Source: Pohlia nutans
Lineage: Eukaryota > Streptophyta > Bryopsida > Bryales > Mniaceae
Reading direction: 5' to 3'
NCBI GenBank assembly: GCA_022496805.1
Contig: CM040103.1
Location: forward strand, 2,932,001 to 2,996,000
DNA length: 64,000 nucleotides
A program made the position numbers and the translations under genes. Of this stretch, positions 1-64,000 are shown one piece after another. The notes under the pieces were generated by a model that saw only the letters and a list, made by a program, of their open reading frames with translations, was not told the DNA's origin and made no database searches. Within the stretch, counting starts at the first letter, position 1; every line of letters starts with the position of its first letter.

Positions 1-1210
1 AGCAGAGGAGCATCAACAGAACTACAATTTTGTTATTGCCGCGTGTTTTGCTGCTGCGCGGTTTCTGTAAACAATGGAGGACAATTTAAAGACTTCCGTG
101 ATCGTGGCTTGGTGGATACTGCGAGTGATACTCTAAAAAGTTCCGGTGCTTCGAATCAAAATGATGCGAGATCTTCTGATTCTGAGAGAGAGGCTTCAGC
201 AGCGCGGGAGGGGCCGGCGTGGATTTAGGTTACCGAGAGCAGAATTGAGCGGGTACGGCTCGGGGATTATTCGAGAACTGGCACCTTAGTTATATCTAGG
301 CTAGGGTTTCGTATTCTGACGAGATGACTCACTTTTGTGCAGGCTATCTTTGATTTCTGGTTCCTCACTCTGATGGCAATTGCTGGTTCGCTTGTAGGTT
401 CCCTGCTTTGGTTCCTTAAGGTCACAATCTGAACCGAGTTGCTCTCTTTCAGGAGCCTTCTATTATAATTCTTGCCATTTTAGTTTGCTCAAACGATAAT
501 TTACATTGAATTACAAAGTAGAGCACATTCTTGAAACTTCTAAAACTATGAACTAGGCAGATCATATCTGTAGAATGGCATTTGGACGGCAGATAAGCGC
601 AAGTTTTGTAAGATAACAGTTTTGATTTGGCTGTGCATGTTCTGACACTAACTGGTTCTTTTTCAGCGTGGAGATTATCACTATTGGGGACAAGAAAATT
701 CTTTTTTGGTTTATCGGATCACCCTTTTAATGTTGGGAGAGTCTAGGAGCTTACTTCTTTTGATTGCTGGATTCTCCACGTTGGTTCCCTGCCCAGGAAT
801 TATACTTTGAGCAATGCGTTCTGCTATTTTTGTGCACCCTAGTTCTTGGCTCAAATCCTCACTTACTGTTTTTATGGAGCAGCTACTGTTCTAGGAATCT
901 GGTATTACAGTATTGCAGGTCTTGGCTGTGATGACATAACCTAGCATGCCTATTATATTTGGTGATAGATTTTCCACTGAAAAAAGGTTGTATCCTGGAA
1001 GTACAGAAGCTTGACCAAAAATCCTGAAGAGACGATGCTCTTTCAAATTTTCATCACACAATTATACATGCTGTACTTGGTCTGAATTTAAGTAATGATC
1101 TAGGCGTTTCTGTTGTTTCACCTACTTTTTGAAGGGCTCTTACCCTTAATAAGAATGTTTATTGTGAAGTGGTTCTGAACTTCTAATAGTTGGCTTGGTG
1201 ATTTGTTCTG
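1..1210. other. Unassigned sequence with one short open frame
   Basis: I recognise no gene here. An open frame at 43-228 (plus) gives a Ser/Asp/Arg-rich peptide with no domain I know and no good start context. The rest is AT-rich, with many stops on both strands and a few CTAGGGTTT-like words. It could be promoter, UTR or intron sequence of a gene that starts before the window. Confidence 0.3.
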
Positions 1211-1723
1211 GTGGGTTTTCAGGTTTGCCTGCACAAATTACATGCTGAGCAATCTGACGATACATGTCTCTACCATGAACAAGAGCAGGAACGCTCTCTT
1301 GATCTTCAGAAGTCCAAAAGTGACGAGTACATTTTTGTGTATTCTAATACCGAAGTGACCCAATTTACTCTTTACTTGAGCTGCAATGAGCCAGATGGTG
1401 AAATTAAGCCTCTATCCCGTCACATTGAAGGGGAAGACTATTCTGTCACTCATTGAGGGGACCACTTTTATGGAACATTCCACTATAAATATGCAAACGT
1501 TTTGCAACAACCAGACAATTCATCGTGTGGAGTGTTTACATTAGCATTTGCAACTGACATTGCATATAAAATAAATCCTAAAACATCAATATACAATATT
1601 TCTAATATGAGACAACATCGAAGAGATTGCATCACAATAAAAAATAATACCATTTCCAAAGCAAAATATAATGGACTACTATATATTAATAATACTTGCA
1701 CAATATATATAAACCATCTTTGA
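1211..1723 (+). pseudogene. Ulp1 (C48) cysteine protease C-terminal remnant
   Basis: Two open stretches in one frame are separated by a single TGA at 1454-1456. The second carries QQPDNSSCGVFTLAFATDI, which fits the Gln/Cys end of Ulp1/SENP-type C48 proteases: a Gln about eight residues before the nucleophile Cys, followed by GVF and a helix. A basic tail ends at 1723. The His-Asp half of the active site is not visible and the 5' part (1211-1453) is unassigned. In plant genomes such free-standing Ulp1 domains usually come from transposons, including some Mutator-like elements. The 3' flank is very AT-rich. I read it as a decayed transposon gene; a host SUMO protease exon is less likely. Confidence 0.5.
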
Positions 1724-1781
1724 ATAAAAGTAAACTTATCTACATATAATAAAATTATTTATATTTTTGTTACATAAACAT

Positions 1782-1905
1782 ATACATACCACTATCATAT
1801 GTATTATATTATATCATCTATACTAAATTTTTCCTATATATGTACCAATGTATCATAAGATATCAATCGTCACTGGTAATGCGAAGAGCAGTGAAGCCCT
1901 AGTTT
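1782..1905. repeat. Dispersed direct repeat, copy 1 (copy 2 at 4885-5001)
   Basis: About 120 bp, including the stretch before and after ATCATAAGATATCAAT, recurs at 4885-5001 with a few differences and a short deletion. Both copies end in GCGAAGAGCAG(T/C)GAAGCCC. The two copies bracket 3 kb, so they could be ends of one insertion or two copies of a small element. I see no terminal inverted repeat. Confidence 0.6.
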
Positions 1906-2231
1906 GTATTTTAAATCAGTTTAGCCTGCATTGGATGGTAGATTTGTCGTCAAGACAATTCCATTTCGTCACCATCACGGTTCTATTTCGCTTCGTCTCC
2001 ACTACTGTTCCACGCCATCTACATGACAATTACAAATATCAGGGTTCCAAATTTGAGTTTGAAATGGTTGAGCCTCATGGATACCCAACAATCAAAATTC
2101 CTCAGTGAAAGGAACAAAATTAGTTCGCTCTGTGCTGAGCATTCAGTTTCGTTTACTCTACCCGGCGAGCTTCTGTTCATATACCCGTTTGAGAAACGGA
2201 CGCTTGCAAACCTTATGGGTTATGCTATTGT

Positions 2232-2267
2232 GACCGGAAAGGGCCAATTGACCGGAAAGGGCCAATT
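2232..2267. repeat. Two-copy 18-bp tandem repeat
   Basis: The 18-bp unit beginning GACCGGAAAGGG occurs twice head to tail without mismatch. No function is evident. Confidence 0.85.
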
Positions 2268-2403
2268 GAAGAAAGGGTCGAGACGTTGGGACTTTGGTTT
2301 GCACGGGTCTGTTTTCCAGGGAGCGGCAAGTCCGTAGAAAAATTCCGAAGAAATTGATGTAAGTTACGGGTATCTCTTGTTTTTATAAATTTATCGATGA
2401 CGC

Positions 2404-3171
2404 GTGGCGGAGGCCGAAGCCACTTTGGAAGAGACCAATGCAAGATTCTCGCAGTCCATGGAAGAGCAGGTCACTTGCCTATTTCAGTTTCTTTCCAAAT
2501 TGTTAGTAAATCTTTTTTTTCTCGAGTGTCTGTCTTTGTGCCGGAAGATCAAGCAGAGCGTTGCAATTCTCTACATAGACTTTTCACTCGCATCGTTCTC
2601 CACTGAAAATTGGCAGTCGTCAAGAGCACGTCAACTCACCCCTATCGGCTACCAATTGCAAAAAAACACAATCCGTGTAGAGTTTGTATGTAGCTCCTTC
2701 AGGTAGCAATTGACACCTCCAACTTGAGGTGAGGTCAAGACTTGATGCATTTCATGCAATTGGAAGTTCATAAAATCTCGCCCTTACCTCTCCGCTTTCT
2801 TAGAAACAAAAACAGAAAAAAAAAACATCATAGTTTGTTCTGAGGTGAGCTTCATTTCTACTATGTATCAAGGAGAGACTTGCTCATGAATCATGGGAAA
2901 GCTGATATTGTCTTGAAGATCCTGATGACCTTCTTAAATTTGTAACAGTTTTTTTTTTGGTTGGGAAACTTAGGTCGTAGTGTAACGTTCTTCACACAAA
3001 ACCAATGCAATTTGATCAACGACACCGCTTTGTATTTACTTCTTCCGTATTCAGTTGTGAGATGGCTGTTCATGAATGTTGAGCTGTGTTTCTTCATGGC
3101 AGACGAAGCTGCTCAATGACAAGAACGCACTGGCATCTCAAGTGAGGAAATTACAGCGGGACGTTGCCAAG
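2404..3171 (+). pseudogene. Two exons resembling At4g15545-type coiled-coil protein
   Basis: An open stretch ending at 2469 (..TNARFSQSMEEQ) is followed by GT. A second stretch, 3103-3171, lies between CAG and GT and joins in the same phase to read TKLLNDKNALASQVRKLQRD. The E/K-rich heptad pattern with a K-L-x-R-D-V-x-K core resembles the coiled-coil segment of the uncharacterised plant At4g15545 family, in which an NxxL..VKKLxRDvxKLE motif recurs. The intron would be 2470-3102. No further exons are obvious on either side, so this is probably a gene fragment or two exons of a larger gene broken by insertions. The family assignment is from pattern memory only. Confidence 0.35.
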
Positions 3172-3179
3172 GTCAGAGG

Positions 3180-4260
3180 GCTAACTTTCTGATTATTGAC
3201 AATCTCAAACTTATATTTCTTGTTCAGTAGGCACTATTCCACTGGTTCTGAATTGAATGTGGTCATTTTTCTTTTGTAACAAAAATAATGATTCTTAATG
3301 TCAGTTTTGTATCATTGTCAAATTGAACAAAAACAATTGCCCTAAATTTTGGATTTGTGAAGCCATTGAATAAAAGCGAGAGTGTGATTGTGTGGCTCCT
3401 TTTTTATTTTCGTAGAAGGCATGTTTGATGCTTTTTAATGGTCACGTATTTGGTGATGTTAGAAATTATGCAATGTTAATTGTATCTGATTTCGACTTGT
3501 CCTATGATGGTTTTGCAATTGGTAGGTTTTTGTACCGCAGTTTTCTAGGTCTAAATTTTTATATGACTTCAATTTCATAGCAATTACATGGTTTATCCAG
3601 AAAATTCAGTGAAATCGTCATCTTCAATTTCTTCGTGATGGAGTTCCTCTGTCCCTTTGTTTCGATCTCCAGGTTGCTTGCCATTTGTTTGTTCATTGGC
3701 GAGTACTTCGATTAACCTGTGATTTTGAGAGCTTTACTTGTGAGGTCACCCTAACTTCAATCAAAGCTCTAATTGTGAGGTCAGAGATGACTTCAGAATC
3801 TGAGTCTTCAGTTCATGTATTATGGAGTTAGCCCTAATTCTGGCGAAAGCTGGATCTTCTTTGCTGACGTGGAATTTGGAGACTTGTGGATTGAAGTGCA
3901 ATTTTGACCGAAGGAAATCTATAGGATTGAGCTTTGGAATTAGGGTGAATGGATCAGGTTTCCTGGTTTACACAACAGATCCAGTTTGGCAAGCTCTCTG
4001 TGGGATGTTTGGTCTCGTTCTCAGGTCCAGATCATTGAGTTGCGCTTGTGGAATATCAGGGCTGATTGAAATTGGTGTGTAGACAGAGAAGTGGCGGCAA
4101 TATTTTTGATCCTATTCACATAAAAGTAGTGAGTGTTTTTTTTATAGTATCAATGAGTCTCATCATTCAGGGGAAAAGTTAGGGTTGTGACTCAGAAATG
4201 GACCGAATTGAGATTCTATTCAAATTTGATGATTGTGCTTAGAGAGTGAGGTTCAGTAAA
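3180..4260. other. No recognisable gene
   Basis: AT-rich DNA without convincing coding potential. The longest open frame (3822-4082, plus) has no motif I recognise and looks incidental. Confidence 0.4.
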
Positions 4261-4269
4261 TAAGTCGTT

Positions 4270-4790
4270 ATTGGATCTTCACCCTATTGACTTCAGGTGA
4301 CATTTGAATTCACAAGGATTTAGTACTTTTTCAATGCAGGAAACTGTGCATCGTTTGGGTTGTATAGTGTGTGGCTACAACATATGAGGCAATTGACAGA
4401 GAATTTGCTGAACCTGAAAACAATTGAACATTTGAATCGGTTTTGAAGCAGGATCTCTATGTCATATCTTCGTCATATTGTACCAGTGTCTAAACGTAGG
4501 ATGTTTATTCCTCTGTAGTCCTGGAGTAGGGTGTGTCTAGAGAGGTGAAGTTCACTAAGAAATATTGAAAGTTGTTGTCATTGGATCATGAACCTATTGA
4601 CTTGGGGTGACATTTGAATTCAAAAGATCGCAGTACTTTTCCAATGCAGGGAAGTTGTGCATCATTCGGGTTGTATAGTATGGTTACAGATTATGAAGCA
4701 GTTGATAGAGAATTGGTTGAACCTGAAACAATTGAACATTCAAATCGGATTTTGAAGAAGAATCTCTATGTCATATCTTCGTCATATTAT
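4270..4790. repeat. Imperfect tandem duplication, about 310-bp period
   Basis: The sequence from 4270 (ATTGGATCTTCACCC) is repeated from 4580 (ATTGGATCATGAACC) for roughly 210 bp with point differences and small indels. Neither copy has a clear long coding frame. It is a local duplication of non-coding or decayed DNA. Confidence 0.65.
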
Positions 4791-5003
4791 AGTGTCTACA
4801 CACAATATGTTTTCGCCTTTGCAATTCTGGAGTGGATTGTCGGTTGTGGCTCGCCGTGACTTGCTACGCATCGCTGCTATTATGCATATACATACCACTG
4901 TCAAATGTATTATATAATATCATATATACCAATATATGTAACAATGTATCATAAGATATCAATCGTCACTGGTAATGCGAAGAGCAGCGAAGCCCTAGTT
5001 ATT

Positions 5004-6134
5004 TTGCAATTAAAATACCAAAAAAATTATGACAATCTGTGGATATATTTGTTGTGATGGGTTACAATGTAATACTCTAAGTGTAGTGATTATTGTAGAT
5101 TTTTTGGTTGCTTTATTTCTTGAGTTTACTTTATCAAGAACACTTTTAATTACTTATTGAAATGTTTTTCAAAAAAGCTTTTGCAGTTGGAGTTAATGTG
5201 TGGCGCCGGAAAATTTTCAATGGTGTGTCAGATTTATGCCCGTGTTGTGAGCTCAGCGCGGAGGAGACACCGATGCACCACTTTCACTCATGTCCTCGAA
5301 CGCCTCAATTATGGGACTATGCTCAGAGTATTATTCACAGATTAGTGGGGGAGCCTCTTGGTCCACACCTGAGATTCAACGTGGAGACAGTGCTAGTTTG
5401 GCTCACCTCTTCCACGGCGTTATAGGTGTGCCCTTCATGTCTGGCACTTACTGCGAGGGACGGTCTTATGGATTGCATGGACCTCTCATAATGCCAAGGT
5501 TTTCCGTAATGAGACTTGGCCGGCTACTAAGCTTCATTTTGACCTATGGGAATCGCTTATTGATACTGGCAAAGCTGCTTGGATGAAAGTTCAAGTTGTT
5601 CATAAGCGTGAGTTAGGAATAAGTTGTAGCAAACGGTTTGACAAGAATTGGTGTTTTTCGGCTCATTTAGCAAAGAGGAAGGGAGGCCAAGTAGAATGGA
5701 ACTACAACCTTCCCCCTCTTGGCATTTTTGTTCCTGATTGAAGGCTGAGGTGGTTAGAAAAAAAATTAAAAACAAAATTAAAAAAAAAAATTAAAAAAAT
5801 AGACCAGCAGGGCCTCCCTGCTTGGCTGTTGTTGCTCGTTTCTTGCAATGGAATAAAGTTGTTCCCCTTGTACCAAAAAAAAAAAAAAACAAAAAAACTT
5901 TTGAACACTTTTGAAAACTTTTGAACTAAGATCTTAGAAATTTTTGGCTAATCAATGCAACATGAAATGGTACATAAAAATTTCACAAATCATCCCCTTT
6001 CTAATCGGTTCACACATGCATGAAGCTAATTTCCCGTAAAATCTGTAGTAAAAAATCCACACTACAAAAATTGCATGACAGATGAGAAATCCTACACAGT
6101 CCAAAAAATGGATGCTTGCTTGGGCAATTAAAGG
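5004..6134 (-). mobile_element. piggyBac-type (TTAA) MITE, split by a LINE
   Basis: 5004-5160 and about 5965-6134 match the left and right parts of the continuous element at about 15,882-16,394. The right end reads GGGCAATTAAAGG followed by TTAA. The family recurs at 28,790-29,177 and 46,783-47,270. The 5' end is truncated here, and the LINE remnant at 5157-5900 interrupts it. The other copy of the segmental duplication (B) lacks the LINE, so the LINE arrived after the copies separated. Confidence 0.55.
5157..5900 (+). mobile_element. LINE (non-LTR retrotransposon) 3'-end fragment
   Basis: The frame 5162-5425 carries the C-terminal zinc-binding region of plant LINE reverse transcriptases (zf-RVT type): a W-R-R-K stretch, a CPCC pair, then HHFHSC and a trailing LW. 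A second frame ending at the TGA 5739-5741 continues with LWIAWTSHNAKVFRNETW, typical of the last segment of such ORFs, so one frameshift separates the parts near 5425. An A-rich 3' UTR (5760-5800) and an oligo(A) tail near 5875-5900 follow. The RT and endonuclease domains are absent: this is a 5'-truncated copy, as usual for LINEs. Strand and polarity are clear; the exact left end is not. Confidence 0.7.
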
Positions 6135-6984
6135 TTAAAACTCTCATCTTGAACATGCACTCTCCCTTGACCTAACACCTGAGTTTGACTGCATCACACT
6201 CCATGCCCATGAAGGTGAAAACCACGGCGATGTCTACATCAGATCAACCTCTCCACATCAGCCAAGTGCGTCCCTTTGGTGAGCCATCACTACCCATTGT
6301 AGAAATCGCGAGCCCAAATTTTCTTGTTGTGACATTACTTTGTGATTATAGAGTCTATCCTCGAAAGAGGGCATCAAGGGCAGAACGCATCATCTTGATC
6401 CTAGTGGCCTAGGTGAAAGCCCTTCCCCCAACAGACTCTTCATTCACGCTAGCCCTACGGGCCAGAGTTACTCTTCTTTTTTGTGACATTATGCATTCAA
6501 CACACCTCTTCTCTGCACTTTACCTGCACTTTGCCTGCACTGTTGAAGATCGTGTCGCCAGGATCACTTTTTTGCAATTCAAAAACGACGCCTCTGCTTG
6601 TTATAGTGTCTTGTCAATTACTTTGTAATACAATATTCACATCAGTCACCAAGGATTACCACAACACCAATGCTGTCAAGAATAGCTCCAGCTCTGCCAT
6701 GAAATCCAATCACTCTACCAATATCACTAGAAAATGGCTCACCTTCCTCATCACCAAAAGGACCATAACTTTTGATATTGGTGTGGATAGTTATTGATAC
6801 TACATTTAAAATGGCAACAATATCACCTTCTGGACCACCTAATTGCATATCTGTGTGCGACAGATACCCACTGATGTGCGTGATGAATTCGAATTGCTCA
6901 AACATCATCTGAAATTCACACTGACATTGATATGATTAATTCACTTCAAAAACAAGAACTATTCACATAATATTCAATAGCCTT

Positions 6985-7140
6985 CCAATAGGGTGCCTTT
7001 TTAGTTTCATCCGCCTTTATATATGGATTCACTAGCCCTCCAAGAGGGTGCCTTCTTTTAGCTTCATCCGCCTTTATATATGGATTCACTAGCCTTCCAA
7101 TAGGGTGCCTTTTAGTTTCATCCACCTTTTATATGGATTA
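6985..7140. repeat. Intronic minisatellite, about 60-bp unit (copy A)
   Basis: Three units, each starting near TAGCC(T/C)TCCAA and ending TATATGGATT, lie in the intron between the jacalin exons. The same array with its own differences is at 17,206-17,365 in copy B. Confidence 0.8.
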
Positions 7141-7290
7141 ACCATTGATTTGTGATTGAATGGACTATTGAATCACATAAACAATTACAAAACACCGTTG
7201 AATTGTGATTAAGTGAGTGCTTTTGATTAATTTACACCATGGTTGATCGCTCTTGCTTAATGCCACTTGCCTCCATAGCTACTAGAATAA

Positions 7291-7325
7291 CCCACATCAT
7301 TTCATCCCCAATAAATTGATGTGGG
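7291..7325. repeat. Short inverted repeat whose loop is flipped relative to copy B
   Basis: CCCACATCA ... TGATGTGGG flank about 18 bp. In copy B (17,529-17,564) the same stems enclose the reverse complement of this loop. See the corresponding finding. Confidence 0.75.
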
Positions 7326-8631
7326 ATATTCCACATCATTCTGTTGAGGAAAGGCTGCAGTCACAGAGGTTAATGAATGTTCTGCACTTATTGCTTGGCA
7401 AAGATACCAAGGGGAAGAAAAATATTGTAATTTACATTGAACTAATGATAAAGAATATGAAACTTACCTCTTTGTATATGTGTCCATATTTGTTATCGCA
7501 GTACATTTTCACAACCGGAATATTAACCAACTCATACTCCACCTCCATTGACCCCACCATTCCCGGAGATTGTGAGTATCTCAACTTGATTCGTTTGATA
7601 GATGTGCCCATGTCACAAAATCTACCACCCCCAGCACCTCCCCATGGTCCTAGAAGCTGTTTCATATAATAGGAATATGGATCATATAGCCACGTCAGAC
7701 ACTTAGACTTATAATACAGTATTCAATCAAAAATCTCTACCATACCTACAAAGCACGTTTGTACAAGCTATGGCAACTAATTAATTAAAATGGAATACAA
7801 TTTGTCTCCCAAAACCACCATCTGGATTTAGCCACTTGACGCGCCTGGACGACGGACAAATTGTAACCTTTCTCTTGACTTCATCCTACACAATTTTCCA
7901 TCCATATAAATTTCTCTTGGTTCTTGTTCTAGTCAACTATCGTTTGAACGGTATGGATCTTCAAATGAAGATATTATGATTTTTTTTAAATAACAGAATT
8001 TTTGTTTATGTCAGGTTTCATTCTTAGTTCAAAACGTGAGACCTTACACATGATTTTCCAAAATAAGTAGAATCAAATAATGGAAATCATACCATCTCAT
8101 AGTCCATGTTATTCCAAATTCGTTACAACAATTTTTGCTTTTTTGGGTTAATTTGGGATACTAATTTGGGACGTTAAAGGGTTAAACCTTAGTCTTTCAA
8201 GCAGACCATACATTGAGGCCACCTTGTGTCGTGACAAATACCCTACGTCATGGTCAGTTTCGACAAAAATTAATTTACTTTTGGTTTTAAAAGTGCCACG
8301 TGTCATCTTGTGATTGATTTAGGATGACGTGGACCTCTCAAAATCTGACCCGGGAATTTAATTTCAACACCAGACTGTCTGAATCTGACCCTCATGTACG
8401 GTATAGAGTATTTTTAATATCCTCTCACACAGACTAACTAGTTTTCTCTTTTTTTTCGTTTATATTTTTTGAAAATGATTCTTGTACAAATCTGCTATGC
8501 AGATGCAGATAATATCTCATGCACAATTTCGAGCGAGCTTCTTCTTTCATAATAATTGTTATCAAAATGGGACGACTTGTTTGTTCATACAAAACCGACA
8601 AGCTTCTACTCCACATTGACACGTGGCTTAC

Positions 8632-8673
8632 CTGTGCTCTTCCCATGGATCTGAACGGCTGAAGCTCTTCTCG
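8632..8673 (-). other. Predicted 42-nt mini-exon linking kinase and jacalin (copy A)
   Basis: On the minus strand this stretch lies between TTGTTGCAG and GTAAGCC, strong acceptor and donor sites. It is 14 codons long and phase 1 at both ends. That fits the kinase exon donor (CTGCGAG then GTACGT, phase 1) and the jacalin acceptor (phase 1). Copy B keeps this exon with the same sites and has it twice. The encoded linker is basic and Ser-rich. Confidence 0.6.
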
Positions 8674-8976
8674 CTGCAACAATTTCTGATCACCTATGGA
8701 AGCACATGTCCAACAATCAAAGTGAGATTTATAATGCTAACAACAGTGACTTCACTGCACCAACGTATTTGAGTATAAAACATATTTGAACCCATGATCA
8801 TATTTTAGTACATACGGTAGTCAGACATACGGACTAAAGGCTTACATTTACTATAGAGATCATGCACAATCATAGTACTCCCTGCAGAAAACAAGCTAGC
8901 ACCCTTCCAATCAAAGGGCTCTCGGAGAGTGGAACTGAAGGAACTGATCGAGAATGTTACGATGCAGAGAATGTTA

Positions 8977-9663
8977 CTCCCTCTGTCCAGAAATAACTGA
9001 CCCATCTTTTGGCGTGTTCTAACTCTTAAAGGTCTGATGGGGATAGTAGATATGTTGGCGTATATTTGTAAATAGAAAGTTCCAAACTGAGACTGTAATA
9101 GCTCATTAAATCATGTCGACATGAATTTTAATTTCACTTTTGATCTTAAACCCATAGGAGGTGTCAAACCATGCCAAACACAATGGAATATTGGTGTATA
9201 ATACTCGTCAGAAAGGGCTCTCTGGACCTTTAAGGGTTAACTTAACGCGCAAAAAAAAAGCCGTCTCAGTACTCCAAAAATAGTCTTTCTTTAATAGTGA
9301 AATGTAGTTTTTGTCACTCTCATCGTCCGCCTCGTTTGAAGTGGACAGGGCTCACTAAGGTAGAGGTACCTAAAACCACCATGAACCTAAAACCACCAAC
9401 TTCTACACCCTTCCTTCATTTTAGGGAAGAAACGTAAATTGTTGGTACATGACTTAATTTTTGAGCAATTGATGCGTAAGTCATGTAATGCGTAAGCCTA
9501 CATCTCCTGCCTGAAACGAAAGAGGGGTGTAGAAGTTGATGGTTTTAGGTGTCATGGTGGTTTAAGGTACTTCTACCTTATTGAAGTAAAAAACATAGAA
9601 CATATATTGCAAAAAAAAATTAAATGGCCAAGAACTAAGACACTTATTTCCAGACAAAGGGGG
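8977..9663. mobile_element. Stowaway-like MITE in intron 1, copy A (with nested MITE)
   Basis: The ends are CTCCCTCTGTCCAG and its near reverse complement (TCTGGAAATAAG on the other strand), flanked by TA on both sides. Plant Stowaway elements (Tc1/mariner type) have CTCCCTC ends and TA target duplications. Orthologous copies are at 20,232-20,682 and 40,930-41,691, so it moved with the segmental duplication. It ends 18 bp downstream of the kinase exon donor. Confidence 0.75.
9358..9578. mobile_element. 221-bp MITE with long TIRs, private to copy A
   Basis: The ends AGGTAGAGGTACC and GGTACTTCTACCT pair over roughly 50 bp, and TA flanks both sides. Copies B and C read straight through at this point (CTCACTGTTGAA and CTCACTCTTGAA), which gives the empty site. 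It is nested in the Stowaway-like element. Confidence 0.75.
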
Positions 9664-9674
9664 TAGATTGGAGC

Positions 9675-11258
9675 TCACGTACCTCGCAGAAGAAGGCCTT
9701 TGATGTATCTAAGCTCTTTGCAGATTTCAGGAAACAGAGGCCGCTTGTGCGAAACGGGATGCCAACATCGCTGGATGAGAGAGGCCAACCGGAGAGGACA
9801 GTCATCCGGAAGCTTTGGCCGCAACGAACCGTCCTTCACTTGCTCCTTGAGCAGGGCGATCATGTAACCGGAGTAAGGATTTTCCCCAGTCAGAATCTCA
9901 CAGCAGATGACGGCAAAGCTGTACACATCCGCTTTCCGGGGATTCAAGTTGGCCTTCTCCGGATCACCTTCGCCGCGGATGACCTCCGGCGCCATCCACA
10001 TGGTGGTCCCTCTGTTCAGCGTCAGATTCGAGTACGTCCGAGTGGTGTTTTTGGTTTTGCTCAGGCCGAAGTCCGCAATCTTCACTGCCGAAACCCTCGA
10101 GGTTGCAGGATCCGCAAGGTTGACGAGAATGTTCCCGGACTTGAGATCCCGATGCGCCATACCCTTGCTGTGAATGTACCGCGTGCCTTCCGCAACTTGC
10201 AGCATCAACCCCACCGCTTGTACATGCGAAAACGGGCGCAACGGAACCAAGTTTTTCCTTCGTCTTTGACGCAGCAATTCCGACAAAAGCGTGGACAGGT
10301 CCTTGTTCATTAGTTCCATTACGAGGTAGCACTATGTGTCTTCCTTGGAGTAGCACAGGAGACGCACGATGTACGGGTGTTGCCCTAATCCCTGTAACGC
10401 AGCCACTTCTTGATCAAACGCATCTGAGTAGTACGTGTTGAAAATCTTCACTGCGTACTTTCCGCCGAGAAGATCGAACTTTCGCACCTGCGCAGACGCG
10501 CCTGTTCCAATGAGGCTGCCGCCGAGATCAAGGTCTTCGGGATTCAGGAACAGCAAGTCAGATGGAACCATGGCGAAGCCCGTGGAGTCTGTAGAGGGTT
10601 CTCGATCAGGTAACTGGATCCAGGAATTCTCGTACTTATCCAGTTTCAGCTTCAGCAATTGATTTGACAACCAGTTCGCGGTGGGATCCTCGAGGCTCAC
10701 GGATCGGAGCTGGTCCTTGAGGCTCTCCTCGTCTTCCTTCATCGCGACCAGGAGCGCGAACTCGTCGCCCACGTTCAGCTGGCCGTCGCAGAGCTCCCGG
10801 CCGAAGGTGACGCGGGACTCCCCCGAGTTGTCCACCAGAATGCTCACCAGCACACACGTGTGCCATTGAATGTCGTACAGCAACCGGGAAAACCTTTCCT
10901 TCATCTCGCCTTGCTCCATAGCTGCTCTTGGCCACTGTTCCGTGGTGACGCGGCTGGCGTTCAGAATCGTTTCGAACTCCTGCAGCACCCCGTGAAGCTC
11001 CTGAAGCACTGCCGTTGTTTTCTCATCTAGAAGCGGGGAGCGTTCAATGTTCTCTAACGTTACCTGTGTGTCATTTGTCAGCTTGCTAACTAGATAACTA
11101 CATTGGTGCCTGTTCATCACGTAATCTCCTGAGCTTTTTGAACTCGAATGCTGCGCAGCCAATCTTTCTATTAACTCCTTGCAAAGATTCAGCAACTCGG
11201 TTGCCTTGGGTGCATCCTTTGTGGAAAATCGCCTAAAATATGTGCGCAACCGTTCCAT
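9675..11258 (-). pseudogene. DUF1221-like protein kinase, copy A, nonsense at codon 309
   Basis: The frame from ATG 11,258 is identical in layout to the intact copy B: an N-terminal helical region of about 215 residues, then a TKL-type kinase domain with glycine loop, Lys, HRDLKSGN, DFGLS and WMAPEV. One codon is TAG (10,332-10,334) where copy B has GAG (Glu in the hinge segment, DTECYLVMEL). This splits the frame into 308 residues and a downstream part restarting at an internal Met. There are no frameshifts, so the loss is recent. The product would be an N-terminal plus N-lobe fragment. The exon probably ends at 9683 (donor GTACGT); the TGA at 9675 lies in the intron. A (TC)n tract at 11,294-11,312 lies in the presumed 5' UTR. 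Confidence 0.85.
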
Positions 11259-11269
11259 GTTGGCCCTCT

Positions 11270-12170
11270 ATATATGTCAATAACCTCCACGAGACTCTCT
11301 CTCTCTCTCTCTGCCTGGTTCACAAGGGAGAAAAACAAGCTCAGTAAAATGGTATCGTCAAAACCCTAATCTGAGAATGATTTTACACTCTTTCCAGAAC
11401 CCTCAAGCTTATCGATCACACCGGCACTGTAACTCCCAGAGAAAATATAAACAGCCAGAATTCCTCCAGAATCTTTTTCTATCAAGACAAATGAGTACAA
11501 ACCCTAAACCGTGGTTGTACTTCAACTGGATCGAAGAAAGCTAAGTATTCCAAAACTAAGAGAATTTTACATAATTAGATCGTCAGCAGACTTTTTTGTA
11601 GAAACACGTACCGCATCACATACTCAACGTAGTTTCAAGACTGTCTTGCACGTTTGGTCCTCGATCGAGCTTACCTTGGATAAATCTAACCCAAGGTCTA
11701 CAAAACCCTCACAGATCTTTCTCTACTACTTAACAAACAAGTGACTACTGATGGAATTTCAAAAAACAATCCCCATCGAACTCGGACAAAGAGACAAAAC
11801 CATCCTTTGTTAATTCATAGCCTTCCAAACAGGAGAAGCTCCTACATATACACGATTTTAGCAATGAAGTTGACATTTGAAACCTAAGCATGTGCAAAGG
11901 AACTATATATATGTGAAACTGCGATTTATGTTCTAACTTGTACGATCGAACCACTGACGTTTCAACAATCTCCAAGCTTCAGAGCAACCAAAAGACAGCA
12001 AGAATTCCTACAGAACGTGATTTACATGAAATTGAGCAAACATTCAAAGGGAGACGAGCCTCGCACCTCTAGAGATGAGCAATCCTGGAACTGCCGCAGC
12101 AAATTCAGGAGGCTCAACTCACGAGTAGCAAACAGCAGAGAGCTTGAAATGAGCGATGCATCGATCTGCC
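11270..12170. promoter_or_regulatory. 5' flank of kinase copy A
   Basis: About 0.9 kb shared with copy B (23,840-24,690) and containing no gene I can support. It would hold the promoter and 5' UTR of the minus-strand kinase gene. It includes a CT microsatellite (11,294-11,312). No clear TATA box could be assigned. Confidence 0.4.
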
Positions 12171-12179
12171 ATTTTCTGC

Positions 12180-13530
12180 TTGAGAGTCACGGCCTGCTTG
12201 TCTAGGGATTCCGAAAACTGGAAACCGGAAACCGGATGCACTGTAGCTACTGGCAAGCCCAACAAGCAGATTAGAACGCAGCCTGTTCTATTATAATAAT
12301 GCACGTGCTGTACAAGACTCTTCAATAAAGATACGTACCGTACGTGGAAGGCAGGGACCGCAGAAAATAATTCCCAAAAAAATGTCAAAAAAGAAAATAA
12401 ATTTATTAAGTATTTATTCAAAATCAACAAAAATAAAGTCAACAAAAAGTCGAATAAAAAGTAACACTCAAAACTGAATGAAAACATAACACTCAGCGAA
12501 AATTGTAGACAAAATTTTTTTTTAAAAAAAAAACATTTAGCGCCAGGGAAAAAATTTATGTTAGCTATTAATAGAATATTTTTTAATAATTACTTTTGTA
12601 AGTGCCAACCTCCAGTGTTTCTACTTTTGTTAATTATTCCACATAAAAGTACCAACCTTGCCTTCCACGTATCGTATTTTGCGACACTCAAATTTGCAAT
12701 TAAAAATAATACAAAAATTCAACTTTATAATTTTAGTAGATGAAGCCACATGTCTACTACAAATCATGAATTTTCATAAATTTTGGTGAAATTTTGAAAT
12801 TAATATGGTTTTTTGAAGTGATTGTAAAGAAAACTCATATCAATTACAAAATGTACTAGAAAACTCCAATTCTTTTACCAAAGGTGTAAATTATAATGAA
12901 GAAAAGTTTAGTTAATGAAAATCATCCGTGTCTCTAAGTTTAAACAATTTTGCTACACCTTGGTAATACCTACCAAACTTGTAACTACAATAAAACACTC
13001 AATTTTCATTTTTTCTTTCAAAACTTCAAAGTAGAGTAGAAAATAGACTTGGCTAGATTTGTTTTGGTAGTTAAGCTTAAATGCAATGGAAATCATCGGC
13101 ATGGCTTAAATTTGGTTTAAGCATTTTTTGTTAAAGACATACTACACGGTGAACGGTTTTTACGACTCCTTCTGTAGATGGGACCCCATGTAAAATTTTA
13201 AAATATCTTGAATGATATGAATCTAACTTGAAGCCGTGGCATGACCAAGCAAAATCCTTCACAAAAAGAATTGGATGGATATCATCCACATAGCACTTGG
13301 AATTGAACAATCACCTTCATTTATAAGCCAATTTTTGATCTCGGCGGCGTTTAGGAGTTCAGCATACCTTTACCAACCAAAATTAGCGTGTAGCATGTTG
13401 CCATGCTTTGCAGTAGAGAGAATGTCCAATTACAGAGTGTGGCATTAGACTGATTAGAGAAGATGGGATGAATTCATGTATTCATCCATCCAATCGCCTA
13501 TGCAAAGCGTCGCTTCTCACTTAGAACAAT
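12180..13530. other. AT-rich sequence without recognisable gene
   Basis: Open frames here are short and low-complexity. I see no motif, TIR pair or splice pattern that supports a feature. Confidence 0.4.
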
Positions 13531-13534
13531 GTCG

Positions 13535-13780
13535 TGTTCACTGTACACACTTGTCAAATCGCGCTCACCAAGTCTTGAACGTCTTGACAGTGAGTGCCAA
13601 TGAAGTGGCACCATTTAACTCACCTACCGAGTGAAAAGCGACTCAAAAGAGTGTCAATGTTCAATGTACACACTTGTCCTACATGACGAGTCACACTCAC
13701 CAAGTCTTGAGCATTTTCGCACTGAGTGCGAATTGAAGTGGCGCTGTATGACTCACCTACTCAGTGAAAAGCGACGCCTT
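13535..13780. repeat. Two-unit tandem repeat, 124-bp period
   Basis: The unit starting GTTCA(C/A)TGTACACACTTG at 13,535 recurs at 13,659. It contains CTCACCAAGTCTTGA and CTCACCTAC(C/T)(G/C)AGTG in both copies. It is non-coding as far as I can see. Confidence 0.75.
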
Positions 13781-14074
13781 CTCCTTATAGTGAGTTTGGA
13801 CCCAAGTTTGAGCCTATGTATCATCACTGATGTGGAGGGTGTGGTGGGAAAGCAGGTGGGTGATCATCAAGGACTTGGAGCTTTATACAAAAGTGGTAGA
13901 GTATTTTCAAAAACTCCTCTCGCTTCTTGCTGCAGAAGATGCAGCCTGGCTTCTGCAATTTCTTTCAGATCCTTCTCCAGGTGAGTGTGTGCATCACCCA
14001 TAATTCATACTTTCAGTTTCCATGAATTACCACTAGTGTTTCCTCTTTTCATCACATGATTCTTTACAGTAGTA

Positions 14075-14331
14075 CATCAGGAATTTAGGACCTCACGGAT
14101 TCCGTGTGACATCCGATATTTCATGGGTTCGTACATTTTCGTATGGATTTTACACCGATTTTGCTGTAATTCCGCACGGATTCTGCACTTTGATAGATAA
14201 CGAAAAGAGTGAATGTAGAGTCCGTGCAGAATTAATCCTTGTAGAATCTATGCGAAAAATGCACACACCCATGAAATATTGGATATTGCACGGAAATCGT
14301 TAAAAATCAATGAGGTCCTAAATTCTTGATG
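14075..14331. mobile_element. Foldback MITE (CATCAGGAATTTAGG ends)
   Basis: The element begins CATCAGGAATTTAGG and ends CCTAAATTCTTGATG, and is nearly palindromic along its length (CCGATATTTCATGGG pairs with CCCATGAAATATTGG). TA flanks both ends. A second copy, 287 bp, lies at 41,371-41,657. Confidence 0.75.
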
Positions 14332-14772
14332 TATGCCTTGTGCTACACCAGCCAATTCTTTTAGTAGAGCGACACACACCTTGGAATGTAGTCAGGTATG
14401 CAATTTTTTTGAATAGAATCGTAAATATATATGCTCTCATCCATAAAATCATCTAAAATTATTGACATGGAAACATGCTCTCTTGATTTCTGTTGACATT
14501 CTAAACACTACAATGGCTATATTGTTTCACATTTTCCTTGGACTAGATAGCCACAATTTGTCCAAAGTGAGCCCTTGGTTGAGGAATAAATCTACACTCT
14601 TGAAAATTCTTGATTCAAAAGTAATGTGCGTAATCAGCTCTAATTAAGCGCAAGTGTCTGCTTGGACTTGTTTCATCCACGAGCAACACAATTTGTTCAT
14701 TATCATGCAAGATTCATCCATGAAGACAGCAGTTCAGGGATTTTTCATTCAGAAAAAGAGCTGGTTACATCC

Positions 14773-14812
14773 GGTAACCTTTGAGCCGCCTCAGGGCAGC
14801 TCGAAGGTTACC
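14773..14812. repeat. Small stem-loop
   Basis: GGTAACCTTTGAGC pairs with GCTCGAAGGTTACC (one mismatch) across a 12-nt loop. It stands alone, without the T-run of a Pol III terminator next to it. Confidence 0.6.
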
Positions 14813-14959
14813 TTGTTCATTATGTCCACATAACCTTCTCTAGTCTCATGGGTGCTTTTTTCAGTGCTATTTTCAGTTCAATTTCAGTGCGTTTTGCAGT
14901 GCATTTTCCTTCCCTGCTTGGAGGTTGGATTGTTGAGGCTCCAGTTTGACAATTGACAA

Positions 14960-15217
14960 ATGTGGATGATGGAAAATGAATGCACAGGCTATGCATGGAT
15001 TTATTGCAACTACGAGGAGGATGTGGAATGCACCGCGGTGTTGCTGGCAGGCGGTGTTTCTGGGCGTCCAGGACATGAATCCGGTTGCAGTGACCGCTTT
15101 GTGCGCTTGTCTCTGCTGAAGTGCAATTCTGATGTAGTTCATTACTCATTCAAAAATAGGTGGCCAAATTGGGTCGTTGGCAATTTTAGATGCTGCTACC
15201 TTAAGCTGAAGCACTAA
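14960..15217 (+). pseudogene. Probable TAA1/TAR (alliinase-fold aminotransferase) last-exon fragment
   Basis: The frame contains a Tyr-Ala-Trp, an Glu-Glu-Asp three to five residues later, a GVSGRPG turn and DRFVRLSLLK. This order (YAW, EED, G-x-x-GR-G, R-x-VRLSL) matches the C-terminal end of plant tryptophan aminotransferases of the TAA1/TAR family (PLP enzymes that make indole-3-pyruvate for auxin). No upstream exons with the PLP lysine are visible in the flanking 1 kb, so it is a fragment. The identification rests on motif order alone. Confidence 0.45.
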
Positions 15218-15219
15218 TG

Positions 15220-15880
15220 GGGAAATTTCCAAGGAAACCAGCTAAAATTCAATATTTTACAAAAGCAATCGGTTTTAGACAAGAATCCATCTGGTTATTA
15301 CCCATGAATCACTTAGGTAGCACCCAAGTATCACAAATTTTTTATTCAGATTTTAGTCTAAAACTATGAGCTTCAACCAATAATTTGGCAATTCCATTCA
15401 GCTGATTTTACACTAACTGCTAGATCTCCTCATACATTCGACTCAAGAGTGAACCGCTAAAGCGAACATTGTCAACCCCGATTCTCGTCAACCCCCATTA
15501 GAGTTAGATTCCTACGAGAAGCGTTGCCTTCGAGGTTCAACATCCTCTATTCTTGGTCAAACATGAAATTTCTACCGCCTCATCCTCATCTGTAGTTGTG
15601 GTCTTTCGATTAAAGTACAATGTGGGCAACACAAAACCTGCTCCTAATTGCGCTATGATTGACGGATAACTCTAGTAACCAATTTTTTCTTTTGGCAGTT
15701 TTATTGAACGCTGTTGAGTTTTGATACTAAATATGTGCACTTGGAAGACCTGTATCAACTTGAATCTAACAAATGCATGTGTTTCATTGCAGTTTCCACC
15801 TGAGCCATTTTTGAATCAACACATGATACCATATTCACGACCTTTGTATGTGGCATAACCAGCAAAGCTGAAAACCACAA
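15220..15880. other. No recognisable gene
   Basis: Non-coding spacer between the TAR-like fragment and copy B. Nothing could be supported. Confidence 0.4.
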
Positions 15881-15881
15881 C

Positions 15882-16394
15882 CCTAAAGGCCCACAACCCT
15901 CTTCTAATTTGGAGGATTGCAAAGATGCATTATATATAAAATACAACTAAAAGGAATATTTTGAACTCAATGTACCAATAAAAGTTCTTTATTATGAATT
16001 TTAGATTCTATCTACACAATTAGATCTATCATTGCTATCACCAATATTTTAGTATAAAATTTGTATTCTAAATCCAAAATTCTTTTGTAATTAAAATACC
16101 AAAAAAATTATGACAATCTGAGGATATAATTTGTTGTGATGGGTTACAATGTAATACTCTAAGTGTAGTACAATTTTTGGTTGCTTCATTTCTTGAGTTT
16201 ACTTTTTCAAGAACACTTTTGATTACTTGGGGCATAAAAATTTCACAAATCATCCCCTTTCTAATCGGTTCACACATGCATGAAGCTAATTTCCCGTAAA
16301 ATCTGTAGTAAAAAATCCACACTACAAAAATTGCAGAACAGATGATAAATTGTACACAGTCCAAAAAATGGATGCTTGCTTGGGCAATCAAGGG
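15882..16394 (-). mobile_element. piggyBac-type (TTAA) MITE, uninterrupted copy
   Basis: It ends GGGCAATCAAGGG followed by TTAA (16,395-16,398) and begins near ACCCTAAAGGCCC. It is the intact counterpart of the LINE-split element at 5-6.1 kb and is related to those at 28.8 and 46.8 kb. It has no coding capacity. Confidence 0.6.
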
Positions 16395-16905
16395 TTAAAA
16401 CTCTCATCTTGAACATGCACTCTCCCTTGACCTAAGACCTGAGTTTGACTGCATCACACTCTCCATGCCCATGAAGGTGAAAACCACGGCGATGTCCACA
16501 TCAGATCAACCTCTCCACATCATACAAGTGCGTCGCTTTGGTGAGCCATCACTACCCATTGTAGAAATCGCGAGCCCAAATTTTCTTGTTATGACATTAC
16601 TCTGTGATTATAGAGTCTATCGTCGAAAGAGGGCATTAAGGGTAGAACGCATCCTCTCGATCCTAGTGGCCAATACGTGAAAGCCCTTCACCAAACAGAC
16701 TCTTCATTCACACTAGCCCTACGGGCCAGAGTTACTCTTTGTTTTTGTGACATTATGCATTCAACAAACCTCTTCTCTGCACTTTACCTGCACTTTGCCT
16801 GCACTATTGAAGATCGTGTCACCGGGATCACTTTTTTGCTATTCAAAAACTACGCCTCTGCTTGTTATAGTGTCTTGTCAATTGCTTTGTAATACAATAT
16901 TCACA

Positions 16906-17884
16906 TCAGTCACCGAGGATTATCGCAACACCAAGGCTGTCAAGCTGAGCTCCACATCTGCCGTGAAATCCAATCACTCTACCAATATCACTAGAAAATG
17001 GCTCACCTTCCTCATCACCGAAAGGACCATAACTTTTGATATTAGTGTGGATAGCTATTGATACTACACTTAAATTGTTATGCACGTGCGACACATACCC
17101 ACTGATGTGCGTGATGAATTCGAATTGCTCAAACACCATCTGAAATTCACACTGACATTGATATGATTAATTCACTTCGATAACAAGAACTATTCACATA
17201 ATATTCAATAGCCTTCCAAGAGGGTGCCTTTTAGTTTCATCCGCCTTTATATATGGATTCACTAGCCTTCCAAGAGGGTGCCTTTTAGTTTCATGCGCCT
17301 TTATATATGGATTCACTAGCCCTCCAAGAGGGTGCCTTTTAGCTTCATCTGCCTTGATATATGGATTGACCATTGATTTGTAATTGAATGGACTATTGAA
17401 TCAAATAAACAATTACAAAACACCGTTGAATTGTGATTGAGTGAGTGCTTTTGAGTATTGTTCACCATGGTTGATTGCTCTTGCTTAATGCCACCTGTCC
17501 CCATAGCTATTAATGTGATGTGGAATATCCCACATCATTTTATTGGGGGAGGAAATGATGTGGGATATTCCACATCATTTGAGGAAAGGCTGGAGTCACA
17601 GAGGCTAATGAATGTTCTGCACTTATTGCTTGGCAAAGATACCAAGGGGAAGAAAAATATTGTAATTTACATTGAACTAATGATAAAGAATATGAAACTT
17701 ACCTCTTTGTATATGTGTCCATTTATGTTATCGCAGTACGTTTTCAGAACCGGAATATTAAACAAGTCATACTCCACCTCCATTGAGCCCACTATTCCTG
17801 GAGATTGTGAGTATTTCAACTTGATTCGTTTGATAGATGTGCCCATGTCACAAAATCTACCACCCCCAGCACCTCCCCATGGTC
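16906..17884 (-). CDS. Jacalin-related lectin exons, copy B (3' part of kinase-jacalin gene)
   Basis: Exons 17,703-17,884 and 16,906-17,139, joined in phase 0, encode GPWGGAGGGRF, the EFITHISGY strand, SYGPFGDEEGEPFSS and GRVIGFHGRCG, and stop at 16,906. Relative to copy A, 11 residues are missing in frame in the loop after ISGY (A has LGGPEGD there), so this domain is a little short. A free-standing start at 17,900 (MKQL) is possible. The acceptor cttcaag at 17,885 lets the domain be read in phase from the mini-exons and kinase exon upstream. With both mini-exons the spliced product would be 687 residues. Role inferred: glycan recognition coupled to a cytosolic kinase, as in plant defence lectin-kinases; not shown here. 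Confidence 0.75.
17206..17365. repeat. Intronic minisatellite (copy B)
   Basis: Three units of about 57 bp, counterpart of 6985-7140. The units in B are more alike than in A. Confidence 0.8.
17512..17580. repeat. Palindromic hairpin pair in copy B
   Basis: GATGTGGAATATCCCACATC and GATGTGGGATATTCCACATC flank a 20-bp spacer. Each arm is itself near-palindromic and the two arms are inverted copies. The spacer is inverted relative to copy A. Confidence 0.75.
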
Positions 17885-18908
17885 CTTGAAGCTGTTTCAT
17901 ATAATAGGAATATGGATCATATAGCCACGTCAGACACTTAGACTTATAATACAGTATTCAATCAAAAATCTCTACCATACCTACAAACTACGTTTGTACA
18001 AGCTATGGCAACTAATTAATTAAAATGAAATTCAATTTGTCTCCAAGAACCACCATCTGGATTTAGCCCTTTGACGCGCCTTGACGACAGACAAATTGTA
18101 ACCTTTCTCTTGACTTCATCTTGTACAATTTTTCATCCATCCAAATTTCTCTTGGTTGACTATGGTTTGAACGATATGGATCTTCAAATTAAGATATTGT
18201 GGTTTTTTTAAAATAACAGAATTTTTGTTTATGTCGGGTTTCATTCTTAGTTCAAAACATGAGACCTTAAACATGGTTTTCCAAAATAAGTAGAATCAAA
18301 TAATGGAAATCGTACCATCTCATAGTCCAAATTTATTACAACAATTTTTTATTTCTTTTCAGTTTATTTGGGATTTTAATTTGGGACGTTAAAGGGTTAA
18401 ACCTTTAGTCTTTCAAGCAAGCCGGTTGCCATTTAAATACACAAACAAGCTGACATCATTCACTGCAGACCATACATCGAGGCCTCCTTGTGTCGAGACA
18501 AATACCCTACGTCATGGTCAGTTTCGACAAAAAAAATAATTTACTTTTGTTTTAAAAGTGCGGCGTGTCATCTTGTGATTGATTTAGGATGACGTCGACC
18601 TCTCAAAATCTGACCCAGGAATTCAATTTCCAACACCAGACTGTCTGAATCTGACGCTCATGTCTGGTATGTACTATTTTCAATATCCTCTCACACAGAC
18701 TAACTAGTTTTCTCGTTTTTTTTTTATCTTAAATTTTGAAAATTATTCTTGAACAAATCTGCTATGCAGATGCAGATAATATCTCATGTACTTGACTCTT
18801 GCCACATGCACAATCTTCTTCTTTCATAATAATTGTTATCAAAATGGGACGACTTGCTTGGTCATACAAAACCGACAAGCTCCTACTCCACATTGACACG
18901 TGGCTTAC

Positions 18909-18950
18909 CTGTGCTCTTCCCATGGATCTGAACGGCTGAAGCTCTTCTCG
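18909..18950 (-). other. Predicted mini-exon B1 (42 nt)
   Basis: Same sequence and splice borders as in copy A (acceptor TTGCCGCAG, donor GTAAGCC). Phase 1 at both ends. Confidence 0.6.
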
Positions 18951-19393
18951 CTGCGGCAAGGCCTCCTTGTGTCGTGACAAATACCCTACGTCATGGTCAG
19001 TTTCGACAAAAAATAATTTACTTTTGTTTTAAAAGTGCGGCGTGTCATCTTGTGATTGATTTAGGATGACGTCGACCTCTCAAAATCTGACCCAGGAATT
19101 CAATTTCCAACACCAGACTGTCTGAATCTGACGCTCATGTCTGGTATGTACTATTTTCAATATCCTCTCAGGCTCTCACACAGACTAACTAGTTTTCTCG
19201 TTTTTTTTTTATCTTAATTTTTGAAAATTATTCTTGAACAAATCTGCTATGCAGATGCAGATAATATCTCATGTACTTGACTCTTGCCACATGCACAATC
19301 TTCTTCTTTCATAATAATTGTTATCAAAATGGGACGACTTGTTTGGTCATACAAAACCGACAAGCTCCTACTCCACATTGACACGTGGCTTAC

Positions 19394-19426
19394 CTGTGCT
19401 CTTCCAAACGGCTGAAGCTCTTCTCC
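19394..19426 (-). other. Predicted mini-exon B2 (33 nt)
   Basis: Duplicated mini-exon with an internal 9-nt deletion that keeps the frame. Acceptor TTGTTGCAG and donor GTAAGCC are preserved. It can be included or skipped without changing the jacalin frame. Confidence 0.55.
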
Positions 19427-20231
19427 CTGCAACAATTTCTCATCACCTATGGAGCACATGCCCAACAATCAAAGTGAGATTTACAATGCTAATAACAGTG
19501 ACTTGTTGCCACTTTATGCTTTATCAATACTATTATTATTACTATTAAGTGGCATACATTGTATCATAACATTCTGTAGCAGTTGTAAGAGTTCACCTTC
19601 CTCAACAATTCTCCACTGTACATCATGCACATGGCACTCCCTGTAGTAAACAGGCTATCACCATTTCAATCATAAGGGTTTTCCGTTACTTCACCACTAC
19701 AGGACCAAGAAGCCCAAATTGGGCCTCATGTTTTTTTTAGCACTTTCGCGTAGGTCTTATGTGGAGTTCTTTCTATTCGAATTTATTTAATTTCTGACTA
19801 ACAAATGTAATGTTCTTCACTGATTTTGGTGTTATAAAATTTGAACACATCTAAATTATATTTTTCACAATATGATCAATTGAATTTGACATTTTAAAAC
19901 CATAAATGCTTGGTCATTTAGGGGTTAAACCAAAACGACCTACGATTCCACTGCGACCACAGATATTTGAATATATTCTTACGTAGAGACAGGTGATTGC
20001 TTTTGTACTTCACTGCACCACCGTATTTGAGTATACAACATATTTGAACCCATAGTCATATTTTAGTACATACGGTAGTCAGACATACGGACTAAAGACT
20101 TACATTTACTACTGCATAATCATAGTACTTACTCCCTGCAGAAAACAAGCTATTGTAACACCCTTCCAATCAAAGGGCTCTCGGAGAGTGGAACTGAAGG
20201 AGCTGAGAATGTTACGATGCAGAGAATGTTA

Positions 20232-20682
20232 CTCCCTCTGAAATAACTGACCCATCTTTTGGCGTGTTCTAACTCTTAAAGGTCTGATGGGGATAGTAGA
20301 TATGTTGGCATATATTTGTAAATAGAAAGTTCCAAACTGAGACTGTAATAGCTCATTAAATCATGTCGACATGAATTTTAACTTCACCTTTGATCTTAAA
20401 CCCATAGGAGGTGTGGAACCATGCCAAATACAATGAAATTTTGGTGTATGATACTCGTCGGAAAGGGCTCTTTGGACCTTTAAGGGTTAATTCAACGTGC
20501 CAAAAAAAAAGCCATCTCAGTACTAAAAAAATGGTCTATATTTAATAGTGGTATGTAGTTTTTGTCACTCTTATCGTCCAAGTGGACAGGGCTCACTGTT
20601 GAAATAAAAAACATAGGACGAATATTGCAAAAAGAATCTAAATTGGCCAAGAACTAAGACACTTATTTCCGAACAGAGGGAG
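20232..20682. mobile_element. Stowaway-like MITE in intron 1, copy B
   Basis: The ends CTCCCTCTG and CAGAGGGAG are flanked by TA. It is orthologous to the element at 8977-9663 but lacks the nested 221-bp MITE. Confidence 0.75.
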
Positions 20683-20693
20683 TAGAATAGAGC

Positions 20694-22274
20694 TCACGTA
20701 CCGCGCAGAAGGAGGCCTTTGATGAATCTGAGCTCTTTGCAGATTTCAGGAAACAGAGGCCGCTGCTTCGAAACGCGCTGCCAACATCGCTGGATGAGGG
20801 AGGCCAACCGGGGAGGACAGTCGTCGGGAAGCTTCGGCCGCAACGAACCGTCCTTCACTTGCTCCTTGAGCGCGGCGATCGAGTAACCAGCGTAAGGATT
20901 TTCCCCAGTCAGAATCTCACAGCAGATGACGGCAAAACTGTACACATCCGCTTTCCGGAGATTCAAGTTGGCCTTCTCCGGATCACCTTCGCCGCGGATG
21001 ACCTCCGGCGCCATCCACATGGTGGTCCCTCTGTTCAGCGTCAGATTCGAGTACGTCCGCGTCGTGTTTTTGGTTTTGCTCAAGCCGAAGTCCGCAATCT
21101 TCACTGCAGAAACTCTCGACGTTGCAGGATCGGCAAGGTTCACGAGAATGTTCCCCGACTTGAGATCCCGATGCGCCATACCCTTGCTGTGGATGTACCG
21201 CGTGCCTTCCGCAACTTGCAGCATCAACCCCACCGCTTGCACATGCGAAAACGGGCGCAACGGAACCACGTGTTTCCTTCGTCTTTGTCGCAGCAATTCC
21301 GACAAATGCTTGAACAGGTCCTTGTTCATCAGTTCCATGACGAGGTAGCACTCTGTGTCTTCCTTGGAGTAGCACAGGAGACGCACGATGTACGGGTGTT
21401 GCCCTAATCCCTGTAAAGCAGCCACTTCTTGATCAAACGCATCTGAGTTGTACGTGTCGAAAATCTTGACTGCGTACTTTCCGCCGAGAAGATCGAATTC
21501 GCGCACCTCCGCAGACGCGCCTTTTCCAATGGGGCTGCCGCCGAGATCAAGGTCTTCGGGGTTCAGGAACACCAAGTCCGATGGAACCATGGTGAAGGCC
21601 GTGGAGTCTGTTGAGGGATTTTCAGGTATCTGGATCGAGGAGTTCTCGTACTTATCCAGTTTCAGCTTCAGCAATTGATTTGCCAGCCATTTCGCGGTGG
21701 GATCCTCCAGGCTCACGGATCGGAGCTGGTCCTTGAGGCTCTCCTCGTCTTCCTTCATCGCGACCAGGAGCGCGAATTCGTCGCCGACGTTCAGCTGGCC
21801 ATCGCAAAGCTTCCGGCCGAAGGTGACGCGGGACTCCCCCGAGTTGTCCACCAGAATGCTGACCAGCACGCACGTGTGCCATTGAATGTCGTACATCAAC
21901 CGGGAAAACGTTTCCTTCATCTCGCCTTGCTCCATGGCTGCTCTTGGCCACTGTTCCGTGGTGACGCGGCTGGCGTTCAGAATCGTTTCGAACTCCTGCA
22001 GCACCCCGTGAAGCTCCTGAAGCACTGCCGTTGTTTTCTCATCTAGAAGTGGGGAGCGCTGTACGTTCTCTAACGTTACCTGTGTGTCCTGTGTCAGCTT
22101 ACTAACAAGATAACTACATTGGTGCCTGTTCATCACGTAATCTCCTGAGCTTTGTGAACTCGAATGCTGCGCTGCCAATTTTTGTATTAACTCCTTGCAA
22201 AGATTCAGCAACTCGGTTGCCTTGGGTGCATCCTTTGTGGTATATCGCGTAAAATATGTGCGCAACCGCTCCAT
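20694..22274 (-). CDS. DUF1221-like N-terminal helical domain plus TKL-type protein kinase, intact
   Basis: An uninterrupted frame of 526 codons from ATG 22,274. Residues 1 to about 215 are helix-rich with no membrane segment and resemble the plant DUF1221 / HeLo-like region found before kinase domains; a four-helix bundle is my inference. The kinase domain (about 245-520) is complete: glycine loop GKGASAEV, Lys270 in YAVKIF, Asp370 in HRDLKSGN, Asp395 in ADFGLS, and WMAPEV. It should therefore be catalytically competent, probably Ser/Thr (HRDLKSGN), cytosolic. The last codons (RGT stop) run across a good donor site (GCG then GTACGTGAG at 20,701), so the exon probably ends at 20,702 and splices to the mini-exons and jacalin exons downstream. 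A TTAA-flanked MITE sits 22 bp before the ATG, so the native 5' UTR and promoter are disturbed. Confidence 0.9.
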   Translation of the reverse strand: MERLRTYFTRYTTKDAPKATELLNLCKELIQKLAAQHSSSQSSGDYVMNRHQCSYLVSKLTQDTQVTLENVQRSPLLDEKTTAVLQELHGVLQEFETILNASRVTTEQWPRAAMEQGEMKETFSRLMYDIQWHTCVLVSILVDNSGESRVTFGRKLCDGQLNVGDEFALLVAMKEDEESLKDQLRSVSLEDPTAKWLANQLLKLKLDKYENSSIQIPENPSTDSTAFTMVPSDLVFLNPEDLDLGGSPIGKGASAEVREFDLLGGKYAVKIFDTYNSDAFDQEVAALQGLGQHPYIVRLLCYSKEDTECYLVMELMNKDLFKHLSELLRQRRRKHVVPLRPFSHVQAVGLMLQVAEGTRYIHSKGMAHRDLKSGNILVNLADPATSRVSAVKIADFGLSKTKNTTRTYSNLTLNRGTTMWMAPEVIRGEGDPEKANLNLRKADVYSFAVICCEILTGENPYAGYSIAALKEQVKDGSLRPKLPDDCPPRLASLIQRCWQRVSKQRPLFPEICKELRFIKGLLLRGT

Positions 22275-22296
22275 GTTGGCTCTCTCTATATGTTAA

Positions 22297-23099
22297 CCCT
22301 TTAGTGCCTAGGGTACTGTAGCAGACAGCTCTGGATTTCAGTGGGTTTTTCCAATGTGGTTGAGACTACCAAAAATAGAATGGGTTAAATTAGAAAGTAA
22401 CCGTACAATTCTATTCTCAACTCGAGAGCACACATTTTATTAAAATTTGAGAATCATCCGATGGTGGGATCGGAAGATTATAGTATGTATTTGAATTGTA
22501 TAATGCACGCTCAAAAACGAGATTTTGGGGGGTGTGTGACTTCAAAGTTAAATAGAATTTGAGGTAAATTTTCAAAAATAAAAGCAAAGACATTCAGCTA
22601 TGCCCTATGTCAACACCTCTCCGTTGCAATCTTTCATATCAAAAATAGACTCACACATAATTATTGTGAGATTTATAAGTGAAAGTGACTTGTCCATGTA
22701 CGGTTTAGGACAAAATTTTATATGTTGAAAATTGACAGGAGTGGGTACATTAGTCAAGATCGGATTACACATACTAATGGAAGATGAAGAAGAGAACACA
22801 ATCCAAAAAAATAAAACAAGATAACAAACTTCCAAACACAAGAAATACTACACAATACATATGTTGTATTTGTAAGTATTTGCTGTATTTTCAAGTATTT
22901 GCAGTATTTTTGCGTTCTGTTGATAGGTATTTTGATAGTTGTACAATTCCAAATTGAAAATTTCTTTTTCTGGAAGGTGCGTAATATATACGCACAAATC
23001 TGAACTTCAGAACTGAAGTTCCAATTCTTCACGGATTCTCTGTTATTTGCATTTCCGACGTTGCAGTGACCATAATTTGGCTTGCTAGGCACTAAAGGG
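22297..23099. mobile_element. 803-bp piggyBac-type MITE (TTAA target, CCCTTTAGTGCC ends)
   Basis: CCCTTTAGTGCCTAG at the left and its exact reverse complement at the right form 15-bp TIRs. Both ends are flanked by TTAA (22,293-22,296 and 23,100-23,103). Copy A lacks it. TTAA duplications with CCC ends are the hallmark of piggyBac elements. There is no transposase inside. It lies 22 bp upstream of the kinase B start codon. Confidence 0.85.
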
Positions 23100-23153
23100 T
23101 TAATAACCCCCACAAGCTCTGAAGAGGCTCTGGTTCACAAGGGAGAAAAATAA

Positions 23154-23831
23154 GGGCCGCTTCACACTATGGCCAAAGGTCGAGAGGCCGTCGGTTTCCA
23201 CCAATCAAATTGCAAGAAACCACGGTTGTGGCCTCTCGACCCTTCACACTAGAGGCCAAAGTCCAAAGGCCGTGGACCTTCAAAATGCTTACATGACAAC
23301 ACTTTTTGACCAAGGTGACGGCCTCTCGACCTCTCGTTTGGGTCCTACATTTTGCAAGACCCGTCACCATGGTCGAGAGGCCGTCGATTTCTTTTCATAA
23401 AAAATGAAAACTATATTTAACCCCTAACTGCCCAACCATGCATATTTTGCATGATGTACAGATTTCATCCGTAGTTTCTCATCCGTCGTGCACTTTTTGT
23501 AGTGTGATTATTTTACTGAATTTTTTATGGAAAGTTAGCTTCATGTTTGTGTGATCCGATTGAAAAGGAAACAATTTCTAAAAAAGTTATGCCTCATTTT
23601 GTGTTGCAGTGTTTCACCCAAAATATTGAAGATTTTAGTCTAAAAATGTTCTTGAAAAAATAAACTCATAAAATCAAGCATCCAAAAAATCTCCAAAAAT
23701 CACTACACCTAGAGTACTACATTATAACCCATCACAACAAATTTTCAGTAGATTTCTTTGGACTCTCAACAAAGTTTGAACTCTCAATCCCACGGCCTCT
23801 CAACCTGGACGGCCATAGTGTGAAGCGGCCC
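23154..23831. mobile_element. 678-bp PIF/Harbinger-type MITE (TAA target)
   Basis: The TIRs begin GGGCCGCTTCACACTATGG and are perfect for 21 bp. TAA flanks both sides (23,151-23,153 and 23,832-23,834), the usual 3-bp target of PIF/Harbinger. Copy A shows the empty site. Internal copies of GGTCGAGAGGCCGT in both orientations are subterminal repeats. A truncated TTAA-type MITE (from 23,421) lies inside it. Confidence 0.85.
23421..23747 (+). mobile_element. Truncated TTAA-type MITE nested in the Harbinger MITE
   Basis: It starts CCCCTAACTGCCCAACC directly after TTAA and matches 46,783 onward for about 325 bp, then diverges. The right end is missing. Confidence 0.6.
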
Positions 23832-24859
23832 TAAGATCAGTAAAATGGTATCATCCAAAATAATCTGAGAATGATTTACACTCGTTACAGAACGCTCAAG
23901 CTTATCACACAGACACTGTAACTCCCAGAGAAAATTTAAAAAGCCAGAATCTTTTTCTATCAAGACGAATGAGTACAAATCCTAAACCGTGGTTGTACTT
24001 CAACGAAATCGAAGAAAGCTAAGTTTACCAAAACTAAGAGAATTTTACATAATTAGATCGTGAGCAGGCTTTGTTGTAGAAACACGTACCGCATCACATA
24101 CTCAACGTAGTTTCAAGACTGTCTTGCACGTTTGGTCCTCGATCGGGCTTACCTTGGATAAATCAAACCCAAGGTCTACATAATCCTCACAGATCTTTCT
24201 CTACTACTTAACAAACAAGTGACTACTGATGGAATTTCAAAAACCAATCCCCAGCGAACACGTACAAAGAGACAAAGTTAAACATCACTTAATTCATAGC
24301 CTTCCAAACAGGAGAAGCTCCTACATAAAACGATTTTGGCAATGAAGTTGATATTTGAAACCCAGCTAAGCATGTGCAAAGGAACTATATATGTTAAACT
24401 ATGATAATTTATGCTCTAACTTGTACGATCTAACCACTGACGTTTCAACAATCTCCAAGCTTCAGAACAACCAATTTAAACAAGAGCAAGCAGCAAAAGC
24501 AGGCAAGAATTCCTACAAAACGTGATGTTCATGAAAGTGAGCAAACATTCAAAGGGAGACGAGCCTCGCACCTCAAGAGATGAGCAATCCTGCAACTGTC
24601 GCAGCGAATTCAGGAGGCTCAACTCACGAGTAGCAAAGAGCAGAGAGCTTGCACTGAACGATGCATCGATCTGCCATTTTCTGCATGTGGGACGAGGCCT
24701 GCCCTCGTCCCTAACTCCCAGTCGGGGAAGGGAGGGCGCCTGCCTGCCCGGCGGGCGGGGCAGGGTGGGCGGCCCAAAGCCTGCCCGGGCGGGAGCTGCA
24801 GGGCCGGGGCCGGGCTATGGAATGCCAAAAGGGCCATGTTCTGTAAAACAGGGTACCCC

Positions 24860-24948
24860 GCAGCGTTCTTTTTTCTGGCGACAAGAAGTTGCTGGCAGAT
24901 GCTTGGAAGCAGCTGCGAGCAACTTCTTGTCGCCAGAAAAAAAACCCT
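24860..24948. mobile_element. hAT-like hairpin MITE 1 (89 bp)
   Basis: TTTCTGGCGACAAGAAGTTGC pairs with its reverse complement at the other end, almost the whole element being a hairpin. Target duplication GGTACCCC / GATACCCC (7 of 8). The opposite repeat arm at 37.8 kb has the uninterrupted site. Confidence 0.75.
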
Positions 24949-25050
24949 GATACCCCGGGGAAGATGCCCGGTGCCCCGAGAAAGATTCCCTGTACCCGGG
25001 GAAGATTCCCTGTACCCGAGCTCGACCCAGTAGATTTTGGCGGATATCAA

Positions 25051-25151
25051 ATTGCGTTCTTTTTTTTTGGCGACAAAAAGTTGCTGGCAGATGTTGGAAG
25101 CAGCTGCGAAGGAGCTGCGAGCAACTTCTCGTCGCCAGAAAAAAGAACCCT
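25051..25151. mobile_element. hAT-like hairpin MITE 2 (101 bp)
   Basis: Same family as the element at 24,860. It has a perfect 8-bp target duplication, GATATCAA (25,043-25,050 and 25,152-25,159). The opposite arm reads GGATATCGATGCG without insertion. Confidence 0.8.
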
Positions 25152-25244
25152 GATATCAATGCGTATGTTTTGAGTCTGTATACCTACACATATTCGTACA
25201 TATACAGGTTTTCTTAATACGAAAATACTTCTTGGTCTGCCCAA

Positions 25245-26186
25245 ACGTGGCTTAGGGTTTGGTACTGCAATCAGTCCCTCTCCAGCTTCTGCCCGTCGTC
25301 TTCCCCAGCTTAGCGTGCTTGCGAGTTGTTGCAGGAGTTTAGATCGCAATTTTGGTCGCAGGGGATCAAGACGGTGAGCGAGCAAGCGAGGTTCTGCATG
25401 TCGTGGTGGAGATCGAGTCGGTGGATCGGAGCGCATGCAGTTTTCTCTTCACAATTAATTGTTATGGGATGAAGCTAAGACGGAGGGAGCAGAGTACATC
25501 TACCTCGATCTACAGGTATGATCGATCAAATTACCATGAGCCAGCACTGCAAAATTAGGGTTAAGTTAATTATGTTAATGCATTGGATGGATGCCTGGGC
25601 AAGCTTAAGGCAATTCTCAATCAGTTGATGTTAGAATTAATTAAGCAGGCGCTACAACTGATCTTTCGACCAGATATGGTTTTTGTCAAAACGGGACTGT
25701 AAAGAACGAAACCACGCTTGGTTTCATATGTAATTGAAATTTTCCAGATCCATCCACAGTATAGATTGGGATTTTGCTTGCTGTATAAATGAGAAAAAAC
25801 TTGCGTGACAGCTCCATTATCAATGCAAAATAGATATGTGGTTTCAAGGCTCCATACAAAGAATTTGAGCGCTATGTACAATAGGATCAAAACTCATTGA
25901 GAATGCAGACCATGAATTCTGTTCATCATGAATGCAAACCACAAATCATTTTACAAATGGTGAGCTGAAGTAACCTTCATTTTCGTATTGATAGGCTTGA
26001 TTGTGCTGTATGTGTGGGGTAATTTGTCAGAAGCAAAGGTTAGTTTCAAGTGCTGACACTAGCCAAGCCAGATTCATATCCTGATAGCTTGTTCCGGTTT
26101 ATGCTGCTTACATCTTCCGGTTTCTTGTCGTTGGAATGATTACAGCTAAAACAGTTAAGAAGAACAGTTAAGGGTTGCTTGCAGTG
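25245..26186. other. Upstream of the integrase gene; no gene recognised
   Basis: Open frames are short and unconvincing. The promoter and 5' UTR of the integrase gene should lie here, but no element could be assigned. Confidence 0.35.
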
Positions 26187-28000
26187 ATGGAAGGCATGGA
26201 GCTACCTGTGGATTTGGTGGACTATGTTCAGAGCATGTTGAGCGAAAGAGTTCCACTTAAAAGGATTGCTGCAGCCTTGAATATCTCAGATCCAAGGAGG
26301 CTGAAGAGGCTCATGACAAAGGCATTAGGTCGGAAATTTAGGGTGTTTGACAAGTTCACAATCGAAGAGCTCTCCAACAAAATCGAAGCTCTCCTCCCGA
26401 TTCGGGAGCATGGAGCCAATTGGGGTATTTTTCATGTGAAAGCAGCCTTGGGACGTCTCCATATCAGGCCTCCAAGAAGGAACATTGCAAGAGCATTGCA
26501 AGTATTGTCAGGTATCTTTCTATTTCTTAGTACTAGTGATGATTAATTTTATTTTATATTGGTCTGTGTTTATTTTTTTGGTTTCACTGTTTCTTTCTTA
26601 ATAATCTATCCTTGTTACAAGTATTGGGAATTTTAACAATGTGATGAATCATATAGGAGCTCATTATGAAAGGAGGCGTCGAGGGCTTCCATTAACTCGG
26701 CGACAATACAATGTCACAATGCCTATGGCACTATGACATATTGATTGTGAGTTCAATCTACATTTTCTACTTCAGTTGTTTAATTTATTCTCCTTGTTTT
26801 TTATGTCATGTTTTCTTTCAAATGTTGAGTTCACTATACTAATCTATTTTTTCTGTATTGCAGCATATGATAAACTTGCAATGTATGGCTTGCGCATTCA
26901 TGGATGTATCGATGGTGCATCACACTACGTATTGTATGCAAAAGTTGCTGCAGATAAAACTCAAGAAACCATTTTTGAGCCATTTAGAGTGGCTGTGCAA
27001 AAGTTTGGCACCCCTCTACGAGTTCGTTCTGATTTTGCAGCAGAACATGTACTCATTCGTGAATTTATGGAAGAGGCACGGGTGGACACGAGAAACCCTT
27101 TTCTAGTTGCTTCTTCAGTTCACAATCAGGTAAGTATCGTCTTTCTCAATGCATTTCTTGTTGCTATTTAAATTTTTTTTTTTTCTGGTATCATTGTTTT
27201 TGGATGTCTATTAATTTTTGTGGGGAAATTATATTTGAGTAAATGAACTTTGTGTGCAGAGAATTGAACATTGGTGGCGGTATCTATGGGAGAAAGTAAT
27301 TTGGTACTACAAGAATGCATTCAAAGAAATGGTTACTCAAGGTTTCTTTATTCCGGATGATCCTTATCAAAGGGCGTCATTTGTAGCTATCTTTCTTCCA
27401 ATTCTGCAGGAAGTAGTTGATGAGTATGTTGGTGTATGGAACACACACCTAGTTCGCCAAATCAATGAAAATGGCAGATTTCGCCCTTCCCATGTCCCAG
27501 CTCGTTATTTCCGTGAATTTGAGAGATTGCACGGGTGAGTTCATTTTACCTAAATTTCCATTTCTATTTTGAAAGGTTCAATTTACAACAACATAAATAA
27601 GAATAATTCATTTCATATTTGTTGTGCATTTTCAGGTGGACTTCACATGTGCAAGATATGCATGTTGGTGATGATCATCAACACATGGGGACTCAAGATT
27701 TAGGACCTCCGGGTCCACAGACATGGAGGGCTCGTCGTCGAGCTCCAGAGCCGACATTATATCAAATTCCATGTTTGCCATGTGGATTGTCTACCTTGAG
27801 AGACTTGGCATATGCAAGAGGGAGAGTAGGTAAAGATAATTTGCAATGCTTTCATTTGCATTTTTTCTTGTCGTATTATTGTCATTCAGCTCATGAGAGT
27901 CATTTGTATGTGAACCAAGTAGATATTGTAGACCACTCCAGTGAGAGTAGAGAAGCATATGCTCTCCTAGTAGATTTAGCCTCTAGAAGTGACATCTAAA
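26187..28000 (+). pseudogene. DDE integrase (Integrase_dom_put family) transposon gene, one nonsense codon
   Basis: Six exons can be drawn with GT..AG borders in consistent phases: 26,187-26,511; 26,657-26,746; 26,864-27,129; 27,260-27,534; 27,636-27,829; about 27,890-28,000. The N-terminal part is a helix-turn-helix type region with ISDPRRLKRLM and an Arg-rich segment. The catalytic core is complete: HID (Asp codon 26,743), RSDFAAEHV (Asp 27,031), HNQRIEHWW (Glu 27,266), then an FLPILQEVVDEY helix region and WNTH. This is the retroviral-integrase-like family of multicopy genes common in animal genomes. TGA at 26,734-26,736 replaces the Trp expected in LWHID. The exon structure is otherwise clean, so inactivation looks recent. 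It may belong with the HECT gene 3 kb downstream. Confidence 0.75.
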
Positions 28001-28384
28001 TCCAAGTTCTCATCTGCAGATTGATCTCGTTCAATTACTTCATTCTTTAGCAGCCAGGCTTATTATCCTTGATGATGCAGGGTTGATGATGCAGGGTTAC
28101 AACTAGCTCATCTGTCTGTCCATGCTTGTACTTACTTACCCAACCAGAGTCCAGATATGTTTGCTCTTTTGTTGCACATTTGCAAAGGACTCCAAGGACT
28201 TCTTGAATAATTGAATAATCTAAAAGCTTGGGTGACATTGGCGCTCTGAAAAGCCATGCTTTCACTCACACCTTATTAACTGGCTGTGTGTGAGTGAGTG
28301 AGTAATGGACGCCTGCTCATGGCCTTTGGTTGTACAAAGAGTTCTTAATGGAATTTCATGTGCACCTCACTAGTATTGACCATC

Positions 28385-28530
28385 ACCAGCTAACTTACGT
28401 TAAGTTACTGTCAACTTGCGATTTTCTCTTACAGCCTCGGATGACTTTCATCTAACTTACGTTAAGTTATTGTCAACTGGCTTGCAACTTTCTCTTACAG
28501 CCTCAGATGACTTTCATCTAAGTGACGTTT
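28385..28530. repeat. Two-unit tandem repeat, about 65 bp
   Basis: The unit CTAACTTACGTTAAGTTA ... CAGATGACTTTCAT occurs twice in a row with small differences. It is non-coding. Confidence 0.7.
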
Positions 28531-28650
28531 GTGCAGTGGAGTCTGAGCCATGGTAATATTTTGTCAGGAAGGGCTCCAAGTTAACTTTGTGAAGGTCAAT
28601 CATTCTTACTTCTTACATTTCTTCGGTTTTTACATATAGGGTTACATATA

Positions 28651-28682
28651 GGGTTTAGAATTTAGGGTTTAGGGTTTAGGGT
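28651..28682. repeat. Interstitial plant-type telomeric motif
   Basis: Four slightly degenerate units of TTTAGGG, the Arabidopsis-type telomere repeat. Too short to be a telomere; probably a repair scar or a telo-box-like cluster. Confidence 0.7.
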
Positions 28683-28789
28683 CTTTTGAATTATTGTCAA
28701 TATTATGTGAGATATACACATCTTTTAACTAAACTCAACTAATTCCATAAGATTTTTTTTAATCATTTCTAACCATAGATTTTTTTTAA

Positions 28790-29177
28790 CCAAAGATTTG
28801 GCAGTTTTCCAAAGATGCATTATAAAATGCAACTAAGAGGGATATTTTGAAATTGATGAATGAATAGAAGTTGTACATTTTGCATTTTAGATTATATCCA
28901 TACGGTTAGATTTGCGATTACTATTACCAATATTTGTGTATTAATTTCAAACTCAAAATTTAACACTCTTTTGTAATATGCATACAAATAAGATATTAAC
29001 AATCTAATAATGAAACTTCAAATCATCCCCTTTCTTATTGGATCACACATGCACGGAGCTAAATTCCCATAAAAGTTTTAATAAAAACACCAACACTTCA
29101 AAAAGTACATACCGGATGAGAAAATGGACTTCAAATCCGTACATTATGCTAAATATGTATAGTTGGGCAGTTAGAGG
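28790..29177 (-). mobile_element. TTAA-type MITE
   Basis: It lies between TTAA (28,786-28,789) and TTAA (29,178-29,181) and ends GGGCAGTTAGAGG. The body matches the elements at 15.9 kb and 46.8 kb (reverse complement). No coding capacity. Confidence 0.65.
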
Positions 29178-29179
29178 TT

Positions 29180-31230
29180 AAGAGCTTCGAGATTATCCCT
29201 TCCAACTAAGCATTATATGTAGAGATCCTCTCATTATTATTGTATCTTTCGCAATCTTTCATATCTTTGTATCTTAGTTTCCAATTTTACATACTTTTCT
29301 TTTATATACTTTTGTTTTTATGTACTTTTATTTTTACATTTTTAAAAATAAGTATATTTTATATACTTTTATTTTTATATACTTTTATTTTTATATGTTT
29401 TTATTTTTATATGTTTTTATTTTTATATACTTTTATTTTTATAATAACTAAAATAAACACATTTTTATTTTTAGTAATTTGTGAATTTAGCTATATAAAA
29501 ACCAAGATGCTTACAATGAATTTATATGTTTTGTATTAATTTAATTACATATTTATCCTTCGTTCTTTTCTATCAATTTGTATGTAATATATTTCTGCAA
29601 GATGTATATATATTAATAATTATTCTACGCATATTGTATTATCTGAATATACATGTTCTTATAATATTTACAATATGATTGATTTATAAAAAACTTAGTA
29701 AATAGTAAATATATAGGAGAAATCCAAGCAAAGACCAACATACTTTGAATCAAAAAATTTGATATTTATAAAATTAGTTATGAATTTCTAGATAATTTTG
29801 GAAGTCAATTTCTGGTTATTATTGGATAATTTGCAATGCTTTCATTTGCATTTTTTTTCGTCTTATTATTGTCACCTAGCTCATGAGTCACTTGTACATA
29901 TCATTATTTTATACCTTCTACAAATTCATACAGAACTCCAATGTACATTTCATTATTTTATACCTTCTACAAATTATTTTATTTTATTTTATTATTTATG
30001 AAGAGACCTCAATTGCATGTTTCATTTAGGGAGTTATTGTAAAATAATTAATTAACCCCAACGTAAAAAAATTAATTGATAAAACCAAAAAAATAAGCAA
30101 AACTATTACAAGTTAATTGACAATGTAGAATTTTAAAACATTAATTAAAAATGCATCAAAGTTTATTTTAAAAAAACACAAAACATCCATGATATTTTTT
30201 TAGCTCATTATAAAATGAGTTGGATTTTCTATTACAAGGCTTGCTACTACTTGACACTAGTGACAATATGAACACGGTTATATTCTTGATCTTGATCACA
30301 ACTTGATAGTGTGAATAGGGCCATATTCTTGATCTTGGTTTAGGGATACCGTGAACATGAAGGTCAGGGACGGCCTAGAGCATCTGAAATTCTACTTCCA
30401 AAGAATCAAGCTCAATCCCATTGATTAATTCCAATCAACAGTGACTCAATTGATTCCTGAGTCTTCTCTTCTCCTCACTTGCATTCTTTTTCTTCGAAAT
30501 CCGTTCGACACATTCTTTTCTTTGAAATCCGTTTGACATCGAAGCTGAAGCATTCTCTCAGAGATTGGAGTTTGGACTTGACGAGGTGAGAATTACATGA
30601 CCAACTCAAAACTTGTTCTGATTTCTTGATCAAGAAAATCAAGAAAATGATGTATTTCTAGTCTCATATGCATCGATAGCCAACAGTTAGTAACTGGAAG
30701 GAATTAATTAGGGTTACTTGCCATTTGTGTTGGAAGATTTTTGCACGGGAATTCAATTATATTTAGGTAGACGTGAAATGTGGGAACGTTTTTAGAACAT
30801 GCTTGAATCATGCTTGAAACATGCTGGTTGTGGGTGCGTCCACTGACTGAGTTGGTTTGATACGGGCACATACACTCTGAAGTATTATCTCAGAGATCGG
30901 AGATTGGACTTGAGGTGAGAATTTCGTGACCAACTCGGACGATCAGATGTGATCAAGCCATTAACTCATTGAGGCCTTCAGACCATGCATTTTGACTTCA
31001 GGTTTGAGAATATCACAGCTGATTGTAGATTGTTGATGCTTGGGTGAAGTAAAGGCGTATTCGAATTTTTATAGTATTGGAAGATCTGCTCAATTTTTAA
31101 ATCCAGAACACTTGGATGCTAACTTACTCAGTCTCTTCCACCTCTTGAAACCCTGCCATTAGAATGTTAGCATGCCTTTTATGGAGGAATGGGAATTCTA
31201 AATAATCTAGGAATGTGAACAAACACTGAT
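29180..31230. other. AT-rich spacer with low-complexity tracts
   Basis: 29,280-29,460 is made of repeated TTTTATTTTTATATAC units. 29,825-29,893 duplicates the last intron of the integrase gene (27,837-27,905). Two related stretches at 30,545-30,625 and 30,865-30,940 (CTCAGAGAT(T/C)GGAG ... GACCAACTC) could be duplicated leader sequences of the HECT gene. No gene is supported. Confidence 0.45.
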
Positions 31231-31240
31231 ACACCCTTTG

Positions 31241-34200
31241 ATGGCAACAGTGTCCGGTATCGTCATTGACATGGAACCTCAAGAAGAGCCAACGACAAGG
31301 ATCCGCACGACAGTCTTTCCCATGCTCATTGTCAACAATGCCCAAGATTTTGCATACAATCAAAGATTTGGAGCACCAGGACGAGGAGCACCAGGACAAG
31401 GAGCACTAGGTCGTGGAGCACCAAGGCATGGGAGAAATTCATCTAGCACAAAGGGCAACAATACCAACAACCAACCACCATCAGCAGAATCAAGTGTTCA
31501 ACCTCCATCAACATCAAGTTCACGACCTAATATCACAAGGTCAATCTACATTCTACCACATGATACAATATGGATTGCCAAAGGAGGAGACACACTTCCT
31601 TTTGTAGAGTCTTGGCCACTGGATTCTCCTAGTGTGCTTGTTTCCTTGCCAAGTACAACAAAGTGGGAAGGATTAGTACATCCCTTCCCCACAGATTCAG
31701 TAGAGCATGGAATTGCAATGGCATTTGCAAAGGCCTTCGCACAATCTACAACAAATTTATATGCAGGTCTATTCTATAAGAGGACGAAGAAAAGAAAGGG
31801 AATAGAAAGTGAGAGAGGATACTACCTCAAACCCTATTTTAGGGTGAAAGGGGCTTGTTTTGGATCCTTCCCAGCAAATACAAATTTAGTTTATTGCCCT
31901 GACTCTACTCTACTACCACAAGGGGCAGTAGATACTTACATGAGGAGGTTAGAGGCTGGACAAAGTAGCACCGTCAGGAGTACGCCATTGATTCTATCCA
32001 TTGATGCTCCAGCCGCTGCTGCAGCTCAACAGACTCCGCCTCCTGTTCCACAGCCTAGGTAAATCATTTAATTAGTCTTATTCTTCCCTTGTTCATTCAT
32101 CTCATTTGAAACATCCTTTTCACTATAGACTTAGTTAGTTAGGCAGTTGACTTTAGAAACTAAGACATCGTAGAATGAAAAATCTTGCACTCTAAAACTC
32201 ATTCAATCTTGCATTCTATTAGGGCAAATTAACTCACTAAAAATGTGGTGCACGCAGTTGGAGTCCAGCTGCAACTCCTCATCCTCCTGCTGCAGCTCAA
32301 CAGACTCCACCTCCTGTTCGACAGTCTAGGTAAGTCGTTTAATTGGTCTTATTCTTTCCATATTCATTCACCTCATTTGAATCATCCTTCACACTTTAGA
32401 CTAAGCTAGGCAGTTGACTTTAGAAACTAAGACATCGTAGAATGAAAAATCTTGCACTCTAAAACTCATTCAATCTTGCATTCTATTAGGGCAAATTAAC
32501 TCACTAAAAATGTGGTGCACGCAGTTGGAGTCCAGCTGCAACTCCTCATCCTCCTGCTGCAGCTCAACAGACTCCACCTCCTGTTCGACAGTCTAGGTAA
32601 GTCGTTTAATTGGTCTTATTCTTTCCATATTCATTCACCTCATTTGAATCATCCTTCACACTTTAGACTAAGCTAGGCAGTTGACTTTAGAAACTAAGAC
32701 ATCGTAGAATGAAAAATCTTGCACTCTAAAACTCATTCAATCTTGCATTCTATTAGGGCAAATTAACTCACTAAAAATGTGGTGCACGCAGTTGGAGTCC
32801 AGCTGCAACTCCTCATCCTCCTGCTGCAGCTCAACAGACTCCACCTCCTGTTCGACAGTCTAGGTAAGTCGTTTAATTGGTCTTATTCTTTCCATATTCA
32901 TTCACCTCATTTGAATCATCCTTCACACTTTAGACTAAGCTAGGCAGTTGACTTTAGAAACTAAGACATCGTAGAATGAAAAATCTTGCACTCTATTGGG
33001 GCAAAGTAACTCACTAAAAATGTGGTGCACGCAGTTGGAGTCCAGCTGCAACTCCTCATCAAGATTCAGCTCTAGCTCCTGCAGCAATTCAAGATACCAG
33101 GTAAGTCACATTATTATGTTTGATTTCCTTTTTTTGTTTGCTTTGTTTCCCTAGTTTATTTATTTTGTTTATGCTCCCAAAAAAATGGCCTATGACAATT
33201 AGTCTTGGTTTCAAACTGCAGAGAGGGAGAGCCATCAAGACAATTCATTGACTTGGCTATACCAGAATCTAGGAGCCATGAGAGTGCAAAAGATAATCAC
33301 CTTGAGTATCTTTCGGAGGAATGGATTCGTCTCCATGAAGCGTATTTTGCTGCTTTATACTTGAAAGATAAAAATATGGGCAGGTCTACTCAGGACACTG
33401 AAGATTTGGAGAGAAGCGCGTCATTTTGGCACTCTTTCCACGAACTGGAGAATGAAGTCATACTTGAAGGGAATCCTGCAATCAAGAACATTATATCAAA
33501 TTTGGTTAGAAGAAAAAATCTTCAAAGAGGCATCACATGCACTGAGGCAGACCTGAATAAGATAACAGCACATCCAACTATGAGGATGTTTACTGTAGCA
33601 GACCTAAGACTGGAATTTGAGCTGAGAGCAACCCCATTTTGGAGGGAGTGGGATGTTTTTGAGAACCTCATTAAGAATGCACCCATTGGTGCAACATACA
33701 TTCATTTAGCCAACACCATCCTGTCAACACATGGCAAAGAAGGTTTGGATAGGATTCAGGAGTTAGAAGAGCTATTCAAGGAGAATCCCAACAGTAAACT
33801 GTCTCTGGAGCTACTGGAACTCATGTGCAAAGCCTCCAATGATCCAAAGCACATTGAAGAAGAAAAGCTTCTACAGATGAGGAAACAGGTGGAAATTGCA
33901 TTGTTTGACTTCCAATGCTACTTCCTACAGCAGAAAGTCTTCTACTCCTACAATACTTTCATTGATACTACAAGACTAGTACCTACGACGTACATCAAGG
34001 TCTACCAAGGAAGGGAATATCAAACATTTTGTGAGTATTGGAGAGAGGTTGTTCTTACAAATCAGGCATGCAACAAAATCAAGGTCAAATTCACACACTC
34101 TTCAGGGATAGAAGAGAAACAGACTCTTGATGCTGATGGGCTACGCAATTCCTGGCTCACAAATTGTTGGAAACAATTTGTATCCATGCCATTTGTGAGT

Positions 34201-35359
34201 GCACTTGTCCTTTACCTCTCCTACAATCCAATTCAGTTTTTGTGTTATTGAATTACAGTATGGGACTAATTACCATGAACTGAAACAAAACATTTGTTTT
34301 TCTTCCCTTATAAAATCAGGTCTACAACAACATCCTCGAATATACCAATAATAAGGAAGGGGCAATACTACATCCAATGAAAGACACTGACATTGTGAGA
34401 CCAGACATGCAACTAGACAAGGTATGTTCTTTGATTTACACTATTATACATTTATGAGTAAACTGATTCAAAGTAAGTGTGTGGATGGATTCTAAGTTTC
34501 TCCTACTTGAATTATGCAGGGACGTATGATAAGGCACCTGATATGGGAGATTGCATCACGTAATCTAGAGGTGAACATGCCCTTTATATACTCCACCCTA
34601 TTGATGATATGTGACCAAGTTCCAAAGTCGGAGGACTTATCTCACGGGGTTGACCTTCACTTGAGGGGGCATCTTGAAAAGGATTTTTGATTGTGCTTCC
34701 CATCCAAATGGAGCATTCTTCAACAGCTGCGACAATCATACAGCCATGCAAGTAAGTTAGTTTCTCAACTAGCAAATGATGAAATCAATGACGAATTGGG
34801 TTGGACCTTCATAAATTTCAAGATGACAACAGACAATTGGGCTACAGAGGTGGAGAAAAAACTAGGGAGCATCATTTGGTGCTATCTGTTTAAGGACAGG
34901 GATTAGGTTGGGAAGGCATTGAGAGAAGGCTTCTACCTAGCAATCGAAACAACACCCATTGGAGAGACAAGAAAAGAAGAATTCAAAAGTGAGATTGCTC
35001 TGCTTACCCCTGATTGCTTGAAGATTGTTTTCTCCGGCTCTTGCAACATTGATCCTGGAAAATTCATGAGCGCAGTTTCTTTTGACAACACAATTGATGA
35101 AGAACAGCAAGAGTGGTTCACTAAGGCTGTCTACGAGATGTCAAATGCAGAGAGGATGAGACTCACCGTTTTCATCACCGGGCTCAAGTTCTTTGGCGGA
35201 TCCCACATCTCAGTTCTCTTGCTGGATCGGGCAGATGAGCCCTGCCTCTAAGCAAGCATCTGTTTCAGCCAGCTTTTCCTACCACCATACAAATCGTATG
35301 AAACCATGGTTAGAATGGTCAAATACTCCACTATGGACACTAGCTATGGTAGAGCTTAA
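31241..35359 (+). pseudogene. HECT-type E3 ubiquitin ligase gene with tandem mini-exons, three in-frame stops
   Basis: Exons that join in phase: 31,241-32,058; 32,258-32,329; 32,525-32,596; 32,792-32,863; 33,035-33,100; 33,222-34,194; 34,320-34,421; 34,520-35,359, about 1005 codons. The N-terminus has (R)GAPG repeats and a low-complexity Ser/Pro stretch. The last three exons fit a HECT domain: LDADGLRNSW and MIRHLIWEI (N-lobe), then VFITGLKFF, ISVLLLD and ASICFSQLFLPPYKSYE. The last matches the (T/I)CF-x-x-L-x-LP-Y signature with the thioester Cys at codon 35,261. The final exon is interrupted by TGA (34,688), TAG (34,904) and TAA (35,249), all in one frame; the last lies four codons before the catalytic Cys. 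HECT ligases transfer ubiquitin via that Cys. Proximity to the integrase suggests a transposon-encoded ligase. Confidence 0.6.
32258..33100 (+). repeat. Tandem exon-intron repeat, 267-bp period
   Basis: Units begin at 32,258, 32,525, 32,792 and 33,035. The first three carry a 72-bp exon between CACGCAG and GTAAGTC, phase 2 at both ends, encoding a Pro/Ala/Gln-rich 24-residue module. The fourth is a 66-bp variant with the same borders. Units 1-3 are nearly identical, introns included; the third intron has a 24-bp deletion. Confidence 0.9.
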
Positions 35360-35609
35360 AAAATTTCTACTGCTGTTCATTGATCTAGCTCTAATCTGGT
35401 GATTAGGACCAATTCAGATTGAACAGAAAATATCGAACACAAAGCAGAGCATGAAGTCAAGGACACAGAAGGTTGCACCAGATTCTCAAATCATCAGCTG
35501 CAAAAAAATCAGGGCGAAGAAGATCAACCAGACCTTAACATTACTACATTTCCAAGTAGATAGTGAGAACCGTGCTAGAAAACACTACAAACAGTGACAC
35601 GAAAATTAC

Positions 35610-35735
35610 CTGAGAGTGTTGTGCGGCAACCCCAGCGGTAGCTCCATTAGGGCCCCTGAAAACGATGGGAACATTGATTGTGCCACCAGACATGTAGTTT
35701 GTCTTTGCAGCTGAATTGATTAGATGGTCAATGGC
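35610..35735 (-). pseudogene. Captured exon of mitochondrial pyruvate dehydrogenase E1-beta
   Basis: A 42-codon stretch between a CCACAG acceptor and a CAG then gtaattt donor encodes [29 protein letters not shown] and AGVAAQHSQ, an unmistakable internal segment of the PDH complex E1 beta subunit. The exon is open and both splice sites look good. No neighbouring PDHB exons are present within the window, so it is a transplanted genomic fragment that still has intron flanks, not a retrocopy. Confidence 0.85.
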
Positions 35736-35986
35736 CTGTGGACAAAAATTCAGGATAAAACATTGTTAATAACGAACACTGAGATTCTTACAGGTCGTGT
35801 ATCAACAACTGAAATCTACTAACACATGTATGGAATAAAGATGAGAAGCATCTATTGATCATCCATGTGCATAACAAATCATTCTCATAGCCTGTAAACA
35901 TGGAAATGAACACATGTGGATGCAATTCCCATTACCCAGACTTCATGAGAACATCCCAGTGATTGCGACATAGCAGATGGATGTAC

Positions 35987-37260
35987 CTCTTTTTCACGAG
36001 ACTTCTCCTGCCATGTGTATATGGGAAAGGAGATGAACTAAGAGTAGTTTTTAACAAGATTCTCAATTCTGATGGCATCAGCATACTCGAACTTCTCATC
36101 TTCCTGCAAGTCCCATACACTCCATCAGTGCCATAGATTTGCAAATATCTATCTTAAATTTCGTTTTACATACAAGATGGTCTATTTCCCCCTGCCACCC
36201 TCCCCAGAAAAAAATTCTACTCCAAAATTTGGAGATCTTCAAACGAACACCTTCAACTGAAATGTAATGACAGTTCCGCGGGGAACTAATTTCTCAGAAT
36301 CCGTCCCCTCCCGGATGTATTAGATAACCGGTCAAGCCGCGTAGCGGCGAGTCGGTTATCGTACATAACCGGTTGTTCATTTTTCAATCACAACCCTTGA
36401 TCATCATGATCCAAGGACGTAGGATGCAAGTTGAAAAGAGAGAAGGTTATGAGTTGCAACTTGTGATGGCGATGGTGACGGGTTGCCGATGGGATGGAGC
36501 CACGTTAGCGTTGAATAGTCAACAACCGGTTATACTGTATGAACTGTTATCAGCCTCGCCTTCCCAGACGTATTGCTTATCAGATTTAGCGCTCTTGGAT
36601 GATACAGAAACCTTGTTAGCCACCAAAAATGCAGAGTAGAAACCCACACCAAACTGTCCAATCAGATTGTTGTCAGAAGAACTGTTATCTTTGCTTTCCT
36701 GCACAGACGTAGTGATATTTTAGATCCAAAATTTGGATGGAACAATAATCCGGAAATAAATAAATAAACAGATTAATTGATACGAACCAACGACCCCACT
36801 TACTCGGCTCAATTCACTGCGGTTAAAATGTAAGTTAAAGAGCTCTGACTCACCTTCATTGCTTTCAAAAACTTAGCAGTTCCACTCTGAGCAATTGTAC
36901 CCAAACTTTCAACCAGCTCTTCCCGGGTCATGCCAACTCCAGTATCACTGTAAAAACGACAGAAAATTCAACAAGATACGTCATCAATATGGCAGAAATT
37001 GCACAGATTCCAGTATATTTCCGCAAATACCAAACTCCACTCTAACTACGTTATTAGTTCCTTCCGCCTTCAATTACCAATCAGTGTGAACAAAACATTC
37101 AGCGAGTATGCAAAGCGCAAGTGCATGCACTCACATGAGAGTAATAGTGCCGGCTTCCTTGTCGGCCTTGATGCGGATCTCCAAACTGGGATTAGACTCC
37201 ATAAGTGTAGGGTCTGTCACGCTAAGGAACCGCAACTTGTCCAAAGCATCACTTGCATTA
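35987..37260 (-). pseudogene. HSP90C (plastid HSP90) N-terminal ATPase gene fragment with introns
   Basis: Exons on the minus strand: 37,135-37,260 (NASDALDKLRFLSVTDPTLM), 36,854-36,947 ([27 protein letters not shown]), 36,251-36,698 ([32 protein letters not shown]) and 35,987-36,103 (RIENLVKNYS then FISFPIYTWQEKS). The [13 protein letters not shown] wording and EKFEYA context fit the chloroplast isoform better than cytosolic or ER forms. TAG (36,038-36,040) replaces the Gln expected after NYS, and a 214-bp MITE interrupts the third exon. The start exon and everything after the N-domain are missing. It lies directly upstream of, and on the same strand as, the PDH E1-beta exon, as in transposon gene capture. 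Confidence 0.85.
36324..36537. mobile_element. 214-bp MITE inserted in the HSP90C exon
   Basis: The ends TAGATAACCGGT and ACCGGTTATACT are imperfect inverted repeats, and GTAT flanks both sides. Removing the element and one GTAT restores the expected Ser-Ser-Tyr-Ile-Arg reading. A second internal pair (ACATAACCGGTTGTT and AACAACCGGTTATAC) and a GATAACCG..CGGTTATC palindrome occur inside. The superfamily is unclear. Confidence 0.75.
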
Positions 37261-37571
37261 CTGCATTAAAACCCAGACCATCGACAATTTTCAAATTTGG
37301 GCAACACAGTAAGAAGAAGAAAAAAAAAAGCTAAGGAAGGAGAAGAACTAACCTGTGAGGTGAGCGGAGCCGGGCCGAGTAGAGCAGAGCAGAGCAGAGC
37401 AGATCGATGGTTGCCGGAGCAAAACGGCGGGCGGGCGAGCGAGAGGAGCACAAATGAGAATGAGGAGGGGTGCCAAGCCGCAAGCTTGCTGGTGCCAAAC
37501 CCTGAGCTTGCCAAACGGTCACGATGAAGACAGACGATCACGATGCAGACGGAAGGTCTGAAGATGGGCGG

Positions 37572-37832
37572 TCACGATGGCTCATCGGGCAGACCAAGAA
37601 ATTTTTGGTATAAAAAATACCCGTATATGTATGAATACGTGTAGGAATCTTGATACGCATCGATATCCGCCAATCTACTGGGTCGAGCTCCGGGTACAGG
37701 GCATCTTCCCCGGGGTACAAGGAATCTTCCCCGTGGTACAGGGAATCTTTACCGGGGCACCGGGCATCTTCCCCGGGGTACCCTGGTTTACAGAACATGG
37801 CCCTTTTGGCATTCCATATCGGGCTCCCAGGC
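37572..37832 (-). repeat. Right arm of the 12.3-kb-spaced inverted repeat
   Basis: Reverse complement of 24,815-25,240 without the two hairpin MITEs. It carries four to five tandem units of about 21 bp around GGGAATCTTCCCC. Confidence 0.8.
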
Positions 37833-37897
37833 GGGGCCGGGCTCCCATGCGGAGCCGGCTGCCCCGTCAGCAGGGGCGGGGTTGGTAACAGGCCGCC

Positions 37898-38030
37898 CCA
37901 TCCACTTGTTGGGGAAGTGGATGGGGTCCAGGGGCGCGCGCTCCAGGCCATACCATCCACTTTCTCAACAAGTGGATGGGGTGTTGGAAGAGCGTCCCAT
38001 CCACTTCCTCAATAAGTGGATGGGTTAGTA
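37898..38030. repeat. Three consecutive CCATCCACTT hairpins
   Basis: CCATCCACTT and AAGTGGATGG alternate so that three separate short hairpins of about 28 nt follow one another, with loops TGTTGGGG, TCTCAAC and CCTCAAT-like. See findings. Confidence 0.7.
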
Positions 38031-38282
38031 AACTTAACACTTAAACAACAACTCCTTTCTCGATACCACACCCAAAATCTCATTTGAAATCCCATTTTAA
38101 GCATGATTCTATGTTTAATTTATTTTAGCTTTATTCTAAAGAAGTATAGATCTCTCTAAGGTGCTCGGTTTGGAATTTCAAAAACCCCATTTGGTGCAAT
38201 GGTGTAGAAGTTATAAGCAAGATTCTTCCGAACTAAAACCAAGCCCGTGGGGCTGGCATTGTTGTTAAAGGTTAACAATGCA

Positions 38283-38560
38283 AGGTAGAGGGCTCTAAAA
38301 CCGCCACGGTTCTAAACCCGCACTCTACCAAGGACGAACATTTTGAAGTTTAAATGTACCCGTGGTGGAGAGCACCACTTTAGAACCCACGTCATTTCAA
38401 CTTCAAATATTCATTACTATTTTTAGGAACATCCACATTTTTCGATTCAAAATATGTTGGTCTTTGCTTGGATTTCTCTTCCAGTGAAAAATCATGTTTA
38501 TTTCTCCATGTGTCCTCATAATGCCACAACCGTTAAAGGGGTGGGTTTAGAGCCTCCTAC
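38283..38560. mobile_element. Probable MITE (GGTAGAGGGCTCTAAA ends)
   Basis: GGTAGAGGGCTCTAAAACC near the left and GGTTTAGAGCCTCCTAC near the right form imperfect inverted repeats about 275 bp apart. The target duplication is not clear. Confidence 0.5.
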
Positions 38561-38781
38561 TTTAGTACACCCATCCATAATGTAGAAATATAGATGGGGC
38601 TTCAAGTGTTTGTGGGTTTAGGGTTTCGCAACTCTTTGGTAGAAATGTTTTTTTAGTGAGAGTGGTAAGGTGGAGTTGTAAGTCAATAGAAGTGGTTTAG
38701 GGTTTGCATTGTAGTAGAGAGCAATTGATGGTTCAAGTTTTGGCCCTTCATGGAAGTTTAGGGTCTTTGTAGGATTGTACT

Positions 38782-39165
38782 AGGATTGATAATTTAAACA
38801 ACAAGAGCCATAAGTGGTGGCACAAACTCATGAATTTTGTTCTCGATTCCTCTGTGTTGAATGCCTATACGTTGTATCGAGCGGATGCAACGGATTTGGG
38901 CCTTTAAGTCTTTTCTCGCCAACTTTGGCATTACAGTTTGGCGATGAAGCTTGTGGCGCCCTTCGTCAGGCCTAATATCCCCCGGGGTCCAGCGCGGAAC
39001 CTTGTATGACGCGGCTTCCATCACAGCAAACGACACGAAGCCGTTCGTTGCCAATGTATTGTTTGTCATTTGCGAACTCGACAATTCTGTGGCGCTTGTG
39101 GAGGACGCTTCATGTGTACAAACCCGTGCTTTGTTAGAGTGCATACACAACCTGCATTTGCTGCC
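38782..39165 (+). pseudogene. piggyBac-type transposase C-terminal remnant
   Basis: One frame reads NKSHKWWHKLMNFVLDSS then VLNAYTLYR, the KWW..lf..LLD..vvNAyiLY signature of piggyBac (DDE_Tnp_1_7) transposases. It then has TAA (38,905) and TGA (39,007) in the same frame, then a C-terminal cysteine-rich domain: RCQCIVC, CGACGG, CTNPCF and VHT, in the spacing of the piggyBac zinc-binding tail. The catalytic aspartates upstream are not recognisable. It may derive from a relative of the elements that spread the TTAA-flanked MITEs seen elsewhere in this window. Confidence 0.65.
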
Positions 39166-39169
39166 ATGG

Positions 39170-40190
39170 TTCTACGTTGGTTTGCTATGATCACAGTCTG
39201 GGTTCTTGTTAGGGATGGGTGTGGCAGGGAGTAGCCTCGATGGCGAGTGGGGCGGACAGATGACTAGTTTCCTTGCGTGGTTGTGATCGTGATCGCACCC
39301 GATTGATCCCATCTTGTGGTTTTTGAATATGCACTCGTGTTTTGCTTTGTAGCTCTAGCGTAGGGAGATCTTGATCGCCATCGTGGCATTTTACAAATTG
39401 AACTCTAGTGGCCGTCACACTTTGTGAATGGATTCACTCCTGCCACATGTTGTATTGTGAACAACGTGCCAAACAATTTCTGGAATTTTTTTGTAATACA
39501 CTTGTGATTTTGCGGCAAATTGTTGTCTTCATGTAGCCGTAGCAAGGTAGCACTGTCAGCAGCTTTGGAGCTAGAATATAGATTCCTTGCCAGCGAACAG
39601 AGGGTTTGCTGCGAGCGCGGGAGCGGACCATGAATCCTTGCCAGCGGAGTGCGCTTGGGCAAAGATTCACTACACGCTGGCCTCCCTGCCATCGCGTGGC
39701 CGTTGAATTGAGCCACACGGCGCCAATCAACAACAACCCTGTGTTACTCAAGGCCGCATTGGCAGTCCTTGCATCTGACCGTGTGCTGTACACAATGCTC
39801 ACCCGCAGGACATCCGGGTCACCCTCTGCAGTGGGATACGGTCGCTCGAAGTGCGAGATTTTGCATTGTTTGATCCCAATTTGACTACGTAGGATTTTTC
39901 TTCGGACAACTTGCCATTTCACGCAATTTCACAAAATTTACAGGGTTGTGAAAATTATGAGAGAATTATAAGTGTGCGCGCAAGAGGAGACGCTGCCGCA
40001 AATTTGAGTGAAACTCAATTGCAATCGAGCAGCACCGGTTGATCGCGGCTCAAAATTTTCAACTGAGATTTCTCTCTGGGGCGCGTCGATTTCTACGGTT
40101 GGATTCCCGATCCCCTCGTTCAATTATCGACGGATTTTTTGCACAGTTACCGTATCCGACTCATACGGTAGTGTATCTACGATGCCCGTG
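39170..40190. other. No recognisable gene
   Basis: A minus-strand frame at 39,434-39,922 repeats Arg-Trp-Gln-Gly three times but matches nothing I know. A 64-bp sequence (AAACAGGCTATCACCATG) is duplicated in tandem at about 40,206-40,310. Confidence 0.35.
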
Positions 40191-40494
40191 GGACCTTCAG
40201 GGGATAAAACAGGCTATCACCATGTCAATCAAAAGGCTTTTCTCCATGCACATGGCACTCCCTGTATAAAACAGGCTATCACCATGTCAATCAAAAGGCT
40301 TTTCCGTTACTTAAACCTGAACGACCTACAATTCCATTGTAACCACAGATATTCACATATATTTTTATGTAGAAACAGGTGATTACTTTTGTACTTCACT
40401 GCACCAACGTATTTGAGTATACAACATGTTTGAACCCATGGTCATATTTTAGTACATACGAGAAACATACGGTAATCACACATACGGACTAAGA

Positions 40495-40797
40495 TCATTC
40501 CCACCCATGCGCGCTAGGACTAACTCGCTGAAATTATTCATCTACATTTGAAGGGCCCTTGCATTCACACTCCCCCATCCTTGCACGTCCTTCACGTATC
40601 AAAAGTGCGCAACAAATAGTCAATGGACCAATCACAAGTAGAACGTGAGGGTATAGTCAACTAAAAAGTGATTTGAAGGCCCAATTTCTAGCATGCTAGG
40701 ATTGAGAGTCAGGAGGTATTTTTGAAGGGCCCTTGGCACTTTTCATCTACTTCTTAAGTGTGAGAGACTTTAGGAGGGCATGGGTGGCCATGCTCTA
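40495..40797. mobile_element. About 300-bp MITE in the third copy
   Basis: CATTCCCACCCATGC at the left and GCATGGGTGGCCATG at the right form imperfect inverted repeats. Copies A and B lack the segment (GGACTAAAGGCTTACATTT is continuous there). Confidence 0.6.
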
Positions 40798-40929
40798 AAT
40801 GCTTACATTTACTATAGAGATCATGCACAATCATAGTACTCCCTGCAGAAAACAAGCTATTGTAACACCCTTCCAATCAAAGGGCTCTCAGAGAGTGGAA
40901 CTGAAGGTGTTACAATGCAGAGAATGTTA

Positions 40930-41691
40930 CTCGCTCTGTCCAGAAATAACTGACCCATCTTTTGGCGTGTTTTAACCCTTAAAGGGCTGATGAAGATATT
41001 AGATACATTGGTGTATGTTTGACATTTGTTGTAAATAGAAAGTTCCAAACTGAGACTGTAATAGCTCATTCAAATCATGTCGACATGAATTTTAACTTCA
41101 CTTTTGATCTTAAACCCATAGGAGGTGTCAAACCATACCAAATACAATGGAATATTGGTGTATAATACTTGTCAAGAAGGGCTATGTGGACCTTTAAGGG
41201 CTACTTTAACGCACAAAACAAAAAAGCCGTCACAGTACTAAAAAAATTGGTCTGTCTTTAATAGTGGTAGGTAGTTTTTGTGTCACGCTCATCTCGTTTG
41301 AAGTGGACAGGGCTCACTCTTGAAGTAAAAAACATAGGACGAATATTGCAAAAAAAAGAAAATGGCCAAGCCTCAGGAATTTAAGATCTTACTGATTTTT
41401 AACAATTTTCGTGCAACATCCGATACTTCATGGGTTCATACATTTTTTGCACGAATTTTGCATGGATTTTGCGCTAGTTCTGCACTGAATCCGCACGACT
41501 TCTACATCCACTCTTTTCGTTATCTATCACAGTGCAGAATCCGTGCGGAATTAGCGTGAAATCCGTGTACAATCTGTGCGAAAAATGTGCGAACCCATGA
41601 AATATCGGATGTTGCACGGAAATCGTTTAAAATCCGTGGAGTCCTAAATTCCTGATGAAGAACAAATACACTTATTTCCGGACAGAGGAAG
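40930..41691. mobile_element. Stowaway-like MITE in the third copy
   Basis: The ends CTCGCTCTGTCCAG and CGGACAGAGGAAG, with TA flanks, are orthologous to those in copies A and B. It contains the nested foldback MITE. Confidence 0.7.
41371..41657. mobile_element. Foldback MITE, second copy
   Basis: It runs from CCTCAGGAATTTAAG to CCTAAATTCCTGATG, flanked by AAG on both sides; copies A and B give the empty site (GGCCAAGAAC). Same family as 14,075-14,331. Confidence 0.75.
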
Positions 41692-42354
41692 TAGAATGGA
41701 GCTCACGTACCTTGTCGAACCTCGTTTTATTCAAAAATGGGCAGTCAGGGTTTGTAGGGCAGCAAGAGGTAGGACTAGCCGCGATAAATGGGAGAAGTAG
41801 CGTTCATGATGGCCTTTTTATTTATTTGGAGAGAGTGGTGCTCTCGTGCGCGCTTAAGTGTTTGCTACGGAACTTGGAATGGCGGCGGACCGGATGGGAA
41901 ACCGGATGGGAAACTTGTTAAAGGTAATAGAGGAATGCACAGAGCACATACACAAACACAAGGAATGCGTAGAAAGTGATATCTTTACTCAAGAGCTCCC
42001 CCGCTTAAGTAGTGTACAGTTGATGTGCCCTTTGGCAACCTATATGGGATAACTCAACACTACAGGCCTCAAAGGTAAGCCCATGCCGCAACTCCTCTCC
42101 CACACATCAATTATTCCCACCCAAACCCCTTTGGCTTCTAGCAACACTACCCTTTATCTACTACTTCAACAAAACCGGATTTGAATTGGGCCGCCTTAAA
42201 TTGGGCGGCTCACTATTCATTTCTCCCCAGTTCTTCTAGCCCTCCGCGCGCACCCTCGTTTTCATTTCCAGAGAGTGTTAGGGTTTTCAGTGCGCGTCCG
42301 GAGGGAGATAGCAGTGAGCGACCGACATTTGGGGATTTTGAGCGCCTGGGAGTT

Positions 42355-43775
42355 AAACACACAATTCGCTATTTACGCACTTGGCCATATAATCATGCAC
42401 TTGGTTCTTGGACGCATAATTTTTTTGGTCTAACTTTTTTTTTTTAAAAATCGACGATTATTGTCTTTCTTCAATCCCTTACATTGTAAACAAATAATTA
42501 TTTTAATTAATTTTTATTCTTATCTTTATCTTTTATTTTATTTTTTCTTTCATCTTTTCTTTTTCAACTTGATTTCTTTCTTGTCTTCTTTCTTGTCTCC
42601 CTCTTGTCTCCCTCTTGTCTTCTTTCTTGTCTCCCTCTTGTCTCCCTCTTGTCTTTCTTCTTGTCTTCCTTTTTGTCTTCCTTGTCTTTTTTTGGCCGCT
42701 GAACCTGCAACAATGGGAGCAAACCAAAAAAAAAAAAAAAAGTTTTTTTATTTTTTTTTTAATTTTCGGGTTGGCTATGAGGTGCTGCTGAACCCTAAAT
42801 GGCAGCCGCCAAAAAAAGAAAAAAGAAAAACAACTTTTTTTTCTTCTTTTGGTTGGCCGTGGGGTGCTGTTAAACCCTAAATGGCGGCCGCCAAAAAAAA
42901 AAAAAAAAAAAAAAGAGTTTTTTTTTTACTTTTTTTACTTTTTTCCAAAATTTACTATTTTTAGCCTCTGGGTGCGCGGCCGCGCACCCAAAGACCCTTC
43001 AATCTCCTTCTACATCTCCCTATCAATCTTCACCTCTCTTTCCATCTTCATCTCCCTCTCTACATTCATCTCCTCTCCATCTCTCTCCCCTCTCCTCATA
43101 TATATAGGGAAAAGGGGTCTCTCTCTCATCATTCTCCCACTCCCTCTCCCATCCCTCTCCTCTCCTCTATATATGTGAGGAGAGAAGAAGATGATGAGAG
43201 AGATGGGAGGGTCTTTGGGTGTGCGGCCGCGCACCCAGAGGCTAAAAATAGAAAATTTTGGAAAAAGTCAAAAAGTCAAAAAAAAAATTGTTTTTGTTTT
43301 GATTTTTTTTTTTTGGGCGGCCGCCATTTAGGGTTTAGCAGCACCCCACGGCCAACCAAAAGAAGAATTTTTTTTTTTTTTTTTTTTTTTTTTTGGGTTT
43401 GCTCCCATTGTTTCAGGTTCAGCGGCTACAACTGAAGAAAAAGTAGAAGAAAAAAAAGACAAGGAAGACAAAAAGGAAGACAAGAAGAAAGACAAAAGAA
43501 AGATAAGAGGGAGACAAGAAAGATGACAAGAAAGAAATCAAGTTGAAAAAGAAAAGATGAAAGAAAAGATAAAAGAAAAGATAAAGATAAGAATAAAAAT
43601 TATTTATTTACAATTTAAGTGATTGTAAAAAGACAACATTGATGTTTTTTAGAGAACTTTTTCACCGGTTTTTTGTAAAGTCAAATATGTTTATGAAATG
43701 AGCGCACTTGACCAAGTGTATAAATAGCGAATTGCGTGTTGTTAGGGAAATTGAGCGCCCGGGGAGATACAGTAG
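42355..43775. repeat. 1.4-kb foldback (long inverted repeat, about 600-700-bp arms)
   Basis: The arms pair from CAATTCGCTATTTA(C/T)(G/A)CACTTGG (outer) through the polypyrimidine/polypurine tracts, the GTTCAGCGGC segment and the GGCGGCCGCCATTTAGG blocks, to GGGTGCGCGGCCGCGCACCC. The loop lies near 43,080-43,190. A 53-bp inner stretch differs at only two or three positions. Four GCGGCCGC sites lie symmetrically. The left arm has an extra internal duplication of the NCTGAACCCTAAATGGC block. Confidence 0.85.
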
Positions 43776-44035
43776 TGCGAGGTTGGAGTTGGGGAAGAGC
43801 GAGCACCCGAACAGTGAGCGCCGCAATTTCATGCGGAGTTTGCGGAAGGGAGTGAGTGCGCACCCGGGAAGAGAGGCGCGAGGGCACCAGGAGGTCAGGC
43901 GCACATCACGAAAGCAGAAGGGAAAGCGTCCGAAGAGAGAAGCGCGTGATTTGAAGGAGAGAGAGAAGGCGCACCCGGAGAGGGAAGCCGCGCCATTCCC
44001 GGAGGAGTGAAGAAGTGCATCCGGAGTCCGCAGCT

Positions 44036-44860
44036 ATGGCGCGCAGGGAGACCGGATCCAAAATCCCAGAGAAGAGGATTGTTCCGGACATCCCGCAGCA
44101 CTCGGAGGACTTCGACAAGCTACTCAAGGACCTCGAGAAGATGGGGTGTTTGGGGTTGTTTGGGAAAGTGTGGGATGTGCAGGACGTCCGGATGTTGGAA
44201 GAAATTGAGGGCGGGGCTATGGATCCTGCCTTCCGGGCGACCATCCGCGAGAAGTACGGGAATTGGACCCGGGAGCTGTGGCGGGCCGTGTACGACTTCC
44301 CGGACACGAACGAGGACCTGGAACCGGAGAGCAAGGGCAACACGGATTGGGTGAAGGCGTGCTTCATCTACCTCTCGGACCACGACGGATTCAAGGTGGC
44401 GGATTGCAGGGATCCCCGGGAGCAACGGCTGCTCCAGTACGTGGTGCCAATTTTCAACCCGGAGAAGCCCACGACCCTCACGGTTACACTGGCCAAAGGC
44501 ATCTTCTCCGCACTCCTCCGGAAGAAGAAGATCAACTGGGCGAACGTAGTGCACCGGAACACCCAGAAGTGGGCCCGGAACGTCGACAACAAGAAGGGAC
44601 GTCCGTTGGCTGGGTTTCTCTACCATCTGTACGAGAAGGAAGTGTGCATCACGGAGGAAGAGAAGAAGAGGTTGGAGATTCCTCCCATTCCGGGAATAAG
44701 GAGCCCAACCAAGAAGAAGACAGCCCTTCCGGGAGGAGCGGGGACCAGCCGGCCCGGATCCTCGCTGCGACCGGAAGAAAGAAGGATGGCTCCACCGGCA
44801 CCTCAACCGGACAGGAGCAGCATCTGGGAGGAGCGGCAAAAGAAGAGGAAGGACCCGTAG
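44036..44860 (+). CDS. Transposon protein, gag-like / plant transposon-domain type (5' frame)
   Basis: From ATG 44,036 the frame gives 274 residues, ending in a basic, Pro-rich tail. The core (WANVVHRNTQKWARNV, LAGFLYHLYEKE, a TLTVTLAKGIFSALL stretch) resembles the conserved region of putative plant transposon proteins carried by large non-autonomous LTR elements. I infer this only from the pattern: an (I/V)TxTxxxxIFxAL segment followed by W-x-x-V and H-LY. I see no nucleic-acid zinc finger, protease or RT. Codon use is strongly GC-rich and nearly every line has a CCGG. The frame runs into TAG at 44,858, but coding-like sequence continues in another frame to 46,317. Confidence 0.5.
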   Translation: MARRETGSKIPEKRIVPDIPQHSEDFDKLLKDLEKMGCLGLFGKVWDVQDVRMLEEIEGGAMDPAFRATIREKYGNWTRELWRAVYDFPDTNEDLEPESKGNTDWVKACFIYLSDHDGFKVADCRDPREQRLLQYVVPIFNPEKPTTLTVTLAKGIFSALLRKKKINWANVVHRNTQKWARNVDNKKGRPLAGFLYHLYEKEVCITEEEKKRLEIPPIPGIRSPTKKKTALPGGAGTSRPGSSLRPEERRMAPPAPQPDRSSIWEERQKKRKDP

Positions 44861-44862
44861 AT

Positions 44863-46317
44863 AGGCCGACCGGGTGGGGCAGGACTTCAATAGGAGTTGA
44901 GGATGAAGCGAAGGGAGGACCCGCGAGAAGACAAAGAGGAGAAGGAATCCCCGCAGCCGAAGCTGACCCGGAAGAAGAAGGTGGATCCGGCAACGGGTTC
45001 TCAACCAGATGTGGGAGGTTCTTCCCAAACGCGGCCTCAGGTGAGTCGGTGGTGGAGTCCGGACCAGCGGAGGAGACAAGTCATCCTCAAGCGCAGCGTC
45101 AGGAGCAGCCAGAAGTAGGTTCCGGACCGATGGAGGAAGATCCTGCCCCGGTTGGTCAGTAGGAACAGCCGGTAGAGGAGAACCGACCGGAGGAAGGAGG
45201 TCCATCCCAAGTACGACCTCAAGGCCACCCGGACAGGAAGAGGAAGCTGATCCTGACGGCCGAGGAGGATGAGGACCCGGAAGTTCAGGAGACCACCCCT
45301 CGGAAGAAGAAGGGGCAGGCCCGGAGGAAGACGACTCTCTTGAACAAGCGTCCCAAGGAAGCAGGGGTCGACGGGGAGGAGTTCGAAGACGAGGGAGACC
45401 GGGAGCAGGGACCGGCAGCAAGGAAAGAACCAGTCCGGGAGATAGGACCATCCGGGGAGCCACAGGAGGAGAGGGAGGCTCCGCTTGTAGTGGAGAACAT
45501 CCTCCTGACAACTCGGGTCGCTTTCGACCTGGTCACGGAGAAGTACACTTCGGTGTTCGCTGCGCTACGGGAGGTAGGCACCCTCCTCCGGACAGATGAC
45601 GCATTGAAGTACCCGGAGCGGATCCGGAAGCTCCAAAGGAAACTCCTCAGGAGCCGGGAGAAGGAGAGTGAGTCTGCCGTCCTCGTGTTGGGTCTACAGG
45701 AGGAGCTGCAACGGAAAGCGGACTACATTAAAAAGATGGAGACTCACGTCCGGAAGAATGAGCAGCAGATCCGAGGGCAGGAGGAGACCATCCCGTGCAT
45801 AGGGGAGACAAGCCAGCAGTGCGTCACCGAGACGGTCCAGTTGTTTCAACCGGAAGGGGAGGTACAAATGAAGGCCTGGTTGTACGACGAGAGGGTGGGC
45901 CAGTCGGGATTGGAGGGAGCAGCCTGGATGAAGAACGTGGTCCGGGAGTACTCTAACAAGGTGGAGGCCTTCCTGGTTGAGTTCTGGGCGTTGGCGGAGC
46001 ATATGATGAGGGAAAGTCCCTCTGCCTCGGAACTGGATGAGGAGGGGGCCACCAACAGGGGTGAGAGGGTAGGTTCCGGGGATGGGTTGCAAGGTGTGTT
46101 TCATATGTTTGCAGATGCTCCTCAGGCGGGTGAGATCGACCGGTTGATGAGGATGGGGAACTCAACGCAAGAGCACACCTCCCGGCCCGTAATGGATGTG
46201 GAACCGATCCACATGGTCAGACTCGGAGGAGTGAGCCCAGAGGAGGTCCGGGACCTCGAGGAAGGCATGGAGGCGATGGGTGTCCACGGGGAGGTTACAT
46301 ACTACATACTTTTGTAA
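44863..46317 (+). pseudogene. Transposon protein, 3' frame with one internal stop
   Basis: A Glu/Pro/Gly-rich frame continues from about 44,863. It is broken once by TAG (45,160-45,162), then is open to 46,317. The second half contains a long Lys/Glu/Arg coiled-coil-like segment (RIRKLQRKLLRSREKE) and ends VHGEVTYYILL. The shift relative to the 5' frame near 44,860 could be an unrecognised intron or a decayed frame. The GC-rich sequence stops abruptly at about 46,300 and resumes at 47,585, so 46,300-47,585 may be an intron containing the TTAA-type MITE. Confidence 0.45.
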
Positions 46318-46782
46318 ACCACGTGCAGTCGCGGGTCAATTATAGGTGGGCTATTTATCTAAATTCCTTCAATAATTTGCACCCTATTAGTAGATAAAAT
46401 GGTACTTTGAGGTATTTTTCAAGACCCTATAGGTAAATATAATTTCCACCATTAAGTTATATTATAGACCCTATTTTATTTATAAACTGGACCATTTATG
46501 AAAATCCTAGAATTTCAGTATAAATTGAACTTAATCGGACATAAAAAAACGACAACAATACATGAACGTAACTTTCAAAGAAAGAACAACGACTCTGCTT
46601 AGTGTCTAAAATGTTTGAAGGTGGGTTTAAGTGAGAAATGCATGTTGTGAGAGGAAGCATGCAATACTACCACCCTGCCCTAGCCTTGTGAATCTCATTA
46701 CTCACCTAATGCTAAAATTCATCATGAGGAGACTTTCCCATAAAGCCAAATAATTCAACCTTCATTTGTGATTCATTCTTAA

Positions 46783-47270
46783 CCCCTAATTGCCCAACCA
46801 TGCATATTTTGCTTGATGTACAGATTTCATTCATAGTTTCTCATCCGTCATGTACTTTTTGTAGTGCGATTTTTCAACTGAAATTTTTATGGGAAGTTAG
46901 CTTCATTTATGTGTGATCCGATCAAAAAGGAAAAAAATTGTGAAAAAATTATGCCGCATTTCGTATTGCACTGTTTCACCCAAAAATTTGAAGATTTTAG
47001 TCTAGAATTGTTTTAAAAAAAATAAACTCATAAAATCAAGCATCTAAAAAATTTCCAAAAATCATAACATCTAGAGTATTACATTATAACCCATCACAAC
47101 AGATTTCATCCACATATTATCACAGATCTAACCGTATGGATCTAGAATCTAAAATTCAAAATGTATAACTTTTATTCATACATCAAGTTCCAAATATTCA
47201 TGTTAGTTGCATTTTATAATACATTTTTGCAAAACTGCCCAAATTGGATATAGATGAGGGCATTTAAGGG
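46783..47270 (+). mobile_element. TTAA-type MITE, most complete copy
   Basis: It starts CCCCTAATTGCCCAACC after TTAA (46,779-46,782) and ends GGGCATTTAAGGG before TTAT. It matches the elements at 5-6.1, 15.9-16.4, 23.4 and 28.8 kb. There is no CCGG within it, unlike its surroundings. Confidence 0.7.
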
Positions 47271-47584
47271 TTATAATGAAGTAATCGTCTTCCAAGAATT
47301 GCCTCAAATTGGCTAACTTCGACGATTTTTAGTCAAGTTGAGGCAATTCTCATTCAATCCAAGGATTTTCATTAGAACTCACATAAATTCTTTGTTCCTC
47401 TAAATATTTAAGACCATAATTTATTAATAAAAATAGAATACTACCTATGCTTTCTACCTATCCTACATTAAATATAATACCGTATAGGCCATTTCATTCA
47501 AGCTATGGTATTTCTAAAATTTGTATAAATTTTTGCTCCAATGAATTAAATTTCTATATTTTTTCTCACGTGGTTTAATAAAAT

Positions 47585-47829
47585 TTTGATAGTGACCTCC
47601 CCGGGTGGGTGTTCAACCGGACAGAGCGGAAAGGCAAGAGGGTGGGCCAGGAGGTCACCCGGACGGCCAACCGGGAGGCGCGCAAGTGGGCGAGCCAACC
47701 GTGGAACAACAGGCGGGACAACAGGTGGAGCAACCGGCAAAGCACGGAGTGCGAGGAGATCGGCCGGCTGACCCGATCGTGGTGGGGAGCCCGGAAGAAC
47801 CGGTAGGGCAGCTAATGGAGGACGAGTAA
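47585..47829 (+). other. Possible last exon of the CCGG-rich element gene
   Basis: GC-rich coding-like sequence after a run ending TTTTGATAG. The frame beginning GVQPDRAERQEGG is Gln/Pro/Gly/Glu-rich, like the preceding frame, and ends at 47,829. The correct frame cannot be decided by eye. Confidence 0.35.
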
Positions 47830-49376
47830 CTGCTCGGGACCACCGGGGGTCAGGAATCAGTGGTCCGGACTTAGTGGATCCGGCCACTTAGAGTAGGACT
47901 TTTTGAGTAGGTAGATTAGAAGACTTTTTCGTGTATGGACTTTTAGGGTTTTTATATTAGTGGCAGCTTAGGATAGAAACTGAACCGTGGAGAAAGCTCC
48001 CCGGATTTCCGGATCCCGGGAATGTAGGATCTGAGGATTTCTCGGATCTGAGCGGTTGGAGGTTGGCTTTTTATCAAGGAATGTTCTTCATTCTTTGGGT
48101 CTTTTGTGTATCATTGTTCCGTGTAAATGAGTAGAAGCGCATATTCCTTTCACAAACTTTGTGTGTGTGTGTTTGTGCATATGTGTGTTTGCTTGTGTTA
48201 TTGCCCGGAACAGTGGCGCAACTAGTCCCTTGGTGACCGGATGGATTAGCCGGGCTCGGGCGTAGAGTCAGTTAAGAGACCGGGTAGAAGATTTGGAAGA
48301 GTTAGGATCGTTTGAATGTGGGGTTTTCTGTGTCCGGTTGCAGGAGATAACCCGGGTTAGTAGCTGAGTGAGCAGGAGGGGGTACTCCGGTTCTCTCAGA
48401 ACTCTTGGACGGGTATTTCGGTAGAGGTGCCAACATCCGGGTAGATCTTGCAATTGTAGAATACGGGGAAGTTAGAGTAAAACGGGTCGTGAGGAATTCA
48501 ATCTTTTCCGGACACCCCGGATACTGTCCATTCCGGTTAGCAAGCATTAGGAGAAATCTGTAGTCACAAAGGGGCCTTGGCCTTTGGCACGTGCTGAAAA
48601 ATTTAGGCCAAACCGTGCACTTTACAAGAGGTCACCAATGGTGCCACCGTGGCTGCCAGCAGCGCAGGTCCGTGGGTCGCGCCAATCGACGCTGCCAGCA
48701 CTGCGGCTTCCGACAGTGTCAGCGAGCAGCAACTGCACCAATGGGTTTACATAGAAAATAGTGCTTGGGCAGACGGTTCACCTAACACGGGCAAGCTTAG
48801 AGGGCCCCTTTGGGACCCCATTTTTCTCCTAATGTCGTTGTAGTATTTTGGAGAGAAGGGGGAAACTGGGTTGCGCTTGTGTGACCGGCTGTGGGTTTGG
48901 GATAAGTCCATAGTTGAAGAGCAATCCGGGGAGTACCCGGACTAGGGATTTGAGTTTGGAGAACCGGGAAGTGGTGAAACCCCTGTCACGGAAATCAGTA
49001 GGGGAGGTGTGACTTTTAATCCAGCATCCTTAAAAATGCAAATGGAGAACCCTCTGACGGAAAACAGAGGTTAAGGGGAAACCGGATTTAGTAGTTGGGT
49101 TAGACCGGGTGGAGTAGGGTTGGTTAAATTTCCAACCGGGACAAAAACCGGATCTAGCCATAGCCGGATCAGTCAGTAGGGAAGATCCGGTTTTAGTACG
49201 AAAAAAGGGAGTTAGTTGGTGACCGGAAGAGAGCAGTCACCAATCCGGGTCAGTTTCCGGAAACTTCCCACCTCAGAGAGTTCCCGCGGAACGATAACCC
49301 GGAAATCACCTTTATGAGCATTCTTAATACAAAAAAGTGCGCTCTTAGGGAGTATCCGGTACCACGTGCTACGACA
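47830..49376. other. Non-coding, CCGG-saturated 3' region of the insertion
   Basis: About 30 CCGG words in 1.5 kb of otherwise unremarkable sequence, with a (GT)n stretch near 48,162. An insertion at about 48,566-48,822, bounded by CAAAGGGGCC and GGCCCCTTTGG, lacks CCGG and looks like a separate MITE. Confidence 0.5.
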
Positions 49377-49850
49377 TACCTCGCAGAAGGAGGCCTTTGA
49401 AGAATCTGAGCTCCCTGCAGATTTCAGGAAACAGAGGCCGCTTGTGCGAAACGGGATGCTAACATTGCTAGATGGGAGAGGCCAACCGGAAAGGACAGTC
49501 GTTGGGAAGCTTCGGACGCAACGAACCGGCCTTCACTTGCTCCTTGAACAGGGCGTTCGGGAGACCGGAGTAAGGATTTTCCCCTGTCAGAATCTCACAG
49601 CAGATGACGGCAAAGCTGTACACATCCGCTTTCCCGGGATTCAAGTTGGCCATCTCGAGATCACCTTCACCTCGAATGACCTCCGGCGCCATCCACATAG
49701 TAGTACCCCTGTTCAAAGCCAGATTTGAGTACGTCCGAGTGGTGTGTTTGGTTTTGCTCAGCCCAAAGTCCACAATCTTCACTGCAGAAACTCTCGATGT
49801 TGCAGGATCGGCAAGGTTGACGAGAATGTTCCCCGACTTGAGATCCCGAA
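49377..49850 (-). pseudogene. Third kinase copy: 3' part of the kinase exon
   Basis: It encodes the kinase C-lobe from RDLKSGN through DFGLSKTK, WMAPEV and the final helices, about 87 per cent like copies A and B by eye. On the 5' side it breaks at GAGATCCCG, where the Mutator-like element begins. On the 3' side it starts at the TACCT duplication. The splice donor is kept as GAG then GTATGT. Confidence 0.85.
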
Positions 49851-49887
49851 TGGACGCGGTCGGAGCAAACCAAGACTCAGAGCGGCT

Positions 49888-51778
49888 ATGAAGGGGGGGT
49901 CTCGGAAACGTGGCTGCAAGTGTGTAATTTATGTGAGGCAGTTGTATTACCTCCGAGACGTTGCACAAATCATCCTTCAGCATCCGCGCCACACGAATGC
50001 TGAAGGATTAATTTTTCACGGCATCGTGAAGGAGGGCAAGAGGTCTCCCTTCACATCCCAATTGTCTCCTGAAACTAGGGCATTCGTTGAGGAAAACCTT
50101 TGTCTCGGCGTTCCAATCTCCAAGATTAAGACCATGCACATAGAACTCGTGTTGAGGCTTAGGGCTCAAGGCGCACCCGCGTCTCGGGATCATTTTATGA
50201 AGGACTCGGACATCCGCAATGTAGCGGTGAAGGTCAACCAAGCTTGTTACCAAAACACGAGAACGATGCTGAATTGGTCTGCATGTGGGTTCAAGCTAAT
50301 CGAAACATAGTATTCTATTACCAGGAACTGAACTCCGGTTCAGTCTCAGGAGCTTTAAACGGAGATAACATGCCCTTTGTTATAGGTATTCAAACGGACT
50401 TTATGTTTAGGATGATGCTCGAGCACGGCCACAAGAGTGCCGTCTCGATTGATGCGACATTCAGAACAAACGAAAAAAAGGTATTGTGCGCATTGCCTGT
50501 CTCGTTTTTTAATTTTGAAACCTATACAGATGGTTTAGGGTTCAGGGTTTAGGACCATCCGGACATCTATTGTTTAGGCGAGACAGCAGTACTAATGTGC
50601 TTCAATTACTTGCATGCAGTTTTCCCTCTACACTGTGATGATCTTCGACAAATGGCAGAATGGATGTCCCGGAGCTTACGTGGTGATGTCTCGCAGTAAG
50701 CAATTGGACCATAGCATGAATGACATTGTTGGAATATACGAGACAGAGATTCGCTACGATCAGAACCAAGGTTTCTGGTGCCAATGCATTTTGGAGCTAT
50801 GTGGACAGTACATGGATGAAGAAACTCGATATGTGGGTGATGGGCAATTGCATTATCCCACATGCAGGCTAGGACACCAACGCCGCAATCGAGTCGTCCC
50901 ACAGTAACCTGAAGGCCGTCCTTAGAGCGTCTCGGGAAAGGCTTGTGGGGAGACGCGTGGACTGGCTCATTGACGAGCTAACCAATGATGTCATAAATCG
51001 ATACGAGTTTAACGCGTACATCAAAGAGAATGGCTTTGAGGGAAACCGGAAGACGGAATGGGTAGTTATTAACTCCCTTGTATAGGCTCGCAAGATTCCT
51101 AACCATTGCGTCACACTTCCATCCGAGACTGGAGAACCAATGTATGTGTCATCGAACAAGCGGCCCCATCTCCGTTACGCTGCGCACAACCCCAAGACAG
51201 AATGGGGGTGTTGTGAATGCCCTCACTCAATGAAGGGCAATCTATGCAAACACCACTTGAAAGTGCTGAGGATGTTGCGCCTGGACCTTGCTGAAGGTGG
51301 CATCGTCAAGGTGTGCGGAACTCTGTATGGTACATCTCGCGGCGGTATCTCGCAGCTTGTCCAGTTCCCGGAGCTCCCCGAGATAGAGCCCAAACTACCA
51401 GGCGAGAGCGACCCAGATAGAGCCCCGGGTACTCTCGGTCCCGACATCGAGACTGAAAATGTCGCTCCACCATCACCTGGGGCCGTGGACGAAGACAAGC
51501 GTCTCACTGAGAGCATTGACCGTCTCGCAGCTTCCATTTGCGACAGGGCATTGAAGCACCGTCTCGTGAAGAGGCTCTTGGAGGCAGACCTGCGCGCTAT
51601 GGATGCGAGACACGCTGCTATAGAACTACAAATCTCACATGGAGTTCTACATCCCGTGCAGAGAGAGGCGGCGCCATTCGTTGGTAACGATGTAAACGGT
51701 AGTAATACTCTTCGTCCGCACCGAGACTTCCTCAGTAGCTATTTCAGGTCGTCGAGGAACACGAGACAACGATTGTAG
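49888..51778 (+). pseudogene. Mutator-like (MULE) transposase with SWIM finger, decayed
   Basis: From an ATG at 49,888 the frame encodes an N-terminal region (SPFTSQLSPETRAFVEENL). It shifts by one base near 50,250 and goes on to VSIDATFRTNEKK (first catalytic Asp, codon 50,451). An intron 50,481-50,619 leads to FSLYTVMIFDKWQNGCPGAY (second Asp, codon 50,646). After about 50,860 the part that should hold the Glu is missing; the frame resumes at NAAIESSHSNLKAV, meets TAG near 51,083 and ends with a SWIM zinc finger (CCECPHSMKGNLCKHH) and an acidic tail to 51,778. The family is MULE/FAR1-related cut-and-paste transposase. The frameshift, deletion and stop make it inactive. It is convergent to the Ulp1 gene. 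Confidence 0.75.
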
Positions 51779-53973
51779 TGTGTTTAATTTTTTTTGAGGC
51801 TGTAACTGTCTGGCGAGACGGCGTCAAAGCCTGCCGTGCTTGGATTATTGACTTAAGAACATTGTAATGGGTTTAGGGTATCAAAATTTGGAAATTCGTC
51901 CACTTTGTCTCGGAATGCTAATGCTTAAGCTCTCCATGTTCAGTTGACACATTTGCCAAAGACTTAGAAACTGTACATACTGATCGGACAACGCACATGA
52001 TGTACGGGAAAGGATGTTACTGAATTTCAACTCTTTTTATTTACAAAGATGAGTATTACAATGTCGCCTTTCTACCGATGAGACTATATCACCGAATTAT
52101 GAATTTGAAATTGTTCCAGTCTTGGTGCAGGACGTATTATGTACAAGTTTCACAGAGAAAAATCTGTACATCTGCAAGAAAAAAAAATCTAAGCTCTAAC
52201 AAAATTCTATGTACTACATTCCCTAATACATTATACCCTACAAGATTGTCACATTGCTCGGACCCGGCTCACAATTTGTCCGCAGGGTCTTTAGCTTCTC
52301 GAGATTGTCTTGTCTCGCCTTCTTGTCCGCCTCCACCCTTGCTCTAGTCTCGTGAGCTTCCTCCTCTGCTGTAAACGGAGGGGCCTGGACGCTGACATCT
52401 TGAACGTCTCGGATGGGTCCCGATACATCATCAAGCCCATATATGGTGCGCCCGCCCTCCTGTCTCGCCCAAATAGGAGCCTCGATATCGCGGTAAACAA
52501 GTTGATGTTCAGCGAGATCGAGTACGAAGCGAGGCTTCGGGTACCTGTGATCTGGTCTGGCTGTCTCGCAGTATATCAACTGCAGCAGAAACCGAGCACA
52601 TACCTCTCCATTCCAATCCAGCCACTTCACCTGCATTACGTCTGCTTTCTCGAACGCGACGGGGTTTCGAGTTTCAAGACCCCGGTACTGCAAGTACTGC
52701 CACAACATGACGATGAGCATGTACCCGCATTCCCAGTCCGCTCGTTGGTTTGGCCACTCCACGTTCTTCCATTTCCGCGCCACGAGACGAACCCATTCCT
52801 TGGAACCTGGCCGAAACCCTCGCACTATACCCCAAGCAGAGCTGACAAGCATGACGAAGTCATCGAAGGCCTTTGTGTTTTGTAGTAAGTTCCTGGTCCC
52901 CATCAACATCGTCCTCTTGTCCTCCACTATTGCGAGACTCCAATGTTGTTTATCCATGTAGGGGACCACGAGGGTGTCTTCTTGACCACTGCACTCTTGG
53001 AAGAATTTGAGACCCATGTCACCGAGCCACTCCCAACTGACCTTGTTCTCTCCCAAGTAGTAAGGCAAGACCCCGGTCAGATTTGAGCTGACGATGTGAA
53101 TCCTGTCTTGGATCCAATCCGGTGCTCGGAGTACCAGGGAGCGGAGTCCGAGCTCCAGAAAGGGGTCTCGAAGCATTTTAGAAGGCTCGATGATGCAGTC
53201 CCAGTCTTGAATTTTTGTGGGAACCAGGACTAGCCGACGGATGTCATCAGAGAAATACACTGCAGTGTCTCCAACCTCGACATCAGGTTGAAGTTCATTT
53301 CCTTGCATTTCCCTGGTATTTCCAACAGCATTTGTTAGAAACGAGACAGAAATTGGAAGAATCCGGTCTTATAACAACATTGCAACGAAATGTCAATTCA
53401 GGAATTTCAAGAGTGGTTTAGAGTATCGTCACCTCCGACTGTTGTAGTGGTGGGGGAAGTTCAAGAGTTTCATTAACGTGCTCCAATGCCACCCTTCAAC
53501 TTGCACGGCGAACTCGTTCTTCAACTTCGTAGGTCTTAGGGTGCTGTCTCGGAGCGAAGTCTCGGGATTCATGAAATCAAAATGCCATTGACGCCCCCCT
53601 CCTTGCCCTTGTTTGGGTGAACAAAGTTTCCCACCTCCAACTGGAAAATCCTTGGAATATGGTCTTCCGCGGGACCCGTCTCTGGCTCAATCACCTCGAG
53701 GCCAGTCTCGGAGTTACCTTTGCTTGGGCGATCTAGAGTGACCGCCACCTCCGCCGGTGGGGGTTCCGGTCCCATAACACCCTCCGCAGACACCTTTGTC
53801 TTTGTTGCTTCGGGTTGAGGCTCCTGTCTCACCTCATCATTTGCTTGGACAGGTGCGGCTCCTTCTGTGTCCACTCTCGCCTCAGCTTCTGCTTCGACTG
53901 GTGCGGCTTCTCCCGGGTTCAATCTCGCCTCTGCTTGAGCGTCAACCGGTGCGGCTTTATCTGGGTCCAGTCT

Positions 53974-54291
53974 TGTTGAAGTAGGATAATTGCGTGGGCT
54001 GAAGTTGCTCATAGCCATGCGCATTAGCTAGAGTAGATGATGCGAATGAGCTAGACTTGCAACTAGAGAAGTGGTACTAGTTAGAAGTAATGAGAATTGG
54101 GTCTCCCAAGTGATATGGGCTGATCCTAGTGTACTAGGAGTGGAGTATGGGCTGATGTCCCATATGGTTTGCCAAGGGGACTCCCTTGGGTGTGCTACTT
54201 AAGAGGGGCAGCCCATGAGTAAAGATCATCTCTTTCCTATGCATTCCAAGTGTTTGTGTGAGGCTTTGGCATTCTAATCTAACCTACAATA
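53974..54291 (+). repeat. Copia 5' LTR (318 bp)
   Basis: Reads identical to the 3' LTR at 59,324-59,641. It begins TGTTGAAG and ends CTACAATA, so the termini are TG..TA, not TG..CA. It is preceded by the target duplication AGTCT (53,969-53,973). Confidence 0.95.
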
Positions 54292-54304
54292 GGTTATGGG
54301 CCCA
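54292..54304 (+). promoter_or_regulatory. Primer-binding site for the anticodon arm of initiator tRNA-Met
   Basis: GGTTATGGGCCCA directly abuts the 5' LTR. It is complementary to the CAU-anticodon arm (TGGGCCCATAACC) of eukaryotic initiator tRNA-Met, not to its 3' end (whose site would be TGGTATCAGAG). This is the half-tRNA priming of Drosophila copia and yeast Ty5. Confidence 0.85.
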
Positions 54305-55265
54305 CTCATGTGTTTTGCGTGAGTCAAAGATTAGATTGCTCATTGTGTGGAGGTCGTGCGTTGGAGCGCTGATTTTGGAGTATTGGAGCGCTGATTTGGA
54401 ACTTTGGAGGGCTGAATTCGAGCTTTGGTGGGCTGATTTCGACATTGGGAGGTATTACAATCTTCCTACCTTTGATCTACGTGTTGGAGGGCTGAATTCG
54501 CACTTTGGAGCTATCATTTGTTGATTTGGAGCTTTTGGAGCACTTTGGAGCACTTTTGGAGTTTATACACGTCTACAAGGGCTGAATTGGAGCTCTGGAG
54601 CTTATTGGTGTTTGTTGGAGTATATTGGAGCTGATTGGAGCTTATTGGAGCTTATTGGAGCTTATTAGAGCTTATTGGCTCAATTTGTGCTCAATTTGTG
54701 CACTTGTGTTGTTGCAAGGCACTTTTATGCTTTGAGGCTCTTGGGGTGAGTCTACAATCTGATTTTGGTATTGCAATTCTTGCACAAGGGTTTGGAATGT
54801 GAGTTATGCCCTTGGAGTGCTCAAAATTAGAGTTTGGGTTAGTGAATGCACAACGGGGCTGATTTGATGAATTTCAATGCAATTAGGACTTGAAGGGGCT
54901 GAATTTGCATTGATTTAGAGTCCTTGGAAGGCACAAGGGTGTCCATAGGGTGCATTACGTGTTGTGAAGCACAAGGGTGCTGATTTGAGTGGATTTGAGC
55001 CAACGAGTGCGCAATTCTCCTAGTTAGGGTGTTGTGGTATGATCTTGTGCAAATTCACTAAGAACCATCACGATTGAGTGTTGTGAGGTTGATGTGTAGC
55101 ACAAAGGTGCTGATTTAGTGTTTGGAATTAGTTTGGAGGCATTAGAAGCACGTACGTGTGCAATTTGCCTCACAAATCACAAAATTGTCAAAAAAATCAT
55201 AAAAACAATTTTTCTTAGCTTTCTAGGGGCTGAATTTTGTGAGCGTACGTCCTTCAATCAAGGAT
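54305..55265 (+). other. Copia leader, non-coding
   Basis: About 960 bp between the primer-binding site and the gag-pol start. It is rich in repeated TTGGAGC(T/G) and GGGCTGA(A/T)TT words, with no open frame. Confidence 0.6.
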
Positions 55266-58200
55266 ATGGCTACATTTGAGGGTGAAGGTGCTAAGGTTGT
55301 AGACAAGTTCGATGGCGTCAACTTCCACTTGTGGAAATTCAAGATGGAAATGGTCATGGCCGAAAAAGAATTGTGGGAGATAGTTGAGGGTAGTGAGGAA
55401 CCGCCTTCGTCCGACGCCGAGGCTAGGGTACGAACTGCGTACACTCGGCGAGAGAAAAAGGCCTTTGCGATTTTGGCTCTTAATCTTTCTGATTCCCAGC
55501 TCTCTCATATTCGGTCGTGCAAGACTCCCGCCGAGGCATGGGCCAAGCTTTGCAATATTCATGAGGCAAAGAGCTTGGTCAATATCTTGTTTTTGAGGCG
55601 CAAGTTTTTCACCATCAAGATGGAAGAAAACGACGACATGTTGGCGCACATCAACAAAGTCAAGGCTCTTGCGGATCAGCTCAACGGCGCAGACGTCAAC
55701 ATTACCGACGGTGATATCGTTATGACGCTCCTCGAGAGTTTGCCGCCGTCGTACGAGTATCTTATCGTTGCTATGGAGAGTAGGCCCATTAGCGAGCTCA
55801 CTCTTGATTATGTGACATCACGGTTGTTGCATGAACTCTCGCGGCGCAAAGAGAACGAGACTCGTGGCGATAGCGCGGCGCTTATGGCGAAGCAATCCAA
55901 GAGCGGTGCCAGTGGGAGCTCTACAGACAAGGTATGCTACTATTGCGGTAAGAAGGGCCACTTGGCAAAATTTTGCTACAAACGCAAGAGAGAGGAAAGT
56001 GCCAACAATACAAAGGTCAACGATGCAGGTGATGAGTACGCATTTATGACTAGCGTCTCTTCTTGTAGTGATGACGGGGACGAGTATGCAATGATGGCAA
56101 GTGACGTGTCATGCAATGGTAGTGTGATCGATTGGATTGTTGATTCGGGAGCCTCGAGTCACATGGCGCCCATTAGGACTTGTTTCCAATCATATCACGT
56201 CATATCTCCAAAGAATGTCATTTTGGGTGATGATACGGTTCTTCAAGCCGTGGGTAAAGGATCCATCGTCGTAGACACCGAGGTGAAGGGTCGTGTGAAG
56301 ACAATCACCATCCATGATGTCCTCCACGTTCCCAAGTTGAAGGCAAATCTTTTATCGGTGCGACATTTGGTGATGAAGCATTTGCGAGTGGAATTTAGCG
56401 ACCAAGGGTGTTTTGTGTTGTCTCCAAGTCGTGAGGAGGTGGCCATTATACACGAAGTCAACGGCTTGTACCAAATCAAGTTTTCCAAGATGCACGCGGC
56501 GGAATCGGCAACGTTGGTGCAATCGAGTTCAAACGAAGACAAGTTGGCGTTGTGGCATCGTCGTCTCGGGCATTTGAATGTCAAGAGTGTGAAAGCACTG
56601 CGTGGAATGGTAAGTGGCATGGATCTTGCACAATCACACGTCGCACCTAGTTCATTCACATGTGAGGGTTGTATTGAAGGCAAGCAACAACGCTCACCGT
56701 TTCCAGTTGATGGGGCAACTCGTGCAACCAAGGTTCTTGAGATTGTGCATTCCGACGTGTGTGGTCCAATGAAGACCACGTCTATGGGGGGTTGCAAGTA
56801 TTTTGTGACGTTCATTGATGATTTTTCGAGGAAGATATGGTTGTATCCGATCAAAGCAAAGAGCGAGTGTTTTGAGAAGTTCAAAGAGTTCAAGGCGTTG
56901 GTTGAGAAGCAATCCGAGCACAAGATCAAGGTGTTTCGATCGGATAATGGCGGCGAGTTCATGTCCAACCAATTTGACGAGTTATTGAAGAAAGAAGGCA
57001 TTGCTAGACAAACCACAACGCCATATACACCACAACAAAACGGAGTTGCAGAGCGTGCAAATCGAACAATTGTGGAAATGGCAAGGAGTATGTTGCATGC
57101 ACAAAATTTGGGTTTGGACCTTTGGGCGGAAGCGGTGGTGACTGCGGTGTACACACGCAACCGATGCCCGACGAGTGCGGTTCAAAACATGACACCAGAG
57201 CAAGCGTGGAGTGGGAGGCCACCCCGCGTGGAGCACATGCGCACATTTGGATGCATCGCATTTGCAAAGGTACCCGATTCTCAAAGAACCAAACTTGAGG
57301 CCAAGGCAACAAAATGTGTGTTTCTTGGATATTGTGAAGGTACCAAGGCGTACAGGCTCATGTCGCTCGAGACCAAGAAGATCATTCGAGCTCGTGATGT
57401 GACATTTTGCGAGAATTCCAAGGTTGAAGACAATTTGGACGATGGTCCAAGTGGGAGAAGTGGCGATAAACCGGCCATTGTGGACCAATCTTCCAAATCT
57501 CCCGTTATTGATATTGTTGATGAAGACGAAGATGACGAAGATGGTGGTGATGAGGAACATATTGAGGAGCGACCTTTGAAGACGAAGAATGGCGAGAAAA
57601 AGGCACAAGCAATGGCGGTTGAAGACAATGCATCCTCGAGCGATCGTCGTTATCTAGAGAGAAATCGTAGACCACTTGGCGAGTGGTGGAAGAATCATAT
57701 TCTCCCTCAAGGTGAGGAGGAGCATGCAAACGTTGCACTTTTAGATGCTCCATTGACGATTCGTGAAGCGTTGAGTTGTGATGATGCAAACAAGTGGGAG
57801 CAAGCCATGCAAGAGGAGTACAAATCGTTGATGGACAATGGCACTTGGGAATTGACTCCCCTCCCCAAGAATCGCAACGCTATCGGTTGTAAGTGGGTAT
57901 TTCGTGCAAAGAGAGATGCAACGGGTGATGTGGTTCGTTATAAGGCAAGATTGGTGGCAAAGGGCTTTTCACAAATCGAAGGTGTTGATTTTCATGAGAC
58001 CTTTGCACCGGTGGCGAAATTCACCACTATTCGATGCATTTTGGCCATCGGGGCTGCCATGGATTTGGAAATGCATCAAATGGATGTGAAGACGGCGTTC
58101 TTGAACGGCGAGTTGGACGAGGACATCTACATGGTGCAACCCGAAGGATTTGTGCAACGAGGTAATGAGAACCTTGTTTGCAAGTTGAACAAGTCATTGT

Positions 58201-59339
58201 ATGGGTTGAAGCAATCTCCACGCGCATGGTATCAAAAGATTGACACGTTTCTTGTTCATATCGGGTTCACAAGGAGCATCGCTGATCACAGCTTGTATTT
58301 CATGCAAAAGGGGCAACATGTGGTCATCGTGATCATATATGTGGATGATTTGATCATCCTTGCAAGTGGTATGAGCTCTTTGAAGGCATTGAAGGCAATG
58401 CTTGAGAACGAGTACGAGATGAGTGATCTGGGTGAGTTGCACTTTTGTTTAGGAGTTGAGTTTGTGCGAGATAGAGCAACACGCACCATAACAATGAATC
58501 AAAGCAAGTATGTTATGGATGTGCTCAAACGCTTTGGCATGGAGGATTGCAAACCGGTTGGCACTCCATTGGATGTGAATTCCAAACTCGTGAAACTCAC
58601 CGATGAGGAGTATGCATTAGAGGCTCAATCTATGGTGGATGTGCCATACAAGCAAGCTGTAGGGTCATTGATGTATGCTATGATTGCAACAAGGCCGGAC
58701 CTTGCGTATCCAATCAGCGTTGTGAGTCAACACATGGCAAGACCGGGTTCAAGTCATTGGGTTGCGGTCAAGAGGATCATGCGGTACTTGAAAGGCACAA
58801 GTGATGTGAGGTTGTGTCTTGGAGGTGACAACATTGTGTTGAGTGGGTATTGTGATGCGGATTATGCGGGTGATACCAATGATCGTAGATCCACCACGGG
58901 GTACATGTTCAAAGTTGGATCGAGGGCCGTTTCATGGAATAGCAAGCGCCAACAAACCACGGCCACGTCAACGGTTGAGGCGGAGTACATGGCGACGAGC
59001 CACGGTACGAAGGAGGCCATTTGGTTGAGGCAACTAATGGCGGATGTGAGATGCACTCAAGAGGAGGCTACAACAATCATGTGTGACAACCAAGGGAGTA
59101 TGTCATTGGCGAAGAATCCAACGCATCACTCACGTACAAAGCACATTGATGTGCAATATCACTTCATTCGAGAGAAGTTAGAGATGAAGGTGATAGAGTT
59201 GAAGTATTGTCCAACGGAGCACATGGTGGCGGACGTGCTGACAAAGGCTCTTGCGAGAGATCGACATCAAAGACTAGTGGTGGCATTTGGGCTCGAAGGC
59301 TTTGGCTATTTGCAAAGTGGGAGTGTTGAAGTAGGATAA
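55266..59339 (+). CDS. Copia gag-pol polyprotein, intact (1357 aa)
   Basis: I start at ATG 55,266 (MATFEGEG); the frame is open a little further upstream but without ATG. Order of domains: gag (UBN2-type, FDGVNFHLWKFKM), CCHC knuckle from Cys224 (CYYCGKKGHLAKFC), aspartic protease DSGASSHM (Asp293), GAG pre-integrase LWHRRLGHLN, integrase with Asp497, Asp560 and Glu596 (D-62-D-35-E), reverse transcriptase with KARLVAKGF, MDVKTAFLNGEL and IIYVDD (Asp1027-1028), RNase H with DYAGD, VEAEYMA and TKHIDVQYHFIRE. The order PR-IN-RT-RH defines Ty1/copia. All catalytic residues are present; there is no frameshift and no stop. The TAA lies 13 bp inside the 3' LTR. Confidence 0.95.
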   Translation: MATFEGEGAKVVDKFDGVNFHLWKFKMEMVMAEKELWEIVEGSEEPPSSDAEARVRTAYTRREKKAFAILALNLSDSQLSHIRSCKTPAEAWAKLCNIHEAKSLVNILFLRRKFFTIKMEENDDMLAHINKVKALADQLNGADVNITDGDIVMTLLESLPPSYEYLIVAMESRPISELTLDYVTSRLLHELSRRKENETRGDSAALMAKQSKSGASGSSTDKVCYYCGKKGHLAKFCYKRKREESANNTKVNDAGDEYAFMTSVSSCSDDGDEYAMMASDVSCNGSVIDWIVDSGASSHMAPIRTCFQSYHVISPKNVILGDDTVLQAVGKGSIVVDTEVKGRVKTITIHDVLHVPKLKANLLSVRHLVMKHLRVEFSDQGCFVLSPSREEVAIIHEVNGLYQIKFSKMHAAESATLVQSSSNEDKLALWHRRLGHLNVKSVKALRGMVSGMDLAQSHVAPSSFTCEGCIEGKQQRSPFPVDGATRATKVLEIVHSDVCGPMKTTSMGGCKYFVTFIDDFSRKIWLYPIKAKSECFEKFKEFKALVEKQSEHKIKVFRSDNGGEFMSNQFDELLKKEGIARQTTTPYTPQQNGVAERANRTIVEMARSMLHAQNLGLDLWAEAVVTAVYTRNRCPTSAVQNMTPEQAWSGRPPRVEHMRTFGCIAFAKVPDSQRTKLEAKATKCVFLGYCEGTKAYRLMSLETKKIIRARDVTFCENSKVEDNLDDGPSGRSGDKPAIVDQSSKSPVIDIVDEDEDDEDGGDEEHIEERPLKTKNGEKKAQAMAVEDNASSSDRRYLERNRRPLGEWWKNHILPQGEEEHANVALLDAPLTIREALSCDDANKWEQAMQEEYKSLMDNGTWELTPLPKNRNAIGCKWVFRAKRDATGDVVRYKARLVAKGFSQIEGVDFHETFAPVAKFTTIRCILAIGAAMDLEMHQMDVKTAFLNGELDEDIYMVQPEGFVQRGNENLVCKLNKSLYGLKQSPRAWYQKIDTFLVHIGFTRSIADHSLYFMQKGQHVVIVIIYVDDLIILASGMSSLKALKAMLENEYEMSDLGELHFCLGVEFVRDRATRTITMNQSKYVMDVLKRFGMEDCKPVGTPLDVNSKLVKLTDEEYALEAQSMVDVPYKQAVGSLMYAMIATRPDLAYPISVVSQHMARPGSSHWVAVKRIMRYLKGTSDVRLCLGGDNIVLSGYCDADYAGDTNDRRSTTGYMFKVGSRAVSWNSKRQQTTATSTVEAEYMATSHGTKEAIWLRQLMADVRCTQEEATTIMCDNQGSMSLAKNPTHHSRTKHIDVQYHFIREKLEMKVIELKYCPTEHMVADVLTKALARDRHQRLVVAFGLEGFGYLQSGSVEVG

Positions 59340-59641
59340 TTGCGTGGGCTGAAGTTGCTCATAGCCATGCGCATTAGCTAGAGTAGATGATGCGAATGAG
59401 CTAGACTTGCAACTAGAGAAGTGGTACTAGTTAGAAGTAATGAGAATTGGGTCTCCCAAGTGATATGGGCTGATCCTAGTGTACTAGGAGTGGAGTATGG
59501 GCTGATGTCCCATATGGTTTGCCAAGGGGACTCCCTTGGGTGTGCTACTTAAGAGGGGCAGCCCATGAGTAAAGATCATCTCTTTCCTATGCATTCCAAG
59601 TGTTTGTGTGAGGCTTTGGCATTCTAATCTAACCTACAATA
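59324..59641 (+). repeat. Copia 3' LTR (318 bp)
   Basis: Identical to the 5' LTR as far as I can compare base by base. Followed by the AGTCT target duplication. Confidence 0.95.
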
Positions 59642-62247
59642 AGTCTCGCCTCAACTTCTGCTTGGACTCGTGCGGCTTCTCCTGCAGGCGGTGCTCGTAT
59701 GGGCTTGGGCCATTCGCACATGTTCTACCTCTTGCGTGCCACATCCAAAACCGTCCTCGATACTTTGTCGGAACACAAAACACCTACTTTATACAGGTTA
59801 ACATCAACTGCATCTGGAAACCAGGGATGGAACTAAGTAAGGTAGAGCATCCATGACAATGAATAACCCGAGACAACACACATGATTTGGTCTCGCATGA
59901 ATGAAAACTAATACACGTTGGAATAGAACTTACTTAGGTTTTGAATCGGGAAGAAGTGGATATCCAAATCCTCCCGTCGTGCAAGTCAGTCCCGTAACTA
60001 CGCTGCTGGACCGGCCGGTCTCTACTCGGACTCCTTGGACAAATTACACCACAGCGCTACAAAGTTGTCTGGCTCCGAGACAGCGTAGTCCTCTACACCT
60101 CGACTTTGCGTATGCATGATCCACTTCCTGAAAGGGGTCCACTTCCCGTCTTGCACCGCTTTCAATGCAACAGCGGATACCTCCGGTGTGAAGCCCGTAT
60201 CCAGCATTGCGTCATCAGGTATGCCATATACCGCAGCCCCCACTGCAACGAGCATTGCGGACGCTCCCTCAAGACGGACACTGTCATCAGCCCACTTCTG
60301 AAGCGTCTCGCGGTTAGTGGCTCCTGTCATGGGATCCACTAAGCCGTACTCCACTTTGGCCAAGATAGAATACAGGCGAAGGAGACAGGCACTAGTGGGG
60401 GCTAAAACGTGAAGTGTCCTTGAACTTAGGGCACTCACAACCGTCGTCGCCTCTTCCATGGTATGCTTCCATGGCAGGGGTGGCATTCTCCAAGACAGCA
60501 GACTGTCCCCCGTACACATATGGTATAAGGGATGCCAGCCCCACACGCATCTCTCCACCTCCACAGCTTTTGTCTCATCCCATTGGCGTAGCTGCTCGCG
60601 CACCCACTCTTCCCTCTCTCGACGTACTCGCTTTTGCATATTATCCTGTCTCGCCCGAAAATCCTTGATCAACGACAGGCTCGCAAAATACTTGTGCGTC
60701 TCCAGGCATCCATTGTGGGTCTCGCTATCCTTCGCATCCCCGCCCTCCAGCCATGATATGGTATCGTTGACTTTGCCTTCCTCCTCGGCTGTGTACATGT
60801 TCGGATGCTGCAATAGAGGAGCAATTGTAAACACACAAACATGAACCCCACGGAAGAGTTTGAACCACGCCAAACGAGAGGACCATCAACCCTACTAAAT
60901 GAGAGTATTTTTTACCTTTCGTTTGAGCCGCGAGAATTTGCCATCTGCCTGGCATATTGCATCCTCAAAAGTGTCCCCTCTCCGAAAGGCCGAGGCCTTC
61001 CCCACCATTTCGTCTGTTGTCCACGACGAGCAGGTATTGGTGTCGTCTCTCATAAGGCCGCAGTCCATGAGCAGTATAGCAAGATCGGTTATGGGAAGAG
61101 GAGTTGGTACTGGGAGTGCTTCTTCGGGTATGGCGGTCTCGGCGTCCCGGGTGAATTTCAGAAGCTCCTCCTCGCGCTGCCTGCGGACACGTTCACTGTC
61201 CGAGACAGAAGGTGCAGCTGCCTGTCCTTCACTTTCCACTTCCATTTGAATGGGGCTAGAATGCGGCTCCTCCCCCAAAGTGGAGGGAATTACTGCTGGA
61301 TTCGAAGGACGTGCCCCCCCCCCGCACCACCGGAGTTGGAAGGGCGAGAGCCCTTCCTTTCGTAGACCATGCCCTCCACCTTTTTTTTCTTCTCCTTGCC
61401 CCGATCACTATCTGAGGGCACCTCCCTCTTCTTCTCCTTGCCGTGGTCTCCAACCGCGCTCCCCGCACCTGAACCGCTGGCCTGAACGTCTCAGCCCGAC
61501 TCCATCTTCCGCTCCTTCCCCTTGCCGTCTCGGCCCGACTCCATCTCCCTCTCCTTCCCCTTACCGTGGACATCTCTCTCTCCAATCACTACCCCCTCTC
61601 TTGGCCCGCTTGCATGACCGTCTTGGCCCAACTCCATCTCCTGCTCCTTGCCCTTACCGGAGTTTCGGGCAACGTCCTCCTCTACTCTCCCACTCCGATC
61701 AGGGTCTCGGGTAGAGTCTCGCATGGAGACGTGGAAATTTGAAGGGGAGCCACCACGTGGTTCACCAAACTTTGGCGGTTTAGGGGCTCTAATCGTGCAC
61801 GCAGGGCCAACCAAGACAACCTCTGTTTCTGCCTCTTCTTTCTTAACAACGGGCTTGATTTGCTGGGGCTTTCGCTTTGCTTTTGCACGGGCCTTTTTGG
61901 ACTACTTTGAACCCACGTCCTCGAAGTCGTCGTCATCATACTCGATCCGAGCGGGAGCGGCGAAAACGGAGTTCACATCTTGCTCCTCCTTCACCTCCTG
62001 CTTCACCTGGGAAGATAGTAGCTGACCATCCGGATGCTTTATCTACCACTCGCCAATAAGTTGTTCCGGAGTTTTCTTCTCCTTTCCAACCAAAAGGGCA
62101 GGCCAATTTTGCTCCAATGCATTCGGATAGAACTTCAACCTGACGTGGTCTATCCGACGGTGGTTGTTTAAACGCTGCTTCTGCATTAAACATCTACTCT
62201 CTATCGGACAGAGCACGCAATAAAATTTCTTGTGATTAAAGAAAACC

Positions 62248-62271
62248 GGGGGGGGGGGGGGGGGGGGGGGG
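62248..62271 (+). repeat. Run of 24 G
   Basis: An uninterrupted G tract inside the N-terminal part of the Ulp1 gene (poly-Pro on the minus strand). It separates two good minus-strand frames, so a slippage change in its length may have caused the frame break. Length may also be a sequencing artefact. Confidence 0.8.
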
Positions 62272-62575
62272 TGTGGCATTTCACGAGCATTCGTCCCCAT
62301 TCCTCTACTGTCCATGTCTCCAAATAGTGATGCTTGTCTATAGTTATTCGCTCCTGAACAATCCCGCCCTGCAAGCGAATTCTTAGGGCCTTCAAATCCT
62401 CGTCGCTGGAAATCTCTCGCACCATTGTGCCCTCCCAGTTGGTACTCCCTGTACCGAGATATTCATGTAATTAGTATATGAACCCATCTACAAACAAGGC
62501 AATAAACTACACGAGCCCGATAAGTAGGCGAGACCCTATCCCAAACCCCGAACTACCTAATCAGCAATGAAGAAC

Positions 62576-62960
62576 ATATATGAAATCATCACGCCATGCC
62601 AGTGGATCCTGTGACGAGACATAAAGAAAGTCAACATCCCACATACATTTTCCACTGAGAATGCACACTGCAGTAAACTAATCAAGCCAGCCTGACCGAG
62701 ACCCGCAAGACTGAGCATGTAGCACTGCAAACAAGGCAGGTGAGTCTCCCTAAACTGAGACTGACATTTACATGATCAGTATTCCAAATCAAATGTCAAT
62801 CCATCACGCTAGGCCAGTGGACCTTTTCAGAAGACCTAAACAATGTTTTCGGGCTATTATACATTTGCCACTTAGAATGCACACTGCAGTAAACAAATGA
62901 AGCGACCCTGATCGAGACCCACGAGACTGAGCATGTAGCACTGCAAACTAAACAGACCTT
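62576..62960. repeat. Two-unit tandem repeat, about 215-bp period
   Basis: ATCACGC(C/T)A(T/G)GCCAGTGGA ... GAATGCACACTGCAGTAAAC ... GACTGAGCATGTAGCAC occurs in both units (from 62,588 and 62,804). Each unit carries GAGACCC words. It lies upstream of the Ulp1 gene's first visible exon. Confidence 0.75.
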
Positions 62961-62969
62961 AAATCCTTC

Positions 62970-63780
62970 AAAGACATCCACACATGAATTTGCTAATCAA
63001 TCACGGGAATGCAACGAAAACATCTCTATGTACCGGAAATGACCGAATCTCTAAAACCGTAAACCAAACCTGCTGCTTAAACCCTAAACAATCTAGTCCG
63101 GATACATGCAATGTGAAGCAATGAAATGATAATCCGTCAACCGTAAGCCAACTTAAGCGTTCAAAGCGCACCCCAGGTCATACAAACAGTTGCCTTTACA
63201 CACGATCATTTATGCATAGACGCTAAACAGTAATTGGTCTAAACTCTGATTGAATATACTCACAATTTATTCGTGAATGAGATGCGCTGCGCTGCAGTCG
63301 ATGAGGATCCCGACGTATGCCTAAACCGCGCTAAAACCCTGAACCCTAAACCAAGTGTTGTTGCAGGAATGGCGAGACGGAACTTTATCCTCCAAAATCT
63401 CCAGGGCGCAAAAACTAAACCGCAAACAACAATTCAAATCCAATTGCAACAAGAGCAAGGCGCCAACAACCAAAAACAAAATGAGGAACCAAAGAAACCT
63501 AAGGAAGAAGAAGATGGAGGCCACCATCATCATCAGCCGTCTCGCCATCATCATGCCATGATTGGAAATGAATTACAAGAATGATTAGCCATCCTAACCC
63601 TAGGCCGCCAAACGTACGAGACTGGGTGGGCCACCACTTGAAAGACATGATGAGAGACAGCTTGGGTATGATGGATGACATCTGACATCGGATGGATGAC
63701 ATCTGTCACTCGGATGAGACCCTCGCACATGCCATTGAATGCATGATAGCCATGGCATGGACTGCATACGTGGTAGGGGG
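62970..63780. other. 5' region of the Ulp1 gene; no separate gene recognised
   Basis: A plus-strand frame ending at 63,584 is Gln/Asn/His-rich and looks incidental. Words such as ACCCTAAAC and CGAGAC recur. It probably holds the leader or first introns of the minus-strand gene. Confidence 0.35.
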
Positions 63781-63789
63781 CGCGAGACT

Positions 63790-63900
63790 GACGACGTGGC
63801 ACGAGCTGTCTCAAGACTGATGACGTGGCAGGAGGATGAGGCGGGGGTAGCGAGCCAGCCGACGTGGCAAGACGGTCGAGACATCCGACGTGGCAGCGGG
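63790..63900. promoter_or_regulatory. Cluster of four GACGTGGCA (G-box/ABRE-like) sites
   Basis: GACGTGGCA occurs four times in about 100 bp, near 63,794, 63,820, 63,860 and 63,889, interleaved with CGAGAC words. The ACGTGGC core is the classic plant bZIP/bHLH target. The position, upstream of the minus-strand Ulp1 gene, suits a promoter. Confidence 0.5.
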
Positions 63901-64000
63901 CCCACACGAGACTGGGGCAGGAAGCAAGAAAAAAAGCCGGAATCGGGCGGAAGAAAATCAGGCTCGGAAGGAAAAGAAGAGGCGGGCGGGCCGTGGGACC

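Follow-up and report, generated by a model that had tools for sequence, protein, structure and literature searches.

Architecture of the locus

The window analysed here, a 64,000-nt stretch of the Pohlia nutans contig CM040103.1 (positions 2,932,001 to 2,996,000, forward strand), contains towards its right end a truncated and decayed member of a Mutator-like family that is dense in the hexamer CGAGAC (GTCTCG on the other strand), hereafter the word. The element carries a transposase gene and, on the opposite strand, a gene with an Ulp1-like exon, and is split by a copia-type insertion (Table 1). The first-pass annotation had placed it at 49,850-63,910, but these are not its boundaries: homology to other copies begins at 49,844, because the window copy has lost its leftmost ~1.07 kb and its truncated side adjoins kinase-like sequence, and the right terminus lies ~86 bp past the window end, at about window position 64,086, next to a terminal repeat at C19:2996052-2996082 (window 64,052-64,082). 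A search confined to the window found no terminal repeat or target duplication of the element, since this copy has a truncated left side and its right terminus falls beyond the window. Relative to other copies, the transposase gene is missing ~350 bp at ~50,715; by eye, it contains a SWIM-like Cys/His cluster near 51,209-51,270. The copia insert has two exact 318-bp LTRs (53,974-54,291 and 59,324-59,641), an AGTCT target duplication (53,969-53,973 and 59,642-59,646) and an open frame of 1370 aa (55,227-59,339).

Table 1 Features of the element and its surroundings, in window positions
Feature	Position	Strand	Basis
Kinase-like sequence adjoining the truncated left side; flank, outside the element	49468..49843	-	Pfam PF07714, E 1.2e-17, for ORF 49,468-50,007; outside the homology of other copies
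Left segment of 5'-truncated Mutator-like element, 31 words	49844..53973	+	Start of homology to other copies; word count
Disrupted transposase gene with exons spread over several frames	49891..51778	+	Translations; protein relatives with PF10551/PF21056/SWIM
Exon of Ulp1-like (C48) protein, 376 aa free of stops, containing 9 words	52241..53368	-	Translation; genomic matches; fold resemblance
LTR retrotransposon of copia type, inserted within the element, with 3 words	53974..59641	+	LTRs, target duplication, open frame
Right segment of Mutator-like element, 23 words	59642..64000	+	Homology; word count; terminal repeat position
Further exon of minus-strand gene, upstream of Ulp1-like exon	60022..60885	-	Translation; counterpart in family B 685-aa open frame
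Further exon block of minus-strand gene	60895..61245	-	Translation; family B comparison
Block of minus-strand gene, basic region, stop-interrupted in window copy	61491..61901	-	Translation; family B comparison
5' block of minus-strand gene, possible C2H2-type zinc finger	62043..62462	-	Conserved Cys/His pattern by eye

Word density in the window copy

We counted 54 exact words in the element, 31 starting in 49,850-53,973 and 23 in 59,642-63,910, while 200 dinucleotide-preserving shuffles of the two segments contained 4.16 on average and never more than 12; the top count of any word in any of these shuffles was 19. (The shuffle analysis itself scores 53 words, as the last one extends past the end of the slice used.) The first-pass estimate of about 54 words against about 4 by chance was thus accurate, as was its use of the copia insert as an internal control with 3 words, the number that we find starting there. 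Six words start in positions 1-49,849.

The words are divided between the strands (25 and 29) and their spacing in this copy is random-like. Approximate coding blocks hold 37 of them (6.9/kb) in all three phases, and the sequence outside these blocks holds 17 (5.6/kb). Shuffling synonymous codons within the coding blocks (n = 2,000) gave a mean of 8.0 and a maximum of 18, which agrees with the earlier statement that codon use does not suffice for a word found on both strands, in exons and elsewhere. Together, the dinucleotide, synonymous-codon and codon-order shuffles rule out chance or composition as the cause of the density. CGAGAC was moreover the top hexamer in all seven loci tested, both diverged lineages included.

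Complete copies and family membership

Family A was sampled through 20 of 21 other full-length or nearly full-length matches with 86-91% identity, a class of 70% identity through both of its two matches, and a sister family, B, through 3 of 14 full-length or near full-length matches; complete boundaries were sought for six copies, four of family A and two of family B. These six measure 9.5-10.2 kb and contain 79, 86, 85, 88, 73 and 73 words, 73 being the number in each complete family B copy. This amounts to about one word per 115-130 bp across the whole element, the middle being as dense as the rest with no concentration at the ends, and counts across 20 family A stretches range from 41 to 89. 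Their flanks hold 3 words in 12.8 kb on the left and none in 5.6 kb on the right. Density inside the element is thus far higher than outside, both in the rest of the window and in the flanks of the six copies, and neither shows the equal enrichment that would have marked the word as a general property of unrelated DNA.

The first-pass assignment to the Mutator-like elements is supported by 9-bp target duplications, long terminal inverted repeats and a MULE domain in transposase relatives. Target duplications flank five of the six complete copies (L009, L010, L012, L031 and L032), none being seen in the flanks of L011. With up to three mismatches allowed, the terminal inverted repeats extend over 299 bp, the limit of the search, in L010 and L011, over 162 bp in L031, 96 bp in L009, 61 bp in L032 and 20 bp in L012, where the left start is duplicated and the repeat short for that reason. 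Each repeat contains two words, identical in families A and B. The MULE transposase domain PF10551 scores above cut-off in two of five protein relatives of the transposase read-through (P0005 and P0007), one of which also has SWIM; it was not found in the element's own ORFs scanned, which gave a weak match to ZSWIM1-3 (E 0.13). A variant terminal repeat, TTGAATGCG, may represent a third terminal-repeat family.

Form and orientation of the word

The word has an extended form, [C/G]CGAGACNG. Beyond the G or C before it and the G two bases after it, flanks are unrelated, and the base directly following it is nearly unconstrained, with 49 A, 43 T, 38 G and 29 C among 159. We considered duplication of longer units as the main source of the words and rejected it, given the unrelated flanks of the 54 words and the few words in internal repeats; those repeats are short, and a spacing of 48 was seen. 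Spacing is more even than random in family B and not more even than random in family A. Orientation ratios relative to the gene are 25:23 and 26:23 for family B; for family A they run from 35:19 to 38:20 (p 0.025-0.067), which leaves a weak bias there. As strand preference is weak or absent, an RNA signal is not supported.

The form of the word bears on the idea that a host protein reads it, either a transcription factor that the element exploits, such as one of B3/ARF type, or a repressor. Followed by A, as are 19 of the 54 window words, it yields on the other strand TGTCTC, which we take to be the reported auxin-response core. Because this following base is hardly constrained, TGTCTC is not the actual unit; furthermore, selection on the element would not keep a repressive site, and the rest of the window carries the word at background level. 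We therefore regard a host reader as unlikely.

Conservation of the word between lineages

We compared families A and B, whose Ulp1-like proteins are 60% identical and whose DNA is 75% identical, chiefly through L010 and L031, with L009, L012 and L032 added in some comparisons. From A to B, 51 of 75 alignable words occupy the same place, where ~13.1 would be expected, and 52 of 71 are kept in the reverse direction. When words were masked before aligning, 45 of 73 and 42 of 72 still coincided, fewer than the unmasked 51 of 75 yet enough to reject an artefact of the aligner pulling words together. By comparison, offset (neighbouring) hexamers were kept in 22-34% of cases from A to B and CpG-matched hexamers in 25.5% of 775. 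A third lineage, L029, keeps 59 of 65 words, compared with 64% of CpG control hexamers and 61% of neighbouring ones, so that the same word is present in three diverged lineages. Fourfold-degenerate sites are kept at 40 of 44 positions inside words and 410 of 586 outside (P = 0.0017, Fisher test), and words are kept in non-coding stretches too. Retention was independent of the extended flanks (7/9, 20/32 and 24/34 for words with 0, 1 and 2 preferred flank bases), and since A and B differ at 24 of the 75 aligned words, single sites are dispensable. Another word, ACATCC, is also well kept, at 61% of 19 occurrences from A to B and 69% in reverse, before gaps.

After insertion, copies lose the word at about the same rate as other CpG hexamers or slightly slower, and decay proceeds mainly by C-to-T type changes. 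Set against its retention between lineages, this loss indicates that CGAGAC was selected at the DNA level, at individual sites, in active lineages. The suggestion that the word is functional thus finds strong support in its conservation between families, which the first-pass annotation could not see, and we consider it very probably a functional word of the DNA itself.

The same comparisons weigh on whether the word could lack function, its spread being due to nothing more than duplication, biased mutation, codon usage or common ancestry. Near copies do have nearly all words in common by descent, and short internal repeats contain a few of them. However, the flanks of the 54 words are unrelated, the synonymous-codon shuffle accounts for a mean of only 8.0 of 37, and between lineages the words outlast their neighbours; moreover, as the word contains a CpG and decay is mainly of C-to-T type, mutation bias acts against it. 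We consider such a purely passive origin extremely improbable.

Proteins encoded by the element

Between families A and B, the transposase is the best conserved protein (82-91% identity, against 50-70% for the minus-strand gene). The Ulp1-like exon has 83 further genomic matches, the more distant ones at 24-45% identity. For its earlier naming as Ulp1 the results point both ways. A Pfam C48 domain was found in none of 11 sequences at E <= 10, and no C48 chain was found by profile among PDB sequences; Foldseek ranked SENP/NEDP1/Ulp1 proteases 1-11 of 602, though from a poor model (mean pLDDT 38.6) and with a best E of 4.4e-3, none reaching 1e-3. His142, Gln208 and Cys214 are invariant in the 11 sequences, all of which have Thr158 where, by eye against the SENP pattern as we know it, the catalytic Asp is expected. 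The protein had no match in viral contigs. Other MULEs carry antisense C48 protease genes as well (Kaonashi-like, KI-MULE and MULE-Ulp1), and like them the present element pairs a transposase with a C48-like gene on the opposite strand; we know of no dispersed word in those MULEs.

In family B (L031), the minus-strand gene includes one open frame of 685 aa, for which no homolog was found at E <= 1e-3 among 7,998 candidates scored. The gene's possible zinc-finger region (Table 1) matched no Pfam family above cut-off and, as a structural model (mean pLDDT 52.5), no PDB entry at E <= 0.001. The element ORFs scanned yielded no Pfam domain recognised as VANC-type or DNA-binding. In particular, neither DUF1985 nor DUF287, domains named for VANC proteins (PMC5735166), had a match in the scanned ORFs from the window copy, L010 and L031, which cover part of the exons, or in the 11 Ulp1-like sequences.

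A proposed recognition word for the element's own DNA

Transposons must distinguish their own DNA from that of the host, and the word probably works as a tag for such recognition. We propose that CGAGAC, extended as above, would serve this Mutator-like superfamily as a recognition word, a cis-acting DNA site whose repetition over the whole element would allow a sequence-specific protein to bind along its full length. We infer this protein, its identity and the consequences of its binding. It is likely encoded by the element, the best candidates being the zinc-binding part of the transposase and the large minus-strand protein. The likeliest purpose would be to mark the element's own chromatin, as VANC does in VANDAL elements, so as to keep or make it open or to recruit the Ulp1-like protein; for such a chromatin or anti-silencing purpose we see at best an even chance. 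The explanation as a whole, from recognition word through element-encoded reader to self-marking of chromatin, seems to us evenly balanced between right and wrong. Counting against it are the negative Pfam result for VANC-type and DNA-binding domains in the ORFs scanned, the weak model of the zinc finger proposed by eye, the independence of retention from the extended flanks, the spacing in family A, the good retention of ACATCC and the 24 aligned words at which A and B differ.

The proposed parallel with VANC, raised in the first-pass annotation, fits in principle and departs in detail. Like VANDAL21/Hiun and VANDAL6 of Arabidopsis, the element belongs to the MULE superfamily, has extra genes besides the transposase, and contains one short family-specific word that is dense inside and rare outside; the 9-bp length of the VANDAL motif is also similar to that of the extended word (PMC5735166). 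VANDAL motifs form same-orientation, often tandem arrays mainly in non-coding DNA and turn over fast, those of VANC21 and VANC6 differing despite the recent separation of the families (PMC5735166). Here, unlike those arrays, words are dispersed on both strands and as dense in coding sequence as outside it, and the same word persists across lineages whose Ulp1-like proteins are 60-70% identical; no VANC-type domain appeared in the ORFs scanned, and we count the long terminal repeats of complete copies as a further difference. We tentatively suggest, at somewhat less than even confidence, a DNA-level self/non-self tag: some 70-90 copies of a 6-9 bp word, spread over the whole element with exons included and each kept by selection for longer than the DNA around it, would be read by an element-encoded protein. 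The word would have stayed unchanged as identity in the accessory protein fell to 60%, and the system would thus be a stable equivalent of VANC, which evolves fast.

Many copies of a short word are also a feature of CACTA/Spm elements, in which an element-encoded protein, TNPA, binds them (PMC2613891); the present reader is inferred. It is possible, if distinctly less probable than binding by an element protein that marks chromatin, that the word is a transposase-binding site along the whole element, serving for instance to join ends or to compact it, without anti-silencing. The two identical words per terminal inverted repeat, the transposase being the most conserved protein, as expected of the reader of an unchanged word, and the repeated subterminal sites bound by TNPA speak for this. 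Known subterminal sites, however, are found no more than some hundreds of bases from an end (159 and 732 bp in Tgmt*; PMC2613891), whereas here the whole 10 kb is covered with an equally dense middle, and CACTA is a different superfamily.

A short word on both strands, in and between genes, further resembles bacterial DNA uptake sequences and Chi sites, which are genome-wide, unlike the present word, confined to a eukaryotic transposon. By analogy, the word might act in copying or repair, biasing gene conversion or template choice between family members. Its dispersal over both strands and over coding and non-coding DNA would suit this, as would the similarity of L029 to family A, which is uneven along its length and could reflect exchange between lineages; we have no eukaryotic precedent to cite, and consider it quite improbable.

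Among the literature searched, VANC of Arabidopsis is the one case found of sequence-specific anti-silencing by a transposon protein. If self-marking of chromatin through CGAGAC is true, the principle has arisen, or lasted, in elements other than VANDAL, using a word tolerated in exons and long fixed, and its reader, once found, could offer a sequence-specific handle on chromatin. The family lends itself to such work as a test system: three lineages share its one word, a single genome offers numerous copies, both complete and decayed, and word numbers of 41-89 form a natural dose series.

A hexamer repeated throughout a Mutator-like element

The window contains a Mutator-like element interrupted by a copia-type retrotransposon. 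The first-pass annotation had estimated by eye about 54 exact CGAGAC or GTCTCG words in the two element segments, and exact counting returned 54, compared with a mean of 4.16 and a maximum of 12 in 200 dinucleotide shuffles of the element. The copia insert, put forward as an internal control, contains 3 words, and window positions 1-49,849 contain 6. Most one-base variants of the word lie near background in this element; those clearly raised relative to values scaled from the remaining window, CAAGAC (16 vs 3.9) and TGAGAC (10 vs 2.4), are attributed to CpG decay of CGAGAC.

This element is a decayed copy: the left ~1.07 kb is missing, so that neither the beginning of the transposase nor the left-hand terminal repeat is present, a further ~350 bp is absent within the transposase gene, and the minus-strand gene carries stops. 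That gene also holds a long G run, which other copies read through without, and a kinase-domain sequence adjoins the truncated end. The copia insertion is recent, as its LTRs are identical across 318 bp. Its 5-bp target duplication overlaps a GTCTCG word, which may be a coincidence given the good share of the element that words occupy.

Positions of features in and beside the window element
Feature	Window position	Observation
Kinase-domain sequence	49468-49843	adjoins truncated element
Element, left segment	49,844-53,973	31 words
Copia target duplication, left copy	53969-53973	AGTCT
Copia target duplication, right copy	59642-59646	AGTCT, reading AGTCTCG
Element, right segment	59,642-64,000	23 words
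G run	62250-62272	within minus-strand gene
GACGTGGCA-like words	63780-63905	recur by right end

Word content across family copies

Searching the genome assembly (698 Mb, 332 contigs) in six frames with the Ulp1-like exon yielded 84 matches, from which we took 20 copies of the window element's family (A), 2 of a 70% lineage and 3 of a 57-62% lineage (B). Words numbered 41-89 in the 9.9-kb stretches from the 20 family-A copies, partial copies having the fewest. CGAGAC ranked first among hexamers in 7/7 loci, two each from A and the 70% lineage and three from B; the partial copy L030 held 37. Six elements (4 A, 2 B; 9,483-10,154 bp) are complete, bounded by terminal repeats starting CCCCGTCTCTATATCCCCCGG and by target duplications (9 bp in 5/6). 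They contain 79, 86, 85, 88, 73 and 73 words; their left flanks (2.0-2.2 kb each) contain 0, 1, 1, 0, 0 and 1, and their right flanks none.

Allowing up to 3 mismatches, the terminal-repeat pattern had 267 forward and 285 reverse genome matches, and the reversed-pattern control had none. Many of these repeats, with the variant TTGAATGCG in place of TTAAATGCG, lie at positions other than those of the observed Ulp1-like matches; they probably represent a further family.

Words are independent of reading frame

Codon use had been discounted as a cause of the enrichment, and the coding blocks of the window copy, with limits set by eye from open frames rather than transcripts, bear this out: their 37 words fall in all phases and both orientations. 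Shuffling synonymous codons 2,000 times gave a mean of 8.0 words (maximum 18), and shuffling codon order a mean of 3.4 (maximum 10). Word density was similar within and outside these blocks (6.9 and 5.6 per kb). Occurrence of the word does not follow the reading frame.

Words are retained between lineages

We compared families A and B chiefly through one pair of complete copies, L010 (A) and L031 (B), backed by the pair L012/L032 and by L029, a copy of the 70% lineage, all from one genome and part of its copies. Aligned DNA of the main pair is 74.8% identical, compared with 89.6% for bases in A's words. Conservation at homologous positions, raised in the first-pass annotation, was evident: of the 75 words that could be aligned, 51 were intact at the corresponding position, against ~13 expected. 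Among controls, 22-34% of hexamers 8-30 bases away, 25.5% of 775 composition-like hexamers with one CpG and 27.9% of 857 terminal-CG hexamers were intact. In the reverse direction 52/71 words were kept (corresponding controls 18-36%, 27.4% and 29.4%). CpGs were kept at 63/76 positions inside words and 254/460 elsewhere. When words were masked before aligning, 45/73 still coincided (42/72 in a second pair).

L029 kept 59/65 words relative to A (CpG controls 64%, neighbours 61%) and 35/55 relative to B (22% and 26%). It is 92-98% similar to family A over most of its length and 74-83% in one ~2 kb stretch, whose sequence suggests either exchange between lineages or fast local change.

Among words found 15 or more times in L010, 33 in all, CGAGAC was the best kept, followed by CGCGAG, which partly overlaps it, and ACATCC. 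The latter (16-19 occurrences in L010 and L031; 61% kept A to B, 69% B to A) almost matches CGAGAC, and we have no explanation for it.

Where A and B codons specify the same amino acid, third positions agree at 66/72 inside words and 979/1285 outside (P = 0.0014); fourfold sites agree at 40/44 and 410/586, respectively (P = 0.0017). Words are also kept in introns and flanking non-coding stretches, in small numbers. Judged from these alignments, protein constraint is no explanation for word retention.

Decay, flanking bases and spacing

Relative to the family majority, 19 A copies kept 81-97% of words and 75-93% of control CpG hexamers, words faring better in 12 copies, equally in 4 and worse in 3. 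Single copies thus decay almost neutrally, perhaps with a small advantage in word retention, and the main selection acted on lineages that continued transposing. The commonest lost forms, CAAGAC (51), TGAGAC (27) and CGAGAT (20), follow the pattern expected of methylated cytosines.

Across 159 sites in L010 and L031, a G or C preceded the word in 127, and its second following base was G in 90; [C/G]CGAGACNG fits 73, with 19.9 expected under a simple base-frequency assumption. Retention did not depend on these bases, which may therefore reflect no more than a preference. Spacing in family B was more even than random (CV 0.65 and 0.69, an evenness reached by 0 and ~2 of 2,000 random placements), and in family A it was not (CV 0.85-0.91).

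Element proteins and possible readers of the word

The plus strand encodes a transposase. Of 7,996 candidates scored against its read-through, 5 proved to be relatives; a MULE domain is present in two, and SWIM as well in one of the two. The large minus-strand gene has an Ulp1-like 3' exon. Pfam returned nothing for 11 versions of this protein, and its AlphaFold model is poor (pLDDT 38.6); the top 11 PDB matches are SENP/NEDP1/Ulp1 proteases without exception. His142, Gln208 and Cys214 are invariant in the 11 sequences, and the position we take by eye, against the SENP pattern, to be the catalytic Asp appears as Thr in 11/11, so the protein may lack protease activity. The 5' block shows a C2H2-finger-like Cys/His pattern common to A and B, with one Cys lost in L009, a complete A copy; its model is weak and PDB gave no match. 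Between A and B, transposase blocks share 82-91% amino-acid identity and minus-strand blocks 50-70%.

A parallel had been drawn with VANC, the anti-silencing proteins of Arabidopsis VANDAL elements. VANC21 binds YAGTATTAY and VANC6 AGTTGTCC/AGTTGTAC, at mostly non-coding, single-orientation, often tandem and quickly changing sites (PMC5735166), and VANDAL is a flowering-plant MULE clade with SWIM and CCHC, plus either a plant mobile domain or DUFs (PMC6446971). In CACTA elements, TNPA sites are subterminal (PMC2613891), whereas here words cover the whole body. The element thus resembles a VANC target in outline and, by the features tested, is not a VANDAL member. Searches of open-licence papers turned up no transposon described as carrying a dispersed word of this kind, and no CGAGAC transposon motif.

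The words would most likely be binding sites for a protein coating the whole element, for which retention at the DNA level, on both strands and along the full length, is what one would predict. Since the element pays for word upkeep, the reader should serve the element, and whole-body coverage would fit chromatin marking better than end recognition. Candidate readers, unranked, would be two element products: the transposase, which is conserved, and the minus-strand protein.

The GACGTGGCA-like words near the right end, and ACGTGG, with 17 occurrences in L010 of which half are kept in B, are possibly a second, subterminal signal.
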